A stretch of DNA of 64,000 bases from Blattabacterium sp. (Blatta orientalis) str. Tarazona. GTDB lineage: Bacteria; Bacteroidota; Bacteroidia; Flavobacteriales; Blattabacteriaceae. Below, piece after piece: positions 1 through 64,000 of the stretch; the first letter of the stretch is position 1; each line of letters opens with the position of its first letter. The position numbers were made by a program, and so were the translations under genes. The notes under the pieces were generated by a model, which made no database searches, was not told where the DNA came from, and saw only the letters and a program-made list of their open reading frames with translations. The stretch spans positions 124,001 through 188,000 of the forward strand of contig NC_020195.1 of the NCBI RefSeq assembly GCF_000334405.1, given 5' to 3'.

Positions 1-1130
1 CGCATATAAAAGGCTTTAATACAAGAAGGATAATCAAAAACAATTACAGGGCATTGAAAACATTTTTTTACTAGATATTGTTCATGTTCTGATTGTAAAT
101 CCATTCCCCAAATAACTGGATGAACAAATTTTACCATTTTTTTCTGGATGCTTTTTTCCAGAATATTTATTACTTCCGTGTAACTAATTCTTTGAAACGG
201 AAATTTTAATATAAGCTCTAATCTTTCTAAAAGTGTAGATTTCTGTTTTTGATTCCATTTTTTTATATGGTCCTTTAAAAAGGATAGATCTTCTATACAA
301 TTTTCAATGGTATATCGTATAACAAATTTTAAAAAATCCTCAGCTATATCCATATTTTCTTCTAAATGATAAAAGGCCATTTCTGGTTCTATCATCCAAA
401 ATTCAGATAAATGTCGTGAAGTATTGGAATTTTCTGCACGAAAAGCAGGTCCAAATGTATATACTTTTCCTAAAGCTAAAGAAGCGGTTTCTGCTTCTAA
501 TTGTCCAGATACACTCAAGTAGGTTTTGCACTGAAAAAAATCTTTTGCATAATCTACATTTTCTCTTATATGTGGAATATTTTTTAAATCCATAGTTGTT
601 ACCTGAAACATTTTTCCAGCTCCTTCAGCATTTGAAGTGGTAATAATTGGAGTATTGATGTAAAAAAAACCATGTTCATGAAAATATTTATGTATAGAAA
701 AAGCTACATGATGACGGACACGCATAATACTACTAAAAATATTTGTACGAAAACGTAGATGTGCTTGTTTTCGTAAGGTTTCTAAACTATGTTTTTTCGG
801 TTGTAAAATAGTTTTTTGAAAACTTTTTTGGTCTACTTCTCCATAGATCCTTATATCTAAAGATTTTAATTCTATAGATTGTTTTTTTCCTAAACTTTCT
901 ATGATTATACCTATAACTTTAATGGAACTCCCAATGGTAATTTTTTTCAAAAACTCCTTTTCTAAATTTTTAGATAAAATAATTTGAATATTTTTTATTG
1001 TTGATCCATCATTTAATGTGATGAAAATGGAATTTCGAAAAGAACGAATCCATCCCTCAACTAAAACTTTTTTATTTAAAAATTTTTTTCCTTTTTCCAA
1101 TAATTCTTTAATTGAATATTTTTCTATCAT
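1..1130 (-). CDS. asnS: Asparaginyl-tRNA synthetase, 3' end cut by window edge
   Basis: Charges tRNA-Asn with asparagine in the cytoplasm. The gene starts at an ATG at 1130 and reads without a stop to position 1, giving about 376 codons of a family that is usually about 460 residues, so the C-terminus lies outside the window. The N-terminus has the OB-fold anticodon-binding domain (KVLVEGWIRSFRNSIFITLN). The last visible residues, PVIVFDYPSCIKAFYMR, match the class II synthetase core segment that in AsnRS reads YPxxIKAFYMR, which separates it from AspRS. The frame is continuous over the visible part. It heads a minus-strand block with frr, pyrH and gdhA further along; frr begins upstream at 1693. 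Identification is firm from motifs; the boundary is partial. Confidence 0.92.
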   Translation of the reverse strand, partial: MIEKYSIKELLEKGKKFLNKKVLVEGWIRSFRNSIFITLNDGSTIKNIQIILSKNLEKEFLKKITIGSSIKVIGIIIESLGKKQSIELKSLDIRIYGEVDQKSFQKTILQPKKHSLETLRKQAHLRFRTNIFSSIMRVRHHVAFSIHKYFHEHGFFYINTPIITTSNAEGAGKMFQVTTMDLKNIPHIRENVDYAKDFFQCKTYLSVSGQLEAETASLALGKVYTFGPAFRAENSNTSRHLSEFWMIEPEMAFYHLEENMDIAEDFLKFVIRYTIENCIEDLSFLKDHIKKWNQKQKSTLLERLELILKFPFQRISYTEVINILEKSIQKKMVKFVHPVIWGMDLQSEHEQYLVKKCFQCPVIVFDYPSCIKAFYM

Positions 1131-1141
1131 GGATCAACGAA

Positions 1142-1693
1142 TTATATACTTAATATTTCTTTTTCTTTGGAAAAAAAAAGAACATCTATTTTTTGAATAG
1201 AGACCTTGGTAATTTTTTGTATACGATTTTCTCCTGTTTTAGATAAATCTTCAGATATTTTCAATCTTTTTATAGATTGGTTATACTTTTTTCGTGTGGT
1301 TCTCACGAATATTTTGCTTTTCTGTTTTTGTTTTAATTTTTTCATTAAGTTCTTTCTTCCTTCTTCCGTAAGAATAGGAAGACGAATGTGAATGGATTCT
1401 CCTTTATTGGTTGGCATAAAACCAAGATTTTCATCTATAATTGCTTTGTCTATATAGGAGATGATAGCACGATCCCAAGGATGAATCGTAATATTCATAT
1501 TATCTACAATGGTAATTGTGGCCACTTCAATTAAAGGAAAAAAAGAAGCATAACACTTTATTTTTATTTTTTCTAAAAGGGGAACAACGGATTTGCTTCC
1601 CAATCGAATGCGATGGATTTCTTCTTGAAGTTGTTTAAAAATTTTCTCCATATCTTTTTTGCAAGAAAAAAAATTTACATTTAATTCATCCAT
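1142..1693 (-). CDS. frr: Ribosome recycling factor
   Basis: Splits post-termination ribosomes together with EF-G. The 183-residue product has the usual family length (about 185). It shows the typical layout: an N-terminal helix with a conserved RLGSKS segment, the central beta/alpha domain (ATITIVDNMNITIHPWDR), the IRLPILTEEGRKNL motif, and the long C-terminal helix with KEKEIL at its end. It sits 8 bp after pyrH on the same strand, the frr-pyrH neighbourhood that is conserved widely in bacteria, and is probably co-transcribed with it. The start at 1693 (MDEL) gives the normal family N-terminus. No anomalies seen. Confidence 0.96.
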   Translation of the reverse strand: MDELNVNFFSCKKDMEKIFKQLQEEIHRIRLGSKSVVPLLEKIKIKCYASFFPLIEVATITIVDNMNITIHPWDRAIISYIDKAIIDENLGFMPTNKGESIHIRLPILTEEGRKNLMKKLKQKQKSKIFVRTTRKKYNQSIKRLKISEDLSKTGENRIQKITKVSIQKIDVLFFSKEKEILSI

Positions 1694-1701
1694 AATTTTT
1701 T

Positions 1702-2421
1702 CTATTTTTCGTTAGAAACCAGAGTTCCTATCTCTTCTCCGGAAATTACTTTTTTAAAATTTTCTTTTCTATTTATATCAAAAATAATAATAGGTAAATT
1801 ATTTTCATTTCCTAAAATAAAAGCTGTTTGATCCATTACCTTGATTCCCATTTGATAAGCCATATCAAAGGATATTTTCTTAAGTTTTTTAGCATATTTA
1901 TCTTTTTCTGGATCCTTGGTATAGATTCCATCTACTCTGGTTCCTTTTAATAAAACATCGGCTTTAATTTCTATAGCACGTAATACGGCAGCTGTATCTG
2001 TGGTAAAATATGGATTTCCTAAACCTGCCACGAATATCACCACTCTTCCTTTTTCAAGATGATGAATAGCTTTATCTTTTACAAATGGTTCTGCTATTTG
2101 ATCCATTCTAATAGCTGTTTGTATAGAAGTACATATTCCGACATTTTTTAAGTAAGCTTGGAAAGCTATTCCGTTTATAACAGTAGCTAACATCCCCATA
2201 TAATCTCCTCCTATCCTATCTATCGTATTTTCCTTTATTCTAGAAGAAAATCCTCTAAATATATTTCCTCCACCAATCACTATAGCTACCTGTCCCCCCA
2301 TTTCTACTACTTTTTTGACTTCTTCAGCGTATTGTTGAAGACGAGTAGAATGAAGTCCGAATTCGTTATTTCCCATAAGAGCTTCTCCGCTTAATTTCAA
2401 CAAGGATCTTTTGTACTTCAT
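1702..2421 (-). CDS. pyrH: Uridylate kinase (UMP kinase)
   Basis: Phosphorylates UMP to UDP in pyrimidine nucleotide synthesis. The 239-residue protein is full length for the bacterial amino-acid-kinase-fold UMP kinases. It begins YKRSLLKLSGEALMG, the nucleotide-binding strand and Lys/Gly loop. It continues with VIGGGNIFRG, the GDYMGMLATVINGIA segment typical of PyrH, and GTRVDGIYTKDPEKD near the ATP site. It lies directly upstream of frr with an 8 bp gap, supporting an operon. Start ATG at 2421. Confidence 0.97.
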   Translation of the reverse strand: MKYKRSLLKLSGEALMGNNEFGLHSTRLQQYAEEVKKVVEMGGQVAIVIGGGNIFRGFSSRIKENTIDRIGGDYMGMLATVINGIAFQAYLKNVGICTSIQTAIRMDQIAEPFVKDKAIHHLEKGRVVIFVAGLGNPYFTTDTAAVLRAIEIKADVLLKGTRVDGIYTKDPEKDKYAKKLKKISFDMAYQMGIKVMDQTAFILGNENNLPIIIFDINRKENFKKVISGEEIGTLVSNEK

Positions 2422-2450
2422 GAAAAAGATATTTAAAAAAAGATTAAAGA

Positions 2451-3881
2451 TTATGGAAAAATACCTAATTTTTCATAAGAATCTATGATTTTGTTTATAG
2501 CAAGAACAAATGCCGCAGTACGCATGTTTTCTATTTTTAAGGATTTTTTTAGATCACGAATCTTATGAAATCCATTGATCATTGTATCTTCTAGTCCACT
2601 ACGTACTAGATCTATTTCTCTTGGTCCTCTTAAAATCATTTTTTTTTCTTCTATTGGAATTTTTTTTCTACAACTAGTTTCTATAACTTGCAGCAATTCT
2701 GTATTCATATTTTCACTAAAACGTTTTTCCATGCGTCCATAACGAACATGACTTAAATTTTTTAACCATTCAAAGTAAGAGACAGTGACTCCTCCAGCAT
2801 TCAAATAAATATCTGGAACTATAAGAACTCCCTTTTTCCCTAATATATCATCAGCTTCAGGAGTCACTGGTCCATTAGCGGCTTCTCCAATAATTTTTGC
2901 CTTAATCCGATTGGCATTATGTTTATGAATCACATTTTCTAACGCAGCTGGAATAAGGATATCACATTCTAATTCTAAGGCTTTTTCTGTATCCTCTATA
3001 TTTTTTGATTCTGGAAAATTCAATATAGATCCGGTTTTCTTCAAGTGAATAATCACATTTGAGACATTCAAACCTTTTTTATTGTAAATAGCTCCTTCCC
3101 TTTCTGCTAAAGCTACAATAATAGCTCCTGCTTCATGAAAAAATGTTGCCGCATGATAACCTACATTTCCTAGACCTTGGATAATCACTTTTTTTCCATT
3201 TAATCCTACATCAAGACCTACAGATAACATCTCTTCTTTCATCTTACATAATTCTCTAATTCCATAAAATACTCCTAATCCTGTTGCTTCTTTTCTTCCT
3301 CTTACTCCACCTTGAGAAACAGGTTTTCCTGTAACACAGGCTAGAGCATCCACTTCTCCAGGACTAAGAGATAAAAAGGTGTCAAAAATCCAACTCATTT
3401 CTCTTTCTCCGGTTCCATAATCAGGGGCTGGAACATCTATCCCTGGACCTATTAAAATTTTTTTTATTAATTCAGAAGTGTAACGACGGGTTATTTTTTC
3501 TATATTTTCTGTAGAGATAATTTGTGGATCAATTTTAATCCCCCCTTTAGCTCCACCAAAAGGAACATCTACTATAGCACATTTATACGTCATCAATGCA
3601 GCTAAAGTCATCACTTCATCTTGGTTTACTTTTATGCTATATCTAATGCCTCCTTTGCAGGGAAGTTTATGATGGGAGTGTTGAACCCTATATGCTTCAA
3701 TCACTTGAATTTCTTTTCCTATTTTTACAGGAAAATGCATGCGATACACAGCATTACAAGATTTAATTTGCTCTAAAAGACCTTTTTTAATAGAAAGGTA
3801 CCGTGCAGCTTTATCAAAATTTTTTTCTATACAACTAAAAAAACTATACGCATCAGCTTTACTTTTGGTTTTTTTTGACAT
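2451..3881 (-). CDS. gdhA: Glutamate dehydrogenase
   Basis: Interconverts 2-oxoglutarate plus ammonia and glutamate. In Blattabacterium this enzyme is the accepted entry point for recycled nitrogen (established knowledge, applied here by inference). The 476-residue protein shows the substrate-binding Lys motifs KGGIRY and PFGGAKGGI, the PAPDYGTGEREMSW segment, and a Rossmann nucleotide site GLGNVGYHAATFF. Length and motifs fit the Glu/Leu/Phe/Val dehydrogenase family. I cannot tell NAD from NADP preference by eye. The start ATG at 3881 follows a 129 bp gap after leuS that contains an unusually G+C-rich patch and a TAGATTTG -7-like element, so this gene may have its own promoter. Confidence 0.95.
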   Translation of the reverse strand: MSKKTKSKADAYSFFSCIEKNFDKAARYLSIKKGLLEQIKSCNAVYRMHFPVKIGKEIQVIEAYRVQHSHHKLPCKGGIRYSIKVNQDEVMTLAALMTYKCAIVDVPFGGAKGGIKIDPQIISTENIEKITRRYTSELIKKILIGPGIDVPAPDYGTGEREMSWIFDTFLSLSPGEVDALACVTGKPVSQGGVRGRKEATGLGVFYGIRELCKMKEEMLSVGLDVGLNGKKVIIQGLGNVGYHAATFFHEAGAIIVALAEREGAIYNKKGLNVSNVIIHLKKTGSILNFPESKNIEDTEKALELECDILIPAALENVIHKHNANRIKAKIIGEAANGPVTPEADDILGKKGVLIVPDIYLNAGGVTVSYFEWLKNLSHVRYGRMEKRFSENMNTELLQVIETSCRKKIPIEEKKMILRGPREIDLVRSGLEDTMINGFHKIRDLKKSLKIENMRTAAFVLAINKIIDSYEKLGIFP

Positions 3882-3913
3882 AAAAAAAGTTTTTACACAT
3901 TTAATGAAAAAAA

Positions 3914-3969
3914 TTTCAAAACGACTGCCGGATGACCAGATACAAATCTACGTTTTATAACAATAAAAC
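3914..3969 (-). promoter_or_regulatory. Possible gdhA promoter/leader
   Basis: In the gap upstream of gdhA the minus strand carries TAGATTTG (3950 to 3943), matching the Bacteroidota -7 consensus TAnnTTTG. No TTG lies at the usual 19-21 bp spacing. Just upstream is a perfect 7 bp inverted repeat GTTTTAT/ATAAAAC (3952-3958 and 3963-3969). Downstream, about 3920-3942, is a patch far richer in G+C than its surroundings. This could be a promoter plus structured leader; support is weak. Confidence 0.3.
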
Positions 3970-4010
3970 TTTCATCAAACATCGATTAATTTTAAATTAT
4001 AAAATATGAT

Positions 4011-6842
4011 TTAAATAAATAAAATATTTATTATTTTTTTTGGGATGATGATAATTTTTTGTAATATTTTTTCATCTAAAATGAACTTTATTTTAGGATG
4101 ATTTAAAATTTTTTTTCGGATTTCCTCAATTGTTAGTTTGGATTCAAACGTTTCTTGGAATTTTAATTTTCCATTAAACATAATCGGATAAGTAATTTTT
4201 TCTTTCACAAGAAATTTTTGGTCATAAACAGGAAATGGATAAAAAATAATAGATTTTTCTTTTCCGAGTTTTCTCCAAAGTTCTTCAGCTATATGAGGAG
4301 AAAAAGGCGCTATTAATTTCACTAACGGTTCCAATATTTTTCTTTTATTGCATTTTAAAATACTTAATTGATTAACCATTATCATCAAATAACTAATGGA
4401 TGTATTAAAAGAAAATGAATTAATTTTTTCCTGTAGTTTTTTGATGGTGTGATGTAAAATTTTTAGTTCTTGAAATGTCGGATCTAAGTCACTAACCTGA
4501 AATACTTTATTTATATGAAATAAACGCAAAAACTTATTTAAAAAATTTTTTATTCCATTGATTTTTTCCTCATTCCAAGGTTTTGATTCCATAACAGGAC
4601 CCAAAAACATTTCATAAAGACGAAATATATCTGATCCATATTTTTCAGAAATCTTATCTGGAGTGATGACATTATATTTAGATTTTGACATTTTTTCTAA
4701 TTGTCTTTGACAAAAAAAACGTCCCTTTTCTAAAAAAAATTTTGCCTGAGAAAATTCAGGTCTAGAATCTTGAAACTTATTGATATCTAATTCATTATTA
4801 GAATTTACTAGAGATATATCTACATATATTTTTTGTAAATTTTCTCCTTGATTATGAGAGTTTCTTAATCCATAGGAAATAAATATATTTTTTCCAATAA
4901 TTTTTAGTATAGTAGCTGAATAATTCAGAATCATTCCTTGATTGAATATTTTCTTAAAGGGTTCTTCTGTACTAACCCATCCTCTATCTTTCAGAAATTT
5001 ATGCCAAAATCTTGCATAAATCAAATGACCCGTAGAATGTTCAGCTCCTCCTATATATAAATCAATATTTTTCCAAATATGTTCTTTTTTCTTATCCAAA
5101 AAGAATTGATTGTTATGAGCATCCATATAGCGAAGAAAATACCAACTTGATCCAGCCCAACTTGGCATCGTGCTAGTTTCTATTGGAAAGACATATTTAT
5201 TATCCACAAGAGTATTGGAAACTATTTTCATTTTTCTTTCGTCCCAAGCCCAATTTTTTACTCTAGTTAATGGAGATTTTCCATTTTTTGGATGATAATT
5301 ATTTATTTCTGGAAGAAGCAATGGAAGTTTTTCAAGGGGAATGGTTTTTGGAATTTTATTTTTAAAATAAATAGGAATGGGTTCCCCCCAATATCTTTGT
5401 CTAGAAAAAATAGCATCACGTAATCGATAACTATTTTTTTTGAACCCTATATTTTTCTCTTCCAAGATTTGAATGACTTTTTTTTTAGCTTCTTGAACTT
5501 TTAACCCATTTAGAAAATCAGAATTAATGCATATTCCATTTTTTCCTTCATAAAGTTCATTATTAGTATTCTCTTCTTTTTTTTCAGGAGTCAAAACAGA
5601 TAAAACTTCTAAATCCATATTTTTTGCAAATTTTTTGCAAATTTTTTCATGACCAGGGACCCCTATTATAGATAGGGTTTCATGATCTACAGAAAAACTA
5701 TTACTAACATAAATAGGGATTTTCTTTTTTTTAATAAAAGGATGGATCACATAATTTCCTGTAAAAACACCAGAAATATTTTTTTCTTCTACAAGATTTT
5801 TTTTACAGTATAGAGAAACTTCTTCTCTATGAGAGGAAATAGAAATTTTTTCTGCCATTGGATGATCTGTAGATAAAATAATGAATGTCATTCCAAATAT
5901 AGTTTCTGGACGAGAGATGAAAAGTTCTATTCTTTTGATATTCTCTTTTTGGTTTTGGAAAAAAAGTTCTAAAAAAATAGAATATCCTAATGTTTTTCCT
6001 ATCCAATTATATTGTAATTTTTTTAAAGACTTGGAACAATCAACAGATTCTAATCCTTTTAAAAGTCTTTCTATATAAGCGGTAATTCTTATATGCCATT
6101 GTAACATTTTTTTTCTATGAATAGGATACCCACCTCTTTGACTTCTTCCATTTGTAATTTCATCATTGGCTAAAACTGTTCCTAATCCTGGACACCAATT
6201 TACTGTATTTTCACATAAAAAAGCCAAACGATAATTCAAAAGAATAGATTCCTTTTTAGAAGAATTGAATTCTTTCCACATTTTAGAATCAAATTTATAG
6301 TTTAAAGAATGACTAGCATTAACCAATAAATTTCCATTTTTATTAAATTCTTCTACTAAAAGATCTATCGATTTAGCTTTTTCACTAGTTTTATCATACC
6401 AAGAATTAAATATTTGGATAAACATCCATTGAGTCCAACGATAATAAGTAGGATCGCTAGTAGATAATTTTCGACTCCAATCAAAAGAAAGTCCTATTTT
6501 ATCCATTTGACTTTGATATTTTTTTACATTTTGACGAGTAGTTTTAAAAGGATGCTGTCCAGTTTGAATAGCATATTGTTCTGCAGGAAGCCCAAAAGAA
6601 TCAAATCCTATAGGGAATAGAACATTATGACCTGTTGTCCGTTTGTATCGTGCATAAATATCTGAAGCTATATATCCTAAACAATGTCCTATATGGAGTC
6701 CTGAACCAGAAGGATAAGGAAACATATTTAATATATAGTATTTGGAAGATTTATTTCCGTTATTTTCTTTTGTATGAAAAATATTATGTTTTTTCCAAAA
6801 TATTTGCCAACGTTTTTCTATTTCACGAAAATTATATTCCAT
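4011..6842 (-). CDS. leuS: Leucyl-tRNA synthetase
   Basis: Charges tRNA-Leu. The 943-residue product is class I. Near residues 40-52 it has the HIGH signature in MFPYPSGSGLHIGHCLGY. It has a long inserted editing domain (around SRPETIFGMTFIILSTDHP), a KMSKSKYNVI signature near residue 690, and a C-terminal anticodon-binding part ending in short beta strands. Length is slightly above the 800-930 typical of Bacteroidota. The start ATG at 6842 places the HIGH motif at the right distance. It is divergent from mgtE across a 136 bp region holding nested palindromes, and upstream of gdhA on the same strand. Confidence 0.97.
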   Translation of the reverse strand: MEYNFREIEKRWQIFWKKHNIFHTKENNGNKSSKYYILNMFPYPSGSGLHIGHCLGYIASDIYARYKRTTGHNVLFPIGFDSFGLPAEQYAIQTGQHPFKTTRQNVKKYQSQMDKIGLSFDWSRKLSTSDPTYYRWTQWMFIQIFNSWYDKTSEKAKSIDLLVEEFNKNGNLLVNASHSLNYKFDSKMWKEFNSSKKESILLNYRLAFLCENTVNWCPGLGTVLANDEITNGRSQRGGYPIHRKKMLQWHIRITAYIERLLKGLESVDCSKSLKKLQYNWIGKTLGYSIFLELFFQNQKENIKRIELFISRPETIFGMTFIILSTDHPMAEKISISSHREEVSLYCKKNLVEEKNISGVFTGNYVIHPFIKKKKIPIYVSNSFSVDHETLSIIGVPGHEKICKKFAKNMDLEVLSVLTPEKKEENTNNELYEGKNGICINSDFLNGLKVQEAKKKVIQILEEKNIGFKKNSYRLRDAIFSRQRYWGEPIPIYFKNKIPKTIPLEKLPLLLPEINNYHPKNGKSPLTRVKNWAWDERKMKIVSNTLVDNKYVFPIETSTMPSWAGSSWYFLRYMDAHNNQFFLDKKKEHIWKNIDLYIGGAEHSTGHLIYARFWHKFLKDRGWVSTEEPFKKIFNQGMILNYSATILKIIGKNIFISYGLRNSHNQGENLQKIYVDISLVNSNNELDINKFQDSRPEFSQAKFFLEKGRFFCQRQLEKMSKSKYNVITPDKISEKYGSDIFRLYEMFLGPVMESKPWNEEKINGIKNFLNKFLRLFHINKVFQVSDLDPTFQELKILHHTIKKLQEKINSFSFNTSISYLMIMVNQLSILKCNKRKILEPLVKLIAPFSPHIAEELWRKLGKEKSIIFYPFPVYDQKFLVKEKITYPIMFNGKLKFQETFESKLTIEEIRKKILNHPKIKFILDEKILQKIIIIPKKIINILFI

Positions 6843-6866
6843 GTTTATTCTATTTTAAATTTTGTA

Positions 6867-6904
6867 AAATTACTAATGATTTTATTACGTAATTTTAGTA
6901 ATTT
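6867..6904. promoter_or_regulatory. Nested inverted repeat between leuS and mgtE
   Basis: A perfect 10 bp inverted repeat, AAATTACTAA (6867-6876) and TTAGTAATTT (6895-6904), encloses a second perfect 10 bp palindrome ATTACGTAAT (6884-6893). It lies in the divergent promoter region of leuS and mgtE, where an operator or a transcription-start structure would be expected. No regulator gene is visible nearby. A+T richness makes short palindromes common, but two nested perfect ones in 38 bp is more than I see elsewhere in the window. Confidence 0.35.
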
Positions 6905-6978
6905 CTAACTGGAGGAAATTTTTAATCTAAAAATTTTATGATAATGAAAAAAAAGTTTTTCTACAAAAAAGAAAAGAA

Positions 6979-8337
6979 ATGTTTAATCACCATAAAGAAT
7001 GTTTAGAAAATCATTTTGACGAAAATTTTTTAAATAATCAAACTATTAGTTTCCTAGTTAAATTAATCCAAGATCATCCGGATAAGGTTGTAGATATATT
7101 CATTTTGTTGAAAATAAATAGAGGAACTTCAGTTTTTAAAGTTTTAGATTTTCCTATAAAAAAAAAAATTATAGAAAGTCTTCCTTCAATTAAAATGATG
7201 GAATTATTGAATAAACTATCAGTAGACGATCGTGTTTCCTTCTTGGAAAATCTTCCAAAAAATTCTTTGAAAGATTTAATTAAATATTTAAATCCGGAAG
7301 AAAAACGTAATACATTAGTTTCTTTAGGATATCCTGAGAACAGTGTAGGCCGTTTAATGATTCCATATTATCTTGCTGTCCAAGACACTTGGAGTGTACA
7401 AGAAGTATTAGACTATATACGTAAAGAAGGTAAAAATAGTGATGTGATAGAAATAGTTTATATAGTAAATCAAAAAGGAAAATTAGTGGATGACATAAAA
7501 ATACAAGAATTTTTATTAGTAGATACAGCTACAAAAGTAGCTGATTTGATGGATGGACGATACACAGCAGCTTTAAGTGTTATTGATACAGAAGAAGAAG
7601 CTACTAAGATATTTTCTATGAATAATCGAGTCTCACTACCTGTCATAGATGATCAAAAAATTTTGCTTGGAATAGTTACTATAGATGATATTTTATGGGT
7701 CGTAAATGAAAATTATAGAGAAGATATCCAAAAAATAGGTGGAATGGAAGCTTTGAATCAATCTTATCTGAATGTTCCTTTATCCAAACTAATTAAGAAA
7801 AGAGCTGGATGGTTAACATTGTTATTTATAGGTGAGATGTTGACGACCACAGTAATGCAGTATTTTTCTAGTGCTATAGAAAAAGCGGTTGTTTTAGCCT
7901 TATTTATTCCTTTAGTTGTTTCTAGCGGGGGAAATAGCGGATCTCAAGCAGCTAGTCTAATTATTCAAGCAATGGCTTTAGGAGAAGTGAAAATGAAAGA
8001 TTGGTGGATAGTAATGCGAAGAGAAATCATATGTGGTTTTTTTTTAGGAAGTATTTTGGGTTTAACGGGTTTTATACGTGTTTTGACATGGCATAAGATA
8101 AATTTTTTTAATTATGGACCTCATTGGATATTAGTTGGGGTAACTATTTTTTTATCTTTAATTGGAGTTGTACTATGGGGAACATTTAGTGGATCTATGT
8201 TACCTTTTGTTATTAAAAAATTTAGGGGAGATCCAGCTAGTTCTTCTGCACCATTCGTAGCTACATTGGTAGATGTTGTCGGGTTAATTATATATTTTTC
8301 AATCTCTTATATTCTTCTTCAGGGGACTTTGTTATAA
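6979..8337 (+). CDS. mgtE: Magnesium transporter MgtE
   Basis: Mg2+-gated Mg2+ channel of the inner membrane. The 452-residue protein has the MgtE order. An N-terminal helical MgtE-N domain (to about residue 125, including SVDDRVSFLENLP and the SVGRLM segment) is followed by two CBS domains (about 130-250, ending LLGIVTIDDI). Then come five hydrophobic segments starting about residue 275, with the pore signature SSGGNSGSQAA and the end ATLVDVVGLIIYFSIS. It reads away from leuS, and its 3' end overlaps the convergent rluD-type gene by 50 bp. It is one of the few transporters in the window. Confidence 0.95.
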   Translation: MFNHHKECLENHFDENFLNNQTISFLVKLIQDHPDKVVDIFILLKINRGTSVFKVLDFPIKKKIIESLPSIKMMELLNKLSVDDRVSFLENLPKNSLKDLIKYLNPEEKRNTLVSLGYPENSVGRLMIPYYLAVQDTWSVQEVLDYIRKEGKNSDVIEIVYIVNQKGKLVDDIKIQEFLLVDTATKVADLMDGRYTAALSVIDTEEEATKIFSMNNRVSLPVIDDQKILLGIVTIDDILWVVNENYREDIQKIGGMEALNQSYLNVPLSKLIKKRAGWLTLLFIGEMLTTTVMQYFSSAIEKAVVLALFIPLVVSSGGNSGSQAASLIIQAMALGEVKMKDWWIVMRREIICGFFLGSILGLTGFIRVLTWHKINFFNYGPHWILVGVTIFLSLIGVVLWGTFSGSMLPFVIKKFRGDPASSSAPFVATLVDVVGLIIYFSISYILLQGTLL

Positions 8338-9322
8338 AAGATTGATTTCTTAATTTTTGGAGAACTTTTTTAAAATCTTCAGGAATTGAACAGGTAAAAT
8401 GGCATTTTCCATTTTTTGGATGAATAAAAGAAAGGGATCCTGCATGTAAAGCTTGTCTTTTTAAAAGATTTAAAGAATCTTTGAAAAAATTTATCGATTT
8501 TTTCGATAAATATTTTTTCATAAATATTTTATCTCCACCATAAGTAGAATCATTGAACAAAGGATGTCCTAAATATTTGAAATGAACTCTTATTTGATGC
8601 GTTTTTCCTGTTTCTAAATTACAAGAAACATAGGTTAGATATTTAAATCTTTCCAAAACTTTATAATGAGTAACGGAATACCTACTTCTGTAAAAATTTC
8701 TTTGAAAAAGAGTCATTCTCTTTCTATTATTAGGATCTCTTCCTATAAAACCACTTATAGTTCCTTCTTTTTTTTGTATGTCTCCCCATACTAAGGCTAG
8801 ATATTTTCTTTGAATAGTTTTAGAAATAAATTGTTGAAATAAATATTTTTGTGCATATTCATTTTTAGCTAAAACAAGTAAACCTGTAGTATCTTTATCT
8901 ATTCTGTGTACTAAACCTAATCGATATAATTGATGATTATTTTTAAAATGATATTTAATTCCATGAATTAAGGTTCCTTTTTCGTTTCCAAAACCTGGAT
9001 GTACTACCATTCCTGCAGCTTTGTTGATAACAAGAATATCTTCATCTTCATAAAGAATATTTAGAGGGAGATTTTCTGCAATAATATTTTTATATTCTGA
9101 ATCTAAAATGGGAGGATAATAAATCTCTGCTTCCACAAGATCAAAAGGTTTTATTTTATAATTTTTTTTTATAATACATTGATTTACTAAAATCTTTCCA
9201 GAATTAGTAGCCTTATGAATTTGGTTTCTGCTGATATTTTGAATAGATTTCCTCAAAAATTTATCAATTCGAATAGTTTTTTGATGTTTTTCTACAAAAA
9301 ATTTAAATTTTTTTATAGACAT
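8288..9322 (-). CDS. rluD: RluD-type 23S rRNA pseudouridine synthase
   Basis: Converts uridines to pseudouridine in large-subunit rRNA. The 344-residue protein has an N-terminal S4 RNA-binding domain (IRIDKFLRKSIQNISRNQIH, about residues 16-80) and the RluA/RluD catalytic domain. The active-site motif is HRIDKDTTGLLVLAKN (catalytic Asp in RxDxxTxG), followed by the RKYLALVWG and LETGKTHQIRVH motifs. The N-terminus is shorter than in free-living flavobacteria, which usually carry an acidic leader before the S4 domain. The 3' end overlaps mgtE by 50 bp. Whether it is RluD rather than another RluA-family member is inference from family and context. Confidence 0.9.
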   Translation of the reverse strand: MSIKKFKFFVEKHQKTIRIDKFLRKSIQNISRNQIHKATNSGKILVNQCIIKKNYKIKPFDLVEAEIYYPPILDSEYKNIIAENLPLNILYEDEDILVINKAAGMVVHPGFGNEKGTLIHGIKYHFKNNHQLYRLGLVHRIDKDTTGLLVLAKNEYAQKYLFQQFISKTIQRKYLALVWGDIQKKEGTISGFIGRDPNNRKRMTLFQRNFYRSRYSVTHYKVLERFKYLTYVSCNLETGKTHQIRVHFKYLGHPLFNDSTYGGDKIFMKKYLSKKSINFFKDSLNLLKRQALHAGSLSFIHPKNGKCHFTCSIPEDFKKVLQKLRNQSFITKSPEEEYKRLKNI

Positions 9323-9333
9323 TTTTTTTATTT

Positions 9334-9414
9334 TTATTTTCCAAAAACAGGAGGTTTCGTTTTAGTCTTTTGTTCATCCATTTCTTCGTTTATTGGAATT
9401 TTTTCTTTTTTCAT
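9334..9414 (-). CDS. 26-codon ORF; possible tail of the PASTA protein
   Basis: A 26-codon frame (MKKEKIPINE start, PPVFGK end) begins at an ATG overlapping the TGA of the PASTA gene (ATGA overlap) and ends 11 bp before the rluD-type start. It is hydrophilic and Lys/Glu/Pro-rich, unlike random frames here. The PASTA gene ends at an A8 run on the coding strand (plus-strand T run 9416-9423). Adding one A would fuse the two frames into one continuous protein with a charged C-terminal tail. It may therefore be the real PASTA C-terminus separated by a frame break rather than a gene. No family recognised. Confidence 0.3.
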   Translation of the reverse strand: MKKEKIPINEEMDEQKTKTKPPVFGK

Positions 9415-10229
9415 GTTTTTTTTGAATCATCTTTGTTGGATTCAGATGTTTTTATTAACCTATCTAAAGGTTTGGTAGTTAACCATAGATAAATGGGTTT
9501 TTTGTTATCCTGCATCTTTCCAGGAGTAGGTTCCTGACGATATACTTTTGCTTTCGTAGCAGAAGCATCATCCAATGGATCTTCATAATAAAAATTAATG
9601 ATGTTAAATAATTTTTCTTTCAAAGTATAGGTGGCATTAGATAAAGACATTCCAGTTACATTTGGAACCGTATAGGAATAATTATTTTTTTTGTATCCTT
9701 TTCCTATTATTAATGTAATTCCATCTTGATGTGGAAGAATTGATCCAGAAGGAATGATTTTTCCTTTATAAACTACTTTTAAAACCGTATCCTTAGAAAG
9801 ATCATTTACATATCTTATATCTTTCACCAAGATATGGTGAGCATGAAGTAATTTGATCGCTATACGTTTGTTTTTATTAATTATATTGGGGAGAACTGTA
9901 GTTTGAAATTTTTTTGCATTAGCTTGTATGTATATAGATCTTCCTACTTTCACAGGATCTCCTGCTTCTGGAAAAAAGGAAAGTACTTGATAAGGTTTAA
10001 AAGATGGATCATAATGTGATGTATCTACATCATATTTTAATCCTAATTTTTTTAAAATAGATATAGATTGGTTTAAAGTTAAATATCGGAGATTTGGGAC
10101 AATCACGTAAGAACCGTGTTTTGTGTAAATATCGACCCATTTTAATGCAAGGCTAGTTATTTTATATAAAATAAATATAGCAATTAATAAATTTAGAAGT
10201 AAAATCAAACAATATTTTGAATACTTCAT
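9411..10229 (-). CDS. PASTA-repeat membrane-anchored protein
   Basis: A 272-residue protein with one N-terminal membrane segment (about residues 7-28, LILLLNLLIAIFILYKI) followed by three PASTA repeats exposed outside. These begin VPNLRYLTLNQSISILKKLG (about 43), LPNIINKNKRIAIKLL (about 117) and VPNVTGMSLSNATYTLKEKL (about 188). PASTA domains bind peptidoglycan fragments or cell-wall components. Here there is no kinase or penicillin-binding domain, as is usual for the stand-alone Bacteroidota members. It is divergent from ddl, a peptidoglycan precursor gene, and upstream of the pseudouridine synthase. The C-terminus ends at an A8 run and may continue in another frame (see 9334-9414). Specific function unknown. 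Confidence 0.85.
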   Translation of the reverse strand: MKYSKYCLILLLNLLIAIFILYKITSLALKWVDIYTKHGSYVIVPNLRYLTLNQSISILKKLGLKYDVDTSHYDPSFKPYQVLSFFPEAGDPVKVGRSIYIQANAKKFQTTVLPNIINKNKRIAIKLLHAHHILVKDIRYVNDLSKDTVLKVVYKGKIIPSGSILPHQDGITLIIGKGYKKNNYSYTVPNVTGMSLSNATYTLKEKLFNIINFYYEDPLDDASATKAKVYRQEPTPGKMQDNKKPIYLWLTTKPLDRLIKTSESNKDDSKKT

Positions 10230-10279
10230 GTAAGAATAAAATAAAATGTAACTGATTAATATAAAAAAAATAGAGAATA

Positions 10280-11275
10280 ATGAAAAAAATAGCTATTGTT
10301 ATGGGAGGTTATACAGAGGAATCTATTATTTCGTTAAAAAGCGGAGAAGTAGTTTACAAAAATCTAAGTAAAGAAGAATTTGAAGTTTATAAAATCTATT
10401 TATTCATAGAAAAATGGATTTTAAAGGATAAAAATAATAAAGAGTATCCTGTGAATAAACATGATTTTACCGTTCGTATTACAAATGATCAAATTTTGAA
10501 ATTTGATTGTGTTTTTAATGCTATACATGGAACTCCAGGAGAAGACGGAGTTTTACAAGCTTATTTTCATTTACTGAAAATTCCCTATACAGGATGCCAT
10601 TTTCATCATGCCAGTATCACTTTTAATAAAAAATATTGTTTAACTTTCTTGAAAGAATTTGGAATTAAAACAGCTCCTTCCTTTTTTTTAAATAAAAACC
10701 AATCTTTTTGTGAAAAAAAATTACTAAAAAAAGTAGGATTACCATGTTTTGTAAAACCTAATAGATCCGGATCTAGTTTAGGGATATCTAAAGTCTATCA
10801 AGAAAGAGAACTAGCCAAGGCTATAGAACATGCTTTTAGAAAAGATCAAGAAATTATTGTAGAATCATTTCTGAAAGGGACTGAAGTTTCAGTAGGAGTT
10901 ATTTCCTGGAATCAGGATATTAAAGTTTTACCTATTACAGAAATTATCAGTAGAAATGATTTCTTCGATTTTGAATCGAAGTATTCTGGAAAATCTCAAG
11001 AAATCACACCTGCTAGATTATTACCAAGTCTTGAAAAAAAAATACAAAAATTGGCAAAAAAGGTCTATGAAATTTTAAATTTATCAGGGATATCTAGATC
11101 GGAATATATACTGGTAAATGGAGATCCTTTTTTTTTAGAAATTAATACAATTCCTGGACTTTCGGAAGAAAGTATACTTCCAAAGCAATTAAAAATAGCC
11201 GGAATATCTTTATCTGAATTATTTAAAAAAAATATATACGATTCTATTGAAATTTTCAAGAAAAAAAATTCATAA
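10280..11275 (+). CDS. ddl: D-alanine--D-alanine ligase
   Basis: Joins two D-Ala residues for peptidoglycan precursors, using ATP. The 331-residue ATP-grasp protein begins KKIAIVMGGYTEESIISLKS, the N-terminal Ddl signature. It carries HGTPGEDG, the ATP-binding loop KPNRSGSSLGISKV, ESFLKGTEVSVGV, and the metal-ligand end FFLEINTIPGLSEESILPKQ. It is full length for the family. It reads away from the PASTA protein, and its last 6 bp overlap the convergent FeoB-associated Cys-rich gene. Retention with murA and glmM in this window implies the cell still makes peptidoglycan. Confidence 0.96.
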   Translation: MKKIAIVMGGYTEESIISLKSGEVVYKNLSKEEFEVYKIYLFIEKWILKDKNNKEYPVNKHDFTVRITNDQILKFDCVFNAIHGTPGEDGVLQAYFHLLKIPYTGCHFHHASITFNKKYCLTFLKEFGIKTAPSFFLNKNQSFCEKKLLKKVGLPCFVKPNRSGSSLGISKVYQERELAKAIEHAFRKDQEIIVESFLKGTEVSVGVISWNQDIKVLPITEIISRNDFFDFESKYSGKSQEITPARLLPSLEKKIQKLAKKVYEILNLSGISRSEYILVNGDPFFLEINTIPGLSEESILPKQLKIAGISLSELFKKNIYDSIEIFKKKNS

Positions 11276-11404
11276 TCTACAATTACATTTACATTTCTTT
11301 CTACAAAAACTACTAGTTTTAGTAGAGAAAAATTTCAAAAAATTTTTGAAAAAATGAAATATGGAATACAAAAAAAATAAACCAATAATAATATACTGCC
11401 ACAT
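11270..11404 (-). CDS. FeoB-associated Cys-rich membrane peptide
   Basis: A 44-residue frame starts at an ATG one base after the feoB stop codon. The product is one hydrophobic helix (MWQYIIIGLFFLYSIFHFF) followed by a short basic tail with four cysteines (CRKKCKCNC). This architecture and its position after feoB match the small FeoB-associated Cys-rich membrane proteins known downstream of feoB in Bacteroidota. Its role is presumed to be in ferrous iron transport, but the biochemistry is not settled. It overlaps the convergent ddl stop by 6 bp. It is easily missed because of its size. The tight coupling and intact Cys cluster argue that it is real. Confidence 0.75.
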   Translation of the reverse strand: MWQYIIIGLFFLYSIFHFFKNFLKFFSTKTSSFCRKKCKCNCRL

Positions 11405-11405
11405 T

Positions 11406-13475
11406 TTAGGTTTTTAATATTTGATAAATAAAAAAAGAAGAAATATAAGCGAATGTGGTCATAAAAAAGAATTGTATTATGGGCCATTTCCAAGACTTTG
11501 TTTCTTTTTTTACTATAGATAAGGTACTTAAACATTGCATAGAAAAAGCATAGAAAAAAAGCAAAGAAAATCCTGTAGCAAAATTGTAAACGGGTTTACC
11601 TGTATCACTGAATATTTCTTTTTTCATTTTTTCTTTTAAGAAAAAATTTCCATTTTTTTCTATACTATATACAGAAGCCATAGTACTAACAAATACTTCT
11701 CTTGCTATAAGAGAAGAGATTAAACCTATTCCTATTTTCCAATCATATCCTAATGGAAGAAGAATGGGTTCCATTTTTTTTCCTAGTAAACCCAAATAAG
11801 AATTGGGTAATTCTTTTTTTTCAAATATATTTTCAAAACTAATTGAATATTTACTGGATGGGGAAAAATCTTTTTTAGGACCAAAAGATCCTAACCCCCA
11901 AATTAATACACTTAATAATACAATTATTTTTCCAGCGTTATACATGAAAGATTTGATATTTATCCATAGAGTAATCAATATATTTCCGAATATGGGCCAT
12001 TTATAAGTAGGCATTTCCATAATAAGATGACTTTGATAATCTTTTTTAAGAAATAGATGAAGAATCATGGATATACTTAAAGCAGAAAAAAAACCTAAAA
12101 GGTACATTCCCATAAGGACTAATCCTCTCAACTGAATGAAATACCATTTTTTATCCGGAATGATGAGAGAAATTATTAATGTGTAAACAGGTAATCTAGC
12201 AGAACAGGTTATAAAAGGAGTTACTAAAATGGTGATTAAACGATCTCTATAATTTTCAATATGTCTAGCAGACATTATTGCAGGGATGGCACAGGCTACA
12301 CTAGAAATAAGAGGAACTACACTTTTTCCATTTAATCCAAATGGCCGCATAATTCTATCCATTAAAAATATCACTCTGCTTATATAACCACTTTCTTCCA
12401 TAAGAAGAAGGAAAAATAATAAAAGAAAAATTTGGGGGATAAAAGTGATAATAGTACTAATTCCAGGTAAAAAACCTTGTACAAAGAAATTGTTTAGGGG
12501 ACCTGGATAAATATTTTCTAGTTTTTTTTGAAGAATAGAAAAAAAAAATTCTAGAATTTTTTTAGGATTTTCTGCCCAAAAAAAGACACTTTGAAATATG
12601 ATAAACAAGAAAAAAAAGAAAATGAGATAACCCCAAAAAGGATGTAATAATAAATAATTATCTATCTTTTTAGAAAAATCTAAAGAATTTCTTTGGGGAT
12701 CCAAAAGAAACTCAGAAACTGTTTTAGAAAAAATTTTTCCTATTTCTTCATATCTATCTAATGTTTCTCTAATTTGTAATTTTTTAGAAATGATATTGTG
12801 TTTTTTCTTAATCTCCTTCAAAAGTTCATCCTCTTTTAAGAATTTTTTATTATTTGCTAAATAATACCAAGCTCTATAAGTGTTGACCTGATAACCATTT
12901 TTTACATCTTGAATAGCAATGGAATGAGATGATCCTGGATTAAAGAAAAAGGAAAATTTATTTTTATGGTTCAGACTACTTATTTTCTGTTTTATCTTAT
13001 CTATTCCTATTCCTTTTCTTGCATCGATTAAGACGATTTCAGTTAGAAGAAATTTCTTAAGTTTTTCTATATCAATAAAAACCCCTTTTTTTTTGTCTTC
13101 ATCAAGCATATTCAAAATAAAGAGAACAGGAAAACCTAAATCTTGTATCTGTCTAAATAATAAAAGACTTTTTTTAATATTCGATGAGTCAGCTACAACA
13201 AGGATTTTATCTGGATAATCAATATCATCTATATTGTTTAGTAATTTACAAACTATTTCCTCATCTTCAGATGAGGGATATATGCTATAGGTTCCTGGAA
13301 GATCTATTATCTGATAGTGGGTCTTTTCATAAGAAAAAAATCCTATTTTTTTATCTACTGTGACTCCTAAATAATTTCCAACTTTTTGGTTGAGTCCAGT
13401 TAATTGATTAAACAAAGAAGTTTTTCCGACATTTGGATTTCCAATAAGAGCTAATTTAATTATTCTTTTCCGCAT
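11406..13475 (-). CDS. feoB: Ferrous iron transporter FeoB
   Basis: GTP-driven Fe2+ uptake across the inner membrane. The 689-residue protein has the N-terminal G domain (G1 loop GNPNVGKTSLF at about residues 12-22, G3 DLPGTYS, G4 NMLDE), a helical insertion domain to about 270, and then a multi-helix permease. The permease has Gate motifs, including CAIPAIMSARHIENYRDRL and TCSARLPVYTLI, with their cysteines. Length is normal for Bacteroidota FeoB. It is in an operon: feoA ends 2 bp upstream and the Cys-rich peptide starts 1 bp downstream. It is the only high-affinity iron uptake system visible here. Confidence 0.96.
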   Translation of the reverse strand: MRKRIIKLALIGNPNVGKTSLFNQLTGLNQKVGNYLGVTVDKKIGFFSYEKTHYQIIDLPGTYSIYPSSEDEEIVCKLLNNIDDIDYPDKILVVADSSNIKKSLLLFRQIQDLGFPVLFILNMLDEDKKKGVFIDIEKLKKFLLTEIVLIDARKGIGIDKIKQKISSLNHKNKFSFFFNPGSSHSIAIQDVKNGYQVNTYRAWYYLANNKKFLKEDELLKEIKKKHNIISKKLQIRETLDRYEEIGKIFSKTVSEFLLDPQRNSLDFSKKIDNYLLLHPFWGYLIFFFFLFIIFQSVFFWAENPKKILEFFFSILQKKLENIYPGPLNNFFVQGFLPGISTIITFIPQIFLLLFFLLLMEESGYISRVIFLMDRIMRPFGLNGKSVVPLISSVACAIPAIMSARHIENYRDRLITILVTPFITCSARLPVYTLIISLIIPDKKWYFIQLRGLVLMGMYLLGFFSALSISMILHLFLKKDYQSHLIMEMPTYKWPIFGNILITLWINIKSFMYNAGKIIVLLSVLIWGLGSFGPKKDFSPSSKYSISFENIFEKKELPNSYLGLLGKKMEPILLPLGYDWKIGIGLISSLIAREVFVSTMASVYSIEKNGNFFLKEKMKKEIFSDTGKPVYNFATGFSLLFFYAFSMQCLSTLSIVKKETKSWKWPIIQFFFMTTFAYISSFFIYQILKT

Positions 13476-13477
13476 TT

Positions 13478-13702
13478 CTAAATAATAGGTTCTATGAGAA
13501 TATTTTCCGCTTCTTTCTTACGTAAAGCTAAACAAGATTGATCATAAATAATACATAGTGGATCATAAAAAATAGAAACAAAAAGTATTTCAAACTTAAC
13601 ACCAGGTAAAACACCTAATTCTAACAATTTTATAGGAAAATCTTCATTTTTATATCCCTTTATAATCCCTTTTTCTCCTTTTTTAAGATTAGATAAGTTC
13701 AA
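13478..13702 (-). CDS. feoA: FeoA, ferrous iron transport accessory protein
   Basis: A small SH3-like cytoplasmic protein that assists FeoB. The 74-residue product shows the FeoA pattern: KKGEKGIIKGY near the start, KLLELGVLPGVKFEIL (the L-G-x-x-P-G signature), and a C-terminal strand CLALRKKEAENILIE. The start codon is TTG (minus strand 13702-13700); the only in-frame upstream codons before a stop are ATA, CAT, ATA and AAT, so no ATG is available. It is separated from feoB by only 2 bp, so the pair is clearly co-transcribed. It is divergent from rseP. Confidence 0.92.
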   Translation of the reverse strand: MNLSNLKKGEKGIIKGYKNEDFPIKLLELGVLPGVKFEILFVSIFYDPLCIIYDQSCLALRKKEAENILIEPII

Positions 13703-13857
13703 ATTTATATGTATTTAAAATTTTATTCTTTGTTAAATATACTTTCTTTATGCAAAGAATATTTTATGTTGTTTTTATAAACAAATGAAATTACTTTTTG
13801 TCGATAGAAAAAATGAAATAAAGGTTTAAATTTATCTTTAAAAATATGTTATAACTT

Positions 13858-15201
13858 ATGACGTCTATTTTTGTTAGATCCATACAGTTACTACTAAGTA
13901 TATCTATATTAATTCTTATTCATGAATTAGGTCATTTTTTATTATCTAAAGCATTTAAAGTACGTGTAGAGAGATTTTTTTTGTTTTTTGATCCTTGGTT
14001 TTCTATTTTCAAAAAAAAAATAGGAGATACTATTTATGGAATAGGTTGGATCCCTTTAGGAGGATATGTTAAAATATCTGGAATGATGACAAATGAAGAG
14101 AGAGATTATTCAGAAAAAGAAAAAATAGATTGGGAATTCCGTTCAAAATCTGCAATAAAAAGACTATTGATTGTATCCGGAGGAATTATTTCGAATGTGT
14201 TATTTTCTTTTGTGATTTTTTCTTTTTTGCTATTTAAATATGGAGAAACTTATCTTCCTACAAAAAATGTTAAATATGGAATTGAGGTAGATTATTTAGG
14301 AAAAAAAATAGGGTTAAGAAATGGGGACAACATTCTACTTGTCAACGGAAAATATATCCCTTATTTTCATGAAATCCCTAAAGCAATTCTTTTAGGTAAT
14401 TCCATTACTATAGATCGCATGGGAAAAATTATCCATTTATCATTAAATGATGATAAAAAAAGATTTTTTTTTGATAGAAAAGAATTCAGTTATTTTATAA
14501 TAAAACCTCGTGTTCCACCTATTATAAATTACGTAGTAAAAGATTCAGGAGCCTATAAATCTGGATTAAAAAATAATGATGAAATTTTAGCGATCAATTC
14601 AGAGTTTCTTTTATTTTCCGATCAACTAAAAGATATTTTATCAAAATATAATAACCAAACCATTTTTATTTCTATCAATAGAAATGGGAGACTACTTCAA
14701 AAAGAAGTTTTTTTAGATCAAAAAGGGATTTTAGGAATTTCTCTCAAAAATTTTATGGAAATGGATAATATTTTTTTATTCGAAAAAAAGAATTATTCCA
14801 TAATTGAAAGTTTTCCTTATGGAGTAAAAAAAACTTGGGAGGTTTTAAAAAATCAAATATTTTTTTTAAAAAACGTTTTTCATTTAGAAACTAAAGCTTA
14901 TAAACAGGTTGGGAGTTTTTTTTCTATGGCTAAAGAATTTCCTTCTCAATGGAATTGGGGGATTTTTTGGACTTTAACAGCCACTTTATCCATATGGTTA
15001 GCTTTCTTAAATTTATTTCCTGTTCCATCATTAGATGGCGGTTATATCTTATTTATTCTGATAGAAATGATCACTAAAAAAAGAATAAATGAAAGAATTT
15101 TTGAATGTTGTACCATCATTGGATTTCTAATGATTAGTTTGATGATGATTATGGTTATTATTTGGGATATTTTTAAAGTTTTTTCTATTAAAAATTTTTA
15201 A
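13858..15201 (+). CDS. rseP: RIP zinc metalloprotease RseP
   Basis: Intramembrane site-2 protease that cleaves membrane substrates such as anti-sigma factors and leftover signal peptides. The 447-residue protein has an N-terminal membrane helix containing the zinc motif HELGH (residues 22-26) and a Bacteroidota-type cytosolic insertion. It has a second helix near residue 105-125, two PDZ-like regions (GLRNGDNILLVNG and GLKNNDEILAINS), and the third zinc ligand region NLFPVPSLDGGYILF near residue 385. Full length. No anti-sigma factor gene is visible here, so its substrate in this organism is unknown. It overlaps the convergent cyclo-ligase gene by 14 bp. Confidence 0.94.
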   Translation: MTSIFVRSIQLLLSISILILIHELGHFLLSKAFKVRVERFFLFFDPWFSIFKKKIGDTIYGIGWIPLGGYVKISGMMTNEERDYSEKEKIDWEFRSKSAIKRLLIVSGGIISNVLFSFVIFSFLLFKYGETYLPTKNVKYGIEVDYLGKKIGLRNGDNILLVNGKYIPYFHEIPKAILLGNSITIDRMGKIIHLSLNDDKKRFFFDRKEFSYFIIKPRVPPIINYVVKDSGAYKSGLKNNDEILAINSEFLLFSDQLKDILSKYNNQTIFISINRNGRLLQKEVFLDQKGILGISLKNFMEMDNIFLFEKKNYSIIESFPYGVKKTWEVLKNQIFFLKNVFHLETKAYKQVGSFFSMAKEFPSQWNWGIFWTLTATLSIWLAFLNLFPVPSLDGGYILFILIEMITKKRINERIFECCTIIGFLMISLMMIMVIIWDIFKVFSIKNF

Positions 15202-15760
15202 GGAAAAAAACTTTCTTTCTAGTAATTCCTATATCGATCATAAGATCATTTTTATGGATTGATGGAATATTATCTATTGGGTTAAAAAAACTCAATCCTA
15301 TTTTTAGAACATTTTTTTTGCATAGTGTAAGAAATCTATCATAAAATCCTTTTCCATAACCAATACGATATCCTTTTAAATCAAAAACTAATAAAGGGAC
15401 AAATATCACTTCAATAAAGGAAGGAGGAATAATATGTTTTTGTACAGGTTCAGGAATTCCATATTTGTTATTCTTTAAGGTAGTTTTTCTATCAAGAAGA
15501 CAATTTTCTATGGATAAACTGTGAAAATTTGAGTAAGGAACTGTTATATATTTCCCTTTTTGAAAAAGAAAGTTAGTAATGAGGAAAGTATTGATTTCGT
15601 TATATTTTTGTATAGGTAAAAAAATATGATAATATGTTTTCTCCCATATAAAGAAAAGTTTTTTGAATTGAATAAATATATCATAACTACTTTTCAATAC
15701 TTCTTTTTTAGTAAGTGATTTTCTGTAAAAAAGATATTTTTTTCGTAATTTTTTTTTCAT
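15188..15760 (-). CDS. 5-formyltetrahydrofolate cyclo-ligase
   Basis: Converts 5-formyl-THF to 5,10-methenyl-THF with ATP, returning stalled folate to one-carbon metabolism. The 190-residue protein starts KKKLRKKYLFYRKSL, the basic ATP-contact helix of the family. It has HIFLPIQKYNEINTF, the PEP segment (YGIPEP), and the hallmark FDLKGYRIGYGKGFYDRFL near residue 130. Length is normal. It lies 7 bp after the hydrolase gene on the same strand and overlaps rseP by 14 bp. Gene symbols for this family vary (ygfA, fau, MTHFS), so none is assigned. Confidence 0.92.
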   Translation of the reverse strand: MKKKLRKKYLFYRKSLTKKEVLKSSYDIFIQFKKLFFIWEKTYYHIFLPIQKYNEINTFLITNFLFQKGKYITVPYSNFHSLSIENCLLDRKTTLKNNKYGIPEPVQKHIIPPSFIEVIFVPLLVFDLKGYRIGYGKGFYDRFLTLCKKNVLKIGLSFFNPIDNIPSIHKNDLMIDIGITRKKVFFLKNF

Positions 15761-15767
15761 TCATTAT

Positions 15768-16577
15768 CTATGAATCTTTATTTTTTATAGTTTCCATGAA
15801 ACTTTCTAATACTTTTACTATTTTTTGAGGGTTTTCTATTGCCCCCATGTGACCAGTTGGAACATCAATAAAATGACTGTTATATCCGCTTTTTGCTTCT
15901 TCACGGAGTTTTTTTGCAGGAAGTATTAAATCATATATTCCGACCACATATAATTTTGGAAATTTAGTTCTTTTTAATAAAAATCTTCTATCTTTACGAA
16001 TAGACATTCCACGCAAAAAAGATATTACACTATGAATAGGAGTTGAAATAGCTATTCTTTTTAAAAATTTTAATTCTTTTTGGAAAGAACTTAATTTATT
16101 AGGATCAAATAATGTATTAATACTAGTAGATACAAATAATGGATAATGATCTATTGCGAATTTTATGGATCGAATACGATTATTTTTTTTTTCTTTTGTA
16201 TCTGATTCTGCGGTAGAATGAAGTAAACATAAACCTAAAAATATCTCTGGATATTCTTCTGCAAGCGCTAAAGCTATATATCCTCCCATAGAATGACCTA
16301 TAAAAACAGCTTTTTCTATATTCTCTTTTTGTAAAAGAAATTTAATAGTATCAGCCACTTCTTCCATTGTGGTAGTGGAAGAATCTTTTTTTTCTAGAAA
16401 ACTTTTTCCATGACCAGGTAAATCAATTGAAAGGACTTTGTATTTTTTTGAAAAAATATCATATATATAATTCCAAATTTCTAAACTTTCCATAAATCCA
16501 TGTAAAAAAACCATGGAGATTCCATTTCCTTTTGTTTTATAATAGATATTTTTTTTCTTATGAAAATATATGAACAT
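15768..16577 (-). CDS. Alpha/beta-fold hydrolase
   Basis: A 269-residue cytoplasmic hydrolase of the alpha/beta superfamily. The oxyanion-hole segment is FLHGFMES (about residues 24-31). The nucleophile elbow GHSMGG places the catalytic serine at residue 96. A candidate Asp is in GIYDLILP and a candidate His in PTGHMGAIENP, completing the triad. The substrate cannot be told from sequence; flavobacterial relatives are annotated only generically. It lies 7 bp upstream of the cyclo-ligase gene (probable operon) and diverges from coaX. An intact triad suggests a retained enzyme. Confidence 0.85.
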   Translation of the reverse strand: MFIYFHKKKNIYYKTKGNGISMVFLHGFMESLEIWNYIYDIFSKKYKVLSIDLPGHGKSFLEKKDSSTTTMEEVADTIKFLLQKENIEKAVFIGHSMGGYIALALAEEYPEIFLGLCLLHSTAESDTKEKKNNRIRSIKFAIDHYPLFVSTSINTLFDPNKLSSFQKELKFLKRIAISTPIHSVISFLRGMSIRKDRRFLLKRTKFPKLYVVGIYDLILPAKKLREEAKSGYNSHFIDVPTGHMGAIENPQKIVKVLESFMETIKNKDS

Positions 16578-16630
16578 ATTCTTATATTAAAATATAGTTA
16601 TTATAGAAATTACGTTTTTCTTATTCAAAA

Positions 16631-17407
16631 ATGAAGTTAATAATGTTGTTAACTATAAATATTGGAAATTCCAGTCTTCGTTTTGGACTATTTAATAATA
16701 ATTATAATTTAAAATGTAATTGTTCATGGATTATTAACAGTAATCCACATAGATCATTGGATGAATATATTTTATTATTTAGGAATATTTATCAACAATA
16801 TGGAATCCTATCCAAATTAATACAAAATATTGTGATTGGATCCGTAGTCCCTCCTCTTACAAACATTGTAGAACAATCTTTATATGAAATTCATAAAATA
16901 AAACCGATAGTAGTAGATAGATATTCCGCTTCTCCAATAAAACATTATTCTCATCAATTAGGAACAGATTTATATGCTAATGCTATAGCTGCATATACAC
17001 ATAATAAAAAAAATACTCTAGTGGTCGATTTTGGAACTGCTTTAAGTTTAACCTGCATAGATAAATCTGGAACTCTTCAAGGAGTTATTATTGCTCCAGG
17101 AGTCAATAGCTCTTTATCTGCATTGATAGGAAATACGGCTCAACTATCGCAAATAGAATTAAAAAAACCCCCTAGTATATTAGGACAGTATACTGAAACC
17201 TGTATCCAAAGTGGAATTATTTATGGATACATCAGTATGGTAGAAGGACTCATTAACCGAATTAATAAAGAATTAAAAACAAACTGTTTTGTTATAGCTA
17301 CAGGAGGGCTTTCTCATATTTATACTCCTTTAACTAAAAAAATTCATCTTAAAGATAAGTTGCATACAATAAAAGGTTTAAAAATTCTATTTCATTGGAA
17401 TAGATAG
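16631..17407 (+). CDS. coaX: Type III pantothenate kinase
   Basis: Phosphorylates pantothenate, the first step of CoA synthesis. The 258-residue ASKHA-fold protein has the N-terminal phosphate loop TINIGNSSLRFGLF, GTDLYANAIAAYTH (the Asp-containing family signature), and VVDFGTALSLTCID. It ends with GVIIAPGVNSSLSALIG and TGGLSH. This is the CoaX rather than the CoaA or CoaB type. The start at 16631 (MKLIM) could equally be the internal ATG at 16643, which would begin MLLTINIG, the more usual family N-terminus. Convergent with the HIT gene. Confidence 0.93.
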   Translation: MKLIMLLTINIGNSSLRFGLFNNNYNLKCNCSWIINSNPHRSLDEYILLFRNIYQQYGILSKLIQNIVIGSVVPPLTNIVEQSLYEIHKIKPIVVDRYSASPIKHYSHQLGTDLYANAIAAYTHNKKNTLVVDFGTALSLTCIDKSGTLQGVIIAPGVNSSLSALIGNTAQLSQIELKKPPSILGQYTETCIQSGIIYGYISMVEGLINRINKELKTNCFVIATGGLSHIYTPLTKKIHLKDKLHTIKGLKILFHWNR

Positions 17408-17418
17408 AGAATGTTAAT

Positions 17419-17826
17419 TTACAAACCAATAGATTTTTTAATTTTTTCTGATAAAATCTTGAAATGATTTGCAGATAAAGATATTCTTTTCTTAGAAAAA
17501 TCCCCATCACTTTCTTGATCCATAGGGATTAAATGGATATGAACATGTGGAATTTCAAAACCCATCACAAATATTCCAACACGATTACAAGGAATTATTT
17601 TTTCAATGCCTATAGCTACTTTTCTAGTAAAAGACATGATAGATAAAAAATCTTTTTCTGGAAGAGAAAATATTTTTTCTGGATTATTTTTTTTTGGAAT
17701 CACTAAAGTATGACCAATTTTTATTGGATAAATATCTAAAAAAGCAAGATTTTCAAAATCTTCTGCGACTTTATAAGCAGGGACTTCGTTTCTTATTATA
17801 TGTGTAAATATATTTTTACGATTCAT
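17419..17826 (-). CDS. HIT family protein
   Basis: Histidine-triad nucleotide hydrolase/transferase, likely acting on AMP-lysine or similar adenylated compounds in the cytoplasm. The product of about 135 residues shows FTHIIRNEVPAYKV, HTLVIPKKNNPEKI, and the triad HVHIHLIPM near residue 98. I use the ATG at 17826 rather than the GTG at 17835, because the former gives MNRKNIFTHII, the common flavobacterial start. It lies 1 bp after the greA stop, so the two genes are translationally close and likely co-transcribed; HIT after greA is a usual flavobacterial order. Confidence 0.9.
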   Translation of the reverse strand: MNRKNIFTHIIRNEVPAYKVAEDFENLAFLDIYPIKIGHTLVIPKKNNPEKIFSLPEKDFLSIMSFTRKVAIGIEKIIPCNRVGIFVMGFEIPHVHIHLIPMDQESDGDFSKKRISLSANHFKILSEKIKKSIGL

Positions 17827-17827
17827 T

Positions 17828-18315
17828 TCATTCACTAAATGCTATTTCTAAAATTTCATAATCAAGTATCATTTTATTAGGTAACTTAATATGAGCAATT
17901 TGTCCTACTTGTTTTCCAAGTAATCCTGTAGATATAGGAGTGTTTATAGAAATTTTACCAGATTTTAAATCTGCTTCTCCTTCTGGAACTAAGGTATATA
18001 TTTGTTCTCCTCCATATGTTAAATTTTTTACCCTAACTGTAGATAGAATAGAAACTCTGCTTCTATTGATTTTTGATCCATCAATAATTCTTGCATTGGA
18101 TAGTTTTTTTTTTAATTTGGCTATGTTCATTTCTAAAAAACCCTGTGCTTCTTTTATAGCATCATATTCTGCATTTTCTGAAAGATCTCCTTTATCTCTG
18201 GCTTCTGCTATTTGCATTGATATTTTTGGTCTTTCAATGTTTTCTAATCTTTCTATTTCTTGTTGTAGTTTTTTAATCCCTCTTTAGTGATATATTCGAA
18301 TTTTTCTTTTTCCAT
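17828..18315 (-). pseudogene. greA: Transcript cleavage factor GreA, frame-broken in an A run
   Basis: GreA rescues backtracked RNA polymerase. The ATG at 18315 gives MEKEKFEYITKEGLK, the normal GreA N-terminus, but this frame soon stops. The family continuation KLQQEIERLENIERPKIS, then QIAEARDKGDLSENAEYDAI, lies in the next frame and runs to the stop at 17828. The break falls at a run of six A on the coding strand (plus 18269-18274); seven would restore one 162-residue protein of normal length. Downstream sequence is fully conserved. Without correction, translation could only begin at the internal ATG at 18217, losing part of the coiled-coil. It may be a recent pseudogene, a slippage-rescued gene or a consensus error. 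Confidence 0.85.
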
Positions 18316-18368
18316 AGTATTTTTTCATTTTTCGATCTTTTCATCCAATTATAAAGTTAGTTGATTTT

Positions 18369-18891
18369 GTGAATTATTATGTAAATTATTTTTTTCTCCT
18401 TATTAAAAATATAGTGTTTATTGTTCAGTTTTTTCTTATTATTTCATTGTCCATCGTATCCTCAATTACGGGAAAAGTGATCAAAATTTATGATGGAGAT
18501 ACTTTTAGAATTGATACGAAAAAAATGGAAGAATATAAAATAAGAATTTCTGATATAGATTGTCCAGAAAAAAATCAATCTTATGGAATAGAAGCAAAAA
18601 ATTTTTTAACAAAAAAATTCTAAATAAAACAGTTTTAATCAAGAATCTAAAAAGAGACAAATATAATCGTATTGTTGGGTTGGTTATTTATGATAAAAAT
18701 AAAGATTTAGGAAAGGATATTATAGAGTCTGGATTTGCTTGGGTTTGGAAATTTTCTAAAAATGTTCTATATAAAAGAATTGAATCTCAAGCGAGAAAAA
18801 GAAAATTGGACTATGGAAAAAAAATAACCCTATAGATCCCTACAATTGGAGAAAAAAAAGATCATTCTATCCTTACAATATTTGCTCCTAA
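18369..18891 (+). pseudogene. Secreted SNase-like (thermonuclease) gene, two frame breaks
   Basis: The first segment has a hydrophobic N-terminus (about residues 8-32, signal or anchor). It continues into the staphylococcal-nuclease fold: KIYDGDTFRI, then RISDIDCPEK, holding the family's active-site Asp, Arg and Glu. The frame stops at 18621-18623. The continuation KILNKTVLIKNLKRDKYNRI, with the second active-site Arg, needs one extra A in the A7 run just before. A second single-base loss near 18797-18805 separates the end, GLWKKNNPIDPYNWRKKR, a typical SNase C-terminus, which stops at 18889-18891 inside the murA 3' end. With both corrected the protein would be about 175 residues. Two breaks suggest decay, but all catalytic residues persist. 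Start is uncertain (GTG at 18369). Confidence 0.8.
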
Positions 18892-20169
18892 AAGACGTAA
18901 TCTTTGATCAATATTTTCATATCCTCGGTCTATTTGTTCTATATTCTTTATCCTACTAGTTCCTTTAGCAGAAAGTGCAGCTATAAGAAGAGATATTCCA
19001 GCCCGTATATCTGGAGAGTTTAATAGAGTCCCTCGTAAAGAAGATTGATGATTCAAACCAATAACGGTTGCTCTATGAGGATCACATAATATTATTTGTG
19101 CACCCATTTCAATTAATTTGTCTACAAAAAATAATCTACTTTCGAACATTTTTTGATGGATTAAGACACTTCCTTTCGCTTGAGTAGCTACCACAGTTAA
19201 AATACTTAGTAAATCTGGAGTTAAACCTGGCCATGGCGCGTCAGAAATTGTTAATATGGCGTTATTTAATAATTTTTTTATCTGGTATGATTTTTGAGAT
19301 GGGATATAAATATCATCGTCTTTCTTTTCTAAGGAGATTCCCATTTTTTGGAATATATTCGGAATGATTCCTAGGTTTTTCCAACTAACATTCCGAATTA
19401 TTATCTCAGAACTAGTAATAGCGGCTAATCCTATCCAACTTCCTATTTCTACCATATCAGGTAAAATAGTATGGATACATCCTCTCAATTCTGTAACTCC
19501 AGTAACATGGATTAAATTAGAACCTATGCCTTTTATTTTTGCCCCCATTCTATTTAATAACCTACATAATTGTTGAATATATGGTTCACAAGCCGCATTA
19601 TAAATAGTGGTTTTTCCTTTAGCTAAAGATGCCGCCATGATAATGTTAGCTGTAGCTGTTATAGAGGCTTCTTCTAGAAGAAGAAATTTTCCTTTTAAAT
19701 ATTTAGAGGTCAGATAGAAATACTGATTTTCTCTATTATAATCTATATGACTTCCTAAAGATTCAAAACCTCTTAGATGTGCATCTAAACGTCTACGACC
19801 AATTCTATCTCCTCCTGGGATCGGCATGCACCCTTTTCCAAATCTAGCTAGCAAAGGTCCCGCAATCATGACAGATCCTCTAATACATTTTCCATCCTCA
19901 CGAAATTTTTTCGTATTTAAATATTCTAGACAAATGTTTTTAGCTTGAAAAGTAAAATCTCCAATATCATTTTTTTTTACTACAACTCCTAAGTGTTGAA
20001 GTATTTGCATCAAACATTTTACATCTCCTATTTCTGGAATATTTTTTATTCTCAATTTCTCAGAGGTTAGCAAGACTGCACATAAAACTTGCAAAGCTTC
20101 ATTTTTTGCTCCTTGTGGTTTTATTTCTCCTTTTAGAGGAGATCCTCCTTCTATCTTAAAAGAAGCCAT
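18862..20169 (-). CDS. murA: UDP-N-acetylglucosamine 1-carboxyvinyltransferase (MurA)
   Basis: Transfers enolpyruvate from PEP to UDP-GlcNAc, the committed step of peptidoglycan synthesis. The 435-residue protein has the two-domain EPSP-synthase-like fold: GGSPLKGEIKPQGAKNEALQ at the start, GPLLARFGKGCMPIPGGDRI in the catalytic loop, and SDAPWPGLTPDLLSI and DIRAGISLLIAALSA later. The loop residue that is Cys115 in E. coli (PGGC) is Asp here (PGGD, residue 121). That change makes the family insensitive to fosfomycin in organisms where it has been tested. Length is normal. It is 3 bp downstream of the DUF4290 gene, and its 3' end overlaps the nuclease remnant. Confidence 0.96.
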   Translation of the reverse strand: MASFKIEGGSPLKGEIKPQGAKNEALQVLCAVLLTSEKLRIKNIPEIGDVKCLMQILQHLGVVVKKNDIGDFTFQAKNICLEYLNTKKFREDGKCIRGSVMIAGPLLARFGKGCMPIPGGDRIGRRRLDAHLRGFESLGSHIDYNRENQYFYLTSKYLKGKFLLLEEASITATANIIMAASLAKGKTTIYNAACEPYIQQLCRLLNRMGAKIKGIGSNLIHVTGVTELRGCIHTILPDMVEIGSWIGLAAITSSEIIIRNVSWKNLGIIPNIFQKMGISLEKKDDDIYIPSQKSYQIKKLLNNAILTISDAPWPGLTPDLLSILTVVATQAKGSVLIHQKMFESRLFFVDKLIEMGAQIILCDPHRATVIGLNHQSSLRGTLLNSPDIRAGISLLIAALSAKGTSRIKNIEQIDRGYENIDQRLRLLGANIVRIE

Positions 20170-20172
20170 AAT

Positions 20173-20772
20173 TCATCCTATTTTCTTTTTTCTCATATAG
20201 TTTTTTTTTCTTTTTGGATTTAAAAGATAGGAGCATTGTAATAACGGATCTGTATTATTCATTAAACAGATTTTTCCTTTTGAAAGGACTTTTAAATCTT
20301 TAAAGATAATATCATCTTCTACAAGGTTTTTATTCCATCTCAAATAATTTTTCTTCATAGTATTTGCTATCGCATAAAATAACCCTTCTTTTTTTTGTCT
20401 ATTTTTGCAATGTATTGCTACATGGATCATGTTTCTAATGATTTTTCCATAATATCGGAAATCAGTTAAATATTCAGGATATTCCACTTTTTTATAATAA
20501 AAAATTTTTATTTTTTCTGGATGAGGTTTTGGAAAAGGAGGATCAACATCTAATTGATATTTAGACATAATAAATAATTGATTCCATAGTTTATGTTGAA
20601 AATATGGATTATTCAATCTAGGATTTGAATCCGTCATCAATTTAATGATACTCCAAGCGCAACGATTACGTTTTTTCCTATTTTTTATTTGTATTGCATA
20701 AGCAATCATCTTATGAATATTTCTACCATATTCTGGGATAACCAATTTGAAACGATTAGTATTATATTCCAT
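20173..20772 (-). CDS. DUF4290 family protein
   Basis: A 199-residue cytoplasmic protein of unknown function that belongs to the Bacteroidota-specific DUF4290 family. Recognised features are the start MEYNTNRFKLVIPEYGRNIH, KHKLWNQLFIMSKYQLDVD in the middle, and IAVHCKNRQKKEGLFYAIAN further on. No catalytic motif, signal peptide or membrane segment is seen. It is 3 bp upstream of murA and 9 bp downstream of the CDF transporter gene. The DUF4290-murA pairing is, as far as I recall, usual in flavobacteria, which hints at a link to envelope growth. Its retention in a reduced genome suggests an important role. Confidence 0.85.
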   Translation of the reverse strand: MEYNTNRFKLVIPEYGRNIHKMIAYAIQIKNRKKRNRCAWSIIKLMTDSNPRLNNPYFQHKLWNQLFIMSKYQLDVDPPFPKPHPEKIKIFYYKKVEYPEYLTDFRYYGKIIRNMIHVAIHCKNRQKKEGLFYAIANTMKKNYLRWNKNLVEDDIIFKDLKVLSKGKICLMNNTDPLLQCSYLLNPKRKKNYMRKKKIG

Positions 20773-20781
20773 ATTGATTTT

Positions 20782-21741
20782 TTATTTATAAAAATAAGAT
20801 CTTTTCTGCAAAAAATTTTTTCTTTCCTTACAGAAAGGATTGAAACAGGATATGCAATGATTATCTGTGCAAGCATCTACATGTACAGATAATTCTACTT
20901 TATGTCCAAATTTATCTTTTGTTAAAGTTGTCAACTTTTGGACTTCTTTATTGGATTCTTTGACATTAAAAAACCATGGAACAGTTAAATGACAATCAAC
21001 ATGTAAAGCACTTCCATATTTAATAATTTTTAAATGATGAAGGTCAATCCAATGAATATCTCTTTTTGCATTTATATAAAAAGATAATTTTTTTAAAAGT
21101 TCTTTATCAGACTCATCCATAATACCAGCTGTAGCATATCTTAACAATTTTAATCCTGTATATAAAATTACAAAGGAAAAAATAACAGAAATAATAGGGT
21201 CTATCCATATCCATTTTGTAATATTTAACAATATTAATCCTATCACTATTCCAAAAGTAGAATAAGTATCTGTTTGAAGATGCTTCCCACTAGCTATTAA
21301 CGTTAAAGCTCCATTTTTATTTCCTATTTTACAGGCTAAAAAACCTAACCCATAATTAACAATAGCGGTAAATGACATCAGAGGAATTCCATAATCTAAT
21401 TTTAATAGAATAGGATCATGATGTTTTACATGTATAAAAGTTTTTATGCAAATAGCCATTCCTACAAAAAAAATTAAGAATCCTTCTATAGCTGTTGATA
21501 TAAATTCTATTTTCCCATGACCATATGGATGATTTTTATCTTTGGGTAAAGAGGATATATACAGGCTATACAAACCGATAAATCCACTAATAATATTGGT
21601 TATACTTTCCATTGCATCACTAAATATAGAAAGAGAAGAAGTGATATACCAAGTAATTAACTTGATGAGAAATAAAAGAATAGCTACAAAAAAAATTAAT
21701 TTTTGTAGACTAAAATTTAGTTTCATCTTTTTATCTTCCAT
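20782..21741 (-). CDS. Cation diffusion facilitator (CDF) family transporter
   Basis: Proton-coupled export of divalent metals (Zn2+, Fe2+, Co2+ or Mn2+) across the inner membrane. The 319-residue protein has about six membrane helices. The metal-site motifs are SDAMESITNIISG in helix 2 and LQTDTYSTFGIVIG in helix 5, with histidine-containing loops (KNHPYGHGKIEF). The cytosolic C-terminal domain carries HVDCHLTVP and HVDA. The extreme C-terminus is Cys-rich (CTDNHCISCFNPFCKERK) and may bind metal. Specificity cannot be read from sequence. It sits in a tight minus-strand run with DUF4290 and murA. Confidence 0.9.
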   Translation of the reverse strand: MEDKKMKLNFSLQKLIFFVAILLFLIKLITWYITSSLSIFSDAMESITNIISGFIGLYSLYISSLPKDKNHPYGHGKIEFISTAIEGFLIFFVGMAICIKTFIHVKHHDPILLKLDYGIPLMSFTAIVNYGLGFLACKIGNKNGALTLIASGKHLQTDTYSTFGIVIGLILLNITKWIWIDPIISVIFSFVILYTGLKLLRYATAGIMDESDKELLKKLSFYINAKRDIHWIDLHHLKIIKYGSALHVDCHLTVPWFFNVKESNKEVQKLTTLTKDKFGHKVELSVHVDACTDNHCISCFNPFCKERKNFLQKRSYFYK

Positions 21742-21763
21742 AACATAAAAAGAAATTTAATAA

Positions 21764-23887
21764 TTAGGAATAAATAACAAGTTTAGCTATTTTTAGTAAA
21801 ATTTTTTTTATTCCTAATTGTTGAAATTTAATTATAGCTATTCCATTTTGAATGTCTAGTATTATTCCCATTCCAAAATTTTTGTGAAATACTTTAACTC
21901 CTTTTTTAAACATGGATAATGTATTCTTTTCATCAGGATACAAATCTTTTGATATAGGATTGGCTTTATTTGAATTATTAATTCCATGTTCTCTGTCAAT
22001 AAATTTCTCGCTTATTTCCTGAATAAAACGACTAGGAACCGTTCTGATTTTTTTTCCCCATAAAAAACGAGATTTTGCATATGTTAATATAGCTTTTTTT
22101 TGAGCTCTTGTTATAGCAACATAGAATAGACGGCGTTCTTCTTCAAGTTTCAATTCATTTTCTAAACTAGATTTTGATGGAAATAAGTTTTCTTCTAATC
22201 CTGCAATAAAAACCACGGAAAATTCTAAACCTTTAGATGAATGTATAGTCATTAAGGATACCTGATTTTCTTCATTTTCCTCATCGATTCCTTCTTTTAA
22301 AGAAAAATATCGCAAAAATCCAGATAAACTCATATCTCCATTTTTCTTTAATATTTTTTGCTCTTTTAGATATATAGATATATTCTCTAATATGTATTGA
22401 AAATCATCAGCATTATAAAAATTTTTTTTATCTTCTTCTAAGAAGAAATTTGCTATGTTTTTCGCTATTGTATAGGTATTTTTTTCGTTTAATTCCAAAC
22501 GAAATTTTTCTATTGTTAAAATGAAATTTTCTAATTTTTCTTTTGTTTTTTTGTTGATTCTTAGGAAAGGATAATAATTTATCAGATTCTTTAAAAGATT
22601 ATAAAAAGTTTTCTTCTCCTTTTTAGAGAAATTTAATATTAATTTAATAGCTTTTTTATTTCCTATTTTTTTTTTATTTATACGTAATAGGGATTCCTCT
22701 TCGTTAGGATTCGTGATGATTTTTAAATAAGCTAAAAAATCTAGAATTCCTTTCCTTTTATAGAAGGATATGGATCCGTATATTTTGTATGGTATTTTTT
22801 TTTCTTTTAGAGCTTGTTCTAGGATATTTGATTGTGTATTGGTTCTATAGAGAATAGCAAAATCTTTATTTTGAAATTTTGTATTTCTTTTAGTGAAATA
22901 GATGGAAGAAGCAATGTATTGCGCTTCTATCTTTTCAGAAGAAGCTCCATATATTTTTACTTTCTCACCTTTTTCGTTATTTGTCCAAATTTTTTTAAAG
23001 ATTTGATTTTTATTAAAAGAAATAATCTTATTAGAGACCTGCACTATGTGATTTGTAGAACGATAATTTTGTTCAAGACGAAAAATTTTTGCTTCATTGT
23101 AATCCGTATGAAAATTTAAAATATTTGAGATGTTCGCCCCACGAAAAGCATATATACTTTGAGCATCATCACCTACGGCAAAAATATTTCTATGTTTTAA
23201 AGATAAATTTTTAATGATCGTATTTTGAGAAAAATTTGTATCCTGATATTCATCGATTAATATGTATTGGAATTTTTCTTGGTATTTATGTAGTATTTTA
23301 GGAAAATGAAAAAATAAATAATTTGTATGAAGTAATATGTCATCAAAATCTAAAGCTTCTGATTTTAAACAACGTTTTACATAATATTCATATATTTTTT
23401 TTATATCCTGATATGATTTTTCATTGTTGATAGACTTCAAGTTATTTTTATATTCCGATATTTTTCTTCTGATTTTCGTAGGACTGAGAGATGTTTTAAA
23501 ATTGAAGTCATCTAATATTTTTTTTATTACATTTTCTGAGTCTCTTTGATCGTAAATAGTGTAATTTGATTTGTAACCAAGCCAATGAGATTCTTTTCGC
23601 AAAACCCCTGAAAATATAGAATGAAAAGTCCCAAGGGAGATCTGATTAAAATCCGTTTGATTCAACATATTTGAAATGCGCATCTTCATTTCTTTAGCTG
23701 CTTTATTAGTAAAAGTTAAAGCTAATATTCTAGAGGGACTTATTCCTATATTATTGATCATGTGTACTATACGATGTGTAATTACACGGGTTTTTCCGGA
23801 TCCAGCTCCAGCAATCACTAGAACAGGCCCATGAATTGTTTCTATAATTTTTCGTTGGGAACTATTAAGTGATGATCTATAATCCAT
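21764..23887 (-). CDS. uvrD: UvrD/PcrA-type DNA helicase
   Basis: Superfamily 1A 3'-5' DNA helicase for nucleotide excision and mismatch repair or replication support. The product is about 707 residues. Motif I is GAGSGKTRVITHRI, with TFTNKAAKEMKMRI after it. Motif II is DEYQDTN, and motif III GDDAQSIYAFRGA. Motif IV is LEQNYRSTNHI, motif V MTIHSSKGLEFSVVFIAGL, and motif VI VAITRAQKKA. I start it at the ATG at 23887 (MDYRSSLNSSQ); the upstream in-frame codons to 23932 run into recG and are not family-like. The recG stop is 11 bp upstream. With mutS in this window, repair functions are fairly well kept. Confidence 0.93.
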   Translation of the reverse strand: MDYRSSLNSSQRKIIETIHGPVLVIAGAGSGKTRVITHRIVHMINNIGISPSRILALTFTNKAAKEMKMRISNMLNQTDFNQISLGTFHSIFSGVLRKESHWLGYKSNYTIYDQRDSENVIKKILDDFNFKTSLSPTKIRRKISEYKNNLKSINNEKSYQDIKKIYEYYVKRCLKSEALDFDDILLHTNYLFFHFPKILHKYQEKFQYILIDEYQDTNFSQNTIIKNLSLKHRNIFAVGDDAQSIYAFRGANISNILNFHTDYNEAKIFRLEQNYRSTNHIVQVSNKIISFNKNQIFKKIWTNNEKGEKVKIYGASSEKIEAQYIASSIYFTKRNTKFQNKDFAILYRTNTQSNILEQALKEKKIPYKIYGSISFYKRKGILDFLAYLKIITNPNEEESLLRINKKKIGNKKAIKLILNFSKKEKKTFYNLLKNLINYYPFLRINKKTKEKLENFILTIEKFRLELNEKNTYTIAKNIANFFLEEDKKNFYNADDFQYILENISIYLKEQKILKKNGDMSLSGFLRYFSLKEGIDEENEENQVSLMTIHSSKGLEFSVVFIAGLEENLFPSKSSLENELKLEEERRLFYVAITRAQKKAILTYAKSRFLWGKKIRTVPSRFIQEISEKFIDREHGINNSNKANPISKDLYPDEKNTLSMFKKGVKVFHKNFGMGIILDIQNGIAIIKFQQLGIKKILLKIAKLVIYS

Positions 23888-23898
23888 ATTTTTTATTT

Positions 23899-25920
23899 TT
23901 AGCTTATTTTTCCCCAAAAAGACTTGTAGCATTTATAGAAATGATTTTTAGTGGTTTTATGATTTAACAGAAAATTAGGATTTTTGTTAAAAAATTTTTT
24001 AGCAATAGGAATGACTTCTTTTATTAATTTGTAATCTTTAAGAAGATTTGCAATTCGAAAATAAGCATTTCCGCTTTGTTTAGTTCCTATTAAATCTCCA
24101 CTTCCTCTTAATTGAAGATCTTTTTTAGCTATTTCTAAACCATCTTTAGTTTCGCACATAATTTGCATTCTAAAATGGCTTTCTACACTAATTTTGTCAT
24201 TAGTCATAAGAAGACAATAACTTTGATGTGGGCCTCTTCCCACCCTCCCTCTTAATTGATGTAATTGAGATAAACCAAAGCAATCTGCATTTTCTATTAA
24301 AATCACTGAAGCATTAGGAACATCTACTCCTACTTCTATAACAGTAGTAGAGACCATAATTGGAGTTTCTCCACGTAAAAATCGATTCATTTGAATGTTT
24401 TTTTCTTGATAACTCATTCTACCATGTAGAATTCCAATTCGATCTTTTAATTTTGGAAAGTTTTCTTTTATAAATTGATAACCTCTCATTAAATTCATTA
24501 AATATTTCGACCCATTTTTTTTGAATTTCTCTATAGTAGGATAAACAATGTATATTTGTCTTCCTTTTTTAATCTGATTCTTTATAATTTCAAGGACTTT
24601 AGATCTATTTTTATTGCGAAAGTGAACAGTTTTAATAGGTTTTCTATTTATGGGAAATTCCCTTATAATGGATATCTTTAAGTCATTATAAAGAGTCATG
24701 CTTAAAGTTCTAGGAATGGGAGTGGCCGTCATGATTAATATGTGAGGGGGGTTTTCATTTTTTTCTAAAATCTTAGCTCTTTGTTCCACTCCAAAACGCT
24801 GTTGCTCATCAATTATAGCTAATCCAAGATTTTTAAAATGGACTGTATCTTGAATCAAAGTGTGTGTTCCTATGAGAATGGAAATTTTTCCGATAAAAAC
24901 ATCATGATATATACATTTTTTCATTTGAATAGAGGTGGAACTAGTTAATAAAGCTAGTTGAATTCCAATTCCAGAAAACATTTTTTTTATAGAAGAATAA
25001 TGTTGTATTGCTAAAACTTCAGTAGGAACCATTAAACAAGATTGAAATCCATTATCTAAAGCAAGAAGCATGGATAAAACAGCTATTATAGTTTTTCCAC
25101 ACCCTACATCTCCTTGTAATAATCGGTTCATTTGCATAGGTTTTTTTAAATCATTGCGTATTTCTCTGAATACTCTTTTTTGTTCCTCTGTTAAAGGAAA
25201 TGGTAAACAATATTTGTAGAAGTTATAAAAATTTTTTCCTAATCTTGAAAAGGGATAACTGTTAGATGAAGAACTTTTATTTCTGTTTTTTTTGGATAAA
25301 AGGAATAATTTTAAAAAAAATAATTCTTCGAATTTTAAACGATATTTTGCTTGAAATAATTTTTCTAAAGATTGCGGAAAATGTATTTGAATCAATGCTT
25401 CCTTCCTTTGCATTAATTCTTTTTTCATAATATCCTGAAGAAATATTTCTTCTATATCATTTTTTGATTCTTCTATTAGATTCTTCAAGATTTCTATCAT
25501 AAAAGAATTATTTATTCCATTTTCCCTAAGTTTTTTAGGGATGGAATATATAGGATATATAGAGTAATTTTTTTCTGAAAATTTAAATTTTTGAATATCT
25601 GGATGAATGATTTGAATTTTTCCTTGAAAATGTTTTACCCTCCCGTGTACTGTTATCGTCATGTTTTTTTTGATGATTTTTCTAAAAAACTTTATGGTCT
25701 GGAACCAGACCAATTCAACAGATCCTGTTTCATTCTCTAAATGTGCTACCAATACTTTTCTTTTTTTATTTTGATAGTTTATTTCTTCTAAATGGGTAAT
25801 TTTTCCTGTTATTTGTATAAGGAGATTTTCGGGATGATTTTTTTTTATTAACTCTGATATATTATTTAATATAAAATAACGGACATATTTTGTAGGATAA
25901 AAAAAAAGTAAGATCTTCAT
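23899..25920 (-). CDS. recG: ATP-dependent DNA helicase RecG, 5' end frame-broken
   Basis: Branch-migrating helicase that processes stalled forks and Holliday junctions. The 673-residue open frame has an OB wedge domain (about 35-115) and helicase motifs QGDVGCGKTIIA (I), DEQQRFG (II), TATPIPRTL (III), and VSTTVIEVGVDVPNA then QLRGRVGRG (V/VI). The true N-terminus lies upstream. An ATG at 26016 encodes MSHNVLEKSIEYLKGFSLKK, the family start, but an A7 run (25957-25963) lacks one base and a T9 run on the coding strand (25899-25907) has one too many. The stretch between is out of frame and meets a TAG at 25939-25941. Corrected, the protein would gain about 32 residues. As read, translation could only start at 25920 inside the wedge region. 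Confidence 0.9.
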   Translation of the reverse strand: MKILLFFYPTKYVRYFILNNISELIKKNHPENLLIQITGKITHLEEINYQNKKRKVLVAHLENETGSVELVWFQTIKFFRKIIKKNMTITVHGRVKHFQGKIQIIHPDIQKFKFSEKNYSIYPIYSIPKKLRENGINNSFMIEILKNLIEESKNDIEEIFLQDIMKKELMQRKEALIQIHFPQSLEKLFQAKYRLKFEELFFLKLFLLSKKNRNKSSSSNSYPFSRLGKNFYNFYKYCLPFPLTEEQKRVFREIRNDLKKPMQMNRLLQGDVGCGKTIIAVLSMLLALDNGFQSCLMVPTEVLAIQHYSSIKKMFSGIGIQLALLTSSTSIQMKKCIYHDVFIGKISILIGTHTLIQDTVHFKNLGLAIIDEQQRFGVEQRAKILEKNENPPHILIMTATPIPRTLSMTLYNDLKISIIREFPINRKPIKTVHFRNKNRSKVLEIIKNQIKKGRQIYIVYPTIEKFKKNGSKYLMNLMRGYQFIKENFPKLKDRIGILHGRMSYQEKNIQMNRFLRGETPIMVSTTVIEVGVDVPNASVILIENADCFGLSQLHQLRGRVGRGPHQSYCLLMTNDKISVESHFRMQIMCETKDGLEIAKKDLQLRGSGDLIGTKQSGNAYFRIANLLKDYKLIKEVIPIAKKFFNKNPNFLLNHKTTKNHFYKCYKSFWGKIS

Positions 25921-26016
25921 ATGTATGAATTTGTAATTCTATATTAAATAAACGTGTTTTTTTAAACTGAATCCCTTTAAATATTCTATAGATTTTTCTA
26001 ATACATTATGTGACAT
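25921..26016 (-). other. recG: Out-of-frame 5' part of recG
   Basis: This stretch encodes the missing RecG N-terminus in two pieces. From the ATG at 26016 it reads an SIEYLKG segment, which in flavobacterial RecG is TPIEYLKGVGP. After the A7 run, the next frame reads TRLFNIELQIHTYEDL, matching the ELGIHTYEDLL segment before the YPTKYV motif at the start of the open frame. A one-base gain at A7 and a one-base loss at T9 would join everything. Confidence 0.7.
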
Positions 26017-26043
26017 TTTTTTTATATTATCTATCGCATTAAA

Positions 26044-26075
26044 ATGATAATAATAATAAAAAATATTTAATTTTG
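26044..26075 (+). promoter_or_regulatory. Probable promoter of tRNA-Val
   Basis: TAATTTTG at 26068-26075 matches the Bacteroidota -7 consensus TAnnTTTG and lies 11 bp before the tRNA. An ATG triplet at 26044-26046, 21 bp further upstream, stands in place of the -33 TTG (one mismatch). Spacing is within the known 19-21 bp range. Confidence 0.4.
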
Positions 26076-26086
26076 TCCTGAAAAAT

Positions 26087-26161
26087 GGACATTTAGCTCA
26101 GGTGGTTTAGAGCGCTACTTTGACAGAGTAGAGGTCGTCGGTTCAAATCCGATAGTGTCCA
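26087..26161 (+). tRNA. tRNA-Val (anticodon GAC)
   Basis: A 75-base cloverleaf. The acceptor GGACATT pairs with AGTGTCC plus discriminator A. The D arm is GCTC...GAGC, the anticodon stem CTACT/AGTAG has loop TTGACAG (anticodon GAC at 26122-26124), and the T arm has loop TTCAAAT. No CCA is encoded. It lies divergently from recG and upstream of rpsU. Confidence 0.93.
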
Positions 26162-26190
26162 CATTGTTTTTTTTACATTATTTTTGTAGT

Positions 26191-26388
26191 ATGGTATTAA
26201 TTACAACAGTTAGAGAGGGAGAATCTATTGATAAAGCCTTGAAGAAATGCAAAAAGAAATTTGATAAAACGCGGATTTTAAAGGAATTTAGAGAAAAACA
26301 ACAATATATAAAACCTTCTGAAGGTAGGAGAAATGAAATTTTACGAGCTAGATATAGAGAACGTATGCGATTAAAGAAAGAGGAATAA
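26191..26388 (+). CDS. rpsU: 30S ribosomal protein S21
   Basis: Small-subunit protein needed for initiation on natural mRNAs. The 65-residue product begins VLITTVREGESIDKALKKCK and has the basic C-terminal helix SEGRRNEILRARYRERMRLK, normal for Bacteroidota S21. I start it at the ATG at 26191. The open frame extends back to 26155, but those twelve codons overlap the tRNA-Val 3' end and encode a hydrophobic stretch foreign to the family. It lies 29 bp after tRNA-Val, so the tRNA and rpsU may share a transcript. Confidence 0.95.
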   Translation: MVLITTVREGESIDKALKKCKKKFDKTRILKEFREKQQYIKPSEGRRNEILRARYRERMRLKKEE

Positions 26389-26416
26389 AAAAAAATATAG
26401 ATGCATCTTTAATTCT

Positions 26417-27187
26417 ATGTATAGCTTCTGTAAAAACTATAAACGAATTTTTGGATTGATAGGAAGAGAAATCAGTTATTCTTTTTCAAGAGACTATTTC
26501 ATGAAAAAATTTAAAAAAGAATCTATTTCTGAAGTCACTTATGAAATATTCGATATTCCAAAAATAGAAGATGTTTTACGGATTTTTAAAAACCCATTCT
26601 TGAAAGGATGCAATATTACTATTCCATATAAAAAGAGCATTATTCCCTTTTTAAATAAACTTATGCCAGAAGCAAAATTTATTGGATCTGTTAATGTAGT
26701 AAAGATAAATGAAGAGAAACATCGGATTGGTTATAATACAGATGTTTTAGGTTTTGAGTTTTCTTTCAAAAAGGACATAAATAAATTATCATATAAAAAT
26801 CAAAAGGCTTTGATTCTTGGAACAGGTGGGGTATCTAGATCAGTTTCCTTTATTCTAAAAAGAATGGGAATCCCATACAGATATGTTTCTAGAAGAAAAA
26901 ATAAAAATTTTTTGGTTTATGAAGAAGTGAACCAATGTCTTTTAGAAGATCATAAAATTATTATTAACTGCACTCCATTGGGGACTTTTCCAAATATCCA
27001 TTTATGCCCACCTTTACCTTATAAATTCCTTTCTTCTAAACACTATCTCTATGATTTGGTTTATAATCCATCTAAAACTTTGTTCTTAAAAAAAGGAGAA
27101 GAAAAAGGGTCTACGATCAGAAATGGTTTAGAAATGTTACGTATTCAAGCAGAAGAATCTTGGAAGATCTGGAATTCATTAAAATAG
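26417..27187 (+). CDS. aroE: Shikimate dehydrogenase
   Basis: NADPH-dependent reduction of 3-dehydroshikimate to shikimate in aromatic amino-acid synthesis, a pathway endosymbionts often keep to feed their host. The 256-residue protein has the shikimate-binding start FGLIGREISYSFSRDYF and the catalytic Lys motif CNITIPYKKSI. It also has the SVNVVKI segment, NTDVLGFEFS, the nucleotide-binding turn LGTGGVSRSVSFIL, and NGLEMLRIQAEESWKIW at the C-terminus. Length is slightly under the usual 265-285. It is followed after 11 bp by ribD on the same strand. Confidence 0.93.
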   Translation: MYSFCKNYKRIFGLIGREISYSFSRDYFMKKFKKESISEVTYEIFDIPKIEDVLRIFKNPFLKGCNITIPYKKSIIPFLNKLMPEAKFIGSVNVVKINEEKHRIGYNTDVLGFEFSFKKDINKLSYKNQKALILGTGGVSRSVSFILKRMGIPYRYVSRRKNKNFLVYEEVNQCLLEDHKIIINCTPLGTFPNIHLCPPLPYKFLSSKHYLYDLVYNPSKTLFLKKGEEKGSTIRNGLEMLRIQAEESWKIWNSLK

Positions 27188-27198
27188 GTTTATGAAAA

Positions 27199-28242
27199 AT
27201 GAACCATAAAAAAATCTTTATGTATAGGGCTATTCAACTGGCAAAAAATGGATTAGGATCCACTTCTCCTAATCCTATGGTAGGATGTTTAATAGAAAGA
27301 AATGGTTTGATTTTATCAGAAGGATGGCATTATAAAGTAGGAATGGATCATGCAGAGGTAAATGCTATTAATAGGGTTGAAAATCCATCTTTATTAACTG
27401 ATTCGACCCTTTATGTCACATTAGAACCATGCGCACATTTTGGAAAAACTCCTCCTTGTGTTGATTTAATCATTAAAAGTAAGATCCCTAGAGTGGTAAT
27501 AGGAATACAAGATCCTTGTCATAAGGTAAACGGTTTGGGGATAAAAAAATTGAGAGAAAATGGAATAGAAGTGATAGAAAATGTTTTAAAGGATCAGTGT
27601 CGCATTTTAAATAAACGTTTTTTTACTTTTTATGAAAAAAAGAGACCTTATATTATATTGAAATGGGCGCAAAGTGATGATGGTTTTATGGATTCTTTGA
27701 AAGGGAATGAGAAAGAAAAACCTTCATGGATTAGTGGAATTTATTCTAGACAATTGAGTCATAAATGGAGATCTGAAGAGGATAGTATTTTAGTAGGAAG
27801 AAAAACCGTGTTTAATGATAATCCAAAATTAGATGTTAGAGAATGGTTCGGATCAGATCCAATTAGAATTTTTATGGATAGAAAATTGAGTATATCTACT
27901 TCTTATTTTATTTTGGATGGAACGAAAAAAACAATTGTTTTTACCGAAAAGAAAAAAGAAAATCAGAAAAATACAGAATTTGTTCAGATTTCTTTTGATA
28001 AAGAGATTATAAAAAATATCTTAAATTATCTATATCAGAAAAACATTTTATCTCTAATTGTAGAAGGAGGTAGAATGACTTTAGAGAGTTTTCTCAAAGA
28101 AAATATTTGGGATGAATCTAGAATATTCATCTGTAATATCTTTTTGAAAGATGGATTAAGGGCTCCTGTAATAGATGGAAGAGTTATAAAAAATATGTAT
28201 ATAGGAGAAAAGGATAAACTTATTATTAAAATTCCATCTTAA
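27199..28242 (+). CDS. ribD: Bifunctional riboflavin deaminase/reductase RibD
   Basis: Second and third steps of riboflavin synthesis: deamination, then side-chain reduction of the pyrimidine intermediate. The 347-residue protein joins an N-terminal zinc deaminase domain (HAEVNAI at about residue 51, then LEPCAHFGKTPPCVDLI) to a C-terminal reductase domain (LKWAQSDDGFM, ILVGRKTVFNDNPKLDVR, LIVEGGRMTLESFL). Zinc ligands His and both Cys are present. Its last 4 bp overlap the convergent acyl-CoA reductase gene. Probably co-transcribed with aroE. Confidence 0.95.
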   Translation: MNHKKIFMYRAIQLAKNGLGSTSPNPMVGCLIERNGLILSEGWHYKVGMDHAEVNAINRVENPSLLTDSTLYVTLEPCAHFGKTPPCVDLIIKSKIPRVVIGIQDPCHKVNGLGIKKLRENGIEVIENVLKDQCRILNKRFFTFYEKKRPYIILKWAQSDDGFMDSLKGNEKEKPSWISGIYSRQLSHKWRSEEDSILVGRKTVFNDNPKLDVREWFGSDPIRIFMDRKLSISTSYFILDGTKKTIVFTEKKKENQKNTEFVQISFDKEIIKNILNYLYQKNILSLIVEGGRMTLESFLKENIWDESRIFICNIFLKDGLRAPVIDGRVIKNMYIGEKDKLIIKIPS

Positions 28243-29300
28243 TTTTTTTCTGTAAGGAACTTCATTGTATCAATATTGTCTGAATAATCCCATAATTTAG
28301 GGAATTGAGTTTTTCCAAAATCAACTTCATTTTTACAAATATTTCTTGATACTAAGCATTGTAAATGTTTTCTATTTTTGTGTATCAATTTTTTTAATTG
28401 GTTTAAATTGGAATAAAATTCATAATATACCACTGAGATTGGACTATGGTAATCTTTGTTTTCTATTAAAATCATCATAGGGTTTCTTTTAATGACTATG
28501 TTATTTAGAGTATATATGGAAAGATAATAATTGTAGTTATCAATGTACTTATAATTTTTCATTACATAGGATAATAAATTTTGATCCAAGATGAGATGAA
28601 GATCATAATTGTTAGGAATGAATATCTTTCCCACATTTCTACATCCTCTTCCAGAATAAGTTAAAATGTCTTTATTTAAAGAGATTAAATCTTTTTTACT
28701 TTCATTTCCTTGTAGAATAGCTATAGAAGTTCGTCTTTTTCTAAGTATCATAGGATATTTTCTAAAGTAGTATTCAAAATAACGAGCTGTATTATTACTG
28801 CAACTTGCTATAACCGAATCATATTTTTCTTTAAAAAAATTTTTAGAAAATTTTATTTTTTTTTCTAATAAAGGATTTATATGAGTAATTATTTTGCCTA
28901 AAAAAGGAAGTAACAAATTATCTTCTTCGGACAATTTTATTAAAATTCGATGTCCTGATAAAAGGACACATAAAAAATCATGAAACCCTACTATGGGAAT
29001 ATTTCCCGGCATAATAACTAAAATAGTTTTGATTTGATTCTTTTTCTTGATAAAAGAATATTTATTCAACCAATATTCTAGTTTTTCTTTTGTAAGTATT
29101 TTCCCCCATTGTTCAATAGTGATGAATAAATCTTCTGTCCTAAACCAGCTATTGATAATGGGGATTTTTTTTATAATATTCTGAAATGGAAAAAAAAATT
29201 TTTTAAAATTTCCAGAAATATATTTTTCATGTGCATAAAATTTCTTAAATTCTCTAAGAAAAAGACCTAACTTATCGAAAGTCTGAATCAGATTGTTCAT
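28239..29300 (-). CDS. Acyl-CoA reductase (LuxC-like)
   Basis: A 353-residue member of the Bacteroidota acyl-CoA reductase (LuxC/aldehyde dehydrogenase-like) family. Recognised segments are VIMPGNIPIVGFHDFLCVLL, SCSNNTARYFEYYFR, YSGRGCRNVGKIFIP (which holds the expected catalytic cysteine) and FGKTQFPKLWDYSDNIDT at the C-terminus. It presumably reduces an acyl-CoA to an aldehyde in the cytoplasm; the physiological substrate in flavobacteria is not established. It diverges from a dicluster ferredoxin gene with a 33 bp gap, an arrangement seen in many Bacteroidota and suggesting a shared redox role. Its 3' end overlaps ribD by 4 bp. Confidence 0.85.
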   Translation of the reverse strand: MNNLIQTFDKLGLFLREFKKFYAHEKYISGNFKKFFFPFQNIIKKIPIINSWFRTEDLFITIEQWGKILTKEKLEYWLNKYSFIKKKNQIKTILVIMPGNIPIVGFHDFLCVLLSGHRILIKLSEEDNLLLPFLGKIITHINPLLEKKIKFSKNFFKEKYDSVIASCSNNTARYFEYYFRKYPMILRKRRTSIAILQGNESKKDLISLNKDILTYSGRGCRNVGKIFIPNNYDLHLILDQNLLSYVMKNYKYIDNYNYYLSIYTLNNIVIKRNPMMILIENKDYHSPISVVYYEFYSNLNQLKKLIHKNRKHLQCLVSRNICKNEVDFGKTQFPKLWDYSDNIDTMKFLTEKN

Positions 29301-29333
29301 TATATTATAGAATCTACATTAAATTTAATTTAA

Positions 29334-29684
29334 ATGTCTATAAAAATCACAGAAGAATGTATAAATTGTGGGGCCTGTGAATCTGAATGTCCTAATCATG
29401 CAATTTATGAAGGAGGAAAAGTATGGAGAATGTCAGATGGAACTTCTTTGTGGAAGAAAAAAATGTCAGAAGATTTTTTTTTGGATCCAATATTTCCTCA
29501 GAAACCAAAAAAAAAGGATATATATTTTATAGTAGCAGAAAAGTGTACAGAATGTGTTGGTTTTTATGAAGAACCACAATGTGTAACAATTTGTCCAGTA
29601 AATTGTTGCGTTCTAGATGATAGCCATGTAGAATCTAAAGAAGATCTTCTTAAAAAGAAAAATTTTTTGCATGATTCTTTTTAA
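29334..29684 (+). CDS. 4Fe-4S dicluster ferredoxin
   Basis: A 116-residue soluble electron carrier. The first cluster motif is CINCGACESECPNHAIYEGG (residues 9-28). The second, interrupted one is CTECVGFYEEPQCVTICPVNC, with the long insertion between the second and third Cys usual for this family. Both clusters have four Cys in CxxCxxCxxxCP-like order. It diverges from the acyl-CoA reductase gene and precedes the desaturase gene, either of which could be its electron partner (inference). Confidence 0.93.
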   Translation: MSIKITEECINCGACESECPNHAIYEGGKVWRMSDGTSLWKKKMSEDFFLDPIFPQKPKKKDIYFIVAEKCTECVGFYEEPQCVTICPVNCCVLDDSHVESKEDLLKKKNFLHDSF

Positions 29685-29742
29685 AAGAATTTTTCATTTC
29701 AATGAATTCTCAATATTTAGAAATTAAGAAAGCATTTAAAAA

Positions 29743-30753
29743 TTGGAAAGATATAGCAAAAACTTTATTATCCAAAATAATTGGAAAGCTTTTATTCAAA
29801 TTTTAAATACTTTTTTTCCTTTTGTTTTCATTTGGATAACAATAGTCTTTTGCATCTTCAATTATTCAAAGTATCTAACAATTTTCTTATCTATATTCAA
29901 CTCCTTTTTTTTGATTAGAATATTCATCATTCAACATGACTGTGGACATCAATCATTTACCTCTTCAAAAAAAATTAATAATATCATAGGTTTTATTTGT
30001 AGCCTTTTTACTTTAATTCCGTTTAAATATTGGGCTAAATCACATAATTATCATCATGCACATAATTCTCAATTGGATTTTAGAGATATAGGTGATATAA
30101 CTATTTTAACTGTTAGGGAATATCAAAAATTGAATTTTTGGAAAAAAATAAAGTATAGAATGTATCGATCCTTTATCGTCATGTTTTTTTTAGGACCTAT
30201 CTATTATATTTTTATACACAATAGATTACCATTAATTCATATAAAAGGTTGGGAAAAAGCAAAAGTAAATCTTTGGATCAGCAATTTTTGTATTTTATTT
30301 TTTTATATTTTTATAGGAAATTTTATTGGTTTTTTTAAATTATTATTTATTCAATTTCCAACTATTGTTTTATTTTCTATTGTAGCTATATGGGTTTTTT
30401 ATGTTCAACATCAACATAATCCTAATTACAAAGAATGGAAAACTAATTGGGATTACTGTATAGCCGCTATAAAAGGTAGTTCTTTTTACAAATTACCTAA
30501 AATAATTCATTGGTTTACAGGAAATATTGGATATCATCACATCCATCATTTAGCTCCCAGTATTCCATTTTATTATTTACCTGATTGTCATAGTAAAAAT
30601 CCTATTTTCGATAAATATGTAACAAAAATGAACTTTTCAGGAAGTTTAAAATGCGCAAAATATAAACTTTGGGATGAGGAAAATAAAAAAATGATAAGTT
30701 TTAGATCTTATGAAAAAAGAAATATTAATAAAAAAATTTCTGAACATAAATGA
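29743..30753 (+). CDS. Fatty acid desaturase, 5' end frame-broken
   Basis: Membrane di-iron desaturase/hydroxylase that would introduce double bonds into membrane acyl chains. The family His boxes are present: HDCGHQS, then SHNYHHAH, then HHIHHLAP, with several membrane helices between. The frame opens only at a TTG at 29743. The natural N-terminus seems to start at the ATG at 29702 (MNSQYLEIKKAFKNWKDIAK) and to join KNFIIQNNWKAFIQ if the A5 run at 29758-29762 had six A. As read, no ATG exists in this frame before the helices. The gene overlaps ung by 44 bp at its end. Ferredoxin next door could supply electrons. Confidence 0.85.
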   Translation: MERYSKNFIIQNNWKAFIQILNTFFPFVFIWITIVFCIFNYSKYLTIFLSIFNSFFLIRIFIIQHDCGHQSFTSSKKINNIIGFICSLFTLIPFKYWAKSHNYHHAHNSQLDFRDIGDITILTVREYQKLNFWKKIKYRMYRSFIVMFFLGPIYYIFIHNRLPLIHIKGWEKAKVNLWISNFCILFFYIFIGNFIGFFKLLFIQFPTIVLFSIVAIWVFYVQHQHNPNYKEWKTNWDYCIAAIKGSSFYKLPKIIHWFTGNIGYHHIHHLAPSIPFYYLPDCHSKNPIFDKYVTKMNFSGSLKCAKYKLWDEENKKMISFRSYEKRNINKKISEHK

Positions 30754-31396
30754 GGATTGGTTTTTTTTCATAAAAGAGGAATTGGATAAGCTTTATTTTC
30801 AAAAATTATTAAAATTCCTTAGGATTGAATATAAAAATTATGTTTGTTTTCCAGAAAAAAAATATTTTTTCTTCTTCAATTATTGTTCTTTTTCTAAACT
30901 AAAAGTAGTTATTCTAGGGCAAGACCCTTATTATAAAGATGATCAAGCTGATGGTTTATCCTTTTCTGTTCCGGATGGAGTCGAAATTCCTCCTTCTTTA
31001 AAGAATATTTTTATAGAAGTGAATAATTGTTTTCAAAACAAATCATTTCCTATTAGTGGTTCTTTAATTTTTTGGGCAATCCAAGGTGTTTTATTACTTA
31101 ATTCTGTCTTAACGGTAAGAAAAGGACTTCCTGGATCTCATAGAAATAAAGGTTGGGAGATTTTTACGGATAAAATCATTCGAATAATTTCGAATAAAAA
31201 AAAGCATATTGTTTTTTTATTGTGGGGAGAGTTAGCCAAAAAAAAAGATTCTCTAATTGATTTTAATAATCATTATATATTAAAAACATCACATCCGTCT
31301 CCTCTTTCTGCAAATTTTGGTTTTTTAGGATCTAAACAGTTTTTAAAAACTAATCAATTTTTGAAAAAAATGGGAAAAAAGCCTATAATTTGGTAA
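30710..31396 (+). CDS. ung: Uracil-DNA glycosylase
   Basis: Removes uracil from DNA to start base excision repair, relevant in a genome drifting toward A+T through cytosine deamination. The 228-residue family 1 enzyme carries the catalytic loop GQDPYYKDDQADGLSFSV, the GLLLLN-like GVLLLNSVLTV, FLLWGELAKKK, and HPSPLSAN, the minor-groove intercalation loop. Full length. Its start overlaps the desaturase 3' end by 44 bp in another frame, and it meets the convergent lpdA with no gap. Confidence 0.95.
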   Translation: MKKEILIKKFLNINEDWFFFIKEELDKLYFQKLLKFLRIEYKNYVCFPEKKYFFFFNYCSFSKLKVVILGQDPYYKDDQADGLSFSVPDGVEIPPSLKNIFIEVNNCFQNKSFPISGSLIFWAIQGVLLLNSVLTVRKGLPGSHRNKGWEIFTDKIIRIISNKKKHIVFLLWGELAKKKDSLIDFNNHYILKTSHPSPLSANFGFLGSKQFLKTNQFLKKMGKKPIIW

Positions 31397-32821
31397 TTAC
31401 ATGTGTATGGCTTTATTTTCAAAACTCAACAAGGCAGCTTCTTTAAAAGATTCGCTAAAAGTAGGATGTGGGTGGCAAATTCTATAGATATCTTCTGAAG
31501 AGGCACGAAATTCCATAGCGACAGAAGCTTCCATTATCATATCGGAGGCATGATCGCCTATCATATGAACTCCTAATATTTCATCTGTTTTTTTATGAGA
31601 TAGCATTTTTACAAAACCTTCTGTAGATCCGCTAGCACGAGCTATTCCCAATATTCTCATAGGAAAGAAACCTATATTGTATTCTATTCCTTTATTCTTG
31701 ATTTCTTTTTCTGTAAACCCAATACTAGATACTTCAGGATTAGTATATAGAACAGATGGGACTAAATTATAGTTTATTTTATTTGGTTTTTGTCCAGCTA
31801 GATGTTCTGCTACATATAAACCTTCTTCTTCCGCTTTGTGTGCTAACATTTTTCCGCCTATGACATCTCCTATCGCATAGATATTTTCTACAGAACTTTG
31901 TAAAAAATCATTAACTAAAATGAAACCTTTTTGATCTTTTTGAATTCCTATATGTTCTAATCCAAGATTTTCTGTATAAGGGGTCCTTCCAATTGATATG
32001 AGGCAATAATCCCCTATATATTTCATTTTTTTTCCATTATTTTTATTTTTAACATAAACTGAAATTTCATTAGAATCTAATGAAACTATATCCTGGATTA
32101 ATAAGGATGTTTCTATTTGAATTCCAGATTTTTCTAATATTTTTTGAATCTCTTGACTTAAAGAATGATCCATATTTGAAATTATTTTATCCATGGTTTC
32201 AATAATAGTTACTTGACTTCCTAACCTATGGTAAATAGAAGCTAATTCTAATCCGATTATTCCTCCTCCAATTATTATTAATTTTTTTGGAATTTCATCC
32301 ATAGAAAGAGCCTCCGTAGAGGAAATAATTCTTTTTCTTTTCTCAAAATTTGAGAATGGGAGACCTCTTGGTTTAGAACCTGTAGATATTATACAATATT
32401 TAAATTGTATTTCTTGTATTTTTTTAAAAGTTTTTCTTTCTGTGATAGAAATCACATGATTTTTCTTAAATGTAGCTAGGCCTTTATATAAATCAATATT
32501 ATTTTTTTTCATGAGATATTTCACTCCTTCATTTGTTTTTTTCACGATTTCATTTTTCCTTTTCATCATTTTTTCTAAATCCAAAGATAATTTATCATAA
32601 ATAATTCCATGGGAATGATGATGATTTTTTGCAAATAAAAAATATTTAGAAGAATATAAAAGAGATTTTGAAGGAATGCAGCCCACATTTAAACAGGTTC
32701 CGCCTAAATCTTGATATTTCTCTATAAGAGCAGTATGAATTCCTAATTGACTTGCACGAATAGCTGAAACATAACCTCCTGGGCCAGAACCGATAACAAC
32801 AAGATCATATAAATTATTCAT
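31397..32821 (-). CDS. lpdA: Dihydrolipoyl dehydrogenase
   Basis: FAD/NAD enzyme (E3) that reoxidises lipoamide in pyruvate or 2-oxoglutarate dehydrogenase complexes and the glycine cleavage system. The 474-residue protein has the FAD site VIGSGPGGYVSAIRASQLG, the redox disulfide GGTCLNVGCIPSK, and the NAD site IIGGGIIGLELASIYHRLG. It also has YAIGDVIGGKMLAHKAEEEG and the C-terminal catalytic His-Glu pair in CHPHPTFSESFKEA. All key residues are intact. It is followed upstream by a deoxyhypusine-synthase-like gene on the same strand (43 bp gap). Confidence 0.96.
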   Translation of the reverse strand: MNNLYDLVVIGSGPGGYVSAIRASQLGIHTALIEKYQDLGGTCLNVGCIPSKSLLYSSKYFLFAKNHHHSHGIIYDKLSLDLEKMMKRKNEIVKKTNEGVKYLMKKNNIDLYKGLATFKKNHVISITERKTFKKIQEIQFKYCIISTGSKPRGLPFSNFEKRKRIISSTEALSMDEIPKKLIIIGGGIIGLELASIYHRLGSQVTIIETMDKIISNMDHSLSQEIQKILEKSGIQIETSLLIQDIVSLDSNEISVYVKNKNNGKKMKYIGDYCLISIGRTPYTENLGLEHIGIQKDQKGFILVNDFLQSSVENIYAIGDVIGGKMLAHKAEEEGLYVAEHLAGQKPNKINYNLVPSVLYTNPEVSSIGFTEKEIKNKGIEYNIGFFPMRILGIARASGSTEGFVKMLSHKKTDEILGVHMIGDHASDMIMEASVAMEFRASSEDIYRICHPHPTFSESFKEAALLSFENKAIHM

Positions 32822-32864
32822 TACTAATGTATTTTATTTAATAAAGTTATACAAATCTGCTTTC

Positions 32865-33836
32865 TTACATATCTAATATATAAGCAAAAATTAATGGTGC
32901 TACAATAGTAGCATCCGATTCAATGATAAACTTAGGAGTGTCCTTATCTAATTTTCCCCAAGTTATTTTTTCATTAGGAATAGCTCCGGAATAGGATCCA
33001 TAACTAGTAGTAGAATCAGAAATTTGGCAAAAATAAGCCCAATAAGGAGTAGGGATCCATCCTATATCTTGAGAAAGCATAGGAACTACACAGATAGGAA
33101 AGTCTCCGGAAATTCCTCCGCCTATCTGAAAAAATCCTATTTTATTTTTCACAGATTCTTTTTGGTACCATTTAGCTAAATAAATCATATATTCGATTCC
33201 ATTCTTTACAAGAATTGGTGAAAATAATTTTTTCATACAATATGAAGCGAATATGTTCCCTATTGTGCTATCTTCCCAACCTGGAACAACCATGGGTAAA
33301 TTTTTTTTTGCGGCAGCCAAAACCCAACTATCTTTTGAATTGATATCATAATATGGTTCTAAAATATTTTCTAATAATAATTGATAAATATATTCATGGG
33401 GAAAATATCGTTCAGATTTTTCCTTAGCTCTTTTCCATATATTGAGAATATGTTTTTGTAGAAATTTAAAGGATTTATCTTCTGGAATACAAGTATCTGT
33501 AACACGATTAAATCCTTTTTTTAAAAAATTTTTTTCTTCATTAGGAGTTAAATCTCTATAATTAGAAATTTTCTTATAATGTGAATGAGCTATTAAATTA
33601 GTTATATCTTCTTCTAAATTAGCACCAGTACAAGAAATAATATGAACTTTATCTTTTCGGATCATTTCAGCTAATATTTTTCCTAATTCTGCAGTACTCA
33701 TTGCACCTGCCAATGTAATCATCATTTTTCCATCATTTTTAATATGATGTTTATAAGCTTTAGCTGCTTCTGATAAAGTTAGAGCATTAAAATGAAGAAA
33801 ATATTTTTCGATAAAGGAAGTAATAGAATCTTTCAT
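32865..33836 (-). CDS. Deoxyhypusine synthase-like protein
   Basis: A 323-residue NAD-dependent aminobutyl-transferase-fold protein. Family marks are TLAGAMSTAELGKILAEMIR, ISCTGANLEEDI, VPGWEDSTIGN, QIGGGISGDFPI, and ITWGKLDKDTPKFIIESDAT. The lysine of WGK (residue 295) aligns with the active-site lysine of the eukaryotic enzyme, so catalysis is likely intact. Bacteria have no eIF5A, the eukaryotic substrate; bacterial homologues are thought to act on polyamines or related amines, and homospermidine synthase is a known relative. The real substrate here is unknown. It lies between rny (16 bp) and lpdA, in a minus-strand run. Confidence 0.85.
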   Translation of the reverse strand: MKDSITSFIEKYFLHFNALTLSEAAKAYKHHIKNDGKMMITLAGAMSTAELGKILAEMIRKDKVHIISCTGANLEEDITNLIAHSHYKKISNYRDLTPNEEKNFLKKGFNRVTDTCIPEDKSFKFLQKHILNIWKRAKEKSERYFPHEYIYQLLLENILEPYYDINSKDSWVLAAAKKNLPMVVPGWEDSTIGNIFASYCMKKLFSPILVKNGIEYMIYLAKWYQKESVKNKIGFFQIGGGISGDFPICVVPMLSQDIGWIPTPYWAYFCQISDSTTSYGSYSGAIPNEKITWGKLDKDTPKFIIESDATIVAPLIFAYILDM

Positions 33837-33852
33837 AATTTATAATTAGATT

Positions 33853-35424
33853 TTATCTAGCTATTTGTACAGCTCTGGTTTCTCTGATCACTGTTACTTT
33901 TATTTGACCAGGATAGGTCATTTCGTTTTTTATTTTCTCTGTTATATCAAAAGATAACTGAAAAGCTTTTTTATCATCTATTTTTTCGCTTTCCACTAAA
34001 ACTCTCAGTTCTCTACCTGCCTGTATAGCAAAAGCCTTATTTACCCCATCAAAACTCAAAGCAATATCTTCCAGATTTTTTAATCTTTTAGAATAAGATT
34101 CAAAAGAATTCCTTCTTACTCCAGGACGAGCTCCACTAATAGAATCCGATACTTGTACGATAGGAGATATTAGAACTTTCATTTCTATTTCATCATGATG
34201 AGAGCCTATTGCATTACAAACTTCCATATTTTCTCCGTATTTTTCAGCCCATTGCATTCCTAAAATAGCATGAGGGAGCTCTGATTCTGTTTCAGGAACT
34301 TTTCCTATATCATGTAATAAACCCGCCCGCTTAGCTAATTTTGCATTTAATCCTAATTCAGAGGCTAATATTCCTGCTAAATGAGCCACTTCTCTAGAAT
34401 GTTGTAATAGATTCTGTCCATAAGAAGAACGGTATTTCATCCTACCTATCATTCTAATTAATTCTGGGTGTATCCCATGAATTCCTAAATCGATTATGTT
34501 TTTTTTTCCTATTTCTACTATTTCTTCTTCAATTTTTTTTCTAGTTTTTGCTACGATCTCTTCAATTCTTGCTGGATGTATTCGTCCGTCTATTACCAAT
34601 TTATGAAGTGATAACCTAGCTACTTCTCTACGTATAGGATTGAAACAAGATAATAGAATAGCTTCTGGAGTATCATCTACAATAATTTCTACTCCTGTTG
34701 CTTTTTCCAGAGCTCTTATATTTCTTCCTTCTCGTCCAATAATGCGACCTTTTACGTCATCCGATTCTATATTGAATACAGAAACTGCATTCTCAACAGC
34801 TTGTTCTGTCCCCATTCTTTGAATAGCTTGAATGACTATTTTTCTGGCTTCCATTTTTGCAGTGAGTTGGGATTCTTCTATAATATTTTGTATATGTGTT
34901 TGTGCTTTGACTTTCGCTTCTCCTTTAAGTGCTTCAATTAATTCATTTTTAGCTTCTTCAGAAGAATAATTGGATATTTTTTCAAGTAGTTCTACTTGTT
35001 TTATCTGCATGTTTTTAAATTCTTCTTGTTTTTTTTGAAGAATTTTGAATTTTTTTTCACAATCATGTATTTGATTTTCTAGACGATTATTTCTTTTAAA
35101 ATAAATTTCAATTTCTTTAGATAATCTAGATTCTTTTTCTCTTGTTTTATTTTCTATATCCGTTATTTTTTTTTCTCTAAGACGAACATCTTTTTCATGT
35201 TTAGATTTAAGTTCTATAAATTTTTCTTTTGCTTGAATAATTTTATTTTTTTTTATATAATCTCCTTCTTTTTCTGCATTTTTTATAATTTTTTTTGCTT
35301 GAATTTTAGATTTTTCTAATAAATGAATATACTTTTTCAAGATGGTTTTTTTTCCAAATAAATAACATGTAATAATTCCAATTATAAACCCCATGAGAAC
35401 CGAAAATCCAACATTTATTTTCAT
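33853..35424 (-). CDS. rny: Ribonuclease Y
   Basis: Membrane-anchored endoribonuclease that starts mRNA turnover. The 523-residue protein has an N-terminal membrane helix ([19 protein letters not shown]), a long charged coiled coil (about 25-190) and a KH domain ([20 protein letters not shown]). An HD phosphohydrolase domain ([20 protein letters not shown], then [13 protein letters not shown]) is followed by SHHDEIE and the family C-terminus. Length is normal. It is the first gene of a minus-strand run with the deoxyhypusine-like gene and lpdA, and diverges from the cysteine desulfurase across 229 bp. Confidence 0.96.
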
Positions 35425-35583
35425 ATGTACTCAATTTAAATAAAAATAAAATAGACATTTTAATAACATTTTTAAAACAAAAGGTAATAAGTAGAAGCTT
35501 TATAAAAAAAGATCTTAAGACAAGGATAAATATACAAAATTAATAACGAGGAAATTTTTTATATATTTTTTAATCAACGGAAT

Positions 35584-35616
35584 TTGAATAAATTATAACA
35601 TAATTTTCTATTTTTG
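35584..35616 (+). promoter_or_regulatory. Possible promoter of the cysteine desulfurase gene
   Basis: In the 229 bp divergent gap between rny and the desulfurase gene, TATTTTTG (35609-35616) fits the -7 pattern TAnnTTTG. TTG at 35584-35586 lies 22 bp upstream, one base longer than the known range. The start codon is 37 bp downstream. The rest of the gap (35425-35583) is A+T-rich with nothing I recognise. Confidence 0.35.
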
Positions 35617-35653
35617 TAACTAACTATGCAACTTAATTCTATTCTTAATTCTT

Positions 35654-36808
35654 ATGAAAAGAGCATACTTAGATAATGCAGCTACCACTCCTGTAAGGAG
35701 CGAAGTTAGAAAAGTCATGGTAAATACATTAAAATATTCATTTGGAAACCCTTCTTCCACACAACATAGTTATGGAAGGCTAGCACGTTCCATAATAGAA
35801 GAGTCAAGAATACGTATAGCAAAGGATATAAATGCTTCCCCATCTGAGATTCTTTTTACCTCTAGTGGAACTGAAGCAAACAATCTAGTTTTGAGATCTT
35901 CTGTTATTGATTTAAAAGTCAAATATATTTTGACTTCTCCACTGGAACATGATTCTGTATTACAAACCGTTATAGATTTAGTTCAGAAAAATAAAGTTTT
36001 TGTAGAATTTCTTCAAATTCAGGATAAAGGAGTTATAGACTTAAATCATCTCGAAAAAATATTAAAAAAAAATTATCCGAATAAAATACTTGTAAGTTTA
36101 ATGTACGCTAACAATGAAATTGGGAATTTATTGGATATAGAAAAAGTTGGATTTCTTTGCAAAGAATACAAAGCTTATTTTCATTCGGACACTATTCAAA
36201 TCATTGGAAATTTTCCTGTCAATATGAGACAATTACCTTTTGATTTTGCTACTGCTAGTGCACACAAATTTTATGGACCAAAAGGGATAGGTTTTGTTTT
36301 TATTAGAGAAAAAATTATAAAAAATATAAAATCTTTTATCACAGGAGGTTATCAAGAATATGGGATTCGTTCAGGGACGGAAAATATTTATGGAATAGTA
36401 GGACTAGCGGAAGCTTTACATTTATCCTGTTGTGATTTTCCCAATCATATAGAAAAAATTAGGGATTTAAAATTCTATTGTATTTCAGAATTGAAAAAAA
36501 TCATTCCAGACATTATTTTTAATGGGTTATCAGAATCTATGGATAAAAGTATTCCTAACATATTAAATATTTTTTATCCAAAAAAAGATCATTTATTATA
36601 TTTTCATTTAGATCTAATGGGAATAGCTATTTCTAAGGGAAGTTCTTGTCACTCAAGAAATTTGAAAAAATTCTCTCATGTCATTCTTTCTATAACTAGC
36701 AAACATTTATTAAAAAAAATGATGCCTGTAAGAATTTCTTTTGGAATTTTCAATGAAAAAAAAGATGTTGATTTATTAATTGAAGCCTTTCAAAAAATAA
36801 AAAATTGA
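35654..36808 (+). CDS. iscS: Cysteine desulfurase (IscS/NifS type)
   Basis: PLP enzyme that takes sulfur from cysteine for Fe-S clusters and tRNA thiolation. The 384-residue protein starts RAYLDNAATTPVRSEV and has FGNPSSTQHSYGR and the TSSGTEANNL cofactor segment. The PLP lysine is in SAHKFYGPKG (about residue 200) and the catalytic cysteine in SSCHSR (about 334). The persulfide loop is short, as in the NifS/IscS class. No scaffold gene lies beside it. It precedes sdhCAB, whose Fe-S subunit needs such clusters, but this is context only. Confidence 0.92.
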   Translation: MKRAYLDNAATTPVRSEVRKVMVNTLKYSFGNPSSTQHSYGRLARSIIEESRIRIAKDINASPSEILFTSSGTEANNLVLRSSVIDLKVKYILTSPLEHDSVLQTVIDLVQKNKVFVEFLQIQDKGVIDLNHLEKILKKNYPNKILVSLMYANNEIGNLLDIEKVGFLCKEYKAYFHSDTIQIIGNFPVNMRQLPFDFATASAHKFYGPKGIGFVFIREKIIKNIKSFITGGYQEYGIRSGTENIYGIVGLAEALHLSCCDFPNHIEKIRDLKFYCISELKKIIPDIIFNGLSESMDKSIPNILNIFYPKKDHLLYFHLDLMGIAISKGSSCHSRNLKKFSHVILSITSKHLLKKMMPVRISFGIFNEKKDVDLLIEAFQKIKN

Positions 36809-36866
36809 TAATTTTTTGAAAAAAAATAAAATATCTTTACGAAGATATAAATTCGCAATTTAATCA

Positions 36867-37505
36867 GTGATTCAGTGTCGTTTTATTCAATCTTCTCTTG
36901 GAAGAAAAGTAGTTATGGCGACTACAGGGATCTTCCTTATGTCTTTTTTGTTATTACATTTGAGTGTTAATCTTTTTCTTTTTTCTGGAGAAGAAGCGTT
37001 TAATAACGCAGTGTCTTTCATGAGAAGAAATTTTCTTGTAAAAATTCTAGAATATGTTCTTGCTTTAGGTTTTATTATTCATATTTTTTTTGGAATTAGA
37101 TTACATTTAAAGAATAAAAAATCAAAAGGAAAAATGGATTATGCTATAAAAAAACCTTTATCAACATTTAGTAGTCTGACTATGGTTCATACGGGGGTTT
37201 TAATCTTGTGTTTTTTAGTTCTGCATTTAATGAATTTTATGATTCCTATGAAATATTCTCATACTTCAGATTATATTTTAGTCATTTCCTTATTTAAAAA
37301 TCCTATATATACATTCATCTATGTTTTTTCTTTTTTAGTTTTGGGATTTCATTTAAACCATGGATTTCAATCTTCTTTTCAATCGTTGGGATTATCTAAT
37401 AAAAAGAAATTATTTTGGATACGAAAGTTTAGTTTTTTTTATTTTTTGTTTATTTGTTCTGGTTTTTCGATTATCGCTATTTGGTTTTTTTTCAATGGAA
37501 ATTAA
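36867..37505 (+). CDS. sdhC: Succinate dehydrogenase/fumarate reductase cytochrome b subunit
   Basis: Membrane anchor and haem/quinone site of complex II. The 212-residue protein has five predicted helices and starts IQSSLGRKVVMATTGIFLMS, the type B cytochrome b signature. Conserved His residues occur in helices (LLHLSVNLFLF, IIHIFFGIRLH, VHTGVLILCF, FHLNHGFQS). Type B enzymes use this single subunit with no SdhD, matching the absence of another gene before sdhA (9 bp gap). The start is GTG at 36867; no in-frame ATG occurs upstream of the conserved region. First gene of sdhCAB. Confidence 0.94.
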   Translation: MIQCRFIQSSLGRKVVMATTGIFLMSFLLLHLSVNLFLFSGEEAFNNAVSFMRRNFLVKILEYVLALGFIIHIFFGIRLHLKNKKSKGKMDYAIKKPLSTFSSLTMVHTGVLILCFLVLHLMNFMIPMKYSHTSDYILVISLFKNPIYTFIYVFSFLVLGFHLNHGFQSSFQSLGLSNKKKLFWIRKFSFFYFLFICSGFSIIAIWFFFNGN

Positions 37506-37514
37506 TATATCTCA

Positions 37515-39551
37515 ATGACTAAAAATTCTTTAAAATTAAATTCTAAAATTCCAAGTGGTCCTTTGACTCATAAATGGATTCATCATAAATCTATTTTAGA
37601 ATTAGTCTCTCCAAACAATAGATCTAATATGGAGATTATTGTAATTGGAACAGGCCTTTCTGGGGGATCTGCTTCGGCTACTCTAGCTGAATTAGGATAT
37701 AAAGTAAAAGTTTTTTGTTATCAAGATTCCCCAAGAAGAGCACATTCTGTAGCCGCTCAAGGTGGTATTAATGCTTCTAAAAATTATAAGGGAGATAATG
37801 ATTCTGTTTATCAACTTTTTTATGATACTATTAAAGGAGGAGATTACAGATCTCGTGAGGCTAATGTTTATCGTTTGTCAGAAATATCTTCAAACATTAT
37901 TGATCAATGTGTAGCTCAGGGAGTTCCGTTTGCTAGGGATTATGCAGGATATCTTGAAAATAGATCTTTTGGGGGAACTAAAGTTTCAAGAACTTTTTAC
38001 GCTAAAGGACAAACAGGACAACAGCTTTTGCTTGCTTGCTATTCAGCTATGTCTAGACAAATAGGAAAAGGAAGGATAAAAATGTACAACCGTCATGAAA
38101 TGTTAGATTTAGTGGTAATAGAAGGTTTAGCTAGAGGGATTATTGCTAGAAATTTGATTACTGGAGAAATTGAGCGTCATGCAGCTCATGCTGTTGTCAT
38201 TGCCTCAGGAGGTTATGGAAATGTGTTTTTTTTATCTACTAATGCTATGGGATCTAATGCTAGCGCTATATGGAAAGTTCATAAAAAAGGAGGTTTTTTT
38301 GCTAATCCTTGTTATACTCAAATACATCCTACTTGTATTCCTGTACATGGAAACTATCAATCTAAATTAACATTAATGTCAGAATCATTGAGAAATGACG
38401 GAAGAATATGGGTTCCAAAAAAAATAGAAGATGCTATTTCTATACGAAATGGAAAAAAAAATCCTGAAGATCTTAAAGAAGAAGAAAGAGATTATTATCT
38501 TGAAAGACGTTATCCATCATTTGGAAATCTTGTTCCAAGAGATGTAGCATCTAGAGCGGCTAAAGAACGTTGTGATAAGGGTTTTGGAATAGAAAATAAT
38601 GAAACAAAAGAAGGAGTTTTTTTGGATTTTTCTTCTTCCATAGAAAGATATGGAATAGAAAAAGCAAATGAACTTGGGATAAAAAATTCAAATGACATGG
38701 AAATTAAAAAATTTGGAGAAGAATTTATAGAGTCTAAATATGGGAATTTATTTCACATGTATGAAAAAATTACTAATAAAAATCCTTATAAAACTCCTAT
38801 GAAGATTTATCCAGCTGTTCATTATACCATGGGAGGAATATGGGTAGATTATAATTTAACATCATCAATAAAAGGTTGTTATGTTATAGGAGAAGCGAAT
38901 TTTTCCGATCACGGTGCTAATCGTCTTGGAGCTTCTGCTTTAATGCAAGGTTTAGCTGATGGTTATTTTATTTTGCCTTATACTATAGCAGATTATTTGT
39001 CTAGATATTATATAGGAAGGACAAAAACAATATCCACAAAACATAAAGAATTTGATAAATCCGAGAAAAATGTAAAAGAAAGAATTCAAAAATTTTTTTT
39101 CTCCAATGGAAAAGAATCTGTTGATTTTTTCCATAAAAAACTTGGAACTATCATGTGGAAATATGTTGGAATGAGTAGAAATGAGAATGGGTTATCTGAG
39201 GCGATAAAAAAAATACAAGAACTTCGTGAAGAATTTTGGACAAATGTTTTTGTTCCTGGAAATATTCGAGATGGATTCAATTCAGAATTGGAAAAAGCAG
39301 GACGTGTAGCAGATTTTTTAGAATTGGGAGAACTCATAGCTATGGATTCTTTAAATAGAAAAGAATCTTGTGGAAGTCATTTCAGAGAAGAATTTCAAAC
39401 AAAAGAAGGAGAGGCCCTTCGTGATGATCTTCATTATAAATATGTTTCTATATGGGAATATCAAGAAGGAAAATCTATTAGTGAAGAAATTATGCATAAA
39501 GAAGACTTAACTTTTAATTTTGTTCAACCGCAATCGCGTTCTTATAAATAA
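37515..39551 (+). CDS. sdhA: Succinate dehydrogenase/fumarate reductase flavoprotein subunit
   Basis: Covalently flavinylated catalytic subunit that oxidises succinate. The 678-residue protein begins its FAD domain at [20 protein letters not shown]. It has [18 protein letters not shown], whose His is the FAD attachment site. It carries the substrate motifs [14 protein letters not shown] and [17 protein letters not shown], and [40 protein letters not shown] at the FAD/catalytic end. It is larger than E. coli SdhA, as is normal for Bacteroidota. Middle gene of sdhCAB, with 9 and 6 bp gaps. Confidence 0.97.
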
Positions 39552-39557
39552 ATTATC

Positions 39558-40313
39558 ATGAAAGGATTACTCAATTTTATATTAAAAGTATGGAGACAAG
39601 AAAATAGTAAAGAAAAAGGCGAGTTTAAAACTTATAAAGTTGATGAGATCTCACCTGATAGTTCTTTTTTAGAGATGTTAGATTTGTTAAATAATCAAAT
39701 TTTATCTAAAAAAAAAGAACTTCCTATTTCATTTGATCATGACTGTCGTGAAGGAATTTGTGGGATGTGTTCTTTGTATATTAATGGTAGAGCTCATGGA
39801 CCTCAAGACTTGATTACAACATGTCAGCTTCACATGCGTCATTTTAATAATGGAGAAACCATATACATAGAACCTTGGAGAGCTAAGTCTTTTCCTATTA
39901 TTAAGGATCTTGTTGTAGATAGATCTTCTTTTGATAGAATTATTACATCAGGTGGTTTTATTTCTGTAAATACTTTTGGAAAAACGGTGGATGGAAATAT
40001 GATTTCTATTCCAAAAGAAAATGCAGATAAAGCTTTTGATTCCGCTGTATGCATTGGTTGTGGAGCTTGTGTCGCTACATGTAAAAATAGATCTGCCATG
40101 TTATTTGTTTCTGCAAAAATAACGCAATTAGCTTTGTTACCTCAAGGAAAGATTGAAAGAAAAAAACGTGTATTGAATATGGTAAAAAAAATGGATGAAG
40201 AGGGTTTTGGAAATTGTACTAATACTCAAGCTTGTGAAATCGATTGTCCAAAAGGGATTTCTACAGAAAATATCTCTTTTATGAATAGAGAGTATATTCA
40301 GTCTTTTATATAA
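39558..40313 (+). CDS. sdhB: Succinate dehydrogenase/fumarate reductase iron-sulfur subunit
   Basis: Electron wire of complex II between FAD and the quinone. The 251-residue protein shows three clusters: 2Fe-2S in [20 protein letters not shown] plus a later Cys (TTCQLH), 4Fe-4S in [13 protein letters not shown], and the C-terminal 3Fe-4S set in [14 protein letters not shown] with an earlier Cys context. Length and spacing fit the type B enzymes. It follows sdhA by 6 bp and precedes accA by 2 bp, so transcription probably continues into accA. Confidence 0.96.
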
Positions 40314-40315
40314 TC

Positions 40316-41272
40316 ATGGAATATTTAGATTTTGAAAAACCTATACAAGAAATTCAGGATCAATACATTAATTGTTTGATGATAGAAAAAAAGAGTGGAG
40401 TGGATATGAAAGAAGTCTGTAATCAGTTGCAACATAAGTTAGAAAAAACTATCAAACAACTACATAGTCGATTAACTCCTTGGCAAAGAGTGCAACTGTC
40501 TCGTCACCCTAATAGACCTTATACTTTAGATTATATATTATCTATTACAAAAAAAGAGTCTTTTATTGAATTGCATGGAGATCGTCATATTGGAGACGAT
40601 AAGGCTATGATAGGGGGATTTGGTAAAATAGAAAATCAGACTTTTATGTTTATAGGAACACAAAAAGGAAAAAATACGAAAGATAGACAATACAGAAGAT
40701 TTGGGATGCCTAATCCTGAAGGATATAGAAAAGCGCTGCGTCTTATGAAATTATCGGAAAAATTCCGCAAACCTATTGTAACATTTATAGACACTCCAGG
40801 AGCTTTTCCTGGAATAGAAGCAGAAGAAAGAGGTCAAGGAGAAGCTATTGGAAAAAATATTTATGAAATGATGTGCCTAAGAGTTCCTATTATTGTTCTA
40901 ATTATAGGAGAAGGAGCTAGTGGTGGTGCCTTGGGAATAGGAATAGGAGATAAAGTTTCTATGATGGAGAATTCATGGTATTCTGTTATCTCTCCTGAGA
41001 GTTGTTCTACAATACTTTGGGGGAATTGGAAGAATAAGGAAAAATCTGCAGAAGCATTGAAACTCACAGCAGAAGATATGCATAAATTAAATCTTATAGA
41101 TGATGTGATAAAAGAACCCTTAGGAGGAGCGCATTTTTGTCCAGAACAAGCTTATAAAACTATAAAAACAAAAATAATAAAATACTATAAAGAATTATCT
41201 TGTATTGATATAGAAGAACTTATCAGAACTAGAAAAAATAAGTATATTTCCATAGGGGTTTTTAATGATTAG
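40316..41272 (+). CDS. accA: Acetyl-CoA carboxylase carboxyltransferase subunit alpha
   Basis: With AccD it transfers the carboxyl group from carboxybiotin to acetyl-CoA, the committed step of fatty acid synthesis. The 318-residue protein begins with [10 protein letters not shown] and a helical lead. It carries [20 protein letters not shown] and [17 protein letters not shown], and the crotonase-fold active loop [20 protein letters not shown] then [13 protein letters not shown]. Full length. The beta subunit and biotin parts are not in this window. It lies 2 bp after sdhB and 18 bp before dnaB. Confidence 0.96.
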
Positions 41273-41290
41273 AAAAGCTAAAAGTATATC

Positions 41291-42823
41291 ATGAAAAAAA
41301 TGAGTCATCTGATCCAAGAGGAAGAGAGTATACTTCGTCCTAGTCCTGATTTTATGAAAAATGGAAAAATACCTCCTCAAGCATTGGATTTAGAGGAGGC
41401 GATTATAGGTTCTGTTATGATTGATAAAAAGGGATTAGATGAGATTATAGATATTCTTGTTCCAGAAGTCTTTTATAAAAAAGAACATCAAGAAATATTT
41501 CGTTCAATACAACAATTATATCAGGATTCTAAACCAGTAGATATTTATACTGTATCTAATCAACTTCGTAAAAATGGAAAACTTGAAAAATCAGGAGGAG
41601 AGTTCTATCTAATAGAATTAACACAGAAAGTTGTTTCATCTGCTCACATAGAATATCATAGTCGGATTGTCCAACAAAAATTTATTCTAAGAAAATTGAT
41701 TAGCATCTCTTCAAATATTATAGAACATTGTTATGAAGATAGTACAGATGTTTTCGAACTTTTAGATAAAGCAGAATCTAAACTTTTTGAGATAAATCAA
41801 AAATATTTGAGAACAAAAAAGTATGAGACTACTCAATATCTTATAAGAAAGGCTATTGATAGGATAAAAGAAGTAGAAAATAATAAAGAAGGTTTGAGTG
41901 GTATTCCATCTGGGTTTCAAAAATTAGATAAAGTTACTTCTGGATGGCAAAATTCAGATTTGATAATACTTGCTTCTAGACCTGGAATGGGAAAAACAAC
42001 TTTTATGTTATCTATGGTTAGAAATATTGTTATTGAACAAAAGGTTCCTGTGGTGATTTTTTCATTGGAAATGTCTTCTATTCAATTAATAACGAGATTA
42101 ATTTCCTCAGAAACTGGAATTTCTTCCGAAAAACTTAAAAGTGCTAGTCTTTCTGATTTAGATTGGAAACGTTTGTTTTATAAAACTAAAAAATTAAAAA
42201 ATGCTCCACTTTTTATAGATGATACTCCATCTTTATCTATATTTAATTTGCGCGCAAAATGTCGTCGTTTAATTTCTCAACATGGAGTAAAATTAGTGAT
42301 GATAGATTATATGCAATTAATGGGAATTAGCGATTCTGGTTCAAAATTTAGAAATAGAGAACAAGAAATATCCATAATCTCTCGTAGTTTAAAATCTCTT
42401 GCTAAAGAATTAGACATTCCTATCATAGCCTTATCACAGTTGTCTAGAGCAGTGGAAATAAGAGGGGGGAGTAAAAGGCCATTGCTATCTGATTTGCGTG
42501 AATCCGGAGCTATTGAACAAGATGCAGATATCGTTTTATTTATTTATAGACCTGAATATTATGGATTTAATACTTGGGATACAGAGGAGAAGGATTCTTG
42601 CATAGGTCAAGCAGAAATAATTATAGCTAAACATAGAAATGGATGTTTGGATCGGTTTCGTTTAAAGTTTGTAAGTGATCAAGCAAAATTTGTAAATTTT
42701 GAAAAAAAGGAAAATTATTCTTTAATATGGGAGGAAGATTATCAAAAAAATGTTTTGGAAAAAGAAAAAAATTTTAATTATAATAAGGAATCTTTGAAAG
42801 ATGAGGATGATTTTTCATTTTAA
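41291..42823 (+). CDS. dnaB: Replicative DNA helicase DnaB
   Basis: Hexameric 5'-3' helicase of the replication fork. The 510-residue protein has the N-terminal primase-binding domain (PPQALDLEEAIIGSVMID, about residues 30-130) and a linker. The RecA-like domain has Walker A ASRPGMGKTTFMLSM (about residue 230), Walker B KLVMIDYMQLM, ALSQLSRAVEIR and SDLRESGAIEQDADIVLFIYR. No intein or insertion. The acidic tail SLKDEDDF is usual for the phylum. It ends directly before the ABC-type permease gene. Confidence 0.96.
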   Translation: MKKMSHLIQEEESILRPSPDFMKNGKIPPQALDLEEAIIGSVMIDKKGLDEIIDILVPEVFYKKEHQEIFRSIQQLYQDSKPVDIYTVSNQLRKNGKLEKSGGEFYLIELTQKVVSSAHIEYHSRIVQQKFILRKLISISSNIIEHCYEDSTDVFELLDKAESKLFEINQKYLRTKKYETTQYLIRKAIDRIKEVENNKEGLSGIPSGFQKLDKVTSGWQNSDLIILASRPGMGKTTFMLSMVRNIVIEQKVPVVIFSLEMSSIQLITRLISSETGISSEKLKSASLSDLDWKRLFYKTKKLKNAPLFIDDTPSLSIFNLRAKCRRLISQHGVKLVMIDYMQLMGISDSGSKFRNREQEISIISRSLKSLAKELDIPIIALSQLSRAVEIRGGSKRPLLSDLRESGAIEQDADIVLFIYRPEYYGFNTWDTEEKDSCIGQAEIIIAKHRNGCLDRFRLKFVSDQAKFVNFEKKENYSLIWEEDYQKNVLEKEKNFNYNKESLKDEDDFSF

Positions 42824-42834
42824 ATGAAAAATCA

Positions 42835-44046
42835 TTGAATTTTGAATGGTTTTTTCCAGAAAACAATTGGAAAGATTGTAGAAAAAAGAAAATATTACGC
42901 ACTATAGTTTTAGTGACACAATCTACTATAGTATTTAGTGTAATTATAAGTATTTTAACTTTTTCTGTAGGTTTTGGGTTTAAAAAAGTAATCAACCAGA
43001 AATTCTTAAATATTCAAGGTCCAATTATTGTTGTAAATAATCCGAAAAAAGAGACCTGTTTTCTTTCTTTAGAAAAGAAAACTTATTTTTTTAATTCCGT
43101 TAATTTTGTTTATCCTTTTTCTGAAAAAGAAGTCATAGTATGTAAAAATGGGGGAAAAAAAAATGTGGATAGATTTGTTTTCAAAGGGATATCCAAAGAT
43201 TATAATCCTGTTTTTTTTAAAAATTTTTTGGTATCAGGGTCAAAAAAAAATTTGTTTTCTCGTTCTGAAATTCTTTTATCCAAAAAAATTTATAATTTAT
43301 TGAAATTAAACAAAGGATCCTCTATTTTAATAGGTTTTATTTCCATAAAAAATGGGAAACCTTTTGTTTTTTATAAAAAATTTTATGTATGTGGTTTATA
43401 CGATACAGGAATTCCTGAATTTGATAATGTTTATCTGATTGGCGATATGAAACATATACAGAGTATTAACGGATGGAAAGAAAATTTTGTAGAAGGATTT
43501 GAAATTTTTATATCTTCTCTTGATTTTAAGAGGATGGAATCTATAAAGAAAGAAATAGATCGAAAATATTCTGATAAATTTCTAGTTAAAACTATATACA
43601 ATCAATATAATCAAGATATTATAGAATGGTTAAATGTTTTTAATGTTAATGTTTTTGTTATTATTTTTGTTGTCATTATAGCTATTATATTTAATATAAT
43701 TGTATTTTCTCTAATACTCCTTTTAGAAAGAATGAAAACTATAGGAATTTTAAAAACTTTAGGAGCTAGAAACAAAATTATACATAAAATATTTTTATAT
43801 TATATTATGCATATTTTAATACCTCCGTTAATAATAGGAAATAGTATTGGTTTTTTATTTTTAATACTGCAAAAAGAATTTAGATTTATATCATTAAATC
43901 AAACACAATATTATGTTGATGTTGTTCCTGTTTATTTAAATATAAATCACTTTTTATGTGTTAATATATCTATTATATTAATATGTTTTTTTCCGTTTTT
44001 TTTCCTTTTTTATTTATTATTAGTAAAATTCCTCCTATTAAAGTGA
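42835..44046 (+). CDS. FtsX-type ABC transporter permease (lipoprotein export type)
   Basis: A 403-residue membrane protein with the MacB/FtsX layout. One helix lies near the N-terminus (about 23-50), followed by a large periplasmic domain and three helices at the C-terminus (about 272-300, 318-350, 372-402). The FtsX-domain sequence LLLERMKTIGILKTLGARNK is typical. Bacteroidota relatives are annotated as LolC/LolE-like permeases, so lipoprotein sorting is the likely role; no ATPase gene is adjacent. The frame has no ATG start: it opens at TTG 42835. An ATG directly after the dnaB stop (42824) would lead into it as MKKSLNFEW if its A5 run had one more base. The start is therefore uncertain. 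Confidence 0.8.
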   Translation: MNFEWFFPENNWKDCRKKKILRTIVLVTQSTIVFSVIISILTFSVGFGFKKVINQKFLNIQGPIIVVNNPKKETCFLSLEKKTYFFNSVNFVYPFSEKEVIVCKNGGKKNVDRFVFKGISKDYNPVFFKNFLVSGSKKNLFSRSEILLSKKIYNLLKLNKGSSILIGFISIKNGKPFVFYKKFYVCGLYDTGIPEFDNVYLIGDMKHIQSINGWKENFVEGFEIFISSLDFKRMESIKKEIDRKYSDKFLVKTIYNQYNQDIIEWLNVFNVNVFVIIFVVIIAIIFNIIVFSLILLLERMKTIGILKTLGARNKIIHKIFLYYIMHILIPPLIIGNSIGFLFLILQKEFRFISLNQTQYYVDVVPVYLNINHFLCVNISIILICFFPFFFLFYLLLVKFLLLK

Positions 44047-44113
44047 TTAAATTTGAGTAATTCTCAAAAATTAATTTTGTATTTTTGTTATATAGAAAAA
44101 TACGAATTAATTC

Positions 44114-45466
44114 TTGACACTTGTAAGATCTTCATCTGGAATAAGAGGTACACTGGGAGGGAAAAAAGGGGAAGGTTTTTCTCCTCTAGAGATTATCAAA
44201 TTTTCAGCAGGATATGTTTCCTGGATGAAAAGGAAATATAAGTATAAAAATAAATATTTAGTAGTATTAGGCAGAGATGGACGTATGACTTCTTCCATTT
44301 TTCAACGATTTTTGGTTATAACTTTTCAGAGTCTTGGAATAAATGTCATTGACATTGGTTTATCTACAACCCCTACTGTTGGTATAGCCGTTATGAATGA
44401 AAAAGCAGATGGAGGTGTAATGTTAACAGCTAGCCATAATCAAAAAAATTGGAATGGATTAAAGATGTTTAATTCCCAAGGGGAATTTTTGTCTGAAAAA
44501 GACTTTCAAAAAGTATTTCATATAGTGGAAAAGGAGTATTTCTATTTTGCTTCTTTTAATAAATTAGGTACTCATCGGTATAAAAAAAATTATATTCATA
44601 AACATATAGATACTATTCTTTCTTTACCATTGGTAGATAAAGAGATTATTAAAGAAGCTAGATTTAAAATTGTTGTAGATGGAATTAATTCTACTGGAGG
44701 AATAGCAGTGCCTATTCTTTTAAAATGTTTGGGAGTAAAAGTAATAAAAATGTATTGTGATCCTCATGGAGATTTTATTCACAATCCTGAACCCATTGAG
44801 AAGAATCTAAAAGAAATTTGTAAAAAAGTACCAGAAATGAGAGCAGATTTAGGAATATCTGTAGATCCAGATGTAGATAGAGTGGTATTTATTTGTGAAA
44901 ATGGAGACTTTTTTGGAGAAGAATATACTTTGGTATCAATTGCAGATTATCTATTAGGAAATAAAATAGGACCTATTGTTTCTACTTCATCTTCTTCTCA
45001 TGCCTTAAAATACTTATCTATGAATAAAGGAGCTCCCTATTATTCTACTTCTGTAGGAGAAGTGCATGTTGTGAAAAAAATGAAAGAAGTTCAGGCTATT
45101 ATTGGAGGAGAAGGCAATGGTGGGGTTATTTACCCAGACTTACGTTATGGAAGAGATGCTTTGGTAGGTATTGCTTTATTTTTAACTCATGTAGCTAAAC
45201 TTTCTAAAATATCGTTAACTAAATTAAAAAAAAGATATCCTAATTACTTTATGTCTAAAAGTAAAATTCGATTATCTTCTAATCAAAAAATTGGAGAAAT
45301 CCTAGAAAAAATAAAAGATAAATATAAAGGAAAGAATATGGATCTTGAAGATGGAATTAAGATTTATTTGCTAAATAATGAATGGATCCATGTAAGAAAA
45401 TCTAATACAGAAAATATTCTTCGGTTACATATAGAAAGTTCCTCAAAAAAAGAACAAATTTTTTGA
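44114..45466 (+). CDS. glmM: Phosphoglucosamine mutase
   Basis: Converts glucosamine-6-P to glucosamine-1-P for UDP-GlcNAc, the substrate of MurA. The 450-residue alpha-D-phosphohexomutase begins LVRSSSGIRGTLGGK. It has the phosphoserine loop MLTASHNQKNWNGLK, the metal loop DPDVDRVVFI, the sugar loop GEGNGGVIYPDLRYGRDAL, and the phosphate-binding C-terminal RKSNTENILRLHIES. It starts with TTG at 44114; no in-frame ATG is available near the conserved N-terminus. The family also includes phosphomannomutases, so the exact sugar is inferred from the phylum and the need for UDP-GlcNAc. Confidence 0.88.
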   Translation: MTLVRSSSGIRGTLGGKKGEGFSPLEIIKFSAGYVSWMKRKYKYKNKYLVVLGRDGRMTSSIFQRFLVITFQSLGINVIDIGLSTTPTVGIAVMNEKADGGVMLTASHNQKNWNGLKMFNSQGEFLSEKDFQKVFHIVEKEYFYFASFNKLGTHRYKKNYIHKHIDTILSLPLVDKEIIKEARFKIVVDGINSTGGIAVPILLKCLGVKVIKMYCDPHGDFIHNPEPIEKNLKEICKKVPEMRADLGISVDPDVDRVVFICENGDFFGEEYTLVSIADYLLGNKIGPIVSTSSSSHALKYLSMNKGAPYYSTSVGEVHVVKKMKEVQAIIGGEGNGGVIYPDLRYGRDALVGIALFLTHVAKLSKISLTKLKKRYPNYFMSKSKIRLSSNQKIGEILEKIKDKYKGKNMDLEDGIKIYLLNNEWIHVRKSNTENILRLHIESSSKKEQIF

Positions 45467-45515
45467 CAAAAAAGATTCTATGTGAAGTAAAAAATACTAA
45501 TTAATTTTATAACGT

Positions 45516-45851
45516 ATGTCAAATAAAAATTGTGTGAATTATATAGAAGAAAAATGTATTCAAAAGAATGATCTTCCTCCATTTAGTTCTGGAGATACTA
45601 TCACTGTTTTTTTGAAATTAGAGAAGGAGAAAAAAAAGATTCAATCTTTTAAAGGAGTAGTTATTAAGAAACAAGGAAAAGGATTAACAAAAACTTTCAC
45701 TGTTCGTAAAATGAGCGGAGAAATAGGAATAGAACGTATATTTATTTTCAATCAACCTAATATACAAAATATTGTGATAAATAAAAAAGGAAAAGTACGT
45801 AGATCAAAAATTTATTATTTCAGATTTCTTCGAGGAAAAAGGCAAGAGTGA
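45516..45851 (+). CDS. rplS: 50S ribosomal protein L19
   Basis: Large-subunit protein at the subunit interface. The 111-residue product shows PPFSSGDTITVFLKLEKEKK, IQSFKGVVIKKQGKG, TFTVRKMSGEIGIERIF and the basic end GKVRRSKIYYFRFLRGKR, all standard. It stands alone 49 bp after glmM, and its 3' side runs into a repeat region shared with the convergent lipoprotein gene. Confidence 0.96.
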   Translation: MSNKNCVNYIEEKCIQKNDLPPFSSGDTITVFLKLEKEKKKIQSFKGVVIKKQGKGLTKTFTVRKMSGEIGIERIFIFNQPNIQNIVINKKGKVRRSKIYYFRFLRGKRQE

Positions 45852-45873
45852 AAAATAGATAAGGATATTGTAG

Positions 45874-45985
45874 AACCAAAAGAGAAAAATTTGAACCTCT
45901 CTTCTCCTCTCTTCTCCTCTCTTCTCCTCTCTTCTCCTCTCTTCTTGGTTACTCCTCCTCTCTTCTCTCTCTTCTCCTTTTGGTT
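45874..45985. repeat. 9 bp inverted repeat enclosing tandem repeats (possible bidirectional terminator)
   Basis: AACCAAAAG (45874-45882) and its perfect complement CTTTTGGTT (45977-45985) flank the whole tandem-repeat block between the convergent rplS and lipoprotein genes. The loop is 94 bases, long for a simple terminator. A separate direct repeat TTGGTTACTC occurs at 45945-45954 and 45980-45989. Confidence 0.5.
45896..45945. repeat. 10 bp tandem repeat, five copies
   Basis: The unit CTTCTCCTCT occurs four full times in perfect register from 45901 to 45940, with half units on both sides, giving 50 bp or five copies. An imperfect pyrimidine-rich continuation follows to about 45977. One strand is pure pyrimidine, the other pure purine. 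It lies between two convergent genes and is not translated. Such perfect microsatellites are otherwise absent from this window. Confidence 0.9.
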
Positions 45986-45995
45986 ACTCTTTTTT

Positions 45996-46295
45996 TTATT
46001 TATTGTTCTTTTCGTTCTCTTCGGAAGTTACCTTATCTTTTTCTTTATTGTTATTAGATGTTGAATCTTCATTTTTTGAATTTGAATTGGAAGTTTCTTC
46101 CTCACTAGATGTAGAAGGAGGAGTAGTAGGAGTAGAATTTGTTGTATTTTCATTTGTATTAGCTGTTTTTTCCTCTTCTGTTGTAGTAGGATTTCCATTT
46201 TCGTTTTTAGACTTGTTATTACAACTACTTGTAAATAAAAATATTGCTAAAAAAATTGTGGTTACAGTAATTCTTAATTTTTTCATCATAATCAA
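45996..46295 (-). CDS. Low-complexity lipoprotein of unknown function
   Basis: A 99-residue protein with a clear lipoprotein signal: basic start (MMKKLRI), hydrophobic core (VTTIFLAIFLF) and lipobox TSSC with the lipidated Cys at residue 25. The mature part is almost entirely Thr, Ser, Asn, Glu and Lys, with no fold expected and no family recognised. The ATG could be 46295 or the third codon. It ends just inside the repeat block and is convergent with rplS. A TAAATTTG element 29 bp upstream could be its promoter. The signal peptide and the sustained hydrophilic composition support a real gene; function unknown, possibly a fast-evolving surface protein. Confidence 0.7.
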   Translation of the reverse strand: MIMMKKLRITVTTIFLAIFLFTSSCNNKSKNENGNPTTTEEEKTANTNENTTNSTPTTPPSTSSEEETSNSNSKNEDSTSNNNKEKDKVTSEENEKNNK

Positions 46296-46323
46296 TAGTA
46301 TTTCAGTTATAACATATTCTGGG

Positions 46324-46331
46324 CAAATTTA
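46324..46331 (-). promoter_or_regulatory. Possible -7 element of the lipoprotein gene
   Basis: The minus strand reads TAAATTTG, matching TAnnTTTG, 28 bp before the lipoprotein ATG. No TTG is found at the expected -33 spacing. The remaining gap up to guaB (46332-46510) is A+T-rich with no structure I can support. Confidence 0.3.
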
Positions 46332-46510
46332 TATAAAAATTTGGAATGAAAAAATATATCATTATTTGAATTTTTTTTAAAAAAATTGAAAAATGACATA
46401 TTGAATACTAATTTCTTCTTTTTATTTAGTTTGAAAATAAGAATATTAGATCCTTCTAAATCACTTAACTATTCAAAATTATATATATTTTAAGAAAAAC
46501 TATCAAGATT

Positions 46511-47986
46511 ATGTCTTTAAATAAAAAAATTTTAAAGGAAGCATTAACCTTTGATGATGTATTACTTGTTCCCTCTTTCTCTTCTATTCTTCCATCAGAA
46601 GTATCTCTTAAAACTTCCTTAACATTTGATATAACTCTTAATATCCCCATATTAAGCGCTGCTATGGATACAGTTACGGAATCTTCTCTAGCTATATCCA
46701 TAGCTAGAGAAGGCGGAATGGGGATTATTCACAAAAACATGAATATAAAAAACCAATCGGAAGAGGTTTACAAAGTAAAAAGAAGTGAAAGTGGAATGAT
46801 TGATGATCCCATTACACTATCCAGAAAATCAACACTTAGAGAGGCTCAATATCTTATGAAGAGGTATCATATATCTGGACTTCCCGTAATTGAAAAAGAT
46901 CATACTTTAGTAGGGATTATAACTAACAGAGATATTAAATATCGCATGGATTTAGATTCTTTGGTTGAAGATGTAATGACCAAAGAAAAATTAATTACTT
47001 CTAAAAAGAACATAACTTTAGAAGAGGCAAAAAATATTCTTTTGAAAGAAAGAATAGAAAAACTACCTATTGTAGATGATTTGAAAAAATTGGTAGGTTT
47101 AATTACTATTAGAGATATAGATAATTTGATAGAACATCCAAATGCTTGCAAAGATTCTAAAGGCCGTTTACGTGTGGGAGCAGCTGTAGGCATAGAAAAA
47201 AATACTTTGGATCGAGTAGCCTCTTTAGTAAAAGTAGGAGTAGATCTTATTTCTATAGATTCGGCTCATGGTCATTCTCTCAGTGTATTAAAAATGATAA
47301 AATCCATCAGAACTTCTTTTCCTGAAGTAGTTTTAATAGCTGGAAATATAGTTACTATGGAAGCTGCTAAAGATTTAATAGATGCTGGTTCTACTATTTT
47401 GAAAGTGGGAATTGGCTCCGGATCTATTTGTACAACAAGAGTCATTGCTGGAGTAGGAATGCCTCAAATAACTGCTATACAAGATGTTTATGAATATGCA
47501 AAAAAAAGAAATGTAAATGTAATTTCGGATGGAGGAATCAGATATTCTGGAGACGTAGTAAAAGCTATTGCTGCTGGAGCTAGTTCTGTAATGATTGGAA
47601 GTCTATTTGCAGGAACTGATGAAGCTCCAGGTGAAGAAATAATTTTTCAGGGGAGAAAGTTCAAAACTTATGTAGGGATGGGGTCCTTAGTAGCTATGAA
47701 AAGAGGAAGTAAAGACCGATATTTTCAATTTAAAGAAAAATATGTTCCAGAAGGAATAGAAGCAAAAGTTCCTTATAAAGGAAAAATGAAAGATGTTCTC
47801 TATCAAATTTGTGGAGGATTGCGTTCTGGAATGGGATATTGTGGAGTTTCTACTATTCCAGAATTAATGAAAATGGGAAAATTTGTAACAATCACTAACT
47901 CTGGATTAAAAGAAAATCACCCACATAGTGTAAGTATTACAAAAGAATCTCCAAATTATTTCAATTATAAAAAAATAGGCGAATAG
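46511..47986 (+). CDS. guaB: Inosine-5'-monophosphate dehydrogenase
   Basis: Oxidises IMP to XMP with NAD, the committed step of GTP synthesis. The 491-residue protein begins [20 protein letters not shown]. It carries a CBS pair (about 95-205, ending [10 protein letters not shown]), then [12 protein letters not shown] and the catalytic loop [20 protein letters not shown] with its active Cys. Later parts are [38 protein letters not shown] and the mobile flap. Full length with regulatory CBS domains intact, unlike some reduced genomes. Its end lies 7 bp from the tRNA-Leu on the opposite strand. Confidence 0.97.
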
Positions 47987-47993
47987 CAAATAA

Positions 47994-48079
47994 TACCCGG
48001 GACGGGATTTGAACCCGTACGATCTTAACAGATCACAGGATTTTAAGTCCTGTGTGTCTACCGATTCCACCACCCGGGT
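47994..48079 (-). tRNA. tRNA-Leu (anticodon TAA)
   Basis: An 86-base class II tRNA with a long variable arm. The acceptor ACCCGGG pairs with CCCGGGT plus discriminator A. The anticodon stem CAGGA/TCCTG has loop CTTAAAA (anticodon TAA), and the T arm is ACGGG/CCCGT. No encoded CCA. It is followed upstream by tRNA-Gly on the same strand and convergent with guaB. Confidence 0.93.
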
Positions 48080-48089
48080 TTTAGTAAAA

Positions 48090-48161
48090 AGCGAGAACGG
48101 GTTACGAACCCGCGACCCCGACCTTGGCAAGGTCGTACTCTACCACCTGAGCTATTCTCGC
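48090..48161 (-). tRNA. tRNA-Gly (anticodon GCC)
   Basis: A 72-base tRNA. The acceptor GCGAGAA pairs with TTCTCGC plus discriminator T. The anticodon stem CGACC/GGTCG has loop TTGCCAA (anticodon GCC), and the T loop is TTCGTAA. No encoded CCA. It lies 10 bp upstream of tRNA-Leu and is likely co-transcribed with it. Confidence 0.93.
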
Positions 48162-48228
48162 TTGTTAAAAAAGAATGACTACATAAAGGTAAAAATACTT
48201 TAATATATGTCGCAAATTTATTTTATTT

Positions 48229-50739
48229 TTAAGGAAATAATTCATAATCCTTTTTTAGGATAAAAAAGGCTTTTTTTTTGAATAAAATTTTAGGATTTTC
48301 TTGGAAGACTTGATTTTTTTTATCTAACGTTTTTAATATTTCTTTTGCTCTGTGGATTACTCTTGTGGGCATTCCTGAAATTTTTGCTACATGAATTCCA
48401 AAACTATGTTCGCTGCCTCCATCAATCAATGTTCGCATAAAAATAATATTTTCATTAATTTTTTTTACAGAAATGTGGTAATTTTTAATTCTTTTGAAAA
48501 AAGAACTCATTTTGTTTAATTCATGATAATGAGTGGCGAACAAAGTTAAAGGTCTAAAAGAGTTTTCATGTAAAAATTCTACAATAGACCAAGCAATGGA
48601 TATTCCATCATATGTACTAGTTCCTCGTCCAATTTCATCTAAAATAATAAAACTTCTTTTAGAAAGATTGTTTAATATGTTAGCAGTTTCATTCATTTCT
48701 ACCATGAAAGTGGATTCCCCTAAAGAAATATTATCGGAAGCTCCAACTCTGCTAAATATTTTATCTACTAAACCCATTTTTGCATATTGAGCAGGAACGA
48801 AACTTCCAATATGCGCCATTAATATAATGATAGCTGTTTGACGTAAAATAGCTGATTTCCCTGACATATTTGGTCCTGTTATAATCATAATTTGTTGATC
48901 TGTTTTATTTAAAAACAGATCATTAGGAATATAAGAGATTTTAGAAATGAATTGTCTTTCGATTACCGGATGTCTTCCTTTTTTTATACATAGTTCAAAA
49001 GAATGATTTATTTTTGGTTTTACATAATTATTTTCTAATGCAGAAATAGAAAATGAACATAAAACATCTAGTTTTGCAATTATTTTCGCATTTTCCTGTA
49101 AAGGTTTTATATATTTTAATAGTTTGTTGATCAGATTATGGAAAATTTCTTTTTCAAGAGAGAATATTTTTTGTTCGGAATTTAAAATTTGCAACTCATA
49201 ATTTTTTAATTTTTCAGTAGTATATCTTTCTGAGTTAGTTAATGTTTGCTTTCGTATCCAATGAGATGGAACTTTGTGTTTTTTTGTGTTTTTCACTTCA
49301 AAAAAATATCCAAAAATGTTATTATAACCAATTTTTAAATTGGGAATTCCTGTATTTGATTGTTCAATAGAACGGAGTTTTTCCAGATATTCTTTTTTGG
49401 AAAAATATAGAAAACGAATTTTGTCTAATTCTTGAGAAAATCCTTTTACAATTACATTTCCTTTTTCAATATGATTTGGAGGATCCGGATGGATAGTTTC
49501 TGTAATTTTTTTAGATATTATATGACAATTTTGAAAGCTATTTCCTAGTTCTAAAAGAATTTTAGATTTTTGGGATAACAAAATTTTTTTTATCTCATAA
49601 ATAGCTGTCAAAGATTTATGTAATGTAATGATTTCACGTGGAGAAATTCTTCCAATAGCCATTTTTGAAATCATTCGTTCTATATCAGAGATTTCTTTAA
49701 GTTTTTTTTGGATAAAATCACGAATTGAAATATTCGAAAATAATTCTTCTACAATTTGGTGACGTCTTTGTATGGAAGGGACATTGATTAATGGAAAATA
49801 AATCCAATGTTTTAGTAATCTACTTCCCATAGGAGTTAATGTCTGATCTATGATATCAATTAAGGACACTCCTTGTTTATTCAGACCATGAAATATTTCC
49901 AAGTTTTGGAAAGTAAAATCATCAATCCACATGTGTTCTTCTTTTTTAATCCTTTTTATGTTAGAAATATGTTTTATTTTATAATGCTGTGTATCATATA
50001 AATAGCTTAATATAATTCCGGATGCTATAATTCCTAATTTTAGATCTTCAATTCCAAATCCTTTTAAAGAATTTGTTTGAAAATGGGATATTAATTTTTC
50101 ATATGCAAATGGGTAATTGAACATCCAATCTTCCATAAGAAAGGTATAATACTTGTTTTTAAATAATTCATCAAAATACTTTTTTTCTTTTCTCTGAAAA
50201 ATAATTTCACTTGGATTAAAATGTTTTAAATAGTGTAGAAGATTTTCTTTAGTATCTTCTACTATAAAAAATTCTCCTGTAGAAATATCTAAAAAACTTA
50301 ATCCTAAGTATTTTTTATCTGCATGAATAGAGGCTAAGAAATTATTGGATTTAGTTTGTAAAATATTTTCGTCTATAGCTATTCCCGGAGTTACTAGTTC
50401 TATAACTCCTCTATTAACAATATTTTTTCCTTTTTTTGGTTCTTCTAATTGATCACAAATAGCAACACGATGTCCTGATCGTATTAGTCTTGGTAAATAA
50501 TTATTTAAAGAGTGATAAGGAAAACCAGCTAAATGAGTATTTTTGTGATTATTTGATCTTCTAGTTAAAACTATATCTAATATTTTAGAACACTTGATGG
50601 CATCTTCTCCAAAAGTTTCATAAAAATCTCCTACCTGAAATAATAATATAGTATCTGGATATTTAGCTTTTATATCATTATATTGTTTGAATAATGGAGT
50701 TTCTTCCTTTTGAGAATTAGAATTCTTTTTTTTATTCAT
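48229..50739 (-). CDS. mutS: DNA mismatch repair protein MutS
   Basis: Recognises mismatches and small loops. The 836-residue protein has the mismatch-binding N-terminus with LLFQVGDFYETFGEDA (the Phe-x-Glu lesion wedge in FYETFGE), then connector, lever and clamp domains. The ATPase has Walker A GPNMSGKSAILRQTA, then SRVGASDNISLGESTFMVEM, Walker B FIILDEIGRGTSTYDG, and ATHYHELNKM. All motifs are intact and length is normal, so this is a working MutS1. That is relevant because intact mismatch repair normally suppresses homopolymer slippage, the error type seen in several genes of this window. MutL is not in the window. Confidence 0.96.
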   Translation of the reverse strand: MNKKKNSNSQKEETPLFKQYNDIKAKYPDTILLFQVGDFYETFGEDAIKCSKILDIVLTRRSNNHKNTHLAGFPYHSLNNYLPRLIRSGHRVAICDQLEEPKKGKNIVNRGVIELVTPGIAIDENILQTKSNNFLASIHADKKYLGLSFLDISTGEFFIVEDTKENLLHYLKHFNPSEIIFQRKEKKYFDELFKNKYYTFLMEDWMFNYPFAYEKLISHFQTNSLKGFGIEDLKLGIIASGIILSYLYDTQHYKIKHISNIKRIKKEEHMWIDDFTFQNLEIFHGLNKQGVSLIDIIDQTLTPMGSRLLKHWIYFPLINVPSIQRRHQIVEELFSNISIRDFIQKKLKEISDIERMISKMAIGRISPREIITLHKSLTAIYEIKKILLSQKSKILLELGNSFQNCHIISKKITETIHPDPPNHIEKGNVIVKGFSQELDKIRFLYFSKKEYLEKLRSIEQSNTGIPNLKIGYNNIFGYFFEVKNTKKHKVPSHWIRKQTLTNSERYTTEKLKNYELQILNSEQKIFSLEKEIFHNLINKLLKYIKPLQENAKIIAKLDVLCSFSISALENNYVKPKINHSFELCIKKGRHPVIERQFISKISYIPNDLFLNKTDQQIMIITGPNMSGKSAILRQTAIIILMAHIGSFVPAQYAKMGLVDKIFSRVGASDNISLGESTFMVEMNETANILNNLSKRSFIILDEIGRGTSTYDGISIAWSIVEFLHENSFRPLTLFATHYHELNKMSSFFKRIKNYHISVKKINENIIFMRTLIDGGSEHSFGIHVAKISGMPTRVIHRAKEILKTLDKKNQVFQENPKILFKKKAFFILKKDYELFP

Positions 50740-50835
50740 AATATTATAGTAGTAATTAAATAAAATAGGGTATTTTTTTATAAAAAAGTTTAATTGGAAG
50801 GATAAAGACCTTTTTTTTTGTAATTTTTATTCATT

Positions 50836-53800
50836 ATGTCAAAAATATTTAGAGAGTATAAAAAACTAGACCTTAAAAAGATTTCTGCAGAAATATATCA
50901 ATACTGGAAAAAAAACAATATTTCTCAAAAAAGTTTTCAATCTAGAAATATTTCTGAGAAGAAAATATCTACCTATATTCTTTATGAAGGACCACCTTCT
51001 TTAAATGGAAGTCCAGGACTACACCATATGGTAGCCAGAACTATAAAAGATATTTTTTGTAGATATCATACTATTAAAGGAAAAAAAGTGATTAGAAAAG
51101 CAGGATGGGATACTCATGGGTTACCTATTGAGCTGAATGTTGAGAAAAAAATGGGAATTACTAAAAATGATGTAGGGAAAAATATCAGTATAGAAGAATA
51201 TAATAAACTTTGTAAAAGTTTCGTGAACGAATCGATGAAAGAATGGATTAATTTTACGAATAGAATAGGATACTGGTTAGACATGAGGGATCCATTCATT
51301 ACATATAATCCAAAATATATAGAAAGTGTCTGGTGGTTAATCAAAACATTCTATCAAAAAAAGATTCTTTATAAAGATTATACAATTCAACCATATTCCC
51401 CTGCTGCAGGAACTGGATTAAGCCATCATGAGTTAAACATGCCAGGAACCTATAAGGAGGTAAAACAAATAGCTCCTACTTTAAAATTTAAAGCAAAAAA
51501 AGAAACCTTACCAAAAGAAATTCGTAATTTCTTAGGAGACATTTATTTTCTATCTTGGACTACTACTCCTTGGACTCTTCCATCTAATACTGCATTAGCT
51601 ATCGGGTCGAATATAGATTATCTCTTAGTGAAAATTTATAATCCTTATACTTTTTTAAAAGAAAACATTATTTTTTCTGAAAGGTTAATTCATAAAGTCT
51701 TATCTCCAAAAAAATTTTATCCCGTTTCAAATAGTAGTGAATTTGATCATATAAAAATCAAAAAAAATAGATTTCCTTATTTTATTGAATATAAATTTAA
51801 AGGAAGTAAATTAATTCAAAGTAGATATGAACAATTACTTCCTTGGTTTAAACCTCATCAAGAAGAAGAAAAAGCCTTTCGAGTTATAGAAGGTGATTAT
51901 GTAAATGCAATAGAAGGGACAGGGATAGTTCATGTATCTCCTACATTTGGAATAGAGGATTTAAAAATAGCTAGAGAACATAATATTCCATCTCTGTTAG
52001 TCTTAAATCAGGAAAAAAAACTAGTTCCTTTAGTAGATATGAGAGGAAGGTTTTTAAAAAATTTTCCTCATGGATTTGGTGGAAAATATGTCAAGAAGGA
52101 TTTTGATTCAAAAAAAAATAAAAAACAAGTTTCTGTAGATCAAGAAATAGTTTCTTTTCTTGAGAAAGAAAAGAAACTATTTCAAGTAGAAATGTATGCA
52201 CATTTTTATCCACATTGTTGGAGAACAGAAAAACCTATACTTTATTATCCTTTAGATTCATGGTTTATAAATACTACTCAAATAAAAAATAAGATGATTC
52301 TTTTAAATAAAAGAGTCAATTGGTATCCGAAATTTATAGGAAAAAAACGTTTCGAATCTTGGCTAGAAAATGTAAAAAACTGGAATTTATCACGTTCTAG
52401 ATATTGGGGCACACCATTACCCATTTGGAGAACAAAAAACGGAAATGAAGAAATAGTCATAGGATCTATTAAAGAATTATTTATGGAAATTCAAAAATCT
52501 ATTGAACATGGATTTATGCATAACATCCCATGGAAGAATTTTACTCCAGGTGATATGAAAGATGAAAATTACGAAAAAATAGATTTACACAAACATTTTT
52601 TGGATAAGGTGATATTAGTTTCTAGTCAAGGAGAACCAATGAATAGAGAACCTGACTTAATAGATGTATGGTTTGATTCTGGAGCTATGCCATATGCTCA
52701 ATTTCATTATCCATTTGAGAATAAAGATTTTATAGATAAGAATTTTTTTTTCCCCGCAGATTTTATTGCAGAAGGGATAGATCAAACAAGAGGATGGTTT
52801 TTTACATTACATGTTATTAGTTCTATTTTATTTAATTCTAAAGCATATAAAAATGTTATATCTACTGGGTTAGTTTTGGATGAAAAAGGACATAAAATGT
52901 CTAAAAGCAAAGGGAATGCTATAAATCCATTCAATTTGATAGAAGATTATGGACCGGATGCTATCCGTTGGTATATTGTATTTAATTCTGAACCTTGGGA
53001 TAATTTAAAATTTAACATAAAAGAAATTCATACAGGAATCAATAAATTTTTTGGAACCCTTTACAATATTTATTCTTTCTTTGTTCTCTATGCTAATATA
53101 GATGGATTTTACTATAAAGAAGAAGATTGTTATTCAGAAAACAACACAGAATTAGATTTTTGGATTCTTTCTGAATTGAATACAATGATTAAGATAGTGG
53201 ATGAACATTACTCAAATTATAATCCTACTAAAGCCGCTCGTTTTATTTTCTATTTTGTATTAGATAAGTTAAGTAATTGGTATGTCAGGTTATGTAGAAG
53301 AAGATTTTGGAAAGAAAAATATACGAAAAGTAAAATATCTGCGTATCAAATTCTTTATAAATGTCTGATTACAGTCGCTAAATTAATTTCTCCTATTACT
53401 CCATTTTTTTCAGAGAGATTATATATGGATTTAAACTCAGTTACAAAAAAAGAAACTTTTGAAAGTATTCATTTAGCTGATTTTCCAGTTTATAATTCAA
53501 ATTTTATAAATAAAGAATTGGAAGAAAGAATGGCACTTGTTCAGAAAATTACTGCTATGGTTTTTTCTGTTAGAAAAAAGAATGGGATAAAAATTCGTCA
53601 ACCTTTACAAAAATTACTTGTTTTGGTTCATGATTCTAAAATCCGTTTCGGATTACAAAAAATATCTGAGATTCTTAAACAAGAAATTAATGTCAAGGAA
53701 ATTGAATATCCGGATTCTTATAAATCTTTAGAATTAAAAAAGCGTATTCAACCAAATTATAGATCTTTAGGTCCTAGATTTGGAAATAGAACTCAAAAAA

Positions 53801-54270
53801 TTTCTGAAATCATCAAAAGATTCACTCAGAAGGAGATTCAAGAAATAGAAATTAAAAAGAAATATGTTTTTTTTCTTCAAGGAGAAAAGGTTGTACTTTT
53901 TTTAAAAGATGTTAAAATAACCACTGAAATTATTAAAAATTGGTCTATTCTATTTGATAATGAATTGACAATCGCTTTAGATCTTCGCGTGACTAATTCT
54001 CTTTGGGAAGAAGGGGTTATAAGAGGATTGGTTAGGGATATACAGAAATTGAGAAAAAAGTGTAACTATGAGGTTTTAGAAAAGATATTAATCTATATAA
54101 ATGCCATTCAAAAAATAAAATCTCTCATACAGAAACACAAAGATTATATTTGTCAAGAAACTCTAGCTGTAGATCTTTTGTTAGAAGAAGATATAGAAAA
54201 AAAAGGGATAATGGTTAATTTTGAAGAAAATTCCATATATATACTGATTCGAAAAGTCGAAAATATATAA
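50836..54270 (+). CDS. ileS: Isoleucyl-tRNA synthetase, eukaryote-like class
   Basis: Charges tRNA-Ile with editing of valine. The 1144-residue class I enzyme has the signature region EGPPSLNGSPGLHHMVARTI (HIGH replaced by LHHM, as in this class). It has AGWDTHGLPIELNVEK, an editing domain containing SWTTTPWTLPSNTALAIG and GTGIVHVSPTFG, GHKMSKSKGNAINP, and a C-terminal anticodon-binding region. Length and motif variants place it with the larger, eukaryote-like bacterial IleRS, the class associated with mupirocin resistance. It leads a plus-strand run ileS, dksA-like, lspA with 2 and 4 bp gaps. Confidence 0.96.
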   Translation: MSKIFREYKKLDLKKISAEIYQYWKKNNISQKSFQSRNISEKKISTYILYEGPPSLNGSPGLHHMVARTIKDIFCRYHTIKGKKVIRKAGWDTHGLPIELNVEKKMGITKNDVGKNISIEEYNKLCKSFVNESMKEWINFTNRIGYWLDMRDPFITYNPKYIESVWWLIKTFYQKKILYKDYTIQPYSPAAGTGLSHHELNMPGTYKEVKQIAPTLKFKAKKETLPKEIRNFLGDIYFLSWTTTPWTLPSNTALAIGSNIDYLLVKIYNPYTFLKENIIFSERLIHKVLSPKKFYPVSNSSEFDHIKIKKNRFPYFIEYKFKGSKLIQSRYEQLLPWFKPHQEEEKAFRVIEGDYVNAIEGTGIVHVSPTFGIEDLKIAREHNIPSLLVLNQEKKLVPLVDMRGRFLKNFPHGFGGKYVKKDFDSKKNKKQVSVDQEIVSFLEKEKKLFQVEMYAHFYPHCWRTEKPILYYPLDSWFINTTQIKNKMILLNKRVNWYPKFIGKKRFESWLENVKNWNLSRSRYWGTPLPIWRTKNGNEEIVIGSIKELFMEIQKSIEHGFMHNIPWKNFTPGDMKDENYEKIDLHKHFLDKVILVSSQGEPMNREPDLIDVWFDSGAMPYAQFHYPFENKDFIDKNFFFPADFIAEGIDQTRGWFFTLHVISSILFNSKAYKNVISTGLVLDEKGHKMSKSKGNAINPFNLIEDYGPDAIRWYIVFNSEPWDNLKFNIKEIHTGINKFFGTLYNIYSFFVLYANIDGFYYKEEDCYSENNTELDFWILSELNTMIKIVDEHYSNYNPTKAARFIFYFVLDKLSNWYVRLCRRRFWKEKYTKSKISAYQILYKCLITVAKLISPITPFFSERLYMDLNSVTKKETFESIHLADFPVYNSNFINKELEERMALVQKITAMVFSVRKKNGIKIRQPLQKLLVLVHDSKIRFGLQKISEILKQEINVKEIEYPDSYKSLELKKRIQPNYRSLGPRFGNRTQKISEIIKRFTQKEIQEIEIKKKYVFFLQGEKVVLFLKDVKITTEIIKNWSILFDNELTIALDLRVTNSLWEEGVIRGLVRDIQKLRKKCNYEVLEKILIYINAIQKIKSLIQKHKDYICQETLAVDLLLEEDIEKKGIMVNFEENSIYILIRKVENI

Positions 54271-54272
54271 AA

Positions 54273-54668
54273 ATGAAAATAAAACAAAGATATTCGATGG
54301 AAGAGAGGAATGAGTTTCGGAAACTGATACTTGAAAAACTAGAAAAAGCCAAAAAAGATTTGTTAATCCTTAAAGAATCCTTTGCTAATGATCAAAATAA
54401 TGGAACAGATGATACTTATCCTACATTTAAAGCTTTTGAAGAAGGATCAGAAACGCTTAGTAAAGAACAAAATGCTCAAATCATAGAACACTTACAAAAA
54501 TTTATACGAAGTTTGAATACAGCTTTAATTAGAGTTGAAAACAAAGATTATGGAATTTGTCGCATAACAAAAAAATTGATTCCTAAAGCACGTTTAATGG
54601 CCGTTCCACATACTACTTTAAGTATTGAAGGAAAAAGAAAGTTGAAGAAAAAAAAAGTAAATTTTTAA
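54273..54668 (+). CDS. DksA/TraR-family protein, zinc finger degenerate
   Basis: A 131-residue protein of the DksA/TraR family, which binds in the secondary channel of RNA polymerase and modulates initiation with ppGpp. It has the N-terminal helical hairpin (MEERNEFRKLILEKLEKAKK) with DDTYPTFKAFEEGSE in place of the usual acidic tip. The C-terminal core is RVENKDYGICRITKKLIPKA then VPHTTLSIE. Only one of the four zinc-binding Cys remains, which is usual for Bacteroidota members. It lies 2 bp after ileS and 4 bp before lspA, a conserved flavobacterial order. Function as a polymerase regulator is inferred. Confidence 0.85.
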   Translation: MKIKQRYSMEERNEFRKLILEKLEKAKKDLLILKESFANDQNNGTDDTYPTFKAFEEGSETLSKEQNAQIIEHLQKFIRSLNTALIRVENKDYGICRITKKLIPKARLMAVPHTTLSIEGKRKLKKKKVNF

Positions 54669-54672
54669 TTTT

Positions 54673-55317
54673 TTGAAAAAAATTTTTCTAAGTATTTCCT
54701 CTATTTTATTAACAGATCAAATTTTAAAAATTTATGTAAAAACTCATTTTGAATTAGGGAGTGGAGTGTCTATTTTTCCATTTTTTTGGATTTTTTTTGT
54801 AGAAAACCCTGGAATGGCCTATGGGATTTATCTCGCTCCTGGATATTTAGGAAAAATTATTTTAAGTATTTTTCGTATCATTTTAGTTTTTTTTCTGTCT
54901 ATTTTTCTTTATAAAAAGAATAAAAAAAAATCTTCTAATTATTTGATAATTCCTACCACTTTTATTTTATCGGGAGCTATAGGAAATTTTTTAGATAGCG
55001 CCTTATATGGATTGTTATTTGATACAGGAACTATTTATGATAGAGGATCTCATAAGTGGATTTCTTATGCAGGGATATCTAAAATAAATCTTTATTTATC
55101 AAATAATGGATATGCAAATTTCATGGAAGGATGCGTAGTAGACATGTTTTATTTTCCTATAATAGATACTTATATTCCTGCTTGGATTCCATTTTTTGGA
55201 GGATCTCATTTTCATTTTTTTAAACCAGTTTTCAATTTTTCAGATTTTATAATATTTCTCGGAGTTATTTTATTGTTTATTTTCAAAAATAAAATCAAAC
55301 ATGTAAAAATTTTTTGA
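54673..55317 (+). CDS. lspA: Lipoprotein signal peptidase (signal peptidase II)
   Basis: Membrane aspartyl protease that cleaves lipoprotein signal peptides after lipidation. The 214-residue protein has four membrane helices and LTDQILKIYVKTHFELG at the start. It has VENPGMAYG and the two catalytic Asp motifs GAIGNFLDSALYG and FNFSDFIIFLG. A periplasmic insertion between them makes it longer than the E. coli enzyme, as in other Bacteroidota. It starts with TTG at 54673; no ATG is available. It fits with at least one lipoprotein gene in this window (45996-46295). Confidence 0.94.
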   Translation: MKKIFLSISSILLTDQILKIYVKTHFELGSGVSIFPFFWIFFVENPGMAYGIYLAPGYLGKIILSIFRIILVFFLSIFLYKKNKKKSSNYLIIPTTFILSGAIGNFLDSALYGLLFDTGTIYDRGSHKWISYAGISKINLYLSNNGYANFMEGCVVDMFYFPIIDTYIPAWIPFFGGSHFHFFKPVFNFSDFIIFLGVILLFIFKNKIKHVKIF

Positions 55318-55331
55318 GACTCATTATTTTT

Positions 55332-55361
55332 TTGAGAATTATAAAAATCTCTATAGATTTG
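55332..55361 (+). promoter_or_regulatory. Promoter of the tRNA-tuf-rpo supercluster
   Basis: TTG (55332-55334), a 19 bp spacer and TAGATTTG (55354-55361) match the Bacteroidota housekeeping consensus TTG-N19-21-TAnnTTTG at every defined position. It lies 56 bp upstream of the first tRNA of a cluster running to rpoC. It is the best promoter match I found in the window. Confidence 0.7.
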
Positions 55362-55417
55362 TACCTACCTGATTTCCTTAGTGAATAATTATTTAATTCT
55401 ATGATAAAATAAAAACA

Positions 55418-55491
55418 GCCGGTGTAGCTCAGATGGCAAGAGCACGTGATTTGTAATCTCGGGGTCGTGGGTTCGAATCCCTCCACCGGCT
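55418..55491 (+). tRNA. tRNA-Thr (anticodon TGT)
   Basis: A 74-base tRNA with acceptor GCCGGTG/CACCGGC plus discriminator T and D arm GCTC/GAGC. The anticodon stem CGTGA/TCTCG has loop TTTGTAA (anticodon TGT) and carries one T-T mismatch in its middle pair. The T arm is GTGGG/CCCTC, also with one T-T pair. No encoded CCA. First gene of the tRNA-tuf cluster. Confidence 0.92.
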
Positions 55492-55498
55492 TTATTTT

Positions 55499-55582
55499 GG
55501 GGAGATACTCAAGTTTGGTTAACGAGGACAGACTGTAAATCTGTTGGCTTTGCCTTCGCAGGTTCGAATCCTGCTCTCCCCA
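55499..55582 (+). tRNA. tRNA-Tyr (anticodon GTA)
   Basis: An 84-base class II tRNA. The acceptor GGGGAGA pairs with TCTCCCC plus discriminator A. The anticodon loop CTGTAAA gives anticodon GTA between CAGA and TCTG. It has a long variable arm and T arm GCAGG/CCTGC. It lies 7 bp after tRNA-Thr. Confidence 0.94.
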
Positions 55583-55588
55583 TATTAG

Positions 55589-55661
55589 GCGGAAGTAGCT
55601 CAGTTGGTAGAGCGTCAGCCTTCCAAGTTGAATGTCGCGGGTTCGAATCCCGTCTTCCGCT
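55589..55661 (+). tRNA. tRNA-Gly (anticodon TCC)
   Basis: A 73-base tRNA. The acceptor GCGGAAG pairs with CTTCCGC plus discriminator T. The anticodon stem TCAGC/GTTGA has loop CTTCCAA (anticodon TCC), and the T arm is GCGGG/CCCGT. It lies 6 bp after tRNA-Tyr. Confidence 0.94.
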
Positions 55662-55681
55662 CTACTTAATTATGAATGAAG

Positions 55682-55753
<72 letters not shown>

Positions 55754-55793
55754 TTTTCTTGAATAAAAATTATTAAAAATTTTAGAAATTATC

Positions 55794-56981
55794 ATGGCAA
55801 AAGAAAAATTTAAACGTGACAAGCCACATTTAAATATAGGTACAACTGGTCACGTAGATCATGGAAAAACAACTTTAACAGCTGCCATTACAAAAGTATT
55901 ATCAGAAATAGGATTGGCAGAGGAGAAAAGCTTTGATGCAATCGATAATGCTCCAGAGGAAAAAGCTAGAGGAATAACTATTAATACTTCTCATGTAGAA
56001 TATGAAACAGTGAAGAGGCATTATGCCCATGTAGATTGTCCAGGACATGCGGATTATATTAAAAATATGATTACTGGAGCAGCTCAAATGGATGGAGCTA
56101 TTTTAGTGGTTGCCGCTACAGACGGACCTATGCCTCAAACTAGAGAGCATATTTTATTAGCACGTCAAGTTGGAGTTCCCAAAATAGTTGTTTTTATGAA
56201 TAAAGTAGATCAAGTAAATGATCCAGAATTATTAGAATTAGTAGAAATGGAAATCCGAGAGTTACTTTCTAAATATGAATATGATGGAGATAATATTCCT
56301 ATGATTAAAGGATCTGCCTTAGGGGCTTTAAATGGAGAAAAGAAATGGGTAGAAAAGATACAAGAATTGATGAATGTATTAGATGAGTATATTCCAGAAC
56401 CAGTTCGAGAAATGGATAAAGAATTTCTAATGCCTGTAGAAGATGTGTTTACCATTACAGGGAGAGGAACAGTAGCCACTGGTCGTATCGAAAGTGGAAT
56501 CATTAATACAGGAGATTTAGTTGATATTATTGGAATGGGAGAAGAAAAATTATCGTCTACCGTAACAGGAGTAGAAATGTTTCGTAAAATTTTGGATAAA
56601 GGTCAAGCTGGAGATAATGTAGGACTTTTATTGCGTGGAATAGAAAAAAAAGATATCCGACGTGGAATGGTTATTGGAAAACCAGGATCTATAAAACCTC
56701 ATAAGAAATTTAAAGCGGAAGTATATATTCTTACAAAAGAGGAAGGAGGTAGACATACTCCTTTTCATGATAAATATCGTCCACAATTTTATTTGAGAAC
56801 AACAGATGTTACGGGAGAAATTCATCTGTCTGATGGAATAGAAATGGTTATGCCTGGAGATAATATTTCTATGGAAGTTGATTTACATCAACCGGTAGCT
56901 TTAAGTGAAAATTTGCGTTTTGCTATTCGTGAAGGAGGAAAGACTGTTGGAGCAGGACAAGTTACTAAGATTATGGATTAA
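55794..56981 (+). CDS. tuf: Elongation factor Tu
   Basis: Delivers aminoacyl-tRNA to the ribosome with GTP. The 395-residue protein has G1 [11 protein letters not shown] (residues 19-29), the effector segment [17 protein letters not shown]3 [20 protein letters not shown], and G4 NKVDQV. Domains II and III include [30 protein letters not shown] and the end [10 protein letters not shown]. It is flanked by tRNA genes on both sides, like the tufB locus of other bacteria (tRNA-Thr, Tyr, Gly, Thr, tuf). It is the only tuf copy in the window. Confidence 0.98.
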
Positions 56982-56991
56982 TTATATACAT

Positions 56992-57064
56992 ACGGATGTA
57001 GCTCAGTTGGTAGAGCATCGGTCTCCAAAACCGAATGTCGTAAGTTCGATTCTTACCATCCGTG
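56992..57064 (+). tRNA. tRNA-Trp (anticodon CCA)
   Basis: A 73-base tRNA. The acceptor ACGGATG pairs with CATCCGT plus discriminator G. The anticodon stem TCGGT/ACCGA has loop CTCCAAA (anticodon CCA), and the T arm is GTAAG/CTTAC. No 3' CCA encoded. It lies 10 bp after tuf and 19 bp before secE, the usual tuf-trnW-secE order. Confidence 0.95.
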
Positions 57065-57083
57065 CGAAAATCGTAGATAGAGC

Positions 57084-57269
57084 ATGAAAAAAAAATTTTT
57101 TTTGGAAATTTACGATGAATTTGTTTATTGCATCACCTGGCCAAGGTGGGTTGATTTACAAATTACTACGATAATAGTGTCGTTTTTTTCTATATTTTTA
57201 TCTCTGTTTCTATATGGAGTGGATGGTTTTTTTATTTTTTTTATTAAAAAATTATTTTCCTTAAAATAA
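57084..57269 (+). CDS. secE: Preprotein translocase subunit SecE
   Basis: Essential small subunit that clamps the SecY channel. The 61-residue product has the amphipathic SecE motif ending CITWPRWVDLQITTIIV (the conserved W-P segment) followed by a single membrane helix (IIVSFFSIFLSLFLYGV). Length is normal for one-helix SecE. It sits between tRNA-Trp and nusG, as in nearly all bacteria, which confirms the call for such a short protein. Confidence 0.94.
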   Translation: MKKKFFLEIYDEFVYCITWPRWVDLQITTIIVSFFSIFLSLFLYGVDGFFIFFIKKLFSLK

Positions 57270-57289
57270 AACATAAAAGTTAAGTATCG

Positions 57290-57838
57290 ATGAGTGATTT
57301 TGAAAGAAAATGGTATGTTTTAAAAACCATTAGTGGTCAAGAAAGTAAGGTAAAATCCTATATTGAGAATGAAATTAGAGATAATGGATTTCAAGAATAT
57401 ATAGGAAAGGTTTTAGTCCCCATTGAAAAAGTTATCCAAATGAGAAAAGGGAAAAAAATTCATAGGGAAAAAGTGCACTTTCCAGGATATGTTATGATAG
57501 AAGTCCATCTTGAGGGAGAGGCTGTCCATGCCATCAAAAATGTTCCTGGTGTGATAAATTTTTTAAGTGAAGGAAAAGGAGGTTCTGCTATTCCTATGAG
57601 AAAAGAAGAGGTTAATAAAATGTTAGGAAAGATAGATCAATTATCCGAAAGTTATGAAAATTTTTGCATTCCTTTTGTAGTTGGAGAAACTATAAAAGTA
57701 ATAGATGGCCCTTTTAGCGGTTTTAATGGAACTATTGAAAAAATTAATGAAGAAAAAAGAAAACTGGAATTAGCAGTTTTGATTTTTGGGAGAAAAACCC
57801 CCTTGGAATTGAATTTTACACAAATAGAGAAAATTTAG
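57290..57838 (+). CDS. nusG: Transcription termination/antitermination factor NusG
   Basis: Binds RNA polymerase and couples transcription to translation or termination. The 182-residue protein has the NGN domain (KWYVLKTISGQESKVKSYIE, then KVHFPGYVMIEVHL and NVPGVINFL) and a C-terminal KOW domain (VGETIKVIDGPFSGFNGTIE). Full length. It follows secE by 20 bp and precedes rplK by 9 bp. Confidence 0.97.
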   Translation: MSDFERKWYVLKTISGQESKVKSYIENEIRDNGFQEYIGKVLVPIEKVIQMRKGKKIHREKVHFPGYVMIEVHLEGEAVHAIKNVPGVINFLSEGKGGSAIPMRKEEVNKMLGKIDQLSESYENFCIPFVVGETIKVIDGPFSGFNGTIEKINEEKRKLELAVLIFGRKTPLELNFTQIEKI

Positions 57839-57847
57839 AACAGAATA

Positions 57848-58282
57848 ATGATTAGTCAAAAAAAAATAGTCAAAAAAATAAAAATACAAAAAATCAATGG
57901 AGGAAATGCAAACCCATCACCTCCTATTGGTCCTATTTTAGGAAGTTCAGGAGTGAATATTATGGAATTTTGTAAACAATATAATTCTAGGACTCAAAAA
58001 TGGAAGGGAGAGATATGTCCAGTGATTATTACTATATATGAAGATAAATCTTTTTCTTTTCTAATTAAAAAACCTCCTGTATCTATTCAGTTAATGAATC
58101 TGATAAAAGCAGAAAAAGGATCCAGAGAACCAAATCGTTCTAAAATTGGAAAAGTTAGTTTGGATCAAATTAGAATGATTGCGAAAAATAAAATGGAAGA
58201 TATGAATTGTTCTTCCATAGATTCTGCTATATCTATGATTTCTGGAACTGCACGTTCTATGGGAATAGAAGTCGATAAATAA
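57848..58282 (+). CDS. rplK: 50S ribosomal protein L11
   Basis: Part of the GTPase-associated centre of the large subunit. The 144-residue product shows IKIQKINGGNANPSPPIGPI, GSSGVNIMEFCKQYNSRTQ, FSFLIKKPPVS and the C-terminal SMISGTARSMGIEV. It is normal in length and the first ribosomal gene of the rplKAJL group. Confidence 0.97.
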   Translation: MISQKKIVKKIKIQKINGGNANPSPPIGPILGSSGVNIMEFCKQYNSRTQKWKGEICPVIITIYEDKSFSFLIKKPPVSIQLMNLIKAEKGSREPNRSKIGKVSLDQIRMIAKNKMEDMNCSSIDSAISMISGTARSMGIEVDK

Positions 58283-58288
58283 ATACTC

Positions 58289-58987
58289 ATGTCAAAGAAG
58301 TTAACTAAAAATAGAAAAAAAATTCTGGAAAAAATTAATAAGAATAAGAAATATTCTTTAGAGGAAGCATCTATTCTTCTTAAAGAAATATCTTTTGTTA
58401 AATTTGACGCTTCAGTGGATATTTCTGTTCATCTGAATATAGATACACGTATTCCAAATCAAATGGTACGAGGAACTGTTCGATTACCACATGGAACAGG
58501 AAGAAACGTTTGTGTTTTAGCTCTAGTTCCAAAAGATAAAGAATTGGAAGCTAAAGAAGCTGGGGCAGATTATGTAGGATTGGATTATCTAGAAAAAATT
58601 AAATCTGGATGGCTGGATATTGACGTTATTGTAGCTATGCCATCTGTTATGGATCAATTGAGTTCTGTAGGAAAAATATTAGGACCCAGGGGTCTAATGC
58701 CAAATCCTCAAGTGGATACAGTTTCTATGAATCCAGGAAATTCTATTAAGGAAATTAAATCTGGAAAAATTTCGTTTAAAACGGATCGTTATGGAATTAT
58801 TCATGCTTCTATCGGAAGGATCTCTTTTAATTCTCAATATATATCAAATAATGTAAAAGCCCTCATGAATAAAATTACTCGGAGTAAACCTTCTTCTTCT
58901 AAAGGATCTTATATAAAAAGTATTTATTTATCGACTTCTATGAGTAGTAGTGTTTTAGTAGAATTTAAAAGTTTTATAAACAAATGA
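58289..58987 (+). CDS. rplA: 50S ribosomal protein L1
   Basis: L1-stalk protein of the large subunit; in many bacteria it also represses its own rplKA mRNA. The 232-residue product has KFDASVDISVHLNIDTRI, RGTVRLPHGTGR, GADYVGLDYLEKI, AMPSVMDQLSSVGKILGPRG and MPNPQVDTVS. It is normal in length. It lies 6 bp after rplK, and its stop overlaps the rplJ start in an ATGA, giving tight translational coupling. Confidence 0.97.
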   Translation: MSKKLTKNRKKILEKINKNKKYSLEEASILLKEISFVKFDASVDISVHLNIDTRIPNQMVRGTVRLPHGTGRNVCVLALVPKDKELEAKEAGADYVGLDYLEKIKSGWLDIDVIVAMPSVMDQLSSVGKILGPRGLMPNPQVDTVSMNPGNSIKEIKSGKISFKTDRYGIIHASIGRISFNSQYISNNVKALMNKITRSKPSSSKGSYIKSIYLSTSMSSSVLVEFKSFINK

Positions 58988-59532
58988 AGAAAGAAAAAAA
59001 AAGAACAGAATTATCAAAATTAATTTCTATATTATCGGATAATGATACAATATATTTAATTGATGTATCCGATTTAAATTCTAATCAAATTTCTATTCTA
59101 AGAAAGAATTTTTATGAATATAATATTCAAATGAGAGTAGTCAAAAATACTTTATTGAAAAAAGCTTTAGAAAATATTAAAAATAAAAAATTAGATTCTT
59201 TTTTTTCTATTTTAAATGGAAATACTTCTGTTTTAGCTTGCAATTCAGATTTAGGGAATATTCCATCAAAAATTATAAGAAATTTTCATGTTTCCGAAAA
59301 AATAGAAAAACCTTATTTAAAAGGAGCATATATAGAAGAATCTTTTTATTTTGGAAATAAAGATTTAGATGTATTAATTAATATTAAATCCAAAAAAGAT
59401 CTCATAATAGATATTTTAAAAATGCTTCAATCCACTATTGAACAGGTTATTTTATCCATAAAAAATGGAGAAAATCAGATTTTTAGAATTCTAAAGACGT
59501 TATCTATATCTAAAAATAAACGTGTTTTCTAA
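58984..59532 (+). CDS. rplJ: 50S ribosomal protein L10
   Basis: Base of the L7/L12 stalk. The 182-residue product has the N-terminal L10 domain ([20 protein letters not shown], then [15 protein letters not shown]), [13 protein letters not shown] and [13 protein letters not shown]-terminal helix binds L7/L12 dimers. Sequence is more diverged than its neighbours but length is normal. It overlaps the rplA stop by 4 bp. Confidence 0.95.
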
Positions 59533-59552
59533 CAATTAAAAAAAATAATAAA

Positions 59553-59921
59553 ATGATAAAAAAGCTAGCGGAACAATTGGTTAATTTAACTGTTCAACAA
59601 GTTAATGAATTATCTAATCTCTTAAAAAATGAGTATGGGATTGAACCATCTGATACTTTAGTGGTTGATTCTTCAAAAAAGAAGGAAATATCTTCCGAAA
59701 AAGAAGAAAAAAATATTTTTAACTTAATCTTAAAATCATCAGGAAATTCTAAATTATCTGTGGTGAAATTAGTTAAAGAAATCACTGGAAAAGGACTCAA
59801 AGAGTCTAAGGAATTAGTAGATAATGTTCCAAACGTTATTAAAGAATCTATTGATAAAAAAGAAGCAGAAGAATTAAAAAAGAAACTAGAAGAAATAGGA
59901 GCTGATGTTGAACTGAAATGA
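59553..59921 (+). CDS. rplL: 50S ribosomal protein L7/L12
   Basis: Stalk protein that recruits translation factors. The 122-residue product has an N-terminal dimerisation helix ([20 protein letters not shown]), a Ser/Lys/Glu-rich hinge in place of the usual Ala-rich one, and the conserved C-terminal domain ([20 protein letters not shown], then [12 protein letters not shown] and [14 protein letters not shown]). The altered hinge probably reflects A+T pressure. It is 20 bp after rplJ; 51 bp separate it from the rpoB start. Confidence 0.95.
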
Positions 59922-59972
59922 TAAATCAAGATTTATTTTTTTGTTTTTAAGTTAAAATTACTGTTAGATTTG

Positions 59973-64000
<4,028 letters not shown>

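Follow-up and report, generated by a model that had tools for sequence, protein, structure and literature searches.

A perfect 10-bp tandem array in a putative shared terminator between rplS and a lipoprotein gene in the Blattabacterium of Blatta orientalis

What is a perfect tandem repeat doing between two genes of the Blattabacterium symbiont of Blatta orientalis, and does it vary a surface protein, act at transcript ends, or do neither? We examined this locus within a window of 64,000 nucleotides (the whole stretch of DNA analysed, whose numbering is used throughout) from a genome (G000) whose chromosome measures 634,449 bases and whose plasmid measures 3,735, and compared it across 49 whole Blattabacterium genomes, two further records corresponding to G027 and G012 not being counted twice. 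The array is made of five error-free copies of CCTCTCTTCT at 45896-45945, a period-10 run of 50 nt. The original prediction of five perfect copies holds for this unit but not for the rotation in which it was given, CTTCTCCTCT, which occurs in four full copies starting at 45901, 45911, 45921 and 45931. A 9-bp inverted repeat around the array had also been proposed and was recovered, with AACCAAAAG (45874-45882) and CTTTTGGTT (45977-45985) matching in 9 of 9 pairs across a 94-nt loop. The array and both arms all lie within the 144-nt spacer that separates rplS from the lipoprotein gene, and the features of the locus are as follows.

45516-45851, + strand: rplS, ribosomal protein L19 (Pfam PF01245, Ribosomal_L19, E 8.1e-34)
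45874-45882, + strand: 5' arm of the putative terminator stem, AACCAAAAG
45896-45945, + strand: five perfect copies of CCTCTCTTCT, all-pyrimidine on this strand, inside the stem loop
45933-45954 and 45968-45989, + strand: imperfect 22-nt direct repeat containing the 3'-arm end, copies 86% identical
45945-45950, + strand: proximal decoy copy of the 3'-arm end, TTGGTT, with no T-tract behind it
45977-45985, + strand: distal 3' arm, CTTTTGGTT, partner of 45874-45882 by computed pair probabilities
45990-45997, + strand: T8 tract after ACTC, putative U-tract for the rplS direction, overlapping the lipoprotein stop codon
45996-46286, - strand: small lipoprotein-like gene, 96 aa from an MKKLR start, with a homologue here in 49 of 49 genomes

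The second copy of the 3'-arm end (TTGGTTACTC) is situated past the array and ahead of the distal arm, within the imperfect direct repeat. What we take to be a mutS-like gene lies near the block, at 48229-50739 of the window.

The array is a real, statistically outstanding and lineage-specific repeat. Its TRF score is 115, as against 66 for the runner-up in the 64-kb window and at most 81 in nine further samples of 20 kb from this genome, none of whose 37 rows scored 100 or more; window and sampled stretches (180 kb) together cover 244 of 638 kb. Across 40 dinucleotide-shuffled windows no period-10 run exceeded 21 nt, so that the 50 nt observed display a head-to-tail perfection beyond chance, as expected of a slippage minisatellite. 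The block also contains a pure pyrimidine run of 51 nt, the maximum of the window, followed by one of 30 nt in the same block and then by a purine run of 23 nt. The same 40 shuffles gave at most 25 nt for pyrimidines and 29 nt for purines, and the longest pure run in the 180-kb sample was 27 nt.

Searching the 49 genomes with a 20-nt array pattern at up to 3 mismatches returned matches in three: G000 (4 overlapping matches, one array), G022 (8) and G030 (1). The matches in G022 belong to an unrelated coding array, and at the rplS-lipoprotein junction the pattern was found, at up to 3 mismatches, in G000 only and in none of the other 48 genomes. As only one of the 49 genomes has the array at this position, we see no sign of its retention by selection, and the earlier view of a block kept between two genes is not supported by the comparison. 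A mobile element or wider repeat family was rejected, the pattern occurring in only 3 of 49 genomes with the coding array of G022 among them, as was a known RNA family, for which 45400-46600 gave no Rfam match at gathering scores. The array of G022 (L141 4665-4942; G022:C1, ~516.7 kb) is itself an in-frame 15-bp tandem array of 18.5 copies, read as (EEKKG/EKKKG)n close to the C-terminal end of a 361-residue protein, presumably PASTA-type by its appearance, and is possibly a length-variable coding repeat. In the parts considered of PMC4567559, PMC7821994, PMC6039017 and PMC6128925, from the literature on Blattabacterium tandem repeats and on the B. orientalis genome, we found no description of the array; the portion of PMC4567559 covered mentions tandem repeats only as a general assembly problem.

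Given its pyrimidine run, the block might act at the level of DNA, as a triplex-forming (H-DNA) polypyrimidine tract or as a barrier between converging polymerases. The run is indeed the longest of the window, but its best perfect mirror symmetry is 17 nt, compared with 16 nt in another tract of the window (pure purine or pyrimidine tracts of at least 15 nt were compared), and an element of this kind also sits poorly with an array confined to one of the 49 junctions. H-DNA was rejected on this weak symmetry, and a DNA-level role appears the least probable of the explanations weighed here.

We next consider the neighbouring gene, described beforehand as a low-complexity lipoprotein gene rich in Thr, Ser, Asn, Glu and Lys, a description borne out by the mature protein, in which N, T, E, S and K account for 65 of 74 residues. 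Its homologues, present in 49 of 49 genomes, are 86-109 aa long; their N-terminus is conserved for the most part (usually MKKLRI..., with Cys22 in G000), and their Ser/Thr/Asn/Glu/Lys tail changes fast. The lipobox is non-canonical (FTSSC in G000, FTISC in 22 genomes), and the only Pfam match falls under the curated cut-off.

The array had been placed at the 3' end of this gene and read as a contingency locus, its copy number varying the lipoprotein or its expression. It is in fact positioned outside the gene, 50 nt past the stop codon (45996-45998, which is 10 nt from the distal arm), and not within a reading frame as the repeat of a contingency locus would be. Moreover, the C-terminus (...EENEKNNK) is identical in G031, a genome without the array, and the low-complexity tail varies through in-frame indels among array-less genomes. 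The reading frame of the lipoprotein is thus untouched, and the proposed surface-protein variation is therefore unsupported; extension of a reading frame into the array was likewise rejected, as inspection of the three minus-strand frames gave no hint of use. In favour of a contingency locus, the array lies where the lipoprotein transcript should have its 3' untranslated region and, because its copies are perfect, is probably young and length-unstable. Against it, besides the position of the array and the unchanged C-terminus, the organism is described as intracellular and maternally inherited (PMC6128925), and so has no obvious need for surface variation. We consider this explanation highly improbable, though the array might still vary the ends of transcripts.

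What do relatives carry at the same place? The convergent order of rplS (+) and the lipoprotein gene (-) was found in 49 of 49 genomes (the lipoprotein was located by script in 48 and, in the last, locus L117, during the reading of spacer hairpins). In G000 the junction falls between convergent stop codons, rplS ending at 45851 and the lipoprotein stop lying at 45996-45998, as expected of a bidirectional terminator. The best hairpin of each spacer was scored with a small loop-length penalty, which works against G000, and compared with 40 shuffles. In this test, which covers the rplS-lipoprotein junction only, the observed score was reached by 0 of 40 shuffles in 41 of 49 spacers and by 2 or fewer in 43 of 49; the remainder were L137 (3 shuffles), L115 (5), L140 (13), L117 (14), L114 (20) and G000 (23). 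The loop of the best hairpin measures 23 nt or less in 41 of 49 spacers, a count that includes L114 with its hairpin at chance level. Longer loops were found in L117 and L129 (30 nt each), L026 (36 nt), L027 (47 nt), L115 (48 nt), L140 (52 nt) and L116 (54 nt), whilst the 94 nt of G000 form the longest loop of the 49.

The stems differ in sequence, with matching partners present for the cores GCAAAA (12 genomes), GCGAAA (13), ACGAAA, CCAAAA and TCAAAA (2 each). Complementary cores of all kinds, rarer ones included, occur in 40 of 49 genomes, a count that illustrates covariation and is no test of it, since the cores were picked by eye after reading the hairpins and complementarity was required; no stem with 8 perfect pairs of the chosen core kinds was found in the other 9 of the 49. 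A recurring hairpin with one A-rich and one T-rich arm, set between convergent stops, looks like a shared intrinsic terminator, which would end transcription in both directions. Because most relatives carry such a terminator-like hairpin at this site, both rplS and lipoprotein transcripts would be expected to end where the array sits, and in this respect the original prediction is upheld by the comparison of sequences.

Several other spacers merit description in their own right. The hairpins of G021, G034 and G064 (L114, L117 and L140) do not rise above shuffled sequence; these genomes may therefore no longer have the terminator. The spacer of G011 (L020) contains a perfect 18-bp tandem duplication at offsets 49-84, two copies of TTTTTAAAATCAATCCTA, beside the hairpin. 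Cytosine exceeds guanine in 36 of 49 spacers, falls below it in 7 and equals it in 6, these being relatives and not independent cases. Short degenerate repeats are found in the 177-nt spacer of G008 (L005), which has a G-less stretch of 135 nt (30 C), and in the 153-nt spacer of G034, with one of 118 nt (20 C).

How the array arose is suggested by the two closest relatives. A tree built on partial sequences of three flanking genes places G067 beside G000 (support 0.983) and G031 next to this pair (support 1.0), the respective identities to G000 being 94.0% and 92.3% over 2,013 sites. G031 displays a compact form, AAAACCAAAAGAGA followed by 19 nt and TCTCTTTTGGTTTT, with the same arms as in G000. 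G067 has the same 5' arm, and its 3' arm is interrupted by extra CTCTTTT-like copies (TCTCTTTTATCTCTTCTCTTTTG). In G000, CCTCTCTT, an element of the G031-like 3' arm, is now part of the 10-bp unit. An order of events resting on these three genomes can be proposed, in which the ancestor would have carried a compact hairpin, AACCAAAAGAG / CTCTTTTGGTT, as G031 does today, and duplication within the 3' arm would have occurred before the split of G000 and G067, or twice independently. The CCTCTCTT piece of that arm would then have doubled and expanded in G000 into five perfect units of 10 bp, whilst a single copying of the arm end TTGGTTACTC would have left a proximal decoy and, beyond it, the true arm with its T-tract. 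The slippage-type array that had been proposed is supported, and from these comparisons we infer that it arose in the loop and 3' arm of the putative terminator, by slippage as the presumed mechanism.

The array is likely to be near-neutral. No benefit need be invoked, as slippage and drift would suffice in a small, vertically inherited population; Blattabacterium is reported to pass through a bottleneck at each host generation and not to recombine (PMC6128925). Could the array instead be an assembly artefact, either misassembled or with a true copy number that differs? The genome of the B. orientalis symbiont is represented by a single assembly with no reads, which leaves room for such an error. 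The block, however, is about 110 nt long between unique flanks, presumably short enough for ordinary reads, and the sister genome G067 has related duplications in the same arm. We regard an artefact as very unlikely. Taken together, this analysis suggests, with a probability of roughly 0.75, that the block is an intrinsic terminator common to rplS and the convergent lipoprotein gene, and that slippage or a local duplication enlarged its loop and 3' arm in the B. orientalis symbiont lineage.

Folding predictions indicate what this expansion may have done to the terminator. On the + strand of G000 the 5' arm is predicted to pair with the distal 3' arm, at probabilities of 0.80-0.99 for 8 of the 9 pairs and 0.48 for the ninth, with a folding energy of -11.8 kcal/mol (130 nt) as compared to -16.8 for G031 (75 nt). 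Transcripts ending at 45950, 45960 or 45975 are predicted to pair with the proximal arm instead, at -8.5 to -9.3. In the rplS direction a T-tract is present, ACTC being followed by T8 at 45990-45997, and the stretched stem may still stop rplS transcripts. Given the long-loop fold and the decoy arm without a T-tract, a weaker and slower terminator is expected in this direction; the array has thus probably weakened the terminator relative to those of relatives. In the lipoprotein direction the stem of G000 has no T-tract behind it, the minus-strand sequence there being CTACAATATCCT, and termination in that direction is consequently doubtful in this genome. A 9-bp stem closing a 94-nt loop is also not the stable short-loop stem of a typical intrinsic terminator, and a simple terminator scan, with a loop limit of 8 nt, found none at the block.

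The predicted fold leaves the array unpaired. A further explanation is that the expanded loop serves as a rut site, the rplS-sense RNA being long, mostly unpaired, rich in C, poor in G and regular at a 10-nt period, so that Rho loads on it and ends transcripts where the stretched intrinsic terminator fails. Base composition favours it: 45895-45972 (78 nt) contains 36 C and 2 G, a C minus G of 34 that is unsurpassed in the 244 kb scanned, the value elsewhere reaching at most 23 in the window on either strand and 24 in the 180-kb sample (background of the window: mean -1.5 on the + strand, SD 6.2). Rho itself is encoded in 49 of 49 genomes, above the family cut-off in 48 (the exception, Rho of G064, adjoins a stretch that reads N), and has its RNA-binding domain in G000. 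Cytosines also recur every 11-13 nt, the spacing used by RhoTermPredict (PMC6407284), which additionally requires a downstream RNA polymerase pause site. This spacing criterion is lax, however, for when C must not be outnumbered by G the two strands of the window alone still yield 65 and 139 matches; C-richness follows automatically once a pyrimidine arm is amplified, and the loop is found in one genome only. Because the criterion is lax and amplification of the arm would give C-richness anyway, we hold a rut site to be unlikely. A related proposal, that slippage turned an intrinsic terminator into a Rho-dependent one, with the compact hairpin lost and a rut-like site gained in one step, is slightly more doubtful again. 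The lineage of G034 and G064, with hairpins at the level of shuffled sequence and G-less stretches of 118 and 57 nt, would be a second and weaker candidate for such a change of class.

If the block is an expanded shared terminator, the three related genomes, compact, mildly altered and stretched, provide an ordered example of terminator change, illustrating a path by which slippage might erode or alter a terminator where drift dominates the genome. Should the C-rich loop recruit Rho, it would represent a one-step route between the two bacterial terminator classes, and terminators could then switch class without an open phase of read-through. Otherwise the array is a curiosity of this locus, which might serve as a length marker for the Blattabacterium of Blatta orientalis.

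Intergenic tandem repeats in an obligate endosymbiont have a parallel in Portiera of whiteflies; for the Portiera of Bemisia tabaci, both repeats and rearrangements are described as accompanying loss of the proofreading gene dnaQ (PMC7821994). Unlike Portiera, G000 has one outstanding array in 244 kb, and large repetitive intergenic regions of the Portiera kind are, in the text of PMC6039017 covered here, stated to be absent from the Blattabacterium genomes compared. With rut sites (PMC6407284) the block shares a C-rich, G-poor RNA of about 78 nt with regular cytosines, predicted to be unpaired; it differs in having apparently arisen by repeat amplification, and in that Rho is here a candidate actor only. 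The closest likeness in layout is to bidirectional intrinsic terminators such as those of Bacillus cereus, where conservation is reported to be higher for terminators common to convergent genes than for those of co-oriented ones (PMC5381666). The 94-nt loop, the perfect 10-bp array, the decoy 3' arm and a stem with no minus-strand T-tract behind it set G000 apart from these. Like them, the junction nevertheless lies between convergent stop codons and has an A-rich 5' arm and a T-rich 3' arm, and among Blattabacterium genomes the arms differ whilst their complementarity stays.
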